Source of the DNA: Hexactinellida sp. DTS-2022
Taxonomy: Eukaryota; Porifera; Hexactinellida
Reading direction: 5' to 3'
DNA: 64,000 nt
Assembly: GCA_028753945.1 (NCBI GenBank)
Contig: JAPNXP010000002.1
Location: 8,928,001 to 8,992,000 of the forward strand
Made by a program: the position numbers and the translations under genes. Below are positions 1 through 64,000 of the stretch, piece by piece (position 1 is the stretch's first letter; each line of letters begins with the position of its first letter). The notes beneath the pieces were generated by a model. That model was not told the origin of the DNA and did no database searches. It saw nothing but the letters and a program-made list of their open reading frames with translations.

Positions 1-650
1 ACTAATTTTGTAATCACATCTATGTACTATTACAAACTCATATGAAAAACGGGAGAAAGCATTTGCAAAATAGTTACAAACATATAAATTCACTTGATTT
101 GAGTCAAAATGGTGGTGTATGTAAAAACCTACCATTATAACTTTTGGTCTAGATTCCACAAATTTGGTTCAATATGTTTGAAACCAAGTTTGAATGAACG
201 AATACATATGTTCCTTTATAGAAATACGTTTTTTAACACTTCCGACAAAAACTTTCAGACTAACAGCCCATTGAAGTCAGTCTTTGACTGCCAAACATCG
301 AAATGTTATAGGTTGGCGGTAGAAATCTGACTTCAAAGTGCTGTAACTCTGAAAGTTTCGATCCAAAATATTAAATATTCGTGTTTCTAAAAAGGCACAT
401 ATGTATTCATTCATTTATACTTGGTTTCAAACATGTTGAACCAAATTTGTGAAATCTAGACCAAAAGTTATGATCGTCCATTTTAAAACTGACCTTTTGA
501 TGATGATGGACACATTCCTAAGCTCTAAAAAGGGTGCAACGTCAAAAGTATGAGTCAGATTCGGCTGAAATTTTTAATGCTAGTTTACTTTATGGGTTAC
601 TATCCAAAAACAACCTAATCTCAAATGTCATTCTTGAGTATAGTTGGGCC
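1..650 (-). repeat. TTAA-f repeat, partial copy cut by window start
   Basis: This stretch is a reverse-complement copy of about 49490-50110. It ends GGGCC followed by TTAA at 651-654. Internally it is a foldback with two inverted blocks around the word TTTGGTCTAGATT. No coding sequence is credible; the short open frames match between copies only as DNA. Confidence 0.8.
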
Positions 651-654
651 TTAA

Positions 655-1523
655 GGAGATAGAGGCTCAAATTTTAGACACCCGATAACCCCCAATTATT
701 ATTGCGATTTTGGACAGTACAAGTTATTTTAAGAAGGACGTAGATACTCAGAATTTCAAAAATCGAAAAATTTGAATTAGATATTGATAGTCAAAGTTTA
801 GCCTAATAGTGAATCCATACTAGATAATGTAAGAGCTATGAATTTACTCTATTAGTCGCAAGTTCTGTAATAGTGCTAATTTAACTATTTACTATTAGTT
901 ACATCAGATCCGCCACGTACATTTGTCAGAATTAATTCAATTATTTTTTTCTATAGATTTTCAAATAATTGCTCAATTTAACCAATATTTGGCTCTGATT
1001 AATTATTAACTCTATAACTTTGTATTACAGTTGAAAATCGACGAGGCGGATCTGGTAGCTCTACTAATAAGGATCATTTTTGAGGTATATTTTTTTTCTC
1101 TCCGACTTATACTTTTTGAGGTATCACCTACATAATCAAGGTTACTCCCCGAAAATTCTTACGGAATGTATTTGTACAAAATGGCGGTGATTTTGACATT
1201 TAGTGACGTCAAAAAGGTCAAAAGAATGTCCGAATCAAAATTTTCTTTCTGAATTGGGTAGATGGCATGTAAATGTATAACTAGGAGTGGCAAAACTAAA
1301 TTAATCCATTTTTCATTAAATTACAATAATTGACTATTCTATGGCCATATAATTCTATAAGACGATGATTTGGACCTTTGGTGGGGTCAAAAATGTAAAA
1401 AAATGTCCGAATCGAATTTTTCTTCCGGAAGTGGATAGATAGTGTATCAAAGTATAGTTGGAATGCTTCAACAAGAATTTTTGCATTATCTAATAATAGA
1501 TATCAATTTGAGCCTCTATCTCC
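655..1523. mobile_element. TTAA-d MITE, 869 bp
   Basis: The inverted termini GGAGATAGAGGCTCAAAT are flanked on both sides by TTAA (651-654 and 1524-1527), the target duplication of piggyBac- or Kolobok-type transposons. There is no coding capacity. Internal sequence around 890-1450 recurs inverted at 2235-2463 and 61600-61985. The left TTAA is also the end of the neighbouring TTAA-f copy. Confidence 0.85.
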
Positions 1524-1549
1524 TTAAATGATGCAAAATACTTGTTTAA

Positions 1550-2230
1550 GGTTGCAGTATACCTTTAAATTTACCAATTTCGGGTATTTTGCCACTTATA
1601 GGTTTTATTTCATTTCTGGATAGAACAGCCTATGCCGCATCTCTATTCCAAACTTTGTAGAAAAATATAGAAAACTTTTAATAATACCGACTTTTTTGTG
1701 ACCTCCACCTAAGCCACTCCTGTAGGGGCTCATTTTTTTCTGACACCGCCATCTCCAGCCGCAACTTTTGTCAATTTGGGAAACACATTTTGCCTTCATA
1801 TACAACCTAGAAACAAAATCTCAACGGTTTTGGACAGCTCTCAATTAGTTCTATCTTGTCTATGTAGCGAATTTCATTTGTGACTTTTATTTCTAATTAT
1901 ATTATATTTCCTAATGATAAAAAAAGTGATGTCGACTGTTATTGATGAAAAATTGGACTCATAAGTAATCAAAAAGAAGTTGTACATTCACATGATATAT
2001 TAGAAGCTTCTCTATGTAATAAAACAGGAAACAAGTCTTAATCATTAAGAGGAAAAAACTTGTGTATCCCAAGAAAGTGTGTTTATAAAAAATTTAAATT
2101 TTCTCCATGTTACCAAGGTCGAATATTATTGCATCTTTGGATAGATCTCGCAGCAGGGAATCTAAAACAAAAAAGATCTTTCAAATCTGCAAAAAACTTT
2201 AGAAAAAGTGCTTAAAAGTATACTGCAACC
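1550..2230. mobile_element. TTAA-c MITE, 681 bp
   Basis: The termini GGTTGCAGTATAC and GTATACTGCAACC are inverted and flanked by TTAA at 1546-1549 and 2231-2234. Partial relatives lie at 3300-3650 (inverted) and 47995-48385. No protein is encoded. Confidence 0.85.
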
Positions 2231-2234
2231 TTAA

Positions 2235-2463
2235 GCAATCCAACTATACTTTGATACACTATCTATCCAATTCCGAAAGGAAAATTGGATTCGGACATTT
2301 TTTTGAACCTTTTACGTCACCAAATGTCAAACTAGCCGTGATTTTGTACAAATAATTTCCTCGGTAATTTCCTGAAAGTGACCTTGGCATAACTCGCATA
2401 TCTCAAAAGGCATAAGTCGGAGAGAAGAAAACTATACTCCAAAATGTTCCTTATCTGTAGTTG
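2235..2463 (-). repeat. Fragment related to TTAA-d interior
   Basis: Matches the interior of the 655-1523 element in reverse orientation (shared words such as CATAAGTCGGAGAGAA and GGATTCGGACATTTTTT). It is wedged between the TTAA-c and TTAA-b copies. Confidence 0.65.
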
Positions 2464-2467
2464 TTAA

Positions 2468-3166
2468 GGTTCAGGTATCCTCTAGAGTACTTCTACCATA
2501 AGTATTTACCCAAATTAATTAATTTTTTACAGCGGATTTACTTCATCCTCAGGATGCCAAAAATACAATAATATTGGCAAATAAACTAATAGAGGAAAAA
2601 ATCTTTTTTTTAATTTCACCATTTTTGCGGAATAGATCAATCAGAAAAGATAAACAATACCAAGAATATTATTGATAAAATGTGTTTAGCTGGATGTAAT
2701 ATAACTTTTGAGTACAGGAATTGTGAATATCTACATTTTTCTGGATTTCAAATACTATTATGTGATGTCGATTTTCAAATGAAGATTTTCCTTATCCAAA
2801 ATTCAAAAAATAGATGAACTATTCATATTAGGGTAAATCGCAGCACTGAAAAGTTGTATCTTTACGAGATCTCTCCGAAACCGTTGAGTTTTTGATTCTA
2901 CGACCAAAATTGACAAAATGACTTCTTCCGCAATTCTGAAAATGTTAGTTTTGAGATAACTGCTTTTGAAAAAAAAATTTACAGCAATTATTCCTAAATT
3001 GAGGTGACCAAAGTGTGTCAAACTGGAAAAATATTAGGAATCTTTCTTTGAAATCTCTTGAGAGTACTCATTGGTATCAATACAATCCCAAAATGCAATA
3101 AAAGAGAAATAGACAATGATTTGGATTTTATCTAAATATTCGAAATTTGTAGAGTATACCTGAACC
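2468..3166 (-). mobile_element. TTAA-b MITE copy 1, 699 bp
   Basis: One of four full-length copies in the window. Ends GGTTCAGGTAT.. and ..ATACCTGAACC are flanked by TTAA at 2464-2467 and 3167-3170. It lies in the opposite orientation to the copies at 29973 and 34893 and is clearly more diverged than they are from each other. Confidence 0.9.
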
Positions 3167-3170
3167 TTAA

Positions 3171-3827
3171 GAGTAGATTGTTGTTGCTTTGCATGGAGAG
3201 ACTTCTAATCTCTCATATGAGTGCAAGAATTCTTTTAATCATTTATGAGTCCAATTTTTCATCAATAAATGTGGACATCACCTTTTTCATCATCAATAAA
3301 TTAAATACAAATAAGAAGAAAAGTAACAAATGAAATCGCTGCACTCATAAGATAGAACTAATTGAGAGCTGTCCAAATCCGTTGAGATTTTGTTTCTAGG
3401 TGGTTTTTGAGTCATAATATGACTTCAACAATGGAAATAATTGTGTTTGGAGATAGCGGGGTTTGAAAAAAGTGTCCCTATGGAAGTGGCTTAGGTGGAT
3501 GACACTAAAAAACCTGTATCATTGAAAGTTTGCAAAAATCTTCCATAAGATTTGAATTATAATGCGATATATGCTGTTCTATCCAAATATAAGATCAAAC
3601 CTATATGTGGCAATGTCCCGAAATTATCAAGTTTCTAGGGTATACTGCAACCGGCAACCAACACCAAAACCCCTATGTTTTTTTCAAAACTCGAGGAGAA
3701 ATATTTGGAATTTTTATAAGAAATTTCGTGAGAGTCCACGTGGGTATCCTCCACACAATCCGAAAATGCAATAAAAACGAGATTTACAATAGTTTGGGAT
3801 TTTATCGAAATTGGGATTTTGTAGAGT
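3171..3827. repeat. Relics of TTAA-c and TTAA-b elements
   Basis: Positions 3300-3650 match the first ~350 bp of the 1550-2230 TTAA-c element in inverse orientation, ending GGTATACTGCAACC. Positions ~3660-3826 match the last ~170 bp of TTAA-b (compare 11480-11630). That TTAA-b relic is broken at TA by the pogo-like element, and its last bases resume at 6153-6168. Confidence 0.7.
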
Positions 3828-3828
3828 A

Positions 3829-6150
3829 CAGTAATACCTCGTTTTACGCGTTTTCGTTTTACGCGGAACATTTTTTTATAACCAAAACTTTTTTTACGCG
3901 ATCCTCAACTCGTTTTACGCGGTTTATCTATGATTTTCATACAATTAATTCTCTTTTTTATGGAGATTTTAGATAATTTTTAATATTTTGTCGAATCAAA
4001 GCGATTCTACATTTCCAAAAAAACAAAAAATTATTATTTAGGGATAGTAGATAGTTAGCGATATGTATTTGTCATATAGTAAGTTCATCCAAATATATTA
4101 TTGGTCAAATGAATACATATTTGCTTCACTATACACACTAAATATACCCGGTTGTGGGAGGTACCCGAAGGTGTAGGGTTGCGGTGTGAAGGGAATTTTA
4201 ATTCCCTTCACAACACAATTCCCTTTCTGTGGGAATTCCCAAATAATCTCACAAGTTGGTTTCTTTCAGGATTCCCATAGGTTAAAATAATTTCCATTCA
4301 AATCCCAATATGGAATCCCATGGGAATTCCCATGGGATTAACATAAACACGTAAACCTTGGCTATCTGAGGGGTCAGGATGTTGGACGTTTGAGTGTTTA
4401 AGGCCCCTCTCGGGTTAATTTTGAATTATTTAAATAATTGAGTTTATTTCGTTTTTATTAGTTATAATACCCGGGAGGATAATATAGGAAAATTTGGCTT
4501 AATTCTGAGGAGAATTGAACTCACTAGAGCAATTTGAAATTGGGGAATGTCTGTTATATGGCCAAATTGAGAGTAATATAAATTACGGCCACACAATGCT
4601 GGTCAGATAAATTGAGATTCGATTGTTTTTGGATAGTACACCAGAAAGTAAAGCCACATTGAAAATTTCAGGTGAATCTGAATAATAGTTTTGCTGTAGC
4701 GACCATTATAAGATCCAGGAATGTGAAGGACATCATGGAGGGTGACTTTTTCAAATGGAATGAAAGTTTAGTAGGCTGGCACTGCCACAATTTGTTTTCA
4801 ATATAGTTGTTATTCATACAAAAGTATATTTGCATATCTACTTAGGTTGTAAACCTAATTTTCAACATTCGAAAAATTAATTGCCGAGTTATAGTCATTT
4901 GAAGTCAGATTTGGACTGTCAAGGTCCCTAGTCTGACTTCAAAGGGCATTAACTTTGAAAGTTTGTATTGTAAAGTTTAGATCAAGGGTCATTCCCATAT
5001 TAAATATATATTCAATCGTTTACACTTGGTTTCAAACAATTTGGATGAAAACTGTGAACGCTTTAGCATTTTAAACTTTCTGACCTTTCAACTCATTGGG
5101 TGGTCCTTTTACATCTCTACATTGAATCTCAGAAACCCGTCGACCAATAATGAAATATTTGAGTGCAAAATGCTCGCATTACCCGGTTTCCTATTCGTCC
5201 ATAATACATTTTATGACCCTAACTCGAAAAAATCTTCCAAATGACCATATATGGGCATAAAATGTGCCCATTTTTGATGATTTAGCATATTTATTTCTTC
5301 AAAACTATAAACTCTAGAGCTTAGCACTAAATTTCCCATCACATCCATATAATATTGCAAACCCATTAGAATCACAATTGAAACCATTTTCCTAAAGATT
5401 GCTGTCCTATATATTGACCGGAATACTCTCATAATAGTGTGAAAAGTAAATTTAAAATTCCATTTATTTTTGGTTCAACTATTGCAAATTTGGTCCAAAT
5501 TGGTTGAAACCAAGTGTAAACTAACGAGGACATATGTAATTCGGGGGGATTTTTCAAACTAACCTCTAGCATAAAAAAATTCAGAATTCTATTTCTTTGA
5601 AGTTCGACTTGGACCGCATATTTACATAAAACATCGAATAATGCAAAAATTGGCAGTCAAAATGTGACTTCAAAGGGCTATAACTCACAAAGTTTGTATG
5701 TTAGTGGTTAGTTTGAAAAATCCCCCCGAATTACATATGTCTTCATCAGTTTAGACTTGGTTTCAAACTATTTAGACCAAATTTGCAATAGTTGAACCAA
5801 ATGTAAATATATTTTCAATTGAAAATTGACATTTTCATGATGATACACACATTCCTGAGCACTAAACTGGTATTAACAGCAAAAGTAGAGCTCAGATTCA
5901 CTTGAAATTTTCAATGTATCAATACTTCACTGTGTACTATGCGAAAACAGTCTAATCTCAATTACCAAATTAACCAAAGAGGGGCCTTAAACACTATGTG
6001 TTAAAAATTTTATTCGATGTTGATAATTTTGGAAACGCATCGATTGGTTTAATATGTGTTACTATGAGAATATACCGTTTTTTTTACGCGATTTCGTTTT
6101 ACGCGGGCTTTTCAAGGAACGTATCTACCGCGTAAAAAGAGGGATACCTG
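3829..6150. mobile_element. pogo-like (TA-target) element with nested insertion
   Basis: Inverted ends CAGTAATACCTCGTTTTACG and the reverse of CGTAAAAAGAGGGATACCTG are flanked by TA (3827-3828 and 6151-6152). The host is a TTAA-b relic whose terminus reads GTAGAG-TA-[element]-TA-TACCGGAACCTT; intact TTAA-b copies read GTAGAGTATACCTGAACCTT, so the empty site is known. Near both ends the motif TTTTACGCG is repeated. No transposase remains. Most of the interior is the TTAA-f copy at 4402-5986. Confidence 0.85.
4402..5986. mobile_element. TTAA-f element, 1585 bp, nested
   Basis: Ends GGCCCCTCT and AGAGGGGCC are flanked by TTAA at 4398-4401 and 5987-5990. The interior (4580-5960) is homologous, inverted, to 49490-50880 and includes paired foldback arms. 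It is inserted inside the pogo-like element. Non-coding. Confidence 0.8.
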
Positions 6151-6164
6151 TATACCGGAACCTT

Positions 6165-6300
6165 GAAACATCGTCCGAAATTGGCTATATAACAGAGAAT
6201 TCCTGTGTCACAGAGCCCTACTAATTACTCAGATTCACAAAAAATTGCCAAATTATCTACCAGTGTGAAACAAACAGGAAAACGAATTTAACTGCATTCC
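6165..6300 (+). repeat. Repeat shared with the intron end at 50888-51020
   Basis: About 130 bp beginning TCGTCCGAAATTGGCTAT is shared, same orientation, with the 3' part of the intron at 49483-51037. The copy continues to GGAAAACGAATT and then diverges close to where the intron has its splice acceptor. Confidence 0.7.
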
Positions 6301-6359
6301 CGGCAGGAGAATATTCGTCAATTTACCCAAAAAACACATCTTCACAAAAAATATATTTT

Positions 6360-7100
6360 TATGATCGGTAATACGGAAGGGCCATATTTATTGTTAATAA
6401 AAAGTTTTGAATATTCCCCAATCGTATTTTCAAAGATATGAGCTAATTTGTAGAGCGGAACATTGGTTTCAACTTTTCGAACCATTCTAACTGTATGTAT
6501 TTCTCAACATTGGTAAGATTAGTCATTCCATTCTCTATCCAAGTGATCTCTGATGAAAATAATCAACATTTGATTAAACAAATAATTAAAAAGTGAAAAT
6601 TTGAAACTTTAGGGCCTATAATCTCATTCGAGGGTACGTTTTCTTGTCAATTTCTTATCTCAGATAGCCGAGCAGCTAGAATCAAAACCAACATATCAAA
6701 ATACTCGCTATATCCGAATTCCTATCCGTCAATTATACATTTCGGGACGCTAACACGCATCGTTTTCCAAATAACAAAATATGGGCATTTAATGTGCCCA
6801 TTTTAGATTACGCTGCAAATTTCTATTTCCTAAATATAAAACCTAGAGCTTAGCTCTAACCATCTAATCACATCAATATCCCATTACCAAATCACTAAAA
6901 GAACTATTGAGACTATTTTGAAATGGTTACAATCCTATAAATTCACATGCCTATATATGGTGGTGTCATTGAAGTGATGTGACCATTAATCTTGAAATTA
7001 AAAATGAAGCTAGTGCTTAGCTCTAACTTGCTAGTCATATAAATTATCCATTTTGACGCCTATCCGATAACTGATAAAGATAATATCACTATCCATACGG
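6360..7100 (+). repeat. Dispersed repeat (family i), copy 1
   Basis: Homologous to 9690-10300 and, in part, to 63215-63450 (shared words CTCAACATTGGTA and GAGGGTAC.TTTTCTTGTCAAT). It carries the palindromic words AGAGCTTAGCTCT and CCTATATATGG. No ends were defined and no coding was recognised. Confidence 0.65.
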
Positions 7101-7811
7101 AAAGAACTAATATATTACTACTTTGAAACGTTCATTCTCAGTATATTGTATTTACAAATAGTGACGACACGGGGTTGATCGCAGAGACCCCTATATAGTA
7201 GATTGAGGTTTGAAATTTGTTTTGCATTTTTTTATTGTGTATTTGAACAGTTCGATCACCACGAATTTTCAATTTCAAATATTTAAACTGGATGTGAGTT
7301 CAAATATAGCAAAAATCGCTCAAAGGTTAGACAACCTGACGAAAATCCTCAAAAAATGGCAAAGAAGAAATCTAAAATTACGGCTCACCTATCTAAAAAG
7401 TTACAATATAGTCTAATCTGCTTGAATATGCTTAATGAAGTCAGTAGAATATAATTCAATATGAATCCATACTAATAATAACTATGTTACCACCAATGGA
7501 GGTCTATAACGTCATTCTAAAAAAATCTCAATAAATCACTTATATCAATCTTTTTAGTCCTAATAAATGTTCTAGAAACATCATTTATTTGTGCTATTTA
7601 GCATATTAGAGTAGAATATGCTTATGCTATAGATTTTAAGGCTAATCAATATCAGCAAAAAAATATGGTCTCAGCTTATCCATTGTTTTACTGTAGAACA
7701 CTTATACATAGTATATAATGAAACAACCATTGAAATTTCCATTTTACAAATACTTTTTTTGAAAATGGATTTTTTAAATTTCGTAATGTTAAATTCCTAT
7801 ACCCTAGAGGG
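7101..7811. other. Unassigned AT-rich stretch
   Basis: I see no gene, clear repeat end or RNA in this stretch. Confidence 0.4.
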
Positions 7812-8152
7812 TTTGCGCCAACATTCCCACAGAAGTGTATATGCAAGATATCAAGTTGAATGTTATTCTATCGTATAGTTCATGAATAGATCTGTGATTT
7901 GTCGGGTTGTATAAGCTCTATCAAATTTAGAAGTATTTTTTTTTTGATGTTTAAAAAAAAATCGGTCAAAAAACCCCTCTTTTTTTGGATTTTCATGGAA
8001 TTTCGTCACGATTTGGTCGTAAAAGGTGAAGAATGCATCGAAAAGCTTATACAACCCGACAAATCACAGATCTACTCATAAACTATACGAGAGAAGAGGA
8101 TTTAACATGATGTCTGGTATATAAACTTCTGGGCGAATGTTGGCGCAAACTC
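7812..8152. repeat. Foldback (near-palindromic) element, ~340 bp
   Basis: The left arm GTTTGCGCCAACATTC pairs with the right arm GAATGTTGGCGCAAAC. Inner arms also pair (TTGTCGGGTTGTATAAGC with GCTTATACAACCCGACAA). The whole forms one long hairpin; open frames on opposite strands here mirror each other and are not genes. Confidence 0.8.
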
Positions 8153-8281
8153 ACTTTGTCCGTTTTGGTCGTTTTTTGAAAAATTTCGTCATTATAGGGG
8201 TTAATATTAATAAAAAAAGCAAAAATACCAAAAAATTTAGTTCTAGACCGATTTTAGTAATTTTTTTTTCTGGATCTATAT

Positions 8282-9089
8282 CAGGGGTCGGCAACCCCCG
8301 GCCCGCGGGCCAGATCTGGCCCGCGAGGCGAAATGTTCCGGCCCGCTGCTCTCTATAAATATGCTCATCTTGACCTCCGATTTGTTCATTCAAATAAATC
8401 CAAATACAGTACACCCTAGTCCCTAGCTATCCGTGAAGAGAGGTGTCCGATTTAAAAAAATTCTGTTCCTATTTGTGAATTTGTATGGAATAGTCAACTA
8501 ATATGATTATATAAGCTTCTATAAATGAGATCCTGAATTCTTGATAATCCAAACCATACAGTCCAGAGCTTTTAAATCCTAACTAAACAGTTAACATGGT
8601 AGGTTGGATGCCGGGTATAAGCACATCATCGGGAACTGCACTTAATGTGCTTATAACTGGCATGTTCTTATAACTGACATAAATTATATAGGGTAAATGT
8701 CAACCGTTTTCCAAATAGTGTTCTTAGATCCGATATATTCTTATAACCGGTGTGCTTATATTCGACATCTAATGTACTACCCAAATACTTCTCTAAGACA
8801 TTTTTTCACAATTCCAATGTAATGTTCAAAAAAATTCCAAATTTTACGAATTATAATTTTGGATCTGCTGTTCGGACTAGCAAGGTTCGGAAGAGGGAGG
8901 GTGAACAATATTTTTATAAATTATAGTGTGGTAACATTATTGTTATATGTCAATTCAAATTTTCTCATTATCAACAATTCTACAATGGAACAATTCGGAG
9001 TAAGACTAAAGGATGGTAAATCGCTTGGCCCGACTAATGCGGTAAATTAATCAATCTGGCCCGTAGGTTCAAAAGGTTGCCGACCCCTG
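8282..9089. mobile_element. hAT non-autonomous element, 808 bp
   Basis: Perfect 15-bp inverted ends CAGGGGTCGGCAACC are flanked by the 8-bp target duplication ATCTATAT (8274-8281 and 9090-9097). The GC-rich ends carry GGCCCGCGGGCC palindromes, a familiar hAT MITE style. There is no transposase frame. Confidence 0.93.
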
Positions 9090-9149
9090 ATCTATATACT
9101 ACATATATAGATGTAGTGTTTAATGCAATAAACTGTTTTTTAGAGCATA

Positions 9150-9585
9150 AATATTTATTTTGGTTCCTCAAAGGGCTAGAACTGTGAAAGTTTGCATGTT
9201 AAAGATTATATCAAGGGTCATCCCAAATTAAATATATATTCATTAGTTTCCACTTGGTTTCAAACAATTAGGATAAAAACTGTGAACGCTATAGCAATTA
9301 AATTTTAAATGCTGGTTAATGTTGTGGTCAATCAATTATCCTTTAGTTCCATATCCACATACCTTGCTGTATCTCGGGAAGTATATAAGCTAAAGAGTCA
9401 AACTTTGTCTTAAACAATAGATAATTGGAAGGGTTATTATGAGACAGACTAACGTGCCCAAGTACAATTTAGATTTCCAGGGGATACTTAACCTAATCTA
9501 TAGGGTTCTATACAAAATCATAATAATCTCAATATCATTCTTGAGTATAGTGGGGCTTTAAAGGAATATAATGCAGTTAAATTTA
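9150..9585. repeat. TTAA-f fragment
   Basis: Matches parts of 4950-5060 and the terminal CATTCTTGAGTATAGTGGGG of the TTAA-f family; the last bases are GGGGCTTTAAAGG, so the terminal TTAA is altered. Confidence 0.6.
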
Positions 9586-9689
9586 TGTAATGGGTAAAGG
9601 GACACGATTAGACTAAAGAACATAATGTCGGTAAAGCATACGAAACTGTTAACGGTATCCTCAACAGGAAGAAGTCAGAAAATTATCCT

Positions 9690-10300
9690 CAAAATACAAT
9701 ATAACCCGATTTTTCTTTTTCGTTCAAGCAATGCGGAAGGACCATGTCTAACGTTTGTACATGGTTTTGCTTCTCTACCAAGCATATTTCCAGAGTAATG
9801 ACCTATATTGTAATGCAAATCAATAGTTTCACGACTTAGACCGATTCTCTGTACTGAATTCCTCAACATTGGTATGATTGGTGATATCATTACTCTATCC
9901 AAGCAATGATTGAATGAAATAATCAATAATTGATCAAAAAATATACGCAAAGAGTCAAAATCTGAAACTTTATGGCCTGTAATCTACTTCGAGGGTACAT
10001 TTTCTTGTCAATATTTTTTCTCAGACACCCGAGGAATGTGCCAATTATTGATGACACAGCAAATTTCTTCTTTACTAAAGTAGAAACTTTAGAGCTTAGC
10101 TCTAACCTTCTATTCACATCAATATCCCATCCCAAATTCATTGAAATAACAAATGAGACTTTTGACCTAATTGTTAATAATTATAAATTCACATTCCTAT
10201 ATATGGAGGTGTCAATTCAGTGATCTGACCATCATACTTGAAATTAAATGATAAGCTAGAGCTTAGCTCTAACTTTAGTAACATCAATAATCCGTTTCTA
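9690..10300 (+). repeat. Dispersed repeat (family i), copy 2
   Basis: Homologous to 6360-7100. It contains two AGAGCTTAGCTCTAAC words (about 10090 and 10255) bracketing CCTATATATGG (about 10196). Confidence 0.65.
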
Positions 10301-10588
10301 GTTAGAAGGTATAGTTATCGATTACTACCTCGTAGATTGAAACGTATTGGGATATTATTCGGTCGTTTTCACAATATTATGTAAATGCCAGCGGAGGAAA
10401 GCTAATACTAAGAATCCTGAGGAAGATTAGAAATATATCGATCTGATTTTTTTTACCACTTCATATACCCAGAACCAAAAAGCGTGGGCCTTCGCGATTA
10501 GCCAAATACATCAAATTACACTTAATATTAGCCAAACAACTCGTATATGATATTAAATATTCAAAAAACCTGACTCAAGTCGCACACC

Positions 10589-12192
10589 CAGGGACGTCGT
10601 CACGGGGTGGGGCATAGGGGGGCAATGCCCCCCCCTGGTAGAAATCCTCGCCCCGGGGCAATGCCCCCCCTGGTAAATTTCGTGCCCCGGGACATACCCC
10701 CCTGCTAAATTATTGCCAAATAACGTTGCATGTGTATTATTATTATTATTAATATTAGTATTATTATGTATACAAGCGCGCTGCGCGGCTGCAGAAAGCA
10801 CCTTTCTGGTGCCTCATATATCCCAACCAACAAATAACAGAAGTAACGTTTGTAAATTCCTTATAACGTCTACATCTAAACAACAAATATATACACATGG
10901 ATTGTTAACAACATCATATTTGGAATCAGCTTACTTAAGGTTCAGTTATACTCTAGAGCACTTCTACCAAAAGTATTTACCCAATTTAACTCAATTTTTT
11001 TACAGCGTATATACTTCTTCTTCAGGATGCCAAAAACACAATAATATTGGCATATATACTAAGAGAGGAAAAATATATTTTTTAATTTTACCACTATTGG
11101 GTAGAAGATCAATCAGCAAAGATTTACAAGACCAATAATATTATTGATTGAATGTGTTTAGCTGGATGTATTAAAACTGATGAGTGCAGGAATTGTGAAT
11201 ATCTGGATTTTTCTGGATTTCAAATACTTTTATGTGATGTCGACTTTCAAATGAAGATTTTCCTGATCCAAAATCCAAAAAGCACATGAACTATCCATAA
11301 TAGAATAAATCTCTGCTCTCATTAGTTTTATCTTCACGAGATCTATCCGAAACCGTTGAGCTTTTGATTCCACGACCAAAATTGACAAAATGACCTATTA
11401 CCCAATACTGAAAATGTTGGTTTTGAGATAGAGGCTTTTGAAAAAATAATTTACATCAATAATACCTAGATTGAGGTGACCAAAGTGTGTCAAACTGGAA
11501 GAATAATAGGAATTTCTCTTAGAAATCTCTTGAGAGTACACATTGGTGTCAATACAATCCGAAAATGCAATAAAAACGAGATTTACAATATTTGGGATTT
11601 TATCGAAATTTTGGGATTTTGTAGAGTATACCTGAACCTTAATTACTCCATATATAGTCGTTGGAAGTAAGCAGCCACGACCCTTTAAAACATGTAAATT
11701 ACAAATAATTGATTGGATTTATTATTTTTCTCTCGCCCTTTTAAATTGCAGTTTCAGATTGGCATTATATAATGCACGCTTAACAAATGTTAGAGACACT
11801 AAATCAATTTATACTAATTGAATGCTGGCTTCTAATCCATACAGTGCCACGATCGAATTTAATTGGTTAAAGGTTTTGTTACCCTTTGAGATTGAAGATG
11901 TGAATATTTTTCTTAGATAATAGAACTTGTTTCTAGATACATAGTTACCCACCTCCCTGCCAAATTTCAAGTCTGTTGCTCTTACCCAGTTTCTCAATCA
12001 ATTCCGAACAAACAAACAACAAACAAAAAAACAAACCATTTAGATTTAATATATAAGATAGAAACTTGATAATTTCATATTATAATCGACTCTCGTTGAA
12101 ACGAATTTTGTGGGGGGGGGGGAGGGGGGAGCATTCCCCCCCCTGGTAATCTTGCCGCCCCCCCTAGATGAAAAATCCTGGCGACGTCCCTG
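10589..12192. mobile_element. hAT non-autonomous element, 1604 bp, with nested TTAA-b
   Basis: Ends CAGGGACGTCG and CGACGTCCCTG are flanked by the 8-bp duplication CGCACACC (10581-10588 and 12193-12200). Long G/C runs lie just inside both ends. A TTAA-b element occupies 10939-11638, so the hAT insertion is older. An (ATT)n microsatellite lies near 10736. No protein. Confidence 0.92.
10939..11638 (-). mobile_element. TTAA-b MITE copy 2, 700 bp
   Basis: Ends GGTTCAG.TATACTCTA and TAGAGTATACCTGAACC with TTAA at 10935-10938 and 11639-11642. Nested in the hAT element. Confidence 0.9.
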
Positions 12193-12200
12193 CGCACACC

Positions 12201-13114
12201 TCAATATTTCGGGGTAATCGAAGTCGAAAATACAAAACCCAGCCGCCGCCGCGAAAAATTAGGCTTTTATAGGGTTGAAATCGACTAGAGAACAATCTAG
12301 AACAGCTTTATTCGGACAGGAAACTTTGACGTATCTATGTTATATTGATAGGAGCACATAATGCTAATCTAAAAGAATCCTTATCCAGACAAAACAATTC
12401 AATATGCATTAAAATGTGTTGAAACTTAGTCATATAAAAGCTGAGCAAGTTCTGAGGATACTAGGAAGTTTTCAGAGCATCCATAGACATGTTCTATAGT
12501 TAATTTACAGTTTCCTTTAAACGCGTCATAAATTTTCAAAATTGGAATATGAGGAAGTGCAAAATTCGTTGAATGAAATATATCGAAATTATAAATGGAT
12601 GTTGACACATTCCTCGCTTGCCAAGGAAATTGCATATTTCTTAATATTGACCCTTAACTCAAAAACTTTCTATTTTATGTAAACTATACTAGTACTGTTC
12701 CATCCGAAATTGGTAAATTCATATTCATTGATAAGACATTTTCTAGACCAAACTTCAATAATCTTTGAGATAATGAGATTATTTACACTTGACTATGAAA
12801 TAAGCACGGTGAGTTCCATTCACAAATTCAGTAATATTCTGCATCTGTGGTTTCGGAGTATAGAAACCACAAATATAACAAAAATGCCTGGTGAATTGAC
12901 TCATTACACTGCCCTGCGTCAAATTTGCTGATTACAATCTTGTGGTCATTTTTAGATGATCGGAGTGTGCCGATTCCAAATTTATCATCAGAATTGCTGT
13001 AGTACGTCATGTTTCATCACAAATGATTGACTAATTATATTCGATAATTAACGAATATTATATATTTTTCATTTAATATTACCTTTGCCTATAGAAATAA
13101 ACATATTCGAAGAG
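12201..13114. other. Unassigned stretch
   Basis: No gene, RNA or transposon end recognised. The short open frames here lack any family resemblance. Confidence 0.4.
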
Positions 13115-14566
13115 TACTTTCGACTCCGCTTAAGGATGCTTCGGTTGAAATTTTAGGTTTTTTATGACAAAATTGAAATGCGAGTTTACACTGTGAAATG
13201 AAGCTAATGTATCATAAAATTATGTGAGAAGTGAAATTTTTTGAAAAAATATTCTGCAAAGTCTTCAAAACGTACATTTGGTGACGTCATTATTGATGAT
13301 GTAACTTTTTTATTTTCTCAATTGACATTCCTTGGTTATATATGTACTATATTGTGCACTTATGTACATTATGTATATAAACTAACATTAATATGCACAA
13401 ATATCTCAGTGATTAGCATATATTTCCAAAACCTGTTGATAATGGGAAAGAAATTCTGATTTGCATATTTTGTTATATTATTTTATGCATCATCAACAGA
13501 TTAATTGACTATATTATATAATTCAACTCAATTGTCATATATATTAGTATATTCATACTGTATCCCAACTAGTGTAGATATATTATGCATATTAGAGCAT
13601 TAATCACTACGTCAGCCATGATTTAATCGCTGATAATGATGTCCCAAAAGAAAACGGACTCCATTAATATGACAGAAACTTGTAATATAATTCGATTTAA
13701 TCAAGTCGTTTGTGTACTATGATGCTCCAATAAATATTAGTATATAGTAGTATGAAAATTATCTAGTATATTGTAACTAAATCCAGTGGTAATACGGACA
13801 AATTTAATGACACATATGCATTTCACATTCAAAAAACTTCAGCCTTCAATTACTCAATTATAGTTTTTTTGACATATCCCGAATTTTATCTAATAAACTT
13901 AACAAGGGATTGCTTTCAAAAATTCAGATATAGTTCTTAATAGTATAAAGATCATTTTGCAAGCTCATTGAAGCAAACTAACGATTAGTGTCTGAGTTGA
14001 GACCAAGCAACGAGCAAAAATACCACTTTCTGGCCGCTTTTTTGACGAATTTTAGGAGTCGTATGTTAAGAACTGGTTAAACTTGGGATAGGCGTAAGGT
14101 GAGCTAAGCAAATGTTGTGCTAATAGTACTGATCAATAATACAAATTTTTGGAGCGATATCGAATATACTTTCTAAGATTTAATTCAGTGAAATCTAGTT
14201 AAACAGTATTACCCCTATGGGGAGGCATTTCCTAAAGAATTTAATGCCACTTGAAAATAGTTTGAACTTAGATATGCTGTATACATTTTAAGCTTAGTTA
14301 TGCAATTACAGAGCAGATTGGAGAATTACACATCAATATCTACAGAGACGGAAAAACCACCCATACCGCTAATACATTTTTCACCCTAAGCATCCTTAAT
14401 AGAGCCACCTCGGCCCCAGGTTGTTTTGACCAGATTATACGGAGAACCCGATTACCGATAATATTGTAAGCCAAACTGTAATTCTTTCTTAAATCCGGTG
14501 AAACTTTGGCCCCATTATGCGGAGAAACCGATTAATCGGTGGCTCTATTGAGCGGAGTTGACTGTA
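13115..14566. mobile_element. pogo/Tigger-like MITE split by a TTAA-a element
   Basis: The right end reads TACAGTCAACTCCGC on the minus strand, followed by TCAATAGAGCCACC. The left end reads TACTTTCGACTCCGC, is interrupted exactly at TTAA by the 13134-14395 element, and resumes as TAGAGCCACC at 14400. Taking out the insert and one TTAA restores matching inverted ends, with TA at both borders (13115-13116 and 14565-14566). About 190 bp of original element remain. Confidence 0.85.
13134..14395. mobile_element. TTAA-a element copy 1, 1262 bp
   Basis: Inverted ends GGATGCTT / AAGCATCC with TTAA duplications at 13130-13133 and 14396-14399. The copy at 54229-55483 is a full-length relative in the opposite orientation. 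Non-coding; the long AT-rich interior has weak dyad symmetry. Confidence 0.9.
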
Positions 14567-14681
14567 TGTGCATTTCGAATTAGGCCAAATATCTCCAATC
14601 CATTCAACCAATGTTGGTGGATTAATTCATAATTTATGTTATCTTGTTCTTTTTTGTATTTTATTAGTACTATATTAGAAT

Positions 14682-16375
14682 ATGGCCTATCGGAGAAGGT
14701 GTAGAAATGATCCAGACGTATTTGTTATATTTGTGGTAGTTTTATGACTTCCAAACAATCCACGTCTATAACATACTTTGTTAAAAAAGCATATTTCGGA
14801 TATTTTGGTATGCGATTAGGTGATCAGAACAAAACATGGGCTCCACATACAGTCTGCCGATTTTGTGAAGAAAATCTGAGACAATGGACAAAAGGAATCT
14901 GAAAGAGTCTAAGTTTTGGCATTCCAATGGTATGGAGAGAGCCTCAAAATCATATTAACGACTGTTACTTTTGTATGACAAATATTTCTGGTTTCAATGC
15001 AAAAACCAAGTCATTGATCATTTATCCAAATTTACCATCGGCAATTCGACCTGTTCCTCATTCTGTTGAAGTACCTATCCCAGAATTCAGTAAATTGCAT
15101 GTAATCTCAGAAATTGATGACTGTGAAATAACAGATTCATCAAGTGGAGAAAATGACTATTTTATTCCTGTCACATCATCTCGTTCTAAGTCTCCCCAAT
15201 TATTTAATCAGTTTGAATTAAATGATCTCGTACGTGATTTAGATTTACCCAAAGAAGCTGCAGAACTTTTAGGTTCTAGACTTAAAGAAAAAAACTTACT
15301 CTGCCCAGATACCAATTTTTATTCATACAGAAATAGAGAGATCGATTTTTTGAGATACTTTGTAATGGAAGATGATTTTGTGTTTTGTCATGATGTCTCA
15401 GGGCTAGTTAACGCTCTCGGGTGTCCATATGTACAAGATGAATGGAGACTCTTTATTGATAGCTCAAAACAAAGTTTGAAATGTGTATTACTTCATAATG
15501 GTAACAAATTTAGTTCCATCCCAATTGGACATTCAGTACATTTGAATGAAAGCTGTGAAAACATGAAATTAGTGCTGCATAAGATTAATTATAATCTACA
15601 CAATTGGGTTATCTGCGGTGACTTAAAAATCATATGCATTCTTTTGGGACAGCAATCTGGTTATTCTAAATTCCCCTGTTTTTTATGCTTATGGGACAGC
15701 CGTGCTAAGAGCGAACACTATTCTAAACAGAGCTGGCCAGCTAGATCCAAACTTACTGTCGGAGACAAGAACATTATTCACGAGCCTCTAGTGGATCCTC
15801 TCAATATTCTACTTCCTCCACTTCATATAAAATTGGGACTGATGAAACAGTTTGTGAGGTCATTAGATAAAGAAGGAAATTGCTTCAAATATATTACTGA
15901 GAAGTTTTCTCATCTAAGTAATGAAAAGAAAATAGCCGGTATTTTCGACGGTCCTCAGATAAGAAAACTTGTTCGTGATGATAACTTTTCAAATTCTATG
16001 AGTTCCATTGAAAAATGTGCCTGGATTGCATTTGTAGATGTAATTAAAAACTTCTTAGGAATTACCAAATCTCCTAATTATAAAGTGTTTGTTAATGAGT
16101 TAATCGATTCTTACAAGCACCTTGGCTGCAATATGAGTGTGAAGGTTCACTTCCTTCACAGTCATATTGACTATTTTCCAGATAATCTTGGTGCTGTATC
16201 CGAGGAGCAAGGTGAACGATTCCACCAAGACATTAAAATAATGGAAACACGATATCAAGGAAGGTGGGACGTTCATATGATGGCTGATTACTGTTGGTGC
16301 CTCAAGAGAGATTGTATTGGTGTTATTCATGCTCGAAAATGTAACAAACGGAAGTTCACACCTGATTCAGACTAG
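14682..16375 (+). pseudogene. Widespread invertebrate repeat protein, uncharacterised, inactivated
   Basis: This is one of an abundant multicopy protein family in invertebrate genomes, usually annotated only as uncharacterised, about 560 residues here. It starts at ATG 14682 (MAYRRRCRNDP). Visible elements are a Cys pair CYICG, a second pair CRFCEEN, then the family hallmark MVWREP followed by CYFC and YPNLPSAIRPVPHS; the four Cys pairs look zinc-binding. The C-terminal half contains WVICGDLK, GYSKFPCFLC and GERFHQD. Two lesions are visible: a one-base deletion near 14723, just before CYICG, and an in-frame TGA at 14900-14902 in the segment leading to MVWREP. From 14927 to the stop the frame is open for 482 codons. 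Many such copies are thought to be transposon-borne, but I found no terminal repeats, so function and mobility remain unknown. Confidence 0.8.
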
Positions 16376-16987
16376 TAATTAATTCTATTTCTTTTGAAAC
16401 ATGTGTAGTCATCTGAATATCTGATTTCATAGTATTTCTTAGCCTAAATGTTCTCAATATGATTAACATATATATCAACTTTACTGGTTTGGATAGAGGA
16501 AACATACATGAAACGATCTACCGTATTTATCCGAATAGAAGCATAGGGATTAATGATTTATAATTTAAATAATTTTAGAGAGAATATCACAAGTTGATAC
16601 AATTTATTTGGTATAGTCTGTTAATAATCGAGTTGCGACTAATATTAGATAAAGAAATTGACTCAAAGTACCGGTACTAAATTTGTATCTGCTAATTTGG
16701 GGTGTTGGGGGGCTATTAGTGGAGGTATGCGATTAACGAATAGAACCCACTATTAGAGTATATTTACAGTTTATATGCTAACATTACAAAATGTATTGAA
16801 AAAAAAAACTAGACGTGATACGATAATTTTATCGATTTTAACGAAGTCTGCATAAAGATCTTAACTAAAAATTTTCATCCCAAAACAATCAGCAAGTGAA
16901 AAAATATTTTTCGCAGGGCTGTGTTATCTTTTAGACATAACAACACAAAAGATAATCACTAGATTATACTGATCAGGAAATATTTAA
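16376..16987 (+). repeat. First half of a direct repeat pair
   Basis: Positions ~16520-16715 recur as a direct repeat at ~17895-18105 (GAATAGAAGC.TAGG, TTGATACAATTTATT, TACCGGT...AAATTTGTAT, GGGGGGCTATTA). The TTAA-g element 16988-17872 lies between the two halves. Nothing else recognised. Confidence 0.6.
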
Positions 16988-17872
16988 GGAGTCAGGAAGT
17001 TAAATATGCTCAGTTTCTATAGAACGTCTCTACAAAGTTAATCAGAGCACTCCAATCTTTATATCAGCATGACTTGAAGCACATAAAAAGTCATCAAAAA
17101 ACTTTCTAGATGATTCTGATGTATATTCTTGTCAGAAAAGTACAAAACGTCCCAAAATCCATCTGAAATTCGGACAAAAGGACACTAAACCACGTGGCAC
17201 CGGTCATTTATAACGGGTCTAAATAGCTTTGTTATATAATCATAATCCTGATAAAAAGTCAAAAATCTGCCGCTGTTGGTTCCCGAAGTTAGAACTAAGC
17301 TCTAACGAAGATCTTATTTTTGCTTACGTCATCAAATTGTGCCACATGACACATCCTTATATGGTAAACAAAATCGTAGAATGTAAACTACATGGTATGT
17401 AGTCCAAATTTGTTGACCAGTGAATTTGTATTGATTAATTGACTTCGGTACATGGTTAGTGCTAGTCGCAACGACTTCTCATTCGCGAGATAATTAATTG
17501 CTCCGTCATCAAAAGTGGCGCATCCATATGACCATATATGGTCAAAGAAATAAAAATATGCAGAAATAGGAATTTTAGTATCTCAACTGTTTAGAGTCTT
17601 TCTAATAGGTCTAAATCCAAATTTGCTAAGCAATACGATTGAATTTGACGGACTTATAGCTGATGGTCCATTTTCTGCCCCCTGCTGGTCCTGCAGCTAT
17701 TGGATTTACGACGTTTTGACCCATCCTGACAAGAATATACTTCAGAATCTTCTATAAAAATTTTTGATGACTATTTATGGGCTTCCAGTCATGCTGATAT
17801 AAAAATTGGAGTGTTCTGATTAACTTTGTAGAGACGTTCTATAGAAACTGGCCATATTAACTTTGTGACTCC
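16988..17872. mobile_element. TTAA-g foldback element copy 1, 885 bp
   Basis: TTAA at 16984-16987 and 17873-17876; ends GGAGTCA and TGACTCC. The inverted terminal repeats are long (about 165 bp, including TTTCTATAGAACGTCTCTAC in both arms). The interior carries TTAGAACTAAGCTCTAAC and ACCATATATGGTC. Related to 36614-38320 and to part of 19965-20201. Confidence 0.9.
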
Positions 17873-18162
17873 TTAAGTTGAGATATTTGAATACCTTATT
17901 TATACGAATAGAAGCCTAGGCGATTATTGTTTTTTAGGCCATCTTCTGACCAATAATTTCTGTGACTTTTCGAGAATAGCACATGTTGATACAATTTATT
18001 TATTATAGTCGATTGATAATCAAATTGAGGCTAATATTAGATATAGAAATTTACTCAGGGTACCGGTGGTAAATTTGTATTTGTAATTTGGGGGGGCTAT
18101 TATAATAGCTCCCCCTTCTGCTGACTTTAATTCATTCGTTTAAATTCCTCGCTTATGTATCC
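17873..18162 (+). repeat. Second half of the direct repeat pair
   Basis: See 16376-16987; the homologous block is ~17895-18105. Confidence 0.55.
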
Positions 18163-18375
18163 ATGGTTGGTTGGCTGTTTTTAGCAATTGCGATGTGTAC
18201 TGTATTACTGTTGTTTATTAGAAATTTCTATAGAAATAAACGAAATTATAAAAAATTTAAAAGCTGGTTTTCAAAAACCTTACGTCATAGAGAAAAACTG
18301 ATTAAATATGCGGAATCAGAATTGTCGAAAGCATACAATGTACTATTTGATATTCAAGAACCAAAAAATATATAA
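18163..18375 (+). CDS. Possible small single-pass membrane protein (70 aa), unrecognised
   Basis: The 70-codon frame begins at an ATG. It encodes a hydrophobic segment at residues 4-19 (WLFLAIAMCTVLLLFI), then a strongly basic stretch (RNFYRNKRNYKKFK) and a charged, probably helical tail ending in IQEPKNI. This hydrophobic-then-basic layout is that of a small membrane protein with a cytosolic tail. I recognise no family. It sits directly after a dispersed repeat and has no clear promoter or splice context. It could be chance in AT-rich DNA. Confidence 0.3.
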   Translation: MVGWLFLAIAMCTVLLLFIRNFYRNKRNYKKFKSWFSKTLRHREKLIKYAESELSKAYNVLFDIQEPKNI

Positions 18376-18767
18376 AATTTGTTGGACAGTGTTATCGGAG
18401 GTAGGCGATTATTCGAATAGGGGCTACTATTAGAAACAAACTGTATATATATTGATGTAATATATAAACTCTGATGGATTTTTGGCTAAAATCGAAGATA
18501 ATTATCACTTAATTTCTTATGAGGTAATACACTCATTATCTCAAAGATTATTGTAGTTGGGCATATATAATGTATTATCAATGAATAAGAAGTTACCTAT
18601 TGCGGATAGATCAGTGCTAGCCTAGTTTACATAAAATCGATAGTTTTTGAGTTATGGCTCATTTAGTAAATTTACATTTCCCTAGCTACCGAGGAATGTG
18701 TCAACATTCCATTTATAATTTCAATATATTTCTTTTGACAAGTCCTGGGCATCATCATGTTCAAATC
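18376..18767. other. Unassigned stretch
   Basis: No gene or repeat boundary seen. Confidence 0.4.
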
Positions 18768-18771
18768 TTAA

Positions 18772-19491
18772 GGTTAAATTACCCCACGTGAATGAAAGTT
18801 CTTGTATTAATCTGTAATTGTGAGAAATATATACCTATCCGATACAAATCAATAAACCAAAAAGAAAATGTCCCTATCTATTATACTTTTTATTTTTTGT
18901 CGGTTTCAAAATTTGGCTAATACAAATCTCCCATAGGGCGATTTCCAAAAGTGGTGGTAGATATTATGCGGTAATTTGGCAATGCGGCCATCAATGTTTG
19001 TTTTCAGAATCAATATTTAAAGATTATAAGCGTACGGAGTAGGTAGACGGTTTAGATTTTTGAATTATGACTTGGAATTTTTTTTATCAAGCATTTTATC
19101 AAATTTCGCATGAAAAGATGACCTTTTTATTCATTTTTTGGTTCCAAAAGGTCGCAATATTTTTTATTTAGATCTTATCAAAATTCTAAACCACTCACCA
19201 ACCGCCCATAACGATGATCTATCTGATAGATCACACAGTACAGGTCTTTAGCAAATAATGATCTTGCAAACCACACACTTATCAGGTGGAGTCTGAAAAA
19301 ATCCCCCTATGGGACTTTTGTATTAGCATAATACTGCAAGCCCAATAATTTCGAATTTATAGAAGATAATTAGATTTCGTTTTCAGTTTCGATATAGCTA
19401 TAATGTCTTCCATCATATATGTGAAATTCAAACTCCCACCTTCAAAACTAAATTCATGTGTTTTTTTGGGTGAATCTGCCGTAATTTAACC
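18772..19491 (+). mobile_element. TTAA-j MITE copy 1, 720 bp
   Basis: Ends GGTTAAATTAC and GTAATTTAACC are inverted; TTAA flanks at 18768-18771 and 19492-19495. It is nearly identical, same orientation, to 32766-33483. A small internal hairpin lies at 19216-19232. Confidence 0.92.
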
Positions 19492-19719
19492 TTAAAGATT
19501 TATAACGCGTCTAACTATGTTAAAAGCAGGCTATAAAAACACCATAATACCCACCAAAAATAGCGATTACGTGATCAAATGATGACATTGCTCAATTCTG
19601 AAGGGTGCTATGTATACCTTGATATCATGTTCGTATAAAGTTTTAGAACATTTATGAGGTCGATCACTACTAGTTATTTAGATAACGATAATTAACCTAT
19701 TTTTCAATAGATTTCCTTT

Positions 19720-19965
19720 AATCCATGGTCCAGTATCACAAAGTTGGTGCATAGGCTAGGGTGCGACCCGTGCGGGCTTTATTGTAAATCACGGTTTGTG
19801 GGCCATTTTCCACAGGCCGCGGGCCAAAAACGGGCCGAAAAGAGACAAAAAGATCAATATTTAATTTTTCAATAACAAATAAATCTAAACGTCTAGATGC
19901 ACTAAAGCTACTAACTTCCACCATTAAGCCCTTTTAAAAGGGCTTGACCCCATGTCTGGCTCTAA
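19720..19965. other. GC-richer stretch, possible transposon end, unassigned
   Basis: GC-rich words (GGCCGCGGGCC, GGGTGCGACCCG) resemble the terminal style of the hAT elements nearby, but I could not find matched ends or a target duplication. Confidence 0.3.
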
Positions 19966-20201
19966 CCATGTAACGATGTCAATTAATCAATACAAATTCA
20001 CTGGGCAACAAATTGGGACTACATACCATGTAGTTTACATTCTATGATTTTGTTTACCATATATGGACCATATATGACGTAAGCAAAAATTAAATCTTCG
20101 TTAGAGCTTAGTTCTAACTTCCGGACACTAACAGCGGCTGATTTTATACTTCTTTACCAGGATTATGATTATATAACAAAGGTATTTAGACCCGTTATAA
20201 A
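19966..20201 (+). repeat. TTAA-g interior fragment
   Basis: Closely matches 37024-37250, including ACATACCATGTAGTTTACAT and the final TTTAGACCCGTTATAA. It ends abruptly where the coding fragment begins. It also gives the empty site (GATTATATAACAAAGG near 20167) for the pogo-like insertion at 37253. Confidence 0.75.
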
Positions 20202-20525
20202 TCTCGCGAAGAGGTGCTGGCGACAATTGAAGATCTGCGTGTTTCCAGAATCATGGAAGTAGAAGTGAATAGACGCCTTCAGGGGACTGAGAGGCGTCTA
20301 GACGAAAGCTGTCGCTGGGAGCGAAGTTATCAGGTCAGAGGGGAGAGGGCGGAGAACGCCGCCAGAATATGGGAAGCACGAGTCCGTTCCCTTAGTCAGT
20401 GCGAGGCCGAAGCTCGCCGACTACGAGAGCAGGAGTGGGTAGCTGAAGTGGATATGAGGGCGGCTGCATATAGAGCAGAGATTGAGGAGCGGGATCGCTT
20501 TTGGAGATCGAGGGAAAGAGCGTGA
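20202..20525 (+). CDS. Arg/Glu-rich coiled-coil protein fragment (5' end lost)
   Basis: An open frame with base composition unlike its surroundings (GC-richer, CpG-containing) runs to TGA at 20523-20525. The product is almost all R, E, A, L and W (for example RRLQGTERRLDESCRWER, EAEARRLREQEW), with heptad-like spacing that suggests a long charged helix or coiled coil. There is no initiating ATG: the frame is already open (SREEVLATIEDLR) where a TTAA-g fragment stops at 20201, so the 5' part was removed or is another exon. It lies convergent to the Mutator-like transposase pseudogene and may be a further gene of that transposon. Its character recalls the charged segment of the protein at 44429-44915, but I see no clear alignment. 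Confidence 0.5.
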   Translation, partial: SREEVLATIEDLRVSRIMEVEVNRRLQGTERRLDESCRWERSYQVRGERAENAARIWEARVRSLSQCEAEARRLREQEWVAEVDMRAAAYRAEIEERDRFWRSRERA

Positions 20526-20560
20526 TGGGAGTAAGAACTTTACTACTTGTAGAGGCGCAG

Positions 20561-20632
20561 TTGGCCTTTTAGAGTAGTTGGCCTTATTGTGTAGATTTGG
20601 CCTATTAGAGTAGATTGGCCTTGAAGAGTTGG
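20561..20632 (+). repeat. Short tandem repeat, unit ~18-19 bp
   Basis: About four imperfect units built on TTGGCCTTTTAGAGTAG. Confidence 0.7.
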
Positions 20633-21136
20633 CATTATATTTCCCGTTATTTTGCATGGAATCTATGGATCAATGAATCACACAAATTGAAAGTAACATG
20701 CAATAATCAATGCAATTCAATTGGGAATTCACAAATTTGAAGTTATTAAATTTGATATGCATGAATGAAAGATTTTTTAGAACTAAGTTCAAAGGTCATC
20801 AATTATTGAGAGTAGTTTTTTCAAAATAATAGTTAATAAGGTTTAATGTCAATATTTACAAAATAGAACAATGGTATTTATTTACTTACATACTAAATAT
20901 ACAGAGAACTAAATTTGTAGTGATTGTTATTGTTTACTGAGGCCTAAATATATGTAATTATAATTTTCATCTTATCTTATTAGCTAATATACACCATCAT
21001 AATTTTCTGCATATTACCTAAATATATACAATCATATAATTTCAATTAGTATACAAAATACAGTATATATGAAATTTGCAACTAAATTCATACTATAATG
21101 GTTTGACAATAAGTAATATTGAGTTCATATAATGCT
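20633..21136. other. Unassigned AT-rich stretch
   Basis: Nothing recognised. Confidence 0.4.
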
Positions 21137-21345
21137 TCAGCATTGTTGTGGGTAGGGACACGTGAACTTGGATAGTTGAAATCTATTTTCATTTCCATGA
21201 TTAGAGCAATGACTAAGCATAATCTTTGAGAAAGTGTCGATTTATCAAAAAATTATCCTTGGTCATTGCTCTAACATATAAATGAAAGTTGTGATCAACT
21301 ATACAAATTCACGTGTCCCTACTCAAAACAATGCTGATACGTGCT
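21137..21345. repeat. ~210-bp foldback hairpin
   Basis: Left arm CAGCATTGTT..GTAGGGACACGTGAA pairs with right arm TTCACGTGTCCCTAC..AACAATGCTG; the inner pair TTAGAGCAATGAC / GTCATTGCTCTAA extends it. This is a MITE relic or a long-hairpin RNA source. Confidence 0.8.
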
Positions 21346-21929
21346 CTATATTCAAATAATGTTAATAAAGTTATATAACCTGACAACTAATAAGAAGTTT
21401 ATTATAATATAACATATGATCACTAATTGTTTCCGTACACATTCCGGTGCAATGTAATGTAACTAAGTTGTAGAATTAGGTTCAGCTTCTTCAAAACATT
21501 CATACAAAAACTAAAAAGTTTAAAATTATTACAATAAAAGTTGAGACTATGTAGTTTAAATTGTATAACAAATAATAACTATTAAACATAAAAATTAAAA
21601 CCTTTAGTGACTAACAACAATCACATTGGGGGCATATCCACAAATCATCTTCTCCGACACAAACAGTTAAAACATTCAGATTTCTCAAACATTGATTATG
21701 ATGCTAGCCATCACATATATCACAACATAACCAGGCCACTCTTACAATAATTGTTTACCAATACTACTACCCGCCTTGTTTAATATCCCATTGTCTTCGC
21801 TCCCTCCACATATTTTAAATGTTAAGTCCATATCCCGTGGCACACTTGTTATTTGGGAATAGGCCCCGCTCTTATAAGTAGCTCCACGTTTCCGGGAGCG
21901 GGTTAATGGTTTAATGACCATCTAAGCTT
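21346..21929. other. Unassigned; likely 3' flank of the Mutator-like element
   Basis: No recognisable domain. The transposase frames fade out near 21930. Confidence 0.4.
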
Positions 21930-22106
21930 TGTATTAACACTATCTCTTACATTATTTACAAATCTTTCATTATCAAATTCTTTACTAATCCATCTATTGA
22001 AATATAGCCGTTCAATCCTAAACTATCAATTATATTTTGAACACCAGCCACGCCTAAGTTGAAACGAATGATACCTAAACTACAACCTAATTTCATCAAA
22101 CTCAAT

Positions 22107-22242
22107 CAGTGGCTACGCTAGCCAGCCGCCACTGGTGGGGCACAAATACGTCACAGGTGGGACACTTACATTAATGAGGTGGGCACACTTAAATTCAGGT
22201 GGGGCACAGGCCCCACCTGGCCCCACCCTCGCGAAGCCTCTG
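22107..22242. mobile_element. hAT MITE, 136 bp, in the transposase pseudogene
   Basis: Ends CAGTGGCTACGC and GCGAAGCCTCTG are flanked by the 8-bp duplication AACTCAAT (22099-22106 and 22243-22250). Removing it joins the transposase reading through the TKPIE.. and ..LGCSLG segments. GTGGGGCAC words repeat inside. Confidence 0.9.
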
Positions 22243-23188
22243 AACTCAATTCTATTGGCTTGGTTTTGCTCATACAACTCCAAATCATCCCATGAAGGTT
22301 CTCATTTAGATTAGAGGTGTTACCTCCTGAAACCTTTTCCAATAATGACACTGCAAAGTTAGGTGCTAAAATCACTAAAACACGATCCCTACCTGCTAAA
22401 CTAATGCACATGGGATGTCATGGAATTGTATCTCCTGCAACTACCGCTTTCTGATACATGCAAATTGAATCAGCACCCTTCTCACAATATTTATGCATTT
22501 CATGACAATTATCATCATTAGCAGCTAAATGATAAACAATACCCAACAATGCTTCACTTAATTTAAAGATCACCATCATTCTACTTTTTACAACAAAGCC
22601 ATATTGAGATGTTATTTTATCAATTAGACTATCATGTAAATATTTATTTGATTAGTTTTATCTACTAATTCTTCACTATCATCCCAATTATCTCTTCCTT
22701 TTTTCAAATTCCTAAGCGTAGATGGCCGATATAGATCACTAACAGTTTTTTTCTGCGCTTCAGTTTATATTGTCCCAATTCGTGTTGCAATAATGTATTT
22801 GTGAAGCAATAAACTCTTTTTGTTTTAACTAAATATGTTCGTATGGGCTTCTGAACATGACTCAGACATTCCTCCCGCCTTATCGGTATATTAAATTCTC
22901 CATAAATATTATTTTCAGCAAATATTTTTAGACTTTTATCATCACCATCCGCAATCACAGTGGAGTAAATTAATTTCCGTTCAATAGACTTACGAAAAAT
23001 AACTCGGGCTAATTTTGATTCTAGCGCAACTGAATTATACATGCCATATTCTTTAGCCTGCAACTAGATTCATGCATTTCTTTCCATATCTTATATTCAG
23101 CTAAATCTAATCGTTTCTCCCTAAGAGCTTGATGCTTCTAAATACACATTTTGCAACTATTACGTGCAATTTCATAATTTAATACTTT

Positions 23189-25882
23189 ATTCTGGTCGTT
23201 GAAATCCCAAAAAGGGTCAATCCTAGAAAAAATTCATACAAAGAGTATTTTAGTTTCACTAGAAGCGGAATTTTTCGTAGAATAACATATCCAAAATCCG
23301 CTAAAATCCGTTTAGGGAAAATATTTTACACGGGTGGCAGTGTCGGCCATTTCATAGTAAATCGCCGACATTTTCGTAGCTAACTTTCTCAAATCAAATC
23401 TAATCAACTTATAATCACCATATTTGTACTCAACGTAAAATTTCCAACAATTTGATATATCACATTACAACATTTGGAGGATCTTTTCCATAGCAACGCT
23501 CGAATGTGCCAAAAATATGTCAGGAATGTGTGAACATTTCATTCTCAAATTGTGGGCCTATCCAATCAAGTGACCCCTCGTTCAACTCCAATAGTATAAT
23601 TAAGCACATATCGACACTTTAAAATGGGATTTGAAGAGATTTATCTGAAAATCTTCAATTTTAGGTTTATCTCGAATAATCTCGTCAAATCCCATTTTAG
23701 AGGGTCGATATGTGCTTAACGCTAGTGCACTCGATTTTGATGGAAAGCGTGTATTATAGAGCCAAGATTAAAAACGCAATTAAGCTGTAATTCCCTAAAT
23801 AATTCTGAGTGTACATGTCGAGCATATTAGCAATTTCAAATTTCCTCCAACGATACTTCTATGAATTTTTTTTTTGAAAATCTAAAATTATCCTATAATC
23901 CAATCTTTTATACGAAAACAATTTTTCTAGGTGTCATAACGATTTTGGATTATACCGAATTGCACCTTAAAACAACCTAAATGATCTCCTTGAGAAACGG
24001 AGTGTTCATTTTGAGCTCTTACATTTTGAAAAATAGTTTTATGGCAATATAATCAGAAAACGACGAGAATTCAGTGGTTTTTTGATTTATTAGGTGACAA
24101 AAGCGTCCCAAATTTGTCAAAAAACAGTCAATCAAAAATCAAAACTACATAAAGTTCCTTTTACTTGTTCTCAACACTCTATTAAATTTTTTAACAAATT
24201 AATTAGCTAGTTTTTGAATGAAAATTTTTATCCCTGAGCCACTTTTCACATTCTCCTGTTTTTTTTTGTGTCGAAGTGGCTGAGTCCAGAATGTGAAAGT
24301 AAGACTTATAGGAGTTCCAAAGCTGCATAAAATAGATAATGTCATTTGAAATGGAATTAGATCATTTTTAATAATTTAGAGCTAAGCTCTATCTCATTTG
24401 GTTCAGAAGTTGGATTTTTTGTCACATATTTGATATTGCCACTCTGCCACCACCATATATGGGCATTTAAAATCAAAATACATCATTCGAATCAACATAT
24501 ATTCCCAAAAGGTTATCCAATGAGTAAGAATTTGTATAATGATGTGATTAGAATTTTAGAGCTAGTGTCTGCTGTCTACAGATCAAGAGTTAGAAAATTT
24601 GCTTCGTCATCAAAATTGGTCACATCAAATTACCATATATGGTCATGTGAAATTTTTTAGACACCTAGGGTCCCAAAATGTATTATAAACGTATATAAAG
24701 TCAGGTATTTACAGTATTTTCTGATGGCTATAATCATTTTATCTCAAAGGGTTTCTGAAATATCAACAGGTGTGAAATGTGAGATTTTTTGCCCCCTTCT
24801 GATGTTCAAAAGTCTATAACCTAACGAATATTAATTGGATCGGGCCATAAAACGTCTCATTTTGTGCGAAAATGCTATTTCCATCTTTGTATCAACAAAT
24901 CTGAACTTATATAATACACTATTGTATATTTGAGGGCCTTGAGGTGTGAAAATATGACAAAAACGACAAAACCATAGTCATAAATTGGTCATAACTCATG
25001 ATATATTAGTGGAAAAGTGTTGAAACCAAATGATACATATAGATAAGAAGCTTACACATTAATATAAAGAATAACAGAATTATTCTGTAGTCCAATATCC
25101 CACAGTAATATATGATCACCAGGTACTGCCATAGCCTTCATCTACTTTTATGCCCCTAATTTCCTAATCTTTGACATATTCCTAAATTTTTTGACGTAAA
25201 CCTAAATATTTTGACCTGTAGAGTCCGAATTTCTCGATTTTGGGACTCAATATATGACAGTGAAGAATTTTATCGCCACATTTAATTCTGAAATCCGGGG
25301 AAATTCGTAGGCCGCTGCCTTAGAATGCTTATAACACAAAGAATAAGTATCAGAAAGTGACAAATATTTCTCAGGGGGTTACATATGATCCATCCTCAGT
25401 CCTTAGATTATGATTTGAAAAAATTCGATACAAAATTTATATTCCGACACCAAAAAAAAAAAATCGAGTGCACTAGCGTTAATTATACTAGTGGAGTTGA
25501 ACGAGGGGTCACAAGATTGGATAGGCCCACAATTTGAGAATGAAATGTTCGCACATTCCTGACATATTTTTGATACATTCCAGCGTTGCTATGGAAAAAT
25601 CCTCCAAATGTTGTCATGTGATATATCAAATTGCTGGAAATTTTACGCTGAGTACAAATATGGTGATTATAAGTTGATTAGATTTGATTTGAGAAAGTTA
25701 GCTACGAAAATGTCGGCGATTTACTATGAAATGGCCGACACTGCCACCCGCGTAAAATATTTTCCCCTAAACGGATTTTAGCGGATTTTGGATATGTTAT
25801 TCTACGAAAAATCCCGCTTTTAGTGAAACTAAAATACCCTTTGTATGAATTTTTTCTAGGTTCAACCTTCCAACGACCAGAC
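23189..25882. mobile_element. 2.7-kb foldback transposon inserted in the transposase
   Basis: Long inverted repeats of roughly 560 bp (23215-23780 against 25455-25870) end in TCTGGTCGTTG. The flanking coding DNA carries a direct duplication of TACTTT (plus strand; 23183-23188 and 25883-25888). Deleting the insert and one duplicate rejoins SVETGKV with LNYEIARNSC, the expected transposase sequence, so the boundaries are well supported. The middle (23800-25440) has no recognised coding sequence. It contains AGAGCTAAGCTCT and two CCATATATGG words and an internal ~120-bp hairpin at 23600-23722. Confidence 0.88.
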
Positions 25883-27055
25883 TACTTTCCCAGTTTCCAC
25901 GGATATAGCACAAGCAACGCAGTATCTAGAAAATCCACCCACCGATTTGCCCCCCCTTTTTGATATGCGCCGTCATATGAAACTGTAACCCCTAAAATTC
26001 TTAATCGTCCGTGTTGTGTATTTTTCTCAGCTCTAAGGCTGCCCGCATACAGCTTGCTTGTGCTACATCTTGGAAACCTTAGATAAATAATCCTGAGCTT
26101 TGTAATGCCCTATTAGATAACGTTGATGGTAAACCAATGAAAGTATTTATGTAATCTAGTCCTTATTTACCAATGCCAACTAATCTACCACCTAATATTT
26201 GTATAATGTTATGGCCAAACTTTATTGTATTATCTGTGTCGGAATGGGCACTATTCTGAGAGAGAGTATAGAAAGGGACAGCTGTAAAACATTGATCACA
26301 TACAATATAATATTGCAAGGCCAGTCCATGATTATACGACGTTCGATAGAAAGATAGCCGACCTCTACCACAAAACATATAAACAGAAATATCCACTAAA
26401 GCACTCTCTAAGATTCCTACATCCATAATTCCATTGCCAACGAACTTACATAAATTTTGATTTTCACCCCTAGATTTATCAACCATAAATTTCCATTTCT
26501 TCAAAAGGAAGGTCATCAACAATGCCCCGGGAGATCTTTCTTTGGGCAGTTGTAAGCTTAGGCTGATCTTTCTGTGACGGAGTTTGTTGATGTTCTTGGC
26601 TATCCAAAAATGGTATAATCTCGTTTCGGGTCTCCTCAGAAACTCTGGGGACCCTAGCGGATAGCTCAATAACATCAAGTGACTCCGTTACACTTGTTTG
26701 GCTGCTAGCCGTAGGAACGGGAGAGTACTCAGGAGCTAAGGCCACCTTTTCGCGCTTTATGCGTCCACCGAATTTATTTGGACGCTTTTTAGAGCTAACA
26801 AGAACTCTACGTTTTTCCTTTTTTAGTGTGGGAATTATAGGAGCTACAAAAACATATTTACCTTCGATTGTTTCTCCAAAATCAAAGCCTTTCGGCACTA
26901 CAATATCCTCATCAGAACTTGAACTAAGATCCTTTCGAGGAGGTCCTGGGTTACTTCTACACCACCAACAATCAATAACATTTTAATAACAGCTGCAACT
27001 AGAAGTGTGGATATGCCCCACAAATATCCAATGTCTGCCCGAGCGAAATATCCAT

Positions 27056-27661
27056 CTTCAGGGCAATAATCTTGGAAGACAGCCTCACTCTTCCTCCTAG
27101 CTACCAATTCTGCCTCTCCAGGCTTCTAGAGAAATCATCGAAAATTTGTTTTGAATTTTTACAATTCAGAGAAAAAATGAAAAAAAGAAAAAAGATCAAG
27201 CATTAGGAACTATGAAGTTTTGAATAACAATTTGAGTTTAGTGAAAGTAAAATATATTAAAGATACACAGTAGTGCTATAATGTCATAACGGAAATGCGG
27301 GTGGTCTTATTCGTTACAAATATAGATCCACTTATTTGTCTGAGTAATAAGAATGGAATCATTATGACATAATGAATTCTGAGGATGCGCAGATTTCAAA
27401 ATAATATACAGTGCATCAAAGTTGCTAAACAGTATGAAAGGAACCAATATTATTGTAGGTAATTCACATCTAAAATTAGTTATTGAAGGGGAGAATTTAC
27501 CAGATGAAGGAACATCCACTAAGTTATTCTTTTATATGCATAAAATTTAGTTTACTCGTTGGGTGATTACGCATAAATAGATTCATTTATTGAATAACAG
27601 TAGTATATTAGAATATTTTATGTTTAAAATGACAAATTCAATCAGATTTGACATCTGCTGG
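27056..27661. promoter_or_regulatory. Intergenic region between divergent transposon genes, copy 1
   Basis: This ~600-bp region separates the transposase start (minus) from the small basic ORF (plus). Positions 27300-27600 are conserved, inverted, at 45785-46135 in the second copy, and a probable splice acceptor (TTTCTCTAG, minus strand) lies near 27127. Conservation and divergent geometry suggest a bidirectional promoter; no TATA box was confidently placed. Confidence 0.5.
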
Positions 27662-27886
27662 ATGAGAAGCATCCTGCGATAAGCTCCTTCGGCAAGGAAA
27701 AATATTGATAGGCTGGTAAAGGATAAGCACAGGAGCATTGTGAGCATCCGCGCGGCACACAAGGTGGCAAGGAGGGCTTTGAGAGTAATTAGGCGCAAGG
27801 TTCTTGGACTAAAGAGAGTGACTCTTGATGGCCTCAGGATTGAACAGGCCTATAAGATGTGGGGTGGTAGCAGGGCCGGTCCTTGA
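27662..27886 (+). pseudogene. Small basic protein of the Mutator-like transposon, copy 1
   Basis: The frame reads MRSILR, then TAA at 27680-27682, then an open run APSARKNIDRLVKDKHRS..YKMWGG. It is very basic and helical (RAAHKVARRALRVIRRK). It aligns with the product at 45438-45695 in the second copy (shared LR-APS, RAA.K.AR, DLR/GLR and MW.G). Both lie divergently upstream of the transposase, which argues for a genuine transposon gene. The frame runs into CAGGGCCGG at 27871, the start motif of a hAT element, which truncates the C terminus; I found no matching right hAT end. Function unknown; a DNA- or RNA-binding role would be a guess from charge alone. Confidence 0.6.
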
Positions 27887-28363
27887 GTCGGCTTACACTA
27901 CCATATATGGGCATTAATTATATAGAATGACTACGTGATATTTTCAGAACTAAGTTTTGATTTCAATGATTTTAATTTGCTGTAATGATGTGACTAGGAT
28001 TCTAGAGCTAAGCTCTAGACTCACAGGCAGGATGAAATCAAATCATTTTGATCTGAAAAATCAATCAATTTTTGAACTGATTTGATTGAGTTATTCAATC
28101 GAAAATGATTGAACTGATTGAACTGCCTACAATTTGAAATGATCTGAAAATGAGTTTTTGATCTTTTGAACTGAATATTATCTTTATTTGATGTTACACG
28201 AATAACATTTAAATGGAATTATTTTCTTATATTTAATCTAAGATTCCATGTAGTATATATTTTAGTGTAGTTAATATGGATTTATTTGAAGACAAGATGA
28301 ATTAATTTTGATGTAAAAGTGAGTTTTTGATCTGAAAATGAACTTTTGATCTGAAAATGAGGT
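27887..28363. other. Repeat-like stretch with ACCATATATGG and TAGAGCTAAGCTCTA
   Basis: Contains the recurring palindromic words (27900 and about 28013) and low-complexity GATTGA / GAACTGATTGA runs. No gene. Confidence 0.5.
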
Positions 28364-28367
28364 TTAA

Positions 28368-29244
28368 CTGTAGACTGCCTAACTGATACACGTTGTGTCA
28401 AGTGGAAAACCGGTGGATCAAATTATTCAAATTTCGTGAAAATTTGGATTTAGACATGTTTTGAACTCTCTATCGAATTTATTCAAAAAATCAAAAATTT
28501 CAGAAATTGTAATGATGACGTAGCATAATTGTGTACTGCTCCACTTGCCTGCCACTTGCTTTTGTAAATTATAAATGTTATAATTTCACCGTAGAAATAC
28601 CCGAAAGAAGATATTAGACTAAATAAGATCTATTTAGTATAGTATATTTGGTTTGACTAATACAGAGTTATGATAGATAAAACTCAAATATAGGTATTTT
28701 TCGTAATCCATGGTTCATCAATTACATATTAGTCGATTTTTTAAAAATCATTCAACTTTCGTTTAGTAAATCTGATTTGTTCAATTTTTGATATATGATA
28801 ACTAATAAGATAGTCGACATTGGTCACGTTTCGAAACAAAGGATTACTTTCATGTTAACGGAGTTATATCAATTTAAAGAGAAAGTATGTGTCATCACTT
28901 TTTGTCGAGATCCTCAATTAAATTCTTTCAAAAATTCTAGCATATTAGATATATTATTGTGCTCTTGTTGGCATAGGCGTCGGACCCACCCGGCCACCCG
29001 GCATGGGCCGGGCAGCCCGAAGGGTCTACCCGGCTCTACCCGGCCCATGCCCGGCCCATAGTTGTGTTAGTGATGCCTTGAATGTGGCGGCCCCAAAATC
29101 GATTGGGCCGTGCGGCCCGAAGGGCCCGCGGACCCATTTCCGACGCCTATGCTGGTTGGATTTCAAATTAATAGTTTCTAAATATTAAATACAAAGAACT
29201 ACAGAGTATGCTATTTTTCTGATAATCACTCCGGCAGTGTACGG
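28368..29244. mobile_element. TTAA-h element copy 1 with nested hAT MITE
   Basis: Left end CTGTAGACTGCC after TTAA (28364-28367); right end GGCAGTGTACGG before TTAA (29245-29248). Related to 36338-38730 and 40622-41304. The right terminal ~180 bp is duplicated once more at 29249-29430. Confidence 0.82.
28972..29151. mobile_element. hAT MITE, 180 bp
   Basis: Ends CATAGGCGTCGGA and TCCGACGCCTATG, GC-rich, with near-perfect 8-bp duplication CTTGTTGG / CTGGTTGG. The uninterrupted host sequence GCTCTTGTTGGATTTC exists in the sister repeat (36418-36436, minus strand), proving the insertion site. Confidence 0.88.
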
Positions 29245-29248
29245 TTAA

Positions 29249-29430
29249 AGATAAAGTATGTGTCATTACTTTTTGTCCAAATTTTTCTTGTAAATTTTTC
29301 AAAAGTTCTACCTTGTTGACATATTATTGTGCTCTCGTTGGTTTTAAGATTAATAGGTTCTAAATAATAAATACAAAGAACTACAGGGTTTCCTATTTTC
29401 CTGAAAATCTCTCCGGCAGTCTACGGTTGA
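29249..29430. repeat. Extra TTAA-h right-end segment
   Basis: Repeats the last ~180 bp of the previous element (AAGTATGTGTCATTAC..CTCCGGCAGT.TACGGTT) without the hAT insert, ending in TTGAA instead of TTAA. Confidence 0.7.
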
Positions 29431-29968
29431 ATTTGAATTCAATATTAAAAAACAAACAATGGAAATAATCGAAGCAATCTACACGACAATCCATTCGATG
29501 AAAATGGAGCAATTCAATCGACAATCAAATCGATAACAATATAAAGCAATCGAATCGACAATATATTCAATGAAATATGCAATCCAGAATCTTCTCGATT
29601 GGATAGCATTGGCAAGCCTGGAACTTGGTATAAATTATTTTTATTATAATTCAGTTTCCTTCAAAATACTGAGGATTCGTGTTATATTACAACACATTGG
29701 AGAAAAATGAACCAAATAGGGGGGGGGGGGCTTTAGTATGGCCCGCCTCACCCAGCTACAAATCTAGGAGGGCGCGCCCTCATCCACCCGATTTATACGC
29801 CCATGATCAGAGGTAGGAGTTGAAGCATGTAACAAGTTAATGCGAAGATTTTCAGAACGTCTCTAGAAGATTCAGTTTTGAAGATGAGTTGCGGTATATT
29901 TTACACATTCACTTGCCCAGAGTGATACTGTTCTAGTTGGATTTCGTAAAATAGCAAAGCGTTAGGTA
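29431..29968. other. Unassigned stretch
   Basis: Low-complexity CAATCGA repeats (29460-29600) and a G-run at 29721; no gene. Confidence 0.4.
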
Positions 29969-29972
29969 TTAA

Positions 29973-30671
29973 GGTTCAGGTATACTCTACATAATCCCAA
30001 AATTTCGATAAAATCCCAAATATTGTAAATCTCGTTTTTATTGCATTTTCGGATTGTATTGACACCAATGTGTACTCTCAAGAGATTTCTAAGAGAAATT
30101 CCTATTATTCTTCCAGTTTGACACACTTTGGTCACCTCAATCTAGGTATTATTGATGTAAATTATTTTTTCAAAAGCCTCTATCTCAAAACCAACATTTT
30201 CAGTTTTGTGTAATAGGTCATTTTGTCAATTTTGGTCGTAGAATCAAAAACTCAACGGTTTCGGAGAGATCTCTTAGAGATACAACTTTTCAGTGCTGCG
30301 ATTTAGCCTAATATGAATAGTTCATCTGTTTTTTTGATTTTGGATAAGGAAAATCTTCATTTGAAAATAGACATCACATAAAAGTATTTGAAATCCAGAA
30401 AAATCCAGATATTCACAATTCCTGCACTCAAAAGATTTATTACATCCAGCTAAACACATTCAATCAATAATATTATTGGTCTTGTTCATCTTTGCTGATT
30501 GATCTTCTACCCAATAGTGGTAAAATTAAAAAAAAGCTTTTTCCTCTCTTAGTATATATGCCAATATTATTGTATTTTTGGCATCCTGAAGAAGAAGTAT
30601 ATACGCTGTAAAAAATTGAGTTAAATTGGGTAAATACTTTTGGTAGAAGTGCTCTAGAGTATACCTGAACC
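29973..30671 (+). mobile_element. TTAA-b MITE copy 3, 699 bp
   Basis: Ends GGTTCAGGTATACTCTA / TAGAGTATACCTGAACC, TTAA at 29969-29972 and 30672-30675. It differs from the copy at 34893-35591 at only a handful of positions, so both are recent. Its right TTAA is also the left TTAA of the next element. Confidence 0.93.
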
Positions 30672-30675
30672 TTAA

Positions 30676-31929
30676 GGATGCTTGCTTCGGAATTCTGGGG
30701 AATTTATCAACAAAGTGAAATTTCGAGATTAGTGTGAAATATATTACAACTATATCATGGAATTATCCTGGAATTGAAAATTTTCAAAAATCAGTACTCC
30801 ATTCCCTACAGGGGGCATTTTAGTAACGTCATTATTGATGTTTTGGCAATTAAATGAATATATATATACATTTATTCACATTTATTGACATTTATTTACG
30901 TGTTTTATATTCTATATCCCATTTATATGGAATATAATACATTTTATAATATTTAGAAGTACCAGTATTTCAGTTGGTAGCATATCGGAACAGTATGCAA
31001 GTGTTCCTGGGTTCGATGCCCAAACCTGGCATATCTTTTTGTCAATCAACTATAATATGATAAACCCATAAGCTTTATTCATATAATCTTATACAGTATG
31101 GACTATGTATATATAACCAAAGGTAAACAGACATGTATAATGACAACAATAACAATTTCAGATAATTATTTGATTACATTTTGCTTTAAAATGTGTCCCA
31201 AAAGAACGTGGACTGCTATAAACTCTTCCAATTCAAGCCAAAAACTACATATTATTCAAAATACAATGTTAAAAACTATCGTCGAGTATTATATTAGTCT
31301 ATACTAAGGATACTATTACATAATACACATTTGATTCGTGCATATTAGCTAGAATATTTCCGATAATCTTTAACTTTAATTTACTCAAAACGGGATTTAT
31401 TGACAAACGATGGATTGTTTAATGTTGAAGTACTGAAGCAAACATTCCAAAAATTCCAGGCTTATATATATATGGTATAAACTTTATTTTGCAAGCACTT
31501 TGGACATAATGAACAATTGGTGTATGTGCTACATGGGGAAGAATGTGAAAAATGTCAATTTTTGACCTTTTTTTGACAATTTCTGTTGCATCAAATAAAA
31601 GAATATGTTCTAAACATTTTTTTAGTCTGAAGTGCTTGCATAATTTAGTACTTGTAGTAATGATTAATCACTGTAATTCTTGGAGTTACACCTATCATAT
31701 TTCAAGTAGAAAGAATTCAGTCAATTCTGATGCTACAGTGTTACTGACATAGGAAGCCAAGGTTCAAGTTATTCAATAGCATGCCAAAAATAGATCTAAG
31801 CAAGTTATTGAAGTTTGCTTATAATCTTAGTTGGTGAATTACAATTTATGTTTCACCTCTAACACTTCACTTTTCACATTATTGTTGAAACTACCCATAC
31901 CCCTAATACACTTTTCGAAGCAAGCATCC
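30676..31929. mobile_element. TTAA-a element copy 3 (diverged subfamily), 1254 bp
   Basis: Ends GGATGCTTGCTTCGG and TTCGAAGCAAGCATCC with TTAA at 30672-30675 and 31930-31933. The GACGTCATTATTGATG word is shared with copy 1. Unlike the other copies it carries a tRNA-like sequence at 30959-31038. Confidence 0.88.
30959..31038 (+). tRNA. tRNA-like sequence (tRNA-derived, probably not functional)
   Basis: An A-box-like TTTCAGTTGGTAGC is followed by a GGAACA/TGTTCC anticodon-type stem with a 9-nt loop. Next are a B-box-like GGGTTCGATGCCC forming a T-arm, a short acceptor pairing CCAG/CTGG, and a TTTTT run, the RNA polymerase III stop signal. The acceptor stem has only about four good pairs and the loop sizes are irregular. 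I read it as a decayed tRNA or a tRNA-derived SINE head rather than a working tRNA; no amino acid is assigned. Confidence 0.55.
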
Positions 31930-31933
31930 TTAA

Positions 31934-32427
31934 ATGATAAACATCCCCCAAGCTATCAAGAACCACTAATAAACTTATTCAATGATCCTACCCTCATCTA
32001 CCCCTCCCCCTCCTGGACAATCTCGCTCCCCGAATCTTCTCCATTTACTTAATAATGCTTCTAATGTAACTACTAGAGGCTACCAGTTATACAGGAGGAA
32101 TATAGGAGTGCGGCTCTGCTGTAACCTTCTACTGTTTCCAAAGTGTGAAGTGTGTGTTACAGAGTAAATTGAAGAAAAGGCGGAGGGCCGTTACCTCCTC
32201 CCTCTTCGGAGCAGAATTGTTTTGACTAAGAGTCCGGTAGCCATTGCAGCCCACTGCTATACAAGGGCGCGGGCGCGCCAATTCTCAGCTAAGGTTTTGC
32301 AACTATACAGCGTAAATTTCAGATCACACCAAAGTTTATAGCATCTACAAATCACAGTGGGCATTTAGGGGTGTAAGTGGAAATAGGAAAACTATGCTAG
32401 ATAGACTCTAATGAGGCATTATTGACA
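31934..32427. other. Unassigned stretch
   Basis: No gene or repeat end recognised; includes a short GC-rich GGGCGCGGGCGCGCC at about 32265. Confidence 0.4.
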
Positions 32428-32429
32428 TA

Positions 32430-33631
32430 CAGTACCCGGACAAAAGTATTCAACTACCCAACATTTCCCATTGAAAATAGTACTATAGTAGGCCTAATAA
32501 TATTGTTCAATGTATTAAAAGTTTACGACATATTGCTATTTTGACATCAAATTCGTATTCTACGCATTCGAATTACCCATTGTAGATGCTTTCAAATTGA
32601 CTAAATATTAATTCGGTTTAAAATTATCATGAAATGGCAACATATGCAACCTGTTCCCACCTCTCCCATAGTGGCAATTAGGGAAAAGTGGTGCATAGTG
32701 GCAGAGGATTAAAATATTTAACCAAATCAAAAAGGGATTGAATTGAAAGCTCCTACAATTGTTAAGGTTAAATTACCCCACGTGAATGAAAGTTCTTGTA
32801 TTAATCTGTAATTGTGAGAAATATATACCTATACGATACAAATCAATAAACCGAAAAGAAAATGTCCCTATCTATTATACTTTTTATTTTTTGTCGGTTT
32901 CAAAATTTGGCTAATACAAATCTCCCATAGGGCGATTTCCAAAAGTGGTGGTCGATATTATGCGGTAATTTGGCAATGCAATTATCAATGTTTGTCATCA
33001 GAATCAATATTTAAAGATTATAAGCGTACGGAGTAGGTAGACGGTTTACATTTTTGAATTATGACTTGGAATTTTTTTTATCAAGCATTTTATCAAATTT
33101 CGCATGAAAAGATGACCTTTTTATTCATTTTTTGGTTTCAAAAGGTCGCAATATTTTTTATTTAGATCTTATCAAAATTCTGAACCACTCACCAACCGCC
33201 CATAACGATGATCTTTCTGAAAGATCACACAGTACAGGTCTTTAGCAAATAATGATCTTGCAAACTACACACTTATCAGGTGGAGTCGAAAAAATCCCCC
33301 TATGGGACTTTTGTATTAGCATAATACTGCAAGCCCAATAATTTCGAATTTATAGAAGATAATTAGATTTCGTTTTCAGTTTCGATATAGCTATAATCTC
33401 TTCCATCATATATGTGAAATTCAAACTCCCACCTTCAAAACTAAATTCATGTGTTTTTTGGGTGAATCTGCCGTAATTTAACCTTAATTCGAATGTGCAG
33501 AATACGAATATGTAATCGAAATAGCAATATCTCAAGTAATTTTAATACACCATCTTCCATTGTTAAACCCACTATAGTGCTATTTTCAATGGGAAAATGT
33601 TGGGTGGTCGAATTCTTTTGTCCGGGTAGTG
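32430..33631. mobile_element. Tc1-like MITE with nested TTAA-j
   Basis: Inverted ends CAGTACCCGGACAAAAG and CTTTTGTCCGGGTAGTG are flanked by TA (32428-32429 and 33632-33633); the next ~40 bp (CATTTTCCCATTGAAAATAG type) also pair. The GGACAAAAGTATTC motif is typical of Tc1-like ends. About 480 bp of its own sequence remain around the TTAA-j insert. Confidence 0.85.
32766..33483 (+). mobile_element. TTAA-j MITE copy 2, 718 bp
   Basis: Same ends as 18772-19491, TTAA at 32762-32765 and 33484-33487, nested in the Tc1-like element. Few differences from copy 1, including a paired change in the hairpin at 33210-33226. Confidence 0.92.
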
Positions 33632-33633
33632 TA

Positions 33634-34888
33634 TAGGTTATTGTTCGCTGGAAATCATCAAAAATATTGTGTTGTAATCTCATAACAGTAGTTTTGGACG
33701 ATCAATGCTAAATTCATGATTTTTATATTCGTGGTTTTGTAACAATCATATATTAATCAAACATGATTATTGATAATACTTCTTAAACCTGGGTAAAATA
33801 ATTCGAATTTTAGTCTTATCCAAGGTATTCTATATCGCATTGAAGTTAAAAGGGGTAGATGGGTCCTGAGTGTAACTATCGCAGGTGCAATTACACTTAG
33901 GAAAACCTGGGTAGTCTTAGGTAGCATAGTTGTATAATATGGAACATTGCTAGCGTCCCTAAATTTCTTCCGGATACATGAAATTATCATATAGAAATTA
34001 TAGAGCATGGATGCATTCCTAATTTGGTATGCTGATTGAGATATTTGAGTTTAAAATATCATAAACAGCTTTGTTATTCATTATCAGTATCAGTAAATGG
34101 ATGAAAAGAACTATTTAATTGGATATTTAGTGGAGAAATTAAATATATATAGGAATTTTCTGAGGGGACAATGGAAAATACAAAAACAAGTGGAGGGGGG
34201 GGATTGGGAGTCTATTATTTGGGACAGATCAAGTCAATAAGAATTTAGACTAATTAGAATCAACGAAATAACAGATCATTATGGACCACCCAAAGTTTTT
34301 GAACTGAATGTGAAAATTAATCAGTGTCCGATCTTTAGAAAATCTCTCTTCATAATCTTGCAACTTCAGACTCAAAACTCTAATCAAATTTATCATAATT
34401 AACTGAAATCATATTGGGTATGAACACTAGATAGATAAAACTGCCATTGCGCATCAGATAAGCATACACTAAAGTCAGTTATGGTCAATTCAATTTAAAT
34501 GTTTTCCTAACCACAAAATTCTGTTTTGAAATGAGTATTACACCATTCATTCCTTTTTACAGTATAATGGTCCTTGCATTGTATTACTTTAAAAATTGAG
34601 TTCTAGATGTTTAGGTGATGCTGAATCAAAGAAAAAATATATGTAGTAGATTTGGCAATGTTATAAAGTTTCACTATTTCCCTTGCTTTGCCCACTGTGC
34701 AACTCTCTTGCCTTCCAATTCTCGATACCTCGGCTGGAGGGCCCTGTTCTTCTCTTCAAGAAGAACGCAGTGAGTCACTCCCTAAATTCATCCAAGAACA
34801 TATAAATCATTCTAATTAGTGTTTGTTGAAGGGATAAATAACTAAAGCGATCAAGCTAAATAAATATGGTTATTTCGAAAGGAATAAA
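33634..34888. other. Unassigned stretch
   Basis: No family, RNA or transposon boundary recognised in this 1.25 kb. Confidence 0.4.
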
Positions 34889-34892
34889 TTAA

Positions 34893-35591
34893 GGTTCAGG
34901 TATACTCTACATAATCCCAAAATTTCGATAAAATCCCAAATATTGTAAATCTCGTTTTTATTGCATTTTCGGATTGTATTGACACCAATGTGTACTCTCA
35001 AGAGATTTCTAAGAGAAATTCCTATTATTCTTCCAGTTTGACACACTTTGGTCACCTCAATCTAGGTATTATTGATGTAAATTATTTTTTCAAAAGCCTC
35101 TATCTCAAAACCAACATTTTCAGTTTTGTGTAATAGGTCATTTTGTCAATTTTGGTCGTAGAATCAAAAACTCAACGGTTTCGGAGAGATCTCTTAGAGA
35201 TACAACTTTTCAGTGCTGCGATTTAGCCTAATATGAATAGTTCATCTGTTTTTTTGATTTTGGATAAGGAAAATCTTCATTTGAAAATAGTCATCACATA
35301 AAAGTATCTGAAATCCAGAAAAATCCAGATATTCACAATTCCTGGACTCAAAAGATTTATTACATCCAGCTAAACACATTCAATCAATAATATTATTGGT
35401 CTTGTTCATCTTTGCTGATTGATCTTCTACCCAATAGTGGTAAAATTAAAAAAAAGATTTTTCCTCTCTTAGTATATATGCCAATATTATTGTATTTTTG
35501 GCATCCTGAAGAAGAAGTATAAACGCTGTAAAAAATTGAGTTAAATTGGGTAAATACTTTTGGTAGAAGTGCTCTAGAGTATACCTGAACC
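34893..35591 (+). mobile_element. TTAA-b MITE copy 4, 699 bp
   Basis: TTAA at 34889-34892 and 35592-35595; nearly identical to 29973-30671. Confidence 0.93.
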
Positions 35592-35629
35592 TTAAGTTCC
35601 AGTAAATTGTAAATTATTTGAAAATATTA

Positions 35630-35755
35630 TTCGATATTAATGGTCACGACAAATCTCGAATAATTATATCAAAACATGTTTTAGAGGATCGGTATGTGTA
35701 TAATTATACTCAAGTAGTTGAATGGAGTTGAAAGAGGGGCCACTTGATTGGACTG
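35630..35755 (-). repeat. Fragment of the 23-kb foldback transposon
   Basis: Matches ~23560-23700 (GGGGCCACTTGATTGGA, GTTTTAGAGGATCGGTATGTG) in inverted orientation. Confidence 0.6.
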
Positions 35756-35829
35756 ACGGCTGGGCTACGAGACTGGAGTTACTTGCTTCAGTTTCTACAT
35801 CAGGAATATGGTCTCGGGAGAAATAATAT

Positions 35830-35945
35830 AGGATGAACCTTGGGGAGGAGGGATGGGGAGACAGAAGGGACATTGAGACAGAGGAGAACAAGAGAGAGAA
35901 GAAAGCAGAGAGCAGAGAAGAGCGCACACACACACACACAGATAA
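35830..35945 (+). repeat. Purine-rich tract and (AC)n microsatellite
   Basis: AGAGAGAAG-type low complexity followed by about eight CA units. The open frames here are composition artefacts. Confidence 0.7.
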
Positions 35946-35973
35946 ACGCATACACACAATTATTAACATATTA

Positions 35974-36277
35974 CAGTACACCCTCGCTAATCCGAACCCC
36001 GCTAATCCGAACAGGAGAAACCAAAATATTCTTCTAATAAATGTGGGAAAAAATCGTAAATTGCCATGGAAGTTAAAAAATAAGTCTCAGGGAAGTATTT
36101 TAAGGAGTACACTGCTGTTTAGTGCGGATTAACAAGGTTTGTACAAGTTTTGTTCGCATTCTTATTTATAGATGCCCATAGGAAATGCATTACTTCACTA
36201 ATCCGAACGAATTCACTAATCGGAACGGAAGATTTTTGTATCGGACAACCTCTGTTCGGATTAGCGAGGGTGTACTG
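35974..36277. mobile_element. Tigger/pogo-like MITE, 304 bp
   Basis: Ends CAGTACACCCTCGCTAATCC and its inverse are nearly perfect for ~25 bp, flanked by TA (35972-35973 and 36278-36279). CTAATCCGAAC repeats inside. A textbook pogo-family terminal sequence. Confidence 0.92.
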
Positions 36278-36613
36278 TACATACAATTATTTACATATTT
36301 TAAAACATTCAAAATAATTATTCAAGTTATCTATTAACCGTAGACTGCCGGAGTGATTTTCAGGAAAATAGCATACCCTGTAGTTCTTTGTATTTAATAT
36401 GTAGAACATATTAATTTGAAATCCAACAAGAGCACAATTATATATCAACATGCTAGAATTTTTCAAAAAATTTACTAGAGGATTTCGACAAAAAGTGATG
36501 ACACATACTTTCTCTTTAAATCGATATAACGCCGTTAACATGTAAGTAATCCATTGTTTCTAAACTTGAACAATCAGTACTATCATATTAGTTATCAGAT
36601 CTCAAAAATTTTA

Positions 36614-38320
36614 TGAGTCACAAAGTTAAATATGGCCAGTTTCTATAGAACGTCTCTACAAAGTTAATCATAACACTCCAATTTTTATATCAGCATGACT
36701 GGAAGCACATAAAAAGTCATCAAAAAAATTTCTAGACGATTTGAAGTATATTCTTGTCAGGATAGATCAAAACGTCGTAAATCCAAAACCTGCAGGGCCA
36801 GCAGGGGGCAGAAAATGGACCATCAGCTATAAGTCCGTCAAATTCAATCGTATTGCTTAGCAAATTTCGATTTAGACATATTAGAATGGCTCTAAACAGT
36901 TGAAAAAATAAAATTCACATTTCTTCAAATTTTAATTTCTTTGACATATATGGTCATATGGGTGCGCCACTTTTGATGACGGAGCAATTAATTATCTCAC
37001 GAATTTCGAAGTCGTTGCGACTAGCTCTAACCATGTAACGATGTCAATAAATCAATACAAATTCACTGGGCAACAAATTGGGACTACATACCATGTAGTT
37101 TACATTCTATGATTTTGTTTACCTTATATGGATGTGTCATGTGGCACAATTTGATGACGTAAGCAAAAATAAAATCTTCTTTAGAGTTAGTTCTAACTTC
37201 CGGACACTATTAGCGGCAGATTTTAGACTTATTTACCAGGATTATAATTATACAGTAAAACCTCTATTAGGGAACACCTCCGATTAAGGAACAACTCTGC
37301 TTAGGGACACTTTTTTTTAGTCCCGATTTTTTACTATGCTTTAACATTGATACCTGCCTCCCATTAAGGAACACCTCCCTACAGTGAACAGGGAACATCC
37401 TTTGTGTCCCAAATGTCACTTAGCCATTCAGATGGACCTCTCATTAAGGAACATTCGTATCTAATAATATTTATCATAATTTGTGGGGATAATTTGATCT
37501 CCAGTCATTTACCCAATATACATGAATTGGCATAAGTGTCTCTGCAAGATGCCAATTCTGGAACAAGTGGCACTAATAAAATGTGCTGTATCTCCGTAGA
37601 AAATAATCGTATTGGTTTGAAATTATGCACTTAGAGTAATTCGACCATGTGGAATTCAAATCTGCAATCAGAACTTGTATATTCAAAATTGTAATTGCAT
37701 CTTAATTAATGATCAGAATTTTTTCATTTAATTAGCTAATTATATAGTTAATGAGTTTATCACCCCCTAATAATGTGAATTCAAAAATTTCGCTATTATA
37801 TTTTAATTGACATATAAATTTATCAAAATAGCCATGTTGAAACATCTATAATATTAATATGCTGCTACTATAAGCATTAATTTATGAATACAAATTATTG
37901 CTCTTCAAATACTTTTGGCCGATTAGTGTACATATTGAGCATATTTATAACAAACATTCATACACATTACAAAGTTTATGATATGCTCCTAAAAGGCAGA
38001 CCTCTTATCAAGGAACACCTCCATATTAGGAACACTTTTCAGCAGTCCCCAATGTGTTCCCTAATTGGAGGTTTTACTTTTTAACAAAGGAATTTAGACC
38101 CGTTATAACTGACGGGTGCCACGTGGTTTAGTGTCCTTTTGTCCGAATTTCAGACGGATTTGGGACGTTTTGTACTTTCCTGACAAGAATATACATTTGA
38201 ATCTTCTAGAAATTTTTTTGAAGACTTTTTATGAGTCATGCTGATATACAAATTGGAGTGTTCTGAGTAACTTTGTAGAGATGTTCTATAGAAACTGGCC
38301 ATATTTAACTTCCTGACTCC
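36614..38320. mobile_element. TTAA-g element copy 2 with nested pogo-like MITE
   Basis: Right end GACTCC before TTAA (38321-38324); left end TGAGTCA after a decayed TTTA (36610-36613). Terminal arms (TTTCTATAGAACGTCTCTAC) match copy 1. Confidence 0.8.
37253..38079. mobile_element. pogo-like MITE, ~827 bp
   Basis: Left CAGTAAAACCTCTATTAGGG; right, inverted, AGTAAAACCTCCAATTAGGG. Inner repeats of AGGAACACCTCC and TTAAGGAACA occur at both ends. Left TA at 37251-37252; the right one reads TT. The empty site survives near 20167. Confidence 0.85.
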
Positions 38321-38734
38321 TTAACAAATCCGATTAACTAAACGAAAGTTACATCATTATAAAAAATCGACAAATCTTTTGATGAACCATGGATTACGAA
38401 AAAATACATTTATTTGAGTTATATCTATCACAACTCTGTATTTGTCAAACCAAATATACTAAATTAGATATTTTTTAGTCTAATATCTTCTTTCGGGTAT
38501 TTCTACGGTGAAATTATAACATCCAAAATTTACAAAAGCAAGTGGCAGGCAAGTGGAGCAGTTCACTTTTATGCTACGTCATCATAACAATTTCTGAAAA
38601 TTTTAATTTTTTGAATGCAATCGATAGAGAGGACAAAACCATGTGTAAATCCGAATTTTCTTGAAATTTGAATTACTTGATTGACCTATTTTCCTCCTGT
38701 TACACCGTGTATCAGTTAGGCAGTCTACAGTTAA

Positions 38735-39784
38735 AGTGTTGTCATTTTAGAGGGAAACAATAAATGCGCACCTGTTTCCAGTTTTATCGCGATTTTGCTT
38801 AGTTTGTATTTCAACATTACACAAGTACAACATACCCTCGGTCCTAATAATAGGGGCTCCTGAATCTGAATGAGAGGAGAGAGAGAGATGGGATCTGTGT
38901 CTGTGATTGCGTTTTCTGGAAACAGGTTCAGCGGGTATACTGGGATAAGCATAGCATGTTTTAGCGTGAGATTTCATGAATGAGTTGTTAGAAGTTTAGA
39001 CAGGAATGGGAGTATGACTGGAAGAGGCTTCGAACGACGGAGACGAGGAGAAGCTGGACGGGAGTGTCTGAGTATTACGTCCCTATTATGCAACTATGTG
39101 TTTCACATTTGTAAATAACAGATTTTGGAAAATATACTTCGAATTCGATTAGGTTGGAGATGAGATACTAACATAGATGAGATAGAATATAAGAAATAAT
39201 TCAATGTATAAATTTTCTTTTGTCTAAGTATAGACACTTTCAATATTGAATAATGACCGTCTGTATAACAGATAGCCCCCCCTCCTACCTGGAGGAGAAG
39301 AGAATGTTATCATAGTGATAGTACGAGAACTTCACAGACGGAGGGATGGGGATAATATATGGACTCAATTACTAGTCTGCAACAAATTGATAAATTTATC
39401 CGATTTAGATTGATACAAGTGGTAACAAAAGTTATGACGTGGGACGCATGTTTTAGCATAACATACAAGAGGCAGTCTGTTGAGGGTATACGTATGAAAT
39501 TATAATGTACATAATTAATCATGATAACTTCTCCAGTTACAATGTAATCCATAATGTATACTACATAGGCATAATAACAGCATATACCATATGTATATAT
39601 GTAACTCGTTGCACACAATAAAAATTACCTGAATTGAAACATTTCATTTCGAAATGGTAGAAAGGGTAAATATTTGATTCCTATATTTCACTAACCATTG
39701 ACACAAAAAAAGAATATGATAAAGTAGTACTCCAAACAAGATATACTGTGTGCAAGATTATTATAATACATGTTGTATATATTT
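38735..39784. other. Unassigned stretch
   Basis: No gene or mobile-element end recognised. GAGAGAGAG low complexity at 38876. Confidence 0.4.
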
Positions 39785-40019
39785 TAAGAAATAAGAGTGA
39801 TGATACACACTGTTCATTTGTGATTTTGAATAATTCTTTCTGAACAATTTGTATAGTTACACTAGACGAATTCCAATTGTGGCTAAATAAAGTGAGGTAT
39901 TAGAGCTTTTTATCTTTTTGAAGTAATAAGATATTGCGCTTACAGTTTAGTATTAAATTGTAACGATTTTTGACATAATAAAAATGGCCTACTTCCAGGT
40001 GGTGTGCCACTGTGCACTT
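39785..40019 (+). repeat. Dispersed repeat (family k), copy 1
   Basis: Direct relative of 62483-62722 (GTGATTTTGAATAATTCTTT, GGCCTACTTCCAGGTG, GTGCCACTGTG). Confidence 0.75.
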
Positions 40020-40617
40020 TGTATATTGTTTGTCGTAGTCGACTTTCGCAGGCCCGTACCACGCCAACATTTATTGGTGCGGAAGTGACGTCACCTTATT
40101 AATTATAATTCGCCATGAATCTTTTCTACATATACGCTCTTTACTATATGTTTTATGTTACTCAACTAAGGGTAATACCAAAGTACAAAATACTAACCAA
40201 ATTTACTATGGTACTGTGTTTATTGAATCGTTGAAACAGTGCTACATGCTAAAAAATCTAATGGCTACAGATAATTAGATTATAATGGTACCGAACAGTT
40301 TGGCGTTGGCAACACCACCTATGCCCAGTCAAGATTTACTATTAGGCTAAGTAAGCTATAGTCTTCGGGCCACTACAGGTCGAAGGACCACTCACCTAGA
40401 TTAATATTTAAAGTTAATTTTATATAGTATTAGAAATATGTTTGCAATTTGAAAATGAGAATTTGAAAGTCCCAAACTATAATTTGCACTCATGATATCG
40501 TTAGTACATTTTGCAAATTTTGATTCAATTATATCAATATTGAAGGCTTCCCGTCCCCAAGGAATTGGCTACTGGACCCCTGACAAAAAAATTCTAATTA
40601 ATATTGATTAATCTTAT
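40020..40617. other. Unassigned stretch
   Basis: Nothing recognised. Confidence 0.4.
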
Positions 40618-40621
40618 TTAA

Positions 40622-41304
40622 CCGTAGACTGCCTAATCGCCACACAGTGTGGCAGTGCCAAAAAACGTAGTAAATACACTCCAAATTTCAAAAGATTTCC
40701 TATTTAAACATGTTTTAATATTTTCTATTGATTTCAATCATAAAAAAGTTTATTTGAAATTTCAAGATGATGACATAGCATAAAAGTGTCATCCGCCACT
40801 TGAATGCCACCTCAATTAGAAATATTGAAATGAAATCTTTGGCTGTGCAAAACATGTTAGTTATGGAATTCATAGTATATTCCCTTTTTAGAATCTGTTA
40901 CACGTGTTTTCTTAGAGTTGTGGGACATAAAAGAATTTTCTTAGATTTTTTCGTCATTCATGGTTTAAAAATACAAAATTTAGCAATTTTAATATATTGA
41001 TGTAGCTTCAGATGTATGAGTCGGAATCGTTCGAAATATGTTATCCAAATTGGAATATTATGGCTCAACATGATGTAGTTTTCAAAGTAAGACTAACTTG
41101 CATTATTCTTTGCATATTTCATTTCAAAGAAAAGATGTTTGTCACCATTTTTTGGACAAAATACTGAGCAAAAATATTCTAAAGTTTTTAAATATAGACA
41201 AAATAAGAATGCGTGGTGAGTTTTGAATATAAAAGTTCATTCTTTTTATTCAAAAGAACTGTAATGATTTAGAAATTCATGAAAAAGCTTTCGGCAGTAT
41301 TCAG
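40622..41304. mobile_element. TTAA-h element copy 3, 683 bp, uninterrupted
   Basis: Ends CCGTAGACTGCC and GGCAGTATTCAG with TTAA at 40618-40621 and 41305-41308. Diverged from the other copies but the same layout. Confidence 0.82.
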
Positions 41305-41542
41305 TTAATTAGATTTTTGTCATCCTTAAAAGTTAATCGTTAATGAAAAATTTAATAAACTAAATAAAATTTGAAATTCTATCCCGGACAGACATCAGTT
41401 AGGTACTTATACGCCTTTTTTACAAAGTATTTCCGTTTAGAAAATTTAAGTTTTCTTGCACCGTTATTAATGAAACAGTGTCTTTTATTAATATTGAAAT
41501 TTTTTATTTATTTTCCAAAATAATCAGAATGATCAAAAATTT

Positions 41543-41955
41543 TAGGGCTGAAACGGATATTCGAAATGTAACGAACGAACCTTTTTCTAAACAAACGAAT
41601 ATTCGAATATTCGTTCGTTTGGATAACTAAGCATTAAATCAATTTCAAGAGACAAAATACATTGGAAAATAGGTTTTTGATAATGTTTGAATTGCATAAT
41701 AATAGTCACAAAGTGTATTATACACAAGTTGACTAATAATCAGCTAGTTTAAGTGGGAACATATATTTACTATATCTCTCAGCTATACAAAAGTCTTGTT
41801 GTTGCCCAAAATTAGTCAACGAATATCCGTTTCAATCAAATATTCGTCCAAACGAATATTCGTTTCGTAACGAATATTCGTTTGCAAACGAACGAATATT
41901 CGTTCTTTCATTTCGAACGAATATTCGAATATTCTGTATATTCGTTACAGCCCTA
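41543..41955. mobile_element. hAT-like element rich in CGAATATTCG palindromes
   Basis: Ends TAGGGCTGAAACGG and CGTTACAGCCCTA are inverted. CGAATATTCG and overlapping ACGAATATTCGT words recur many times near both ends, a pattern known for some hAT MITEs. No convincing 8-bp duplication could be read, so the exact ends are uncertain. Confidence 0.7.
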
Positions 41956-42109
41956 ATCAAATCAACAACAATTGTGGTAGAAAAAAAATATATTAATTTG
42001 AAATCTTTTTTAATTTTTTCAATTTTACCAAAAGTGACCTCAAAAGAGAAATTTCTTTCAAAAAAAATCGGATTCCTTTTCTTGACATATTTTCGGACTT
42101 CATCTATTG

Positions 42110-43093
42110 CAGTGTCTCTCAACGTGGGCGATAATACGGTTAGGGGCGATTGGGGGGCGATATGGTAGGGGGGCGATATACTTTGTGTTTGATTTACTTT
42201 AGCTAGAATCTAGAAATTACATGTTCATCACTTCGGCCATTCTTGACCTAATTCAATCATGATCTTAAAAATCTTGTACTGGGCACCATCAAATACCTCG
42301 ATACTGCTGATCCTCGATCCCCCGAAGTCAATACATTCGTGCGAGAGCCTCATTTCCCTCCCCCAATATTTTGTCCACCTCATGTATTTATCTACCCTGA
42401 AATCAATAATATATTGTTGTCTTAACGTTGTGGACCCATCTACAGAAAAAACCCGAAAATATGATTTTCACTCCCAAGTAACTTTTTAGTGCAAATGTAT
42501 CCTCAAAAATGTTATCTTTTATCTCCCACCATCAAATTTCACTTTACTCAAATATATCACCCTTATTATGACGTTTTAAGATGAAATTAATTTTTTTTTT
42601 TAGACAACTAAAATCCCTTCTCTTCGCCCCCCAACCCAATCTGCTTTTTAAATCTACGCCCCTGGTCAACATTCCCAACTTTCCTACCAAACATGGTTGT
42701 CAATTGTAATATACCGTATTTCCCCGAAATAGTGCCTCGGCGCTCATTGATTTCATGGTCAAAATTTGCCATCATTTTATCATGAAATTTCCACTTAATA
42801 ATACTAAGGTGCATTCTAATGGTTCCGAGCGAGAGTAAACACCCTATAATTTCCTAAATCACAACAATTCCATTGCAGTTATCATTTTATTACTAATTAA
42901 TTTTTAACATACAGATACCATTTTTAAAGAGCCGGGGCTTTTTTAAGCCCAGGGCTTATTCGGGGAAATACGGTTTATAGAATATCTGTCTTAGTTGCTC
43001 GGTTGTTTTTTATGTTACAATTGGAGGGGGGCGATAAACACTGGCACTATACGCTAAGGGGAGCGATCGAGTGAAAAAGGTTGAGAAACACTG
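42110..43093. mobile_element. hAT non-autonomous element, 984 bp
   Basis: Ends CAGTGTCTCTCAAC and GTTGAGAAACACTG with a perfect 8-bp duplication ATCTATTG (42102-42109 and 43094-43101). GGGGGGCGATA words lie inside both ends. A second small element is nested at ~42713-42976. Confidence 0.93.
42713..42976. mobile_element. Small MITE with ACCGTATTTCCCCG ends
   Basis: Left ACCGTATTTCCCCGAAATA and right CGGGGAAATACGGT form inverted ends; TA lies close by on both sides but an exact TA duplication is not clean. The same terminus recurs at 63456. Confidence 0.75.
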
Positions 43094-43274
43094 ATCTATT
43101 GTATATTGGAAATTAAAATATTTCTTCCTTTTGACAACGAGATAGCCAGAAATTCAATAGCGGTTTCCCTTAATTAACGATTAACGGATTAACGCATTAG
43201 TGCCCAGCTTTAACCATATAACTATTTGGAATTATTTTGAATAATAGTATGAATATTAAAATACTCCTTATCTG

Positions 43275-43496
43275 TCAAACGTATCTAGGTCTCGCCATTA
43301 AGCAGTCAACTTTTTTAAAGAGCGATTCGATCTTCCTTTCTATTCGTTCCATTCTTTGAGGAAATTCATCCACTTTTTGTGTTAGGATGTCTAATTTATT
43401 TTCTAGATGTTGAATTGAAGTTGTTTCGTTCAGCATTAACATATTCAGAGAATCCAGGTGGTATCTAATTTGTTGTTCTTTGTCGTTCTTTGCCAT
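43275..43496 (-). CDS. Small coiled-coil protein (73 aa), probable transposon accessory gene
   Basis: Starts at a real ATG (MAKNDKEQQ) and stops at 43275-43277. Hydrophobic residues follow a heptad pattern across LNMLMLNETTSIQHLENKLD and LTQKVDEFPQRMERIERK, giving a likely continuous coiled coil of about 50 residues with a basic C terminus (LMARPRY). No known family recognised. It lies on the same strand as two other small genes (44429-44915 and 45438-45695) that sit behind the Mutator-like transposase copy, so it is plausibly part of that transposon. It could also be the last exon of a longer gene. Confidence 0.5.
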   Translation of the reverse strand: MAKNDKEQQIRYHLDSLNMLMLNETTSIQHLENKLDILTQKVDEFPQRMERIERKIESLFKKVDCLMARPRYV

Positions 43497-43689
43497 TTTA
43501 GATAGAAGTTAATTAGTGCTATATAGTCCAGATTAGAAATTAACGATTATTCAGCTATTTATAGTTCAACTAGATAGTGACACATTTTAAGTATTCCGTG
43601 TTAAATTGATACAATAAACTTAGCATACTTATTCAACAATGATGATAAATAAAACACATTTGTGAATCCATAAAGTTAAGGTTGCAGAA

Positions 43690-44380
43690 TACCATCGAAT
43701 TTCCGAAAAAATCGATAAAATATCAATCCTAATCAATTTTGATTTTAATTCATTTTCGCCCTCTATGGTTACTTCTAATCACTCTCACGAATTTTCTAGG
43801 TAAAATACAAATTTTCTTTCAAGTTATAGACTATTATGTCACCGTCCCCTGAAGTTGAAGTACACGATCGAACACTAAAATTCGAGAAAATATCAACTCT
43901 AATCAATTTTGATTTTATTGCATTTCCGACATCTATGGTTACTTTTGATCACTCACACGAAATTTCTAGGTGAAATACAAATTAAATTTCAAGTTATGGA
44001 CTCTTATGTGACCATCACTTTATGTTACAGTACACGATTGAACACTGAAAAAACTCGAAAATATCAACCCTAATCAATGTTGCTTATATTGCATTTTCCG
44101 ATTCTATGTTTACCTTTGTGCACTCTAACGAAATTGCAAGGAAAATACAAATTATATTCCATAATACAGACACTTTTGTCACAACTCTTCACGTTGCAGT
44201 GTACGATCGATCACTAGAATTCGATATAATATGAACCCTAATGAATTTGATAATATTGCATTTTTGGCTTCAATAATAACCTCTGAGCCTCTCTTGTAAT
44301 TACTAGGAAAAATCAAGTTATATTTCAAGTTATATACACTTGTCAAACCCGCTTCAGAACTAAATCCTTTTGGTCTAAAG
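43690..44380 (+). repeat. Tandem array of ~4 diverged units of ~175 bp
   Basis: Each unit carries AT.AACCCTAATCAATTTTGAT, TTGCATTTTC, TCTATGGTTAC, CTAGG.AAAATACAAAT and a TACACGATCGAACACT-type end. The first unit begins near TTAAGGTTGCAGAATACC (43678), which resembles a TTAA-c terminus. Confidence 0.8.
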
Positions 44381-44428
44381 ATAATATGCATATTACAACT
44401 GGTCAATTATGAGGTATGTCATATTATT

Positions 44429-44915
44429 TCACTCACATATTTTGTGTCTCCCCCTTCTTATTGCCTCCTCCTCCATTATTTTCCTCCAACCTCCACAACA
44501 ATGACCCTCCTCAGCGTGTGAGGAGAACGTTAGAATGGGGAGGGCTATGGCCCCTAGGAACTTCAAATAGTCCATACATCTTTCTAGGGCCATAGCCCTC
44601 TCCTTTGTCTTTGCCAGGTCCTTGTTGAGGACCTGGGCCGCCTGGCGGAGTGCTTCCTCCCGATTCTCGGAGGCCAAGGCTCGTGCCTCCATTTTCTGTG
44701 ACATGTCCCACCAGTACAATGTTCTTCCTAATTTATATGTACAATTGTAAGATTTCAGTAAAGTAATTATAATGTGTGAACTTACTCTTGGATGTCGTCA
44801 ATGAATTGTGGAGCCGAGTCATTGACCGGCTCCAACTTATGCCGTCAAATTCCGAAGGCGGCGGAAGCGGAGGAAGTGTCAGGCCATCATAGGCCGGAGG
44901 CGCAGGACGTGTCAT
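44429..44915 (-). CDS. Two-exon gene, Pro-rich then charged helical protein (142 aa)
   Basis: Exon 1 (44786-44915) starts MTRPAPPAYDG and is Pro-rich (LPPLPPPSEFDG). It ends at a donor GTAAGT after one base of a codon. Exon 2 (44429-44727) follows an AAATTAG acceptor and restores the frame as Arg. The joined frame of 142 codons has no stop. After the junction come LYWWDMSQKME, an Ala/Glu/Arg/Leu helix (ASENREEALRQAAQVLNKD), a short hydrophobic LGAIALPILTF, and a basic tail (IRRGRHKICE). No family recognised. Matching splice phases and biased composition argue that it is genuine. Position and strand suggest a cargo or accessory gene of the adjacent Mutator-like transposon. Confidence 0.6.
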
Positions 44916-45437
44916 GTCTAATTTTGAAAACAGTATACAAACAATATGGTTCCACTAACCTATAGATAATTTTTAAAAATATCATTTATCAACAACTTAT
45001 GTTTTATTGCATTTTTGAATAGGTTTTCCTTTTGTGAGCACTCATAGTAGAAATTGAAACTAAGTTGACAATTTGGTAAAATTCATTGGAGCATTCAAAT
45101 CACGCGAATAATGTTTCTGAGACCAATAAAGGAATTACAACTTATCCTTCATTGGGTCAAACAGAGCTATCGAAATTGAAAAGCTACAACACATAAGTAA
45201 TCAATTACAATCCTTCTCGACAATTTCTTTTCAAATTGGAAACTCAGAAACTTGTGACAATAAAAATATAATCGATTTTCCCTCAATTGGATAACTCCCT
45301 TTTTGTGACTATTCGTATAAATCATATAATTGTTCTAATTATTCAATTGCCAACTATACTATAGTATAGTGGTCTATTATTTACCACATACATTACTAAT
45401 ACTATTATTACTACAAATCTAACTATTATTATTATTA

Positions 45438-45695
45438 TTATTGTTTACACATCTGGTAGAACTCTAGGGCCTCATCTTGCGGAAGTTGGTAATTACCTTC
45501 CCACATAGCATGTGCGTGTCCTCTGCGGAGGTCATTGATATAAAATCTAGGGAGACGCTGACAACTTCTCGCATTTATCCTCGCAATCTTCCGTGCCGCG
45601 CGGAGAGCTAGTTGAATCCTCTGCTTTTCCCTTTGCAGAGACAATATGTTATTTTGTAACATATTGCGTGTTTTTGTTGAAGGCGCCCTCCTCAA
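45438..45695 (-). CDS. Small basic protein of the Mutator-like transposon, copy 2
   Basis: The open run is preceded by TGA; the first in-frame ATG is at 45662 (MLQNNILS), so either translation starts there or an upstream exon is missing. The sequence is strongly basic and helical (LALRAARKIARINARS), ends YQMCKQ and contains HAMWEGNY. It aligns to the ORF at 27662-27886 in the other transposon copy, and in both cases the gene points away from the transposase. Its GC content is higher than its surroundings. Function unknown. Confidence 0.62.
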   Translation of the reverse strand: MRRAPSTKTRNMLQNNILSLQREKQRIQLALRAARKIARINARSCQRLPRFYINDLRRGHAHAMWEGNYQLPQDEALEFYQMCKQ

Positions 45696-45699
45696 TCAG

Positions 45700-46321
45700 C
45701 CATTCATATACAATATGTCGCCACGTATTGCGGATGTCATAATACAAACAATTATTTATTATAATATAATATTCCAAAAAACTACTGATATTCAATAATT
45801 GAATCTATTTATACGTAATAACCCAACGAGTAAACTAAATTTTATGCATATAAAAGAATAACTTCGTCGGTATTCCTTCATCTGGTAAATTTACCCCTTC
45901 AATAACTAATTTTAGATGTGAATTACCTACAATAATAATGGTTCCTTTCATACAGTTTGTTTGTCACCTTTGATGCACTGTTTATTATTTTGAAATCTGC
46001 GCATGCGCAGATTTCATTATGCCATAATGATTCTATTCTTATCACTCAGACGCAATTAGTGCATCTATATTTGTAACGAATAAGACCACCCGCATTGCCA
46101 TTATGACATTATAGCACTACTGTGTATATAAATAATACTTTCACTAAACTCAATTGTTATTCAAAACTTCTTACTTCTTATTGCTTGATATTTATTTATT
46201 TGTTTTTCAATTTATTTTCTATTCAAACGAATTTGGAGATGATTCCCCTAGATACCTGAGAGGCTGTATTGGTGTGTGGGCAGGAAGAGTGAGGCTGTCT
46301 TCCAAGACTAGTGCCCCGAAA
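45700..46321. promoter_or_regulatory. Conserved region between divergent genes, copy 2
   Basis: Positions 45785-46135 match 27300-27600 (inverted), including CCAACGAGTAAACTAAATTT and a TGCGCATGCGCA palindrome at 46001-46012. A likely splice acceptor (TTCCCCTAG) lies near 46249 just before the conserved transposase leader. Probably a bidirectional promoter with a 5' untranslated exon. Confidence 0.5.
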
Positions 46322-46650
46322 ATAGATATTTCACTCGGGCAGACATTAGATATTTTGTGGGGCATATCCACACTTCTGGTGCTCGCTGTTATTCTAATTT
46401 TATTGATTGTTGGTGGTGTGGAGGAACACCCGGGACTTCCTCGAAAGGATCTAAGTTCGAGTTCTGAGGAAGAGATTGATGTACCGAAAGATTTTGATTT
46501 GGAGGAACTTCGGACGGTAAATTTGTGTTTTCAGCTCCTATAACTCCCATACTAAAAATGCAAAAACGTAGAGTTGTTGCTGGCTCTAAAAAGCGTCCTA
46601 GTAAATTCCGTGGACACATAAAGCGCGAAAAGGTGGCCTTAGCTCCTGAG

Positions 46651-47350
46651 CAGGGCCGGATTAACCCATGGGCAACCGGGGCAACTGCCCCGGGACCTCC
46701 ACCACCAAAGTTGTACTTCATTTTTCACTGGACAATTGTAGTGGAAGGCAGAGTGGTTCATGGGTCAACATTGGTGACCCATGAGGCCATGACCCATCTG
46801 ACCCATCGGATTTGTGACCCATAACCCATTGAGTGACCCATTGACCCAACGTGTTATCCATTGACCTTTTTAAATATCTATTTTTAATATCCAAACATTA
46901 TGTAACACAATATATATGTATAATGTATGATGCTTGTCAATCAATTAATTTTGGTAGATTTCTAATACCAAAGAAATACCATATAATGTTTCTGGGTAAA
47001 TTTGATTCATACTATAACTGGAATTCCAAATGGATCATGGGTCATGGGTCACAGAGCCGTGACCCATGACCCATCTGACCCATGACCCATGACCAGGGCC
47101 GGCGGAAGCTCGTGAGAGGTGGGGCGGCCTTGTATTATGATGATAATTGTGAGGATTGCAGAGTCAAAAAACACTCCCGCGAAATTTCAGAGTACCAAAA
47201 AAATCACGGAAAAAGTGGGGCGGCCCAGCCGCCCCAACCCCCCCTTCCGCCGTCCCTGCCCATGACCCATGGTCCACTCTGGTGGAAGGAGTTAGGGGCC
47301 TCCACAACACTGGTTGCCCCAGGGCCTCCACCTCTGTTAATCAGGCCCTG
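46651..47350. mobile_element. hAT element, 700 bp, in the transposase copy
   Basis: Ends CAGGGCCGGATTAA and TTAATCAGGCCCTG with 8-bp duplication CTCCTGAG (46643-46650 and 47351-47358). It contains many GACCCAT sub-repeats (46780-46865 and 47035-47095) and a nested hAT element. Confidence 0.93.
47094..47258. mobile_element. hAT MITE, 165 bp, nested inside the hAT element
   Basis: Ends CAGGGCCGGCGGAAG and CTTCCGCCGTCCCTG, 8-bp duplication CCCATGAC (47086-47093 and 47259-47266). GGGGCGGCC words lie near both ends. Confidence 0.9.
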
Positions 47351-47570
47351 CTCCTGAGTATGCTCCCGTTCCAACAAATAGCAGCCAAGCAAGTGTAACG
47401 GAGTCTCTTGATGTTCTTGAGCTATCCGCTAAGGTCCCCAAAATTTCTGTGGAGACCCAAAACGAGACCATACCATTTTTGGATAGCCAAGAACATCAAG
47501 AAACTCCGTTATCTGAAAGTCAGCCTAAGCTTACAACTGCCCAATCAAAAATCTCCCCAATCATTTCCCA

Positions 47571-47994
47571 AAGGGGGAGGTGGCGGTGGCGGTGGCGTTG
47601 CCGGTGGATGACCTCTGTGCATTTTCAGGTTAGAAATATTTATGCATACAATGTATGTTGCATTCTATATTATAATAAACTTCTTATTAGTTGTGAGGTT
47701 ATAATTATTTATGGACACAATGTATTTTGTTCCTGGAAAGTACACTGCAGTGTTGTAGGCAGGCTAGGAAAATTTGATTTTTTGGGAAATTATATTCATT
47801 GATATGAATGAACATAACTCAAATTATATAATAGGTATTCAATTGAGAATTTCGCAGTAAGTATACTTTGTAATATTACGTTGAAATAACTACGATTGAA
47901 ATAGGTTTCACCATTTTCAAATAGTAAATCAACTTTAAATCAATTGATTTTAATTTTGATTTTATTTAAAAAATAAAAATATTTACCATTACTG
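47571..47994. other. Unassigned stretch
   Basis: A (GGTGGC)n tract at 47577-47607, then AT-rich sequence with no recognised feature. Confidence 0.4.
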
Positions 47995-48385
47995 GCAGTA
48001 AGTAGGGGTATACCACAAAAATTTCCACTTTCGGGTACTTAGCCACATATCGGTTTTATGTTATTTTTGGATAGAACAGACTATGCCGCATATCAAATCC
48101 AAATTTCATCGAAAATATTGAAAACTTTCATTGATACCGACTTTTTAGTGTCACCTGAGCCACTTCCTTGGGGGGGTCATTCTTTCAAACGCCGCTACCT
48201 CGGAACAGACTTTTGTCGTTAAGCAAGACATATTATATCTCATATACCACCTAGAAAGAAAATCTCAACGGTTTTGGACAGATCTCAATTAGTTTTAACA
48301 AATGAGTGCAGCGATTTCATTTGTGACCTAAATTTTTATTTAACCCATGCATTTAACTTAGTTACCATTTATCTAATATGGAATT
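47995..48385 (+). repeat. TTAA-c related fragment
   Basis: Matches 1560-1900 (CCACATATCGGTTTTAT, GACTATGCCGCAT, AATCTCAACGGTTTTGGACAG) but lacks the terminal repeats. Confidence 0.65.
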
Positions 48386-48473
48386 TATGGTTAATTATTG
48401 TATCTTCATAAATACTCTGATCAGATCAACCCTTTAGAGTATTTTTATTCCTATAATTTATTGATCTTTGAAT

Positions 48474-51400
48474 ATGGCAGAATACACGCGTGGTAAAATA
48501 TTTCATCCTGTGTTCGGTTACCCTGGACCTATACCAGAAAATCAACTCCCAACAAAACTAGACCTGTATAATCATTACAGAATGCTTAGAAATGAAAATT
48601 CGAAATTCACTAGAGACGATATTGCGAAAGAACTTACACAAATAATAGTGCGCATCTATGAAAAGTCTTCTATACCAACAATATCTGAGATAAAAATAAA
48701 ACAATACATCAATTCTGGTATTATTGAGAGAGCTAAATACCACGGAAAAAGTATCCAAAACAAGCAACAACCTGACCGTGTCCAACCTATAATTTCCGAA
48801 TTCAATGTTCTGTTCGACGTCTCGAGTTGTAAATGCCCGAGTGAAGAAGGCAAATGTTTTTGCTCTTTCGATAAAAAGATACCAAGCCGCGAGTGGCCAT
48901 TTCTCCTTGATCAGCGAAACGCTAGAAAATTATTTTTATCCAGCTTGGATCGCTCGACCACCTCCAAAAATATTGCTGCTCAAAAGAGAAAAGAGGCACA
49001 ATATGAAAGAGAAGAAAGCGAACTGAAGAGACAACAACCTGATCAACCTTCGCAGGAATTTTTAGAATGTGACCTTGAAGAGTTTGAATCTTACGACCCA
49101 AATACATCGAATAATCACAAGCATACACGTAATCATAATCAATTGCGAAATTTAGCCATAATGTGTGATAGATATCAGATAAGCGATCGCGCAGGCGCAG
49201 CTATAGCCAACGCAGTACTCCAGGATTACGGTATTATCACACCAGATGAAAATAGTCTAATTATTGATAGAAACAAACTACGTAGATCGAGATTTTCAGT
49301 GAGAAGGGTTCTAGCTAACGAAGCTCACGAGAATATCACGGATATCACTGCGATTTATTTTGATGGCCGTAAAGATCAAACTCGAGTGATGGTAGAGAGA
49401 GGATGGAAATCTGCACCAGGATACTGTGAATGAAGAACATTACACCGTCTTATCTGAACCAGGAAATCAGTATATTGCCCATGTAAGGCCAAACTATACT
49501 CAAGAATGATATTGAGATTATGATCTTTTTGGATAGTACCCTATAAAATAAAGCAGCATTTAAAATTTCAGCTGTTTCTGACACATACTTTCGAAGTTGC
49601 GACCTTTTTAGAGCTTAGGTTATGTATGCATCATCATCAAAAGCTCAGTTTTCAAATGTACGATCATAACTTTTGGTCTAGATTTCACAGATTTGGTTCA
49701 ATATGCTTGAAACCAAGTTTAAATGAATGAATACATATGTTCCTTTATAGAAATACGTTTTTTAACACTTCCGAAAAAAACTTTCAGAGTTACAGCACTT
49801 TGAAGTCAGATTTCTACCGCCAACCTATAACATTTCGATGTTTGGCAGTCAAAGACTGACTTCAATGGGCTGTTACTCTGAAAGTTTTTGTCGGAAGTGT
49901 TAAAAAACGTATTTCTATAATGGAACATATGTATTCATTCATTCAAACTTGGTTTCGAACATATTGAACCAAATTTGTGGAATCTAGACCAAAAGTTATA
50001 ATGGTAGGTTTTTACATACACCACTATTTTGACTCAAATCAAGTGAATTTATATGTTTATAACTATTTTGCAAATGCTTTCATCCGTTTTTCATATGAGT
50101 TGGTAATAGTACTTAGATGTGAATACAAAGTTAGTGCTAAGCTCTAGAGTTTATAGTTTTCGAGAAAAATATTTGAAAATCATCAAAAATGGGCACACTT
50201 TATGCCCATATATGGTCATTTGGAAAAATTGTGCGAGTTAGGGTCTCAAAATGTATTACTGAGGGATAGTAAACCGGGTATTGGGATCATTTTGCACTCA
50301 AAATTTTATTTATTGGTCTACGGGTTACTGAGATTCAAAATAGAAAAGTGAAAGGACCACCCAATGAGTTGAAAGGTCAGAAAGTTTTAATTGCTTGAGC
50401 GTTCACAGTTTTTATCCTAATTGTTTGAAACCAAGTGTAAACTAATGAATATATATTCAATTTGGGAATGACCCTTGATCTAAACTCTACAATGCGAACT
50501 TTCAGAGTTCCAGCCCTTTGAAGTCTGACTTGGCACATTGACAATCCAAATCTGAATTTAAATGACCATAAATCAGAATTTTTCGATTAGAATGTTGAAA
50601 ATTTTGGTTTAGATCCTAAGTATATATGCAAAGATACTATTGGATGAATAACAACGAAATTGATAGTAAATTATGGCAGTGCGAGCCTACAAACTTTTTA
50701 ACCCATTTGAAAAAGTCACCCTCCATGATGTCCATCACATTCCAGGATCTTATAAAGGTCGCTACAGCAAAACTATGGGTCAGATTCACCTGAAATTTGA
50801 AATGTAGGTATACTTTACAGGGTACTATCCAAAAACAATCGAATCTCAATTTATCTGACGAGCATTGTGGGGCCGTAATTTAAATTTTCGTCCGAAATTG
50901 GCTATGTAACAGGGAATTCCTGGGTCACAGAGCCCTACTGACTTCAAATCTACTCAGAATTCAAAAAAAATTTGCCAGATTATTTACCAGTGTGAAACAA
51001 TCAGGAAAACGAATTAAACTCATTTTCCCATTTGCAGTATAGTTTGGCCGTAACACCTAGTTCTGGTAAATCAAAAGATATAGCAAGGGAATTGGTTGAT
51101 CTTTGCAGGGAGCGGAATTCAGATTTAAAGGCTGTTGGAGCTGATGGAGCTCGAGTTAACACTGGAATCCATAATGGATGTATTAGACTCCTTGAACTAG
51201 AGTTCTCAAAACCACTCCACTGGTTTATTTGCCAATTACACAGTAATGAACTTCCATTGAGGCATCTCTTTGAGAGAATAGATGGGAAAACCAGTGGACC
51301 CAATAGTTTTAAAGGAGTAATTGGAAAAGAACTTAATTCTGATTTTGCTAGCAAGCCAATCGCGGTTTATAATCCTATATGCGGTAAAAGTCAGTACATC

Positions 51401-52213
51401 AATTGCGAGATTCTCAACAATTTAAGTACAGATCAGAAATATCTATATAATATATGTCATGCAGTTCAGTCTGGTAACTGCTCATCTGAACTTGCATCGA
51501 TGCAACCTGGCCCTATACATCATGCTAGATGGACAACTTTAGCCAATAGGTTACTTCGATCTTACATTTCAACGATCCATCCTACACCTGAATTATCCCG
51601 AATTGTCTATTTTATCGTCAATTACTATGCACCAGTTTGGTTTAGAATTTAGAGTAATTCTATATGCACAGATGGACCTAGAAACCTATTCTATGCAATA
51701 TCTTTACTGCGAGAGTTACCGGACTACGATCAAGAAGTAGTTTGTGATGTGCTACAGAGAAATGCATATTTTTGTCATCCAGAAAACCTTCTGTTATCGA
51801 TGCTTGCAGACAATGATGTGCAAATTAGACAAAAGGCAGTGAACACTATTTTAGATATCCGCACCAACAATTCATCATTTGGACAGAATGAAATTCGCCC
51901 ATTTAAGCTTCCTTCAATAAGGTTCACTGCTGAAACATACGTGGATATGATTGATTGGGAAACATCTCTTATCACAGAACCGCCTTTGACAAAACACCTC
52001 TCAAAAGAAGTACTACTTAATAGTGTGTATACTCCTATAGAAATACCAGGATATCCATGCCATACACAAGCTGTTGAAAGAACTATTCAACTGGTTACAA
52101 AAGCTTCATCATCAGTAACAGGGGAAGAGGCGAGACATGGATTAATTCTTACAACACTAACCTCGAGAGAACAAATGCCTGCTTTTGAGTCAAAAAAAGA
52201 TTATACATGTTAA
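48474..52213 (+). pseudogene. Two-exon transposase-like repeat protein (RNase H-like pattern), inactivated
   Basis: The family is abundant and uncharacterised in invertebrates. Exon 1 48474-49482 (MAEYTRGKIFHP), intron 49483-51037, exon 2 51038-52213; about 728 codons. Candidate catalytic or structural motifs are IYFDGRKD, GADGARVNTG (first and second Asp), a hAT-like WFICQLHSNEL, LSTDQKYLY, ARWTTLANRLLRSY and HTQAVERTIQLVTKAS (candidate Glu). I infer an RNase H-fold DDE enzyme, not proven. Lesions: a frameshift in the GAGAGAGG run near 49395-49402, after which NEEHYTVLSEPGNQYIAH is read in the shifted frame, and TAG at 51650-51652 after VWFRI, where the same frame continues on the far side. 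The alternative start upstream of ATG 48474 is not needed. No terminal repeats were found. Confidence 0.8.
49483..51037 (+). other. Intron made largely of a TTAA-f repeat
   Basis: Donor GTAAGG and acceptor CATTTGCAG give a correct codon junction (QYIAH then YSLAVTPSSG). The repeat body 49487-50874 is homologous to 1-650 and 4580-5960. The first intron bases GTAAGGCC occupy the position of TTAAGGCC in other family members. GTAA also follows the repeat at 50875-50878. The last ~150 bp are a further repeat shared with 6165-6290. Confidence 0.75.
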
Positions 52214-52266
52214 ATTAACTGCATATAATATAATTGAACCTTGCTTTATTCAACAACTGATCAAAA

Positions 52267-52815
52267 AGCTAGTGTTATGCATTTTCAAATTTTGGGAAAG
52301 AAGGAGGGAAGGAGGGGGGGGGGGGTGATATTATTAGGGTATGATCGAAAATACAAAGAATTTCTTCATAACTTTAGTATCCTAATAGATGGTGATTAGC
52401 TTTATATACTATTCGACAGCAAATTGGCGACTTACTATTACTAATTAATACATTTAAAGGGGCTAAGTCAAAGGATTTTGAAAATTCGGAGGATTTAAGG
52501 AATGTGTATGAAATATCTTTAAACCAATTTAATGATGAATTTAGATTTAGACACAGAAATCAACTATGTTTGACAATTATAAAGCTAGTGTTATGCATTT
52601 TCAAATTTTGGGAAAGAAGGAGGGAAGGAGGGGGGGGGGGTGATATTATTAGGGTATGATCGAAAATACAAAGAATTTCTTCATAACTTTAGTATCCTAA
52701 TAGATGGTGATTAGCTTTATATACTATTCGACAGCAAATTGGCGACTTACTATTACTAATTAATACATTTAAAGGGGCTAAGTCAAAGGATTTTGAAAAT
52801 TCGGAGGATTTAAGG
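52267..52815 (+). repeat. Large tandem duplication, period 312 bp
   Basis: The block AAAGCTAGTGTTATGC .. TCGGAGGATTTAAGG (about 235 bp) at 52267-52499 recurs essentially unchanged at 52579-52815, each with a long G-run. Confidence 0.92.
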
Positions 52816-53629
52816 TCAATTATGTGAAAGTGACACAGCAAAACTATTAAACCGCAAGGGTCAAATCAATATATTTTTCGGATCTAAATTTCTTATAATC
52901 CTAGAAAGGAGTAAAGGCAACTTTTCCCTTAGGTAGAAGTTGATCCGACCAATTGTACTTTTCTTGATCCGGCCTAGTCTCCATGCTTCGCAGTTTTCTA
53001 CTTCTCCCTAATTTTTCTTTTCAAAGCATTTCTCTCATCCTGCCATACTCTTCTCTCATTCTCCAGGAATCCTCTGCTCTTAATTAAAAGAATCAATTAG
53101 TTAAAATTGTTTTACTGCATCTTGGCAGCTCGATCTGCTATTCGGCTGATTCTGAATTTCTTCTGTCAACGTCTCGTCCACATAAATCATTGAAACCATC
53201 CTAATTCAATAATTAAACTGTAACGTATTTATAGTTTCTAAGTTTATACATCTTTGATCAAATAGAAAGACTCACGAAGTAATCACGAATATCATGTGCA
53301 TTGTTATTAAATTTGATGTAATCCGAACTATTAGCTTATATTCTTGAATCAAATTCCGGAATTAAATGGAATGCGTTAGTTATTTATCACTTCCGATTAC
53401 AAGAATGAGGAACTGGTTCCCAAAACGATTACTAAATTCGATATCTTGCAAATCTTAATTTTTTTCTCTCTAAAGCATTTTGTTGGCTAAATATCATATT
53501 TATAATTCTTATAACTGAAAGATTTAACTCTCTAATCCACTTGCCTTAAAAAAGACAGGATCTAGTCAAGCTATATGCATTTTCCCTTATAGATTAATTA
53601 ATTAAAAAATACCATAAATTAAAATACTA
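52816..53629. other. Unassigned stretch
   Basis: No gene recognised; pyrimidine-rich TTCTCTC patches. Confidence 0.4.
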
Positions 53630-53740
53630 GTAAAGCACAACTTTATTTAATCTTATGAATTAACAAAAACACATTACAAAACTTTATTTAATCTAATGAA
53701 TTAACAAAAAACACATTTCAAAGTAACAAACTAAAGTCTA
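53630..53740 (+). repeat. Tandem duplication, unit ~50 bp
   Basis: ACTTTATTTAATCT.ATGAAT followed by TAACAAAAACACATT, twice. Confidence 0.75.
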
Positions 53741-54091
53741 ATACTCTTCTTCTAGTTAAATAATTCTTTACTTAATCTGAATCTATATCCCCCATTCGTA
53801 TTATCGTTTGTTTTAATTTTCTGATTTTTTTTTTCAAATGCTTTTTTTCGATTTCCCATTCCGCCCTTTTCATATCTATATACGCTTTGTGTTCATCAAT
53901 CATTTTGCATGTCTCTACCATCATGCTCATTTTTTTTCTTCGTATTCTTTTTCCATCTGTTCAATTAATTGAATATAGTATCTATCTGAAGAATCATCCA
54001 TTATAGCTGTAATTACTTTTGCATATTTCATGTGGTATTTATAGTTGTAAGTTGTAAATCATTGTAGCACAAAACTGAGTCATGAAACATT

Positions 54092-54224
54092 AAAAACGTA
54101 ATTTGGGCCAAGTGCACACATTGTGGAAGCTTATGAAACTTGTGTAATTTTGGGGCAAGTGCACACATTGTGGAAGCTTATTGAAACTTCTGTAATTTGC
54201 GCCAAGTGCACACATTGTGGAAGC
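54092..54224 (+). repeat. Tandem repeat, ~46-bp unit, three copies
   Basis: AAGTGCACACATTGTGGAAG occurs three times with TAATTT..G.GCC spacers; the third unit is cut at TTAA by the TTAA-a element. Confidence 0.88.
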
Positions 54225-54228
54225 TTAA

Positions 54229-55483
54229 GGGTGCTTAGGGTGAAAAATGTATTAGCGGTATGGGTGGTTTTTGCGTCTTTGTAGATATTGAAGTGTAATT
54301 CTCCAATCTGCTCGGTAATTGCATAACTAAGCTTAAAATGTGTACAGCATATCTAAGTCCAAACTATTTTTCGAGTAGCATTAAATTCTTTAGGAAATGC
54401 CTCCCCATAGGGGTTATACTGTTTTATTACATTTCACTGAATTAATTCTCGTAAAGTAAATTCGATATAGCTCCAAAAATTTGTATGATTGATCAATACT
54501 ATTAGCCCTACATTTGCTTAGCTCACCAGACGCCTCTCCCAAGTTTAACCAATCCTTAACCTACGAATCCTAAAATTCGTCAAAAAATAGGCCAGAAAGT
54601 GGTATTTTTGCTCCTTGCTTGGTCTCTACTCAGACACTAATCGTTAGTTTGCTTCAATGAGCTTGCAAAATGATCATTATACTATTAAGAACTATCTCTG
54701 AATTTTTGAAAGCAATCCCTCATGAACTTTATTAGATAAAATTCAGGATATGTTTAAAAAACCACAATTGATTAATTGAAGGCTGAAGTTTTTGATTGTG
54801 AAATGCATATGTCTATTAAATTTGTCCGTATTACAAGAGGATTTAGTTTAAATATACTAGATAAGTTTGATACTATATACTAAATATGGATTGAAACATC
54901 ATAGTAAACAAACTACTTGATAAATCGAATTCTATGCAAGTTTCTGTCGTATTAATGGAGTCCGCTTTCTTTTGGGACATCATTATCAGTGATTAAATCA
55001 TGGCTTACGTAGTGATTAATGCTCCAATATGTAAAATAAGTCTATACTAGTTGGGATATAGTATGAATAAACTAATATATATGACAATTGAGTTGAATAA
55101 TATAATATAGTCAAATAATCTGTTGATGATGCATACAAAAATTAAAAAAATATGCAGATCAGAATTTCTAGCCCATTATCAACTCGTTTTGGCAATATAT
55201 GCTAATCACTGAGATATTTGTGCATATTAATTTTAGTTTATATACACAAAGTATATAAGTGCAAGATAAGGTACATATAAAACGAGGAATGCCAATTGAG
55301 ATAATAAAAAAGCTACATCATCATCAATGACGTTCACAAATTGACATTTTGAAGACTTTGTAGAATATTTTTTCAAAGAAATTCACTTCTCACATATTTT
55401 AATGATACATTAGCATCATTTCACAGAATAAACTCGAATTTCAATTTTGCACTAAAATACCAAAAATCTCACCCGAAGCATCC
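54229..55483. mobile_element. TTAA-a element copy 2, 1255 bp
   Basis: TTAA at 54225-54228 and 55484-55487; ends GGGTGCTTAGGGTG and CACCCGAAGCATCC. It is the inverted full-length relative of 13134-14395. Confidence 0.9.
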
Positions 55484-55487
55484 TTAA

Positions 55488-55985
55488 AATACTTCCTAAG
55501 TAACACGATATCTAATTTATCTAACTACTAGTTTATTATCTTATTTCTCCACTTTATTTGGCTACAACACATACCTTATTACTCCCTGATTATATTTTTG
55601 ATTATAAAAATTATGTCTAACTAAAAGCAAATTGTATTAAAAATTTACTTTTATCACCCTGTTATTAATATTAGCCACTATTATGCATTGATATCTTTTA
55701 TTAATAAATTTAATGGGAAATATCAGAGTAACAGTTTCAGAAAGATGTTATAAATATACTACATAACTAACGTGTAAAGGATATAAACTAATCCATCAAA
55801 ATACACAAATTCAGGACGGGAACTACTTGTTCTGGCTTGTACAATGTTCAGGCTCGATTCTTCTCGCAGAGTAATAAGATAAAATGTCTTGATAACTGCC
55901 TGTTAGTAAGCTATATGGAAAGATAATTGATTATGCTGTGAAGTAGTGTTAATTAATTAATTTATTAATGAATAAATAGTAGGTT
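55488..55985. other. Unassigned AT-rich stretch
   Basis: Nothing recognised. Confidence 0.4.
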
Positions 55986-56165
55986 GGTCCCTCAGGGCTG
56001 CAGCTAGCTACTAAAGAGTAATTTCGCTGTGAGTGTACTTGGAACACACTCTGTACCTTTCCCCAACCGCGAGCCTAACGGTTGAGGGATGCCAAGAGCT
56101 TACCTGAGAACACCTAACTTATCTCTTGACACCATTAGCGGGACCTAGGCTCAGGACAATTTACC
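55986..56165. other. Compositionally distinct ~180-bp island, unidentified
   Basis: Contains CTCAGGGCTGCAGCTAGC, CCCCAACCGCGAGCC and CGGTTGAGGGATGCC, with local dyads (CCAACCG / CGGTTG). It is GC-richer than its flanks. It is neither a recognised tRNA, 5S rRNA nor snRNA. Confidence 0.35.
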
Positions 56166-56729
56166 AATTACATGAGACTGAGGATTTTTATTAAACAGAA
56201 GGTTTAATAAAAACTATGATAAGTTATCACAACGAAAGTTTTAACTTAGCTAACTGAAAGAAATGGAAATTTTGGCTAGTTATTATCTCAGTATTCCACA
56301 ACAACAACCAAATTATAGCCAGACATATGTACTGAAATTAGATACTCTTTTTTATGGCATACGGCAGCGCTATATAACAATTATTAATTAATATCGTTTC
56401 TAGCTGCTGTACCTAGTGTAGTATTAGTAAATTAATTATTCTATTTCTTTTTAATTAAAAACCAGTTTGTTTGTAAATTGTTCTAATTTCCTATTATAAT
56501 TTAATCGAGAGTTCGCTATATGTTTATGAAACTGGATAAACGGAAGAATTGGCATGGGAATTTTTGTTGATCTAGTTCCAGGTATTATGAAGAACCCTAA
56601 GAAGGCGAGGCGGTTTCCAATGTACCTAAAACTTAAAAGAAAAAAACGCAAACAATATTAACTACAATTAAAAAAATAACTTTAAAACTCACTTGATTCC
56701 ATAGGTGATATGATATCACTTACCTAGTT

Positions 56730-56940
56730 GTTGTCATCAATTATTTACCTCGTAGATAACAGCTCGTCTCTCGCCACTGGGGATGTGCCGTTGCAGGTCA
56801 CGTTTCCATTATCTGGGCTCACCATGATAGGGATTGCGTTGCCTGAATAACCTCGAGCAGAGGTCCCCACAAAGTTCGATGTACCATGCCTTTGAGCGCT
56901 TTCGAAAGAGTGATGTGAGTTGTTATTACACTGTTAGGAC
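56730..56940 (-). CDS. Possible further 3' exon of the Ginger/OTU gene
   Basis: On the minus strand an open run SFESAQRHGTSNFVGTSARG..NVTCNGTSPVARDEL ends at a donor-like GTAAAT. Composition is coding-like, but no family is recognised and the acceptor is unclear. Confidence 0.3.
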
Positions 56941-56981
56941 TTCATCTGTTATAGTAGTTCCATACGTTGGGATAGGAGATT

Positions 56982-59900
56982 TCAGCATTGATACAACAGG
57001 TTCATAATGTAGGACGAAATTTTTGATGTAAAGATTGACAGTTGGGCTGTTAGTAGATCTGAGCAAGCTCCACGCACATGACGAATTACAGACTCTGGCA
57101 TTCTATAATCGTTGTTAGCAACGTAGATATCGGCATTCAGAATAGCAGAAGCAGCCATAATTTCAACATCACTTCCCCAAATGGATTCACGATAGATAGC
57201 GTTTTCGTGTGTGAGGTAATGACACGGTGTTGTTTGCTTTGATTTAAAATACCATCCAAGTTTTGTTGTCCCTTCACTGGCTATAAATCGGCATATAATG
57301 GAACGAAGCTGTAGGTGGCTGTTTTCACTCCCAGTAATTATTTTGGAGAGACATCTGAAGAGACAATTACCATCTCCTTTGATTTTCTCTGTCAGCTCTG
57401 GTTCGTATTTGCTTAGTGGCTGTCCAACGAGATCCGATGGTTGCTTGCTAACTGAATCAAATCTTATCCCCAAGAGAACACATTTACTACGCTGCCAATT
57501 CTCATCTATAACAATAATTTTTGGGTCATCCGGATAGGCATCTGTAATAACGGTTTGATCTTTTTCGTCGAACGTGTCCCATAGCATCGTATTGAGATAC
57601 TCCATCGCCTAATAAAGGTATATAGGAATCATTAAGTATAATAAAATTACACAATTAATTAGAGCATCCATATAAGGTATCTCAATAATATTGTGTAGAA
57701 TTCTTACCACGAAATACAGTATTTTGTGTGTATGTCTAGCACGCTCATTATCTGTAAAACTAGGATAAATATCTGTTGTCCATTCCATTACAGTCTCAAT
57801 TATGTCTCTCTTCTACAGATATATAAATACAATGGATATAAGTTGTGTTTTAATAATCTAAAATTTTCTAATTTATACTCGGTTAGACTTACAATTTTAT
57901 CTTCTTTGTCACCATTCAAAAACTGAAATAAATAGGTGTTGGGAGTATAGATGTGTTGTTTGTTTAAGCTTCTGTACAATTTCTCATGTAAAGGAGTCGC
58001 GAAGGTTCCTTGGAGAATATTCTGTTTTAGAATTTCCTAGAAATTCAAAAAAATGATGAAGTAATCATTATTGCCTGAAGTTTATGAGATAACTGAAATT
58101 GACTCAATTGGAGAAGTAAATTGATAAAATAACAATCACTTCTCAACAATAATTCAGGAATGTAAAGAGAATGGAATCCTTACTTTGAAAGTAGTTAGAT
58201 GTGTAAATATAGATACTGCTGTAAATCCATAGAGATTCAGGCAAGTCTAAAATTGAATGTTTTCAATGAAATTGACACTAATTTATATTTATGTATGATT
58301 TGATCAATAGTACCTGTGATGTGTCGACACCTATGCTCGAATCGAGGTTTACTTTCTTCTTAGTGTTTCTTACAAAATAAGGACGTGTGATATGGATTGG
58401 AATTTTCTTGTCCTTTTTGGCTCCTAATTCTGTCTGAGAAATAGTAACATGACTATCTGTTACTTTAGACACCGTGTAAGGCCCAATATATTTTGATTGC
58501 TTCTTCGTTTTGGGTAAGTGTTTTATCTTTGGCATGTTAGTGTATATGATCTTATCATCCATCTTCAGAGAGGCACTACAGATGTCATAATGATAATAAA
58601 ATGTGATTAAGAAAACATTGTTGAATTTATAAAGCTCAACTAACCGTCCTTCGTTGACCTTCTTATCATACTGCATCTTCTGTTTTATTTGCTCAAAGTT
58701 GATACTATCCATTGCTGATTGCTGTGTAGAAGTACGAGATTCATCAATACTAGTAACTTCTTCTTGGGGAATGTCAAGTGGTGGAGAAAAGATGTCTGAT
58801 ATTTCTTCAATATCATCGAGTGGAAGAATGAATTCGCTCATAATAGCATCATCTATTGCAAAATCTTCTTCAGTGTTGCACTGCAGGTTGTTAATGGTCG
58901 ATAGAAGATCTTGATGCCTGGACTCTCTTCCCCACATAACCTTGAATGGAGTTTGTCCATGGGACCTTTTAAAGGTAGAATTCATTGTTATTGCAGCAGC
59001 TTTTAGAAGATTTGTCCAATGATCCCCAGTCTGGATCTCCATTTTGTTCAGTTTACTAAAAAAGTACTTTCATAGTTGGTATATTATCCTAATCATGCAT
59101 TCGAAATGTTGTTATCATTTACTAGTTAACTAATAACACTACCTTTTGAGAATCTTATTGTGTGCTTCGACTAAACCGTTAGCCATCGGGTGGTATGCAC
59201 GAGTGCTACGATTTTCAACTCCTAATTTCCGGTGAAATTCCTGAAATATCTATGAATAATACAAGCAAAATTACTATCGAATACGTACTAATATTATAAA
59301 AAATACATATTTAGCAATATGTCACTGATAATATTTGATTAGAATGTAGAAAAATTATTATGCAACTCACATTACTTGTAAACTCCCTTCCTTGGTCGTG
59401 CTGAATATTATCTGGTAATCCCATATCGAGGTAGATATCCTTAAGATTCTGGATTACTTCTTCTGATGTCTTCGACTTGAGAGCGCGCACTGCAACGTAT
59501 TTGCTCAGATAACAAACAGTGACTAAGATGTGTTTATATCCATCTTTGCTCTCAGAGAAATCACATATAAGGTCCATCCCTATATGTTTCCACGTTTTAG
59601 ATGGAGGTGGGATTGGTTGGAGCTTCTTTTGCGGTTGTGGTGGCAAGGCCGCTGTCATCTGACATGTATGGCAAGTCCTTACCTATTGTATACAAGAAAG
59701 TAATTATAATATGGCATTTTTTAATAATTTTGTATTAGTTGCAGCATCGATATCTAATTACACCATTATATAAAATTCGTAAATGGTTGATTAAAGTTAA
59801 CTGAACATTATAAAAATAAATATAAAAACAATTTGGGATCTTGCGAAATAATTTTAGTTGCTATTAGTCGTCAAAATAAAATGCTTTACTAATTAGACAA

Positions 59901-61206
59901 TCTAGAACTTAATAATTACGATTACAGGACATGGATGATTCAACTCAAATGTTCCACTAACACTGCATTCTAATGCTATTTTGGGATGTACGTACATCAA
60001 TTAGAATAGAAATATAATAGAACTCGATTAAGGCGTACCAGCCTTGGGAAACAAGACAAAGTACGTACTAACGGAAGGCATGTCTTATCCGTATGCATAA
60101 TCCACAGGTCGAAATGCTGACTTGTTGAATTGTGTAAATACGATGTAAAGGGTATACAGTCTTCAAACATACTCAACGATAATATAAAAGTATTTTGGTT
60201 GTCACGTACTCAGACAATCAAAACACTAACGAAGTTCTGCTGAAAATTTTCTAAGAGTACCTACTAGCAGAATTTAGTTGAGAATAGAAATTGGTACGTC
60301 TGATTCGAGTAAGTACTGAATTGCAATGCAATTTATCCAGTAATTGTAAAATAAATCAAATGAATATATCTACATAACATTACAAATTGATTTTAATTGA
60401 AAATAAATCGAACTAATAGTAGGTTAATAAGGGATAATTATATAATCGTTAGGAAATAGGGAAATTTTTCGTAACAGAAGTCAAAGATTAGATTGGTTGA
60501 AGTTGCAAAATGAGGACCAGGGTGATCCAGTTAGCTATAATTTGAAAAGTAACTACTTTTTCCTATTTTGAGTAGATAAGTTACCCTTATTAATTAAGCA
60601 ATTTTAATTCGAAAGACATCAAATAGAAATTGTTCAAATAAATTTCATTATCATATTGACTTACATAATCTCGAACGTCAATGTGCATGCCTGTCTATGT
60701 GTATCTTTGCTGAACTGAATGAAGAGTGGCGTGAATCCCTGGATGACCAACTTGGTCATGGAACCTTTGATAAATATCATCCAACTGAGACTTCAATGGA
60801 ACTTCCAAATCTGTTTCTGTACCTCCCAGTTTAACTCTCTAAAGGGGAAGATTAATTAAAACTAATAAATCAAAAATAGTAGAACCTGCTAAGTAATAAG
60901 GAGCAGGAAAGGACAAGGCAAAATGGCCGTTATAGACAAGTAACCGTTATGCAGTGGCTGCTAATTAAAGAGGATCTACTGTATTTTTAATTAATATATA
61001 AATAATGGGATTATCTATTAGTATAGCGAGTCATTTTTGGGGTAAAAACAAAATCTCACCTTGAATAGTGTGTCGGATTCTGCAATGAAATAGGGGGACA
61101 GTTTTCTTTTGTAATTCCATCTTGTTTGCCTTGAGACTTGTACTGTCTCAGGATATTTTTGTTCACGAAGAAACTGAATAATTTCTTGATACTCTTCTGA
61201 ATTCAT
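56982..61206 (-). pseudogene. Ginger-type integrase/transposase with C-terminal OTU domain, multi-exon, inactivated
   Basis: Nine exons can be joined on the minus strand with consistent phases: 61060-61206, 60665-60838, 59371-59682, 59143-59240, 58314-59055, about 58194-58240, 57910-58040, 57718-57810 and one ending near 57605-56982. Products in order: N-terminal YQEIIQFL segment; H2C2 zinc motif (FHDQVGH .. CHTC); integrase core with GMDLICDF, HDQGREF and GLVEAHN, all three DDE acids kept; GPY/F module (YIGPYTV); linker; OTU cysteine-protease-like domain with KGDGNCLFR and WGSDVEIMAA. Ginger transposons are integrase-derived DNA transposons, and a GPY/F module fits Ginger1. Lesions: TAG at 60695-60697 replacing Trp in the zinc motif, and a frameshift near 57065 before the OTU His (LHYEPV is in another frame). 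Exons 6-8 are the least certain; the OTU part could be a separate gene. Confidence 0.78.
59683..60664 (-). other. Intron 2 of the Ginger gene
   Basis: Bounded by GTAAGT (60659-60664) and ACAATAG before 59682. It is about 980 bp, much longer than the other introns in the gene; nothing recognised inside. Confidence 0.6.
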
Positions 61207-61257
61207 TTGAAAATCAGAATAGAAATGATTGATTATTCGGTTTGGGTTGATTAGTTT

Positions 61258-61290
61258 GTTTGTTTGATTGATTGATTGATTGTGTTGTGA
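61258..61290 (+). repeat. (GATT)n microsatellite
   Basis: Several consecutive TGATTGAT units just upstream of the Ginger gene start. Confidence 0.8.
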
Positions 61291-61333
61291 TAGTTGTAGA
61301 CAAGGAGAGTAATATAATTTACCTTATATAGTT

Positions 61334-61453
61334 GCGCCTCAGAATACCACAGCGTCTCAAAATACCACAGTCTAATTTGTAATAGCACATCCATGGTGTA
61401 TAGAGTGTATCATATAGGCGTCTCAAAATACCACAGCGTCTCAAAATACCACA
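61334..61453 (-). repeat. Ginger-type terminal repeats, 2 + 2 units
   Basis: Four 18-bp units GCGTCTCAAAATACCACA occur at 61334-61351, 61352-61369, 61418-61435 and 61436-61453. Read on the minus strand they begin TGTGG, in line with the TGT..-type ends of Ginger elements, and lie ~130 bp upstream of the gene. The opposite end was not found near 56-57 kb. Confidence 0.75.
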
Positions 61454-61599
61454 CAACAGGCCTTCTAAATTCCTCAAATACTCTCCGTACAGTGGTAGTA
61501 TTGTGACCTTAGTAACATTTTTCTGCTTATTGTAGATTTTGCTCTATAACACCACCATCCCATGCTTGTAGTATGTACTGGCGCTAACCACTCTGAGCC

Positions 61600-61985
61600 A
61601 TACTTTGACATACTCTCTATCCAAATTCAATAGAAAAATTTGATTCAGACATTTTTTACCATTTTGACGTCGCTAAAGGTTAAAATCACCGTCATTATAT
61701 GCAAATTCATTCCAAAAGAATTTCCTGGGAGTGACCTTGTTAATGAAGAATTTATCACAAAAAGCATAAGTCGGAGAAAAAACACTATGCCACAAAGATG
61801 ATCCTTATCAGTAGAGCTACCAGTTCCGCCGCGTCGATTTTGAACTGTAAATCAAATGTTAATAATTAATCAGAGCAAAATATTGGTAAAATTGAGCAAT
61901 TATTTAAAATCTGTAGAAATAATATCTAAATTAATTCTGACAAATTTACGTGGCGGAAGTGGTGTAACTATTAGTAAACTGTTAA
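61600..61985 (-). repeat. TTAA-d related fragment
   Basis: Inverse match to ~890-1450 (CATAAGTCGGAGAAAA, TCAGTAGAGCTACCAG, AAAATTGAGCAATTATTT type words). Confidence 0.65.
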
Positions 61986-62482
61986 TATGTGTACGAAATG
62001 AAATAAAATATATAATCTTCGGTCGGAGGAAACAGGATGTGGAACTGCAGAAGTCCATGTCATTTGGTCAGAAGAAAACTGTTTGAATAAACGAACATTC
62101 AGTGAATAGTAATCTGTAACAAGTATTTCAACAAATAGGTTGCATTTTTCGATATCCAATATCACAGATTTAGCTATCGGATAAAGTTCCTCTACATTGG
62201 AAAAATTTGAGGGAAAAATTCTTACAACTTGTGACCATTTTTTTGATAAACTAGGCACCATAAGAGCAAAAACCTTTTAGTTGTAGTTGTAGGATATATC
62301 TCTCCGATTATTATTCTTCCACCTAAATAACAGACAATATATAAAGTGTCCAAGTAGATACATTGTCAAATTGTATTATATGTACATACGTATGCTCACA
62401 TTACCTTGATACGCGATATCTGATGCAACGTGGATTTCGTGCATGTTGAGTAAAAGATGCCGTTCCCTCTCTAAAAATTCAG
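61986..62482. other. Unassigned stretch
   Basis: Nothing recognised. Confidence 0.4.
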
Positions 62483-62722
62483 CAGTTATGTTTTTAAGAA
62501 TAGAGTGTGATAATACACAATATTCATTTGTGGTTTTGAATAATTCTTTCTGAAAAATTAGAAGAGTCACACTAGGCAAATTCCAAATGTAGCTATACAA
62601 CGTAAGGTATTACAGCTATTTTAATGTTTTTGAAGTAATATGATATTCAGCTTTCAGTTTAGCATTAAACTGTTACGATATATGAGATAAAGAAATTGGC
62701 CTACTTCCAGGTGCCGTGCCAC
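62483..62722 (+). repeat. Dispersed repeat (family k), copy 2
   Basis: Direct relative of 39785-40019, ending GTGCCGTGCCACTGTGGAC. Confidence 0.75.
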
Positions 62723-63214
62723 TGTGGACCACCGCAGAGGTAGGAATTACACCAACCATATTTGTTATTTGAGTTTGTAATATGATAATTTCTTGATTAT
62801 TGAATAATAATGATAGACAAGAGAGTATAAATACGTGTATTTATAAAATCCGTACGCATGTTAATTATTTAATGAGTGATGAATAAATGAGTTTAACACT
62901 ATTTAAATATTTCATCAAGTCGTTTATTTCTGTTCGACATATTGAATAGAGCATGTCTCTTCAATAAAATGCCGGTGACAATCTCGAAATAGTGATGCGT
63001 GACCGGTGACCTACGTATTATAAGGACTGGAAACGAAAAATAAAACTGGTCCATGGATAGGTTAGAAGGGCATCCCTCACTTCTATCATTTGATTCATTT
63101 CCTCATAGTTGCCCAAAGTAAAGTAGCTATTATTGAATTTGACCTTAACGGTGTCCAACAAAGGAGAATAATGGGAATTTCCATAAAAAATACACTAAAT
63201 TCAATTTACTATTT
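62723..63214. other. Unassigned stretch
   Basis: Nothing recognised. Confidence 0.4.
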
Positions 63215-63450
63215 ATTGACCAAGCACGGCAGAAGGACGATAACTAACGTTTGCACGTGGTTGTGAATCTCTTCCAAGCTTATATTCAGAGTAATCAGCT
63301 ATTTTGTACAGCGGATCACTGGTTTCACCACTTTTAACGATTATCAGTACTGTATTCCTCAACAATGGTAGGATTGGTGGTATCATTACTCTATCCAAGC
63401 AATCACTGACGAAAATAATCAACAATTGATCAAAAAGAATATTTTAAAAG
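63215..63450 (+). repeat. Dispersed repeat (family i), copy 3 (partial)
   Basis: Matches 9690-9950 (GCAGAAGGACGATAACTAAC-type start, CTCAACAATGGTAGGATTGG). Confidence 0.65.
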
Positions 63451-63455
63451 TGAAT

Positions 63456-64000
63456 ACCGTATTTCCCCGAATAAGCGCCGGGGGCTTGAATAAGCGCCGG
63501 GTCAATAAAAATGACATTCGAATGATAATATTTAAGGTGTTAGCCCCTTGATATTCAGGGGCATTGATTGAGAAAATATTTCTTACCAGGAATACTCTGT
63601 ATGATATACTGATTGTCACCCATAATTTTTTTTTTTTTTTTAAGTCAGAAAAAATCGAAAATATTTAAGAAAAAAAAAATTTTTTTTAAAAGGGCATACG
63701 TGCATGAAATTTCGGGAAATAATTGGATTTTTAAAAGTGGGATATTTTCTTCCAGCAATACTCTAAATGATACAGAGAATGTCACCCATGATTTTTTTTA
63801 AAAAAAAATCTAGAAAAATCGAAAATATTTAAGAAACAAAAAATTAAATTACGTAATATTTACTTTAAAAAAAATTTTGAATAAATAAAAAAGTGAATTT
63901 GGGAAAAAAAATGTAAAATCCAGAATATTTATCATAGAAAGTCAAACTTTTTTTTAAAATGATCAGGAAACGTAGATGAAGGGTTTCAACCGCGGCAGTT
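63456..64000 (+). mobile_element. Left end of an ACCGTATTTCCCCG element, cut by window end
   Basis: TACCGTATTTCCCCGAATAA followed by AAGCGCCGGG repeats; same terminal family as 42713-42976. Low-complexity A/T runs and a tandem-like repeat of GTCACCCAT.ATTTTTTT (63615 and 63780) follow. Confidence 0.6.

Follow-up and report, generated by a model that had tools for sequence, protein, structure and literature searches.

A decayed Mutator-like transposon of a hexactinellid sponge with optional, divergently oriented small genes and a 2A-type leader apparently common to several transposon superfamilies

The segment at ~43674-48327 of the 64,000-nucleotide stretch analysed here (the window, C11:8928001-8992000) is what remains of a large Mutator-like (PF20700) transposon, in a copy that is dead and truncated. 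With moderate confidence we read it as the decayed form of a multi-gene, divergent, Rehavkus-like element, in which a transposase with a 2A-type leader points rightwards and small genes point leftwards. The two small genes, one encoding a basic protein and one with two exons, are optional modules of the element. The more surprising part adjoins the interval originally singled out (43275-46321): the leader is common to several transposon superfamilies.

A search of the genome (112 Mb, 18 contigs) with 43275-46321 as the query returned at least 68 matches, and the copies were fetched and compared. They are referred to as E01 (L009/L010), E02 (L011/L012), E03 (L013/L014), E04 (L015/L016), E05 (L017/L018), E06 (L019/L020), E07 (L021), E08 (L022), E09 (L023), E10 (L024), E11 (L025), E12 (L026), E13 (L027), E14 (L028), E15 (L029), E16 (L030) and E17 (L031), and the two copies in the window as WIN and WIN2. 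The similarity of WIN to the fetched copies extends from ~43674 to ~48327. The earlier note had recognized a Mutator-like transposon, and this is borne out by E03, where L013 contains the Mutator domain in two pieces scoring 66.5 and 33.5 bits against a Pfam cut-off of 26.5. The transposase that belongs to the small genes lies on the plus strand and starts at 46239. WIN retains only its N-terminal remnant (46439-47566), split by an insertion at 46651-47349 that is absent from other copies; ~4.6 kb are gone at 47566/47572 relative to E03, and what is left of the element's right side follows at 47572-48327. The part missing from WIN contains, in E03, the Mutator domain, a PHD-like end and then a minisatellite with a 30-bp unit (L013 8291-8851, 18.4 copies); a minisatellite with a 28-bp unit is present in L028 (3197-3346). 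The PHD match in L013 reaches 20.7 bits, under the Pfam cut-off of 24, and a cysteine/histidine pattern of the PHD kind is visible by eye in L013, L029 and L030. Between E15 and E16 the transposase dN/dS is 0.36 in the leader, 0.30 in the next part and 0.19 in the rest. Downstream of the transposase, L013 9122-9322 holds a plus-strand ORF with a hydrophobic stretch at its end, which has relatives, mostly partial, in several loci.

About four tandem 170-bp repeats (43674-44341) lie on the left of the element, towards its interior, and units of this kind occur at 27 places in 12 fetched copies. E03 is flanked by tandem units of ~116 bp, inverted between the two sides (13 matches on the left, with further units in L047, and 9 on the right), and among the other fetched loci this unit was found only in E01, E02 and E06. 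In two copies the 116-bp arrays contain a repeat of 728 bp, which has inverted ends and an apparent TTAA duplication (L014 4547-5274; E01 720-1447). The outer edges of the copies are occupied by other elements, so the comparison stops short of the true element ends and of the 8-11 bp target-site duplication characteristic of the Mutator-like superfamily. E02 and E03 form a duplicated chromosomal block in which the surroundings match too, and they are therefore counted as one event. An inverted duplication that includes the transposon and its surroundings links C11:5475000-5494999 with C11:9757000-9776999, 4.3 Mb apart, at 96-99.7% identity. The start of C11 (L038 1-300) contains, by eye, a tandem repeat of ~210 bp. 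In the second window copy, the leader and a broken transposase lie on the minus strand (21501-27138, with an insertion of ~2.7 kb inside), and a type-B basic gene with a stop lies divergently on the plus strand (27629-27883), i.e. the same geometry as in the first copy, as had been noted before. In the parts that were read, the distant Mutator elements L032 and L033 show neither a leader nor small genes of this kind, and scans of viral contigs with alignments of the transposase and the basic gene confirmed no relative.

The earlier note had assigned three minus-strand genes to the transposon. All three frames exist, but only two belong to the element. The 73-aa coiled-coil ORF (43275-43496, minus strand) lies outside it: no element copy matches the initial ~400 bases of the query, tblastn found the protein in no other fetched copy, and the one other match of the region (C11:7326947-7327222, 88%) stops at 43672, at the start of the element. 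The transposase pieces at 48474-52213 were considered as owner of the small genes and rejected, since they belong to a different element; their full-length matches elsewhere are 98-100% identical and coincide with no listed copy of the small genes, the window itself excepted. This transposase-like gene, with 727-aa frames in its copies and a break near 49401 in the window copy, matched no Pfam family above the 0.01 threshold. Farther along the window, an OTU-type cysteine protease (E 2.1e-9) lies beside frames that, by eye, we take to be integrase-like (56985-57608 and 58278-59682).

The first small gene encodes a basic protein of ~100 aa (type A in the window, 45438-45740, minus strand). As first seen it was a 74-aa frame at 45438-45662, described as ~75-85 aa long; the gene is real, with 18 matching loci genome-wide at identities down to 36%, but in its relatives the frame opens at the ATG corresponding to 45740 and spans 100 aa, and WIN has an in-frame TGA at codon 15. 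The matched stretch is free of stops at 13 of the 18 loci, some of them partial. Two types, A and B, can be distinguished, in addition to the diverged E13 and E11. For comparison with the leader we used 22 Mutator-type leaders (split matches merged), i.e. 19 with a downstream transposase match plus WIN, C11:6812799 and C1:11165976. Twelve of them have the basic gene divergently upstream, nine at a distance of 489-551 bp, in keeping with the divergence from the transposase reported earlier; the two small genes travel with the element in a fixed divergent arrangement. The remaining 10, some of which are fragments, have no basic gene within 3.5 kb; the two that were read, E15 and E16, possess the longest open transposase frames among the near relatives, and the ~3.9 kb upstream of each contain no basic gene. 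The small genes are thus optional modules, and the objection foreseen in the earlier note, that other copies of the transposase lack them, applies in part, the basic gene being absent at 10 of the 22 leaders. Six of the 18 basic-gene loci have no adjoining leader; four of these (L026, L031, L027 and L025) still carry element DNA, and two are not among the fetched loci. C11, which accounts for 15.6 of the 112 Mb, holds 16/22 Mutator-type leaders and 13/18 basic-gene loci.

The basic gene is under purifying selection between types A and B. In eight pairs (four A copies with E17 and with E10, the stop of the latter masked) dS is 1.89-2.42, dN 0.59-0.72 and dN/dS 0.24-0.37, while dS is saturated in the four A-versus-B pairs with E05. 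The ratio is 0.38 for E17 vs E05, 0.40 for E05 vs E10, 0.64 for E17 vs E10 and 0.42-0.71 for pairs with E13. Within type A (6 copies, 15 pairs) it is 0.45-1.07 in 13 pairs and 1.90 in one, the last pair having no synonymous change, and the gene evolves no faster than its surroundings. When E03 or E01 (type A) is compared with E08, E14, E17 or E10 (type B), the flanks are 86-90% identical and the basic gene 63-70%, compared with 87-97% within types; pairs that involve E04 or E12 have one flank or both disturbed, with lower values (0.68-0.90). Diverged types between such similar flanks make the basic gene look as if it had been swapped as a block between copies, the clearest case being E14, whose transposase DNA is 93-96% identical to that of E03, yet whose basic gene is of type B. 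The intergenic region (45741-46238), a candidate bidirectional promoter, diverges by 1-9% among A-type copies and, where it adjoins the basic gene, shares 86-89% identity with B-type copies. Co-variation of the basic-gene type with the 170-bp repeats was considered and rejected: the 27 units do not sort by type, and those of E05 (type B) group with units of A-carriers. The small proteins matched no known family in sequence searches of Pfam, NCBIfam and PDB. Structure prediction, which had been suggested for the small products, yielded a poor model of the basic protein (pLDDT 69.7, pTM 0.37) with three helices, for which Foldseek returned no match at this low confidence; the protein is probably helical.

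The second small gene (44429-44915, minus strand) has two exons (44786-44915 and 44429-44727) separated by a 58-nt intron (44728-44785) with a GTAAGT donor, a TTAG acceptor and matching phase, and reads 142 aa in the window. The splice sites and phase described before are confirmed, the sites being kept in 7/7 modelled copies, but the 142-aa reading overruns the usual end: WIN has lost one base near the end of a hydrophobic tail, while E01, E03 and E07 encode an uninterrupted protein that stops just after this tail. The gene is broken by a frameshift in exon 1 in E05 and by stops in E04 and E06. It has eight clear loci genome-wide and lies near 7/22 Mutator-type leaders. Its exons outpace the intron and flanks in 12/14 pairs (p<0.01, ratios 2.0-6.2), which share copies and are thus not independent; no different rate was found for E01-E07 (ratio 1.4, p 0.26) or the very close pair E03-E06 (p 0.25). 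For exon 2, dN/dS ranges from 0.33 to 1.12, with one pair undefined, which means that synonymous and non-synonymous change are both raised and that constraint is weak by this measure; of the two small genes, it is the basic gene (A vs B) for which the proposed dN/dS test across copies supports coding constraint. GC or CpG mutability was rejected as the cause of the fast exons, as AT columns diverge about like GC columns. A tenable, if tentative, explanation is recombination between diverged copies or relaxed constraint instead of selection for change, in line with the raised synonymous change (dS 0.115-0.326, one pair with none) and with the block replacement between similar flanks that the basic gene already shows. 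However, block exchange would hardly spare the short intron between the fast exons, which shows 0-3 differences in 53-56 bases, and the length changes of the exons mostly keep the frame, with the exceptions of E05 exon 1 and the end of the window copy.

The claim that the small genes are accessory genes or cargo of the transposon survives in part: two of them travel with the element, in an optional manner, and the coiled-coil ORF is excluded. They could be captured host fragments without a role for the transposon; Pack-MULE is the name for cargo of this style. The optional occurrence (the basic gene missing at 10/22 leaders, the two-exon gene at only eight clear loci) and the failure of the small proteins to match a known family would fit such an origin, which we nevertheless consider rather unlikely, because the basic gene is under purifying selection between types at a dS of about 2, keeps a constant place and direction relative to the leader and, among the fetched loci, was never recognized away from element sequence.

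The transposase starts with a hydrophobic leader of ~67 aa with a 2A/StopGo-type motif (GGVEENPGP) at its end. The leaders of L029 and L030 start with MIS[LI]EAWRGRIG, continue as a hydrophobic stretch and close with GGVEENPGP or GGVEVNPGP. In WIN the leader (46239-46438, plus strand) is frameshifted near its start and ends in GVEEHPGL (46415-46438). EHPG or a similar sequence replaces ENPG in E02, E03, E05, E06, E14 and WIN, and EHLG does so in E01. According to the parts of PMC12846837 available to us, the published 2A core is (D/G/C/N)(V/I)ExNPGP, G variants are functional, and alanine at that N of ENPG abolished skipping in F2A. The core fits L029, L030, L041, L042, L043 and L045, and does not fit L013, L017 and L028 (EHPGP), L044 (LNSGP) or WIN; given the F2A result, skipping is doubtful in the Mutator copies with EHPG-type motifs. 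The leader evolves faster than the next stretch in 6/11 pairs (p<0.05), all involving E04 or E05, and at no different rate in the other five.

The leader alone gave 105 genome matches, i.e. 100 loci after merging. A Mutator transposase lies within 12 kb downstream at 22 of them (19 elements once split matches are merged), a Helitron_like_N-type piece at 33 (27 at 2.0-3.3 kb, six farther), an L045-type piece at 22 and none of these at 23; C17:809280, which has both Helitron and L045 pieces, was assigned to the nearer. The Helitron and L045-type leaders are spread across many contigs, unlike the C11-heavy Mutator-type leaders. Five non-Mutator loci (L041-L045) were read: L042 holds PF14214 (E 6.5e-16), a Helitron match at 89% lies within L041, parts of L043 read as Helitron-like, no clear cargo is visible in L044, and the transposase-like protein of L045 has no Pfam match. 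Judging from these alignments, homologous leaders precede Mutator, Helitron and L045-type genes in the same genome. Convergence on a hydrophobic stretch plus a short motif could mimic descent, since hydrophobic segments are easy to align and the 2A core is short, and PMC4981915 regards it as likely that 2A arose many times. We regard convergence as quite improbable, as identity between the leaders is 38-49% all the way from the Met through NPGP (E-values down to 6e-13), the polar N-terminus MIS[IL]E..R..I is common across families, and the Helitron-like L043/L044 show short DNA similarity to the Mutator leaders. In the literature covered, from which subscription papers were mostly absent, we found no account of leader sharing across transposon superfamilies, and in its titles and abstracts we recognized no 2A leaders of Helitrons or DNA transposons.

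In the multi-gene, divergent element that we favour, the ~500-bp intergenic region would drive transcription both ways. The rightward gene would yield the transposase with its leader, Mutator domain and PHD-like C-terminus; ribosomes would skip at the leader end, so that the leader stays at the membrane and the transposase is freed for the nucleus, and failed skipping would retain part of it. The leftward genes would supply the basic ~100-aa protein, a putative accessory factor acting on DNA or chromatin, and, in one sub-lineage, also a ~100-aa protein whose hydrophobic tail suggests work at the membrane. A broader reading, speculative and as a whole not likely, is that the leader is one homologous module moved among unrelated superfamilies (Mutator/Rehavkus-like, Helitron and the L045-type transposase family), which would serve all of them as a device for counter-control or dual targeting, with the tailed protein, which changes fast, and the swapped basic gene as further parts of an arms race against host control. 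If a ribosome-skipping-type leader is indeed common to Helitrons and Mutator elements, unrelated transposons in one genome trade a control module.

The literature examined says little about accessory genes in animal-type Mutator elements, and a survey of 322 arthropod MULEs reports a single ORF, with two in six of the species (PMC13359780). By its described features the element resembles Rehavkus, a Mutator-like family of arthropods and annelids with a PHD finger, a minisatellite, a 9-bp duplication and one ORF (PMC6446971, consulted in part): it has a Mutator-type transposase, a PHD-like C-terminus (below the Pfam cut-off) and a minisatellite after the transposase, as expected before the 3' inverted repeat (L013, 30-bp unit; L028, 28-bp unit). 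In contrast to that single ORF, it has small genes on its leftward side (two at most), a leader of the 2A type and long 116-bp arrays in inverted orientation; with the basic gene at 12/22 leaders and the two-exon gene at 7/22, we call it Rehavkus-like and do not file it as Rehavkus. MuDR, Mutyl and VANDAL have additional ORFs (mudrB, mutB, vanB/vanC; same source and extent) and are likewise Mutator elements with accessory proteins, the likeness drawn here being one of gene content. In VANDAL the accessory protein VANC and its tandem-repeat targets diverge together, whereas here there is no co-variation with the 170-bp repeats. A Mutator transposase between inverted tandem-repeat arrays is also found in the Tm1 Mutator/Foldback element of root-knot nematodes, which, in the portion of PMC3169594 available, has repeats of ~14 bp, a length of 2.6 kb and one protein, compared with 116-bp units and several genes here. 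The leader itself recalls the N-terminal 2A signal sequences of sea-urchin NLR genes, with a hydrophobic N-terminal sequence and the 2A motif at its end, 2A being known from non-LTR retrotransposons as well (PMC4981915, in the sections available); it differs from these in being longer (~67 aa), in having G first in the core and in belonging to DNA transposons of several superfamilies.
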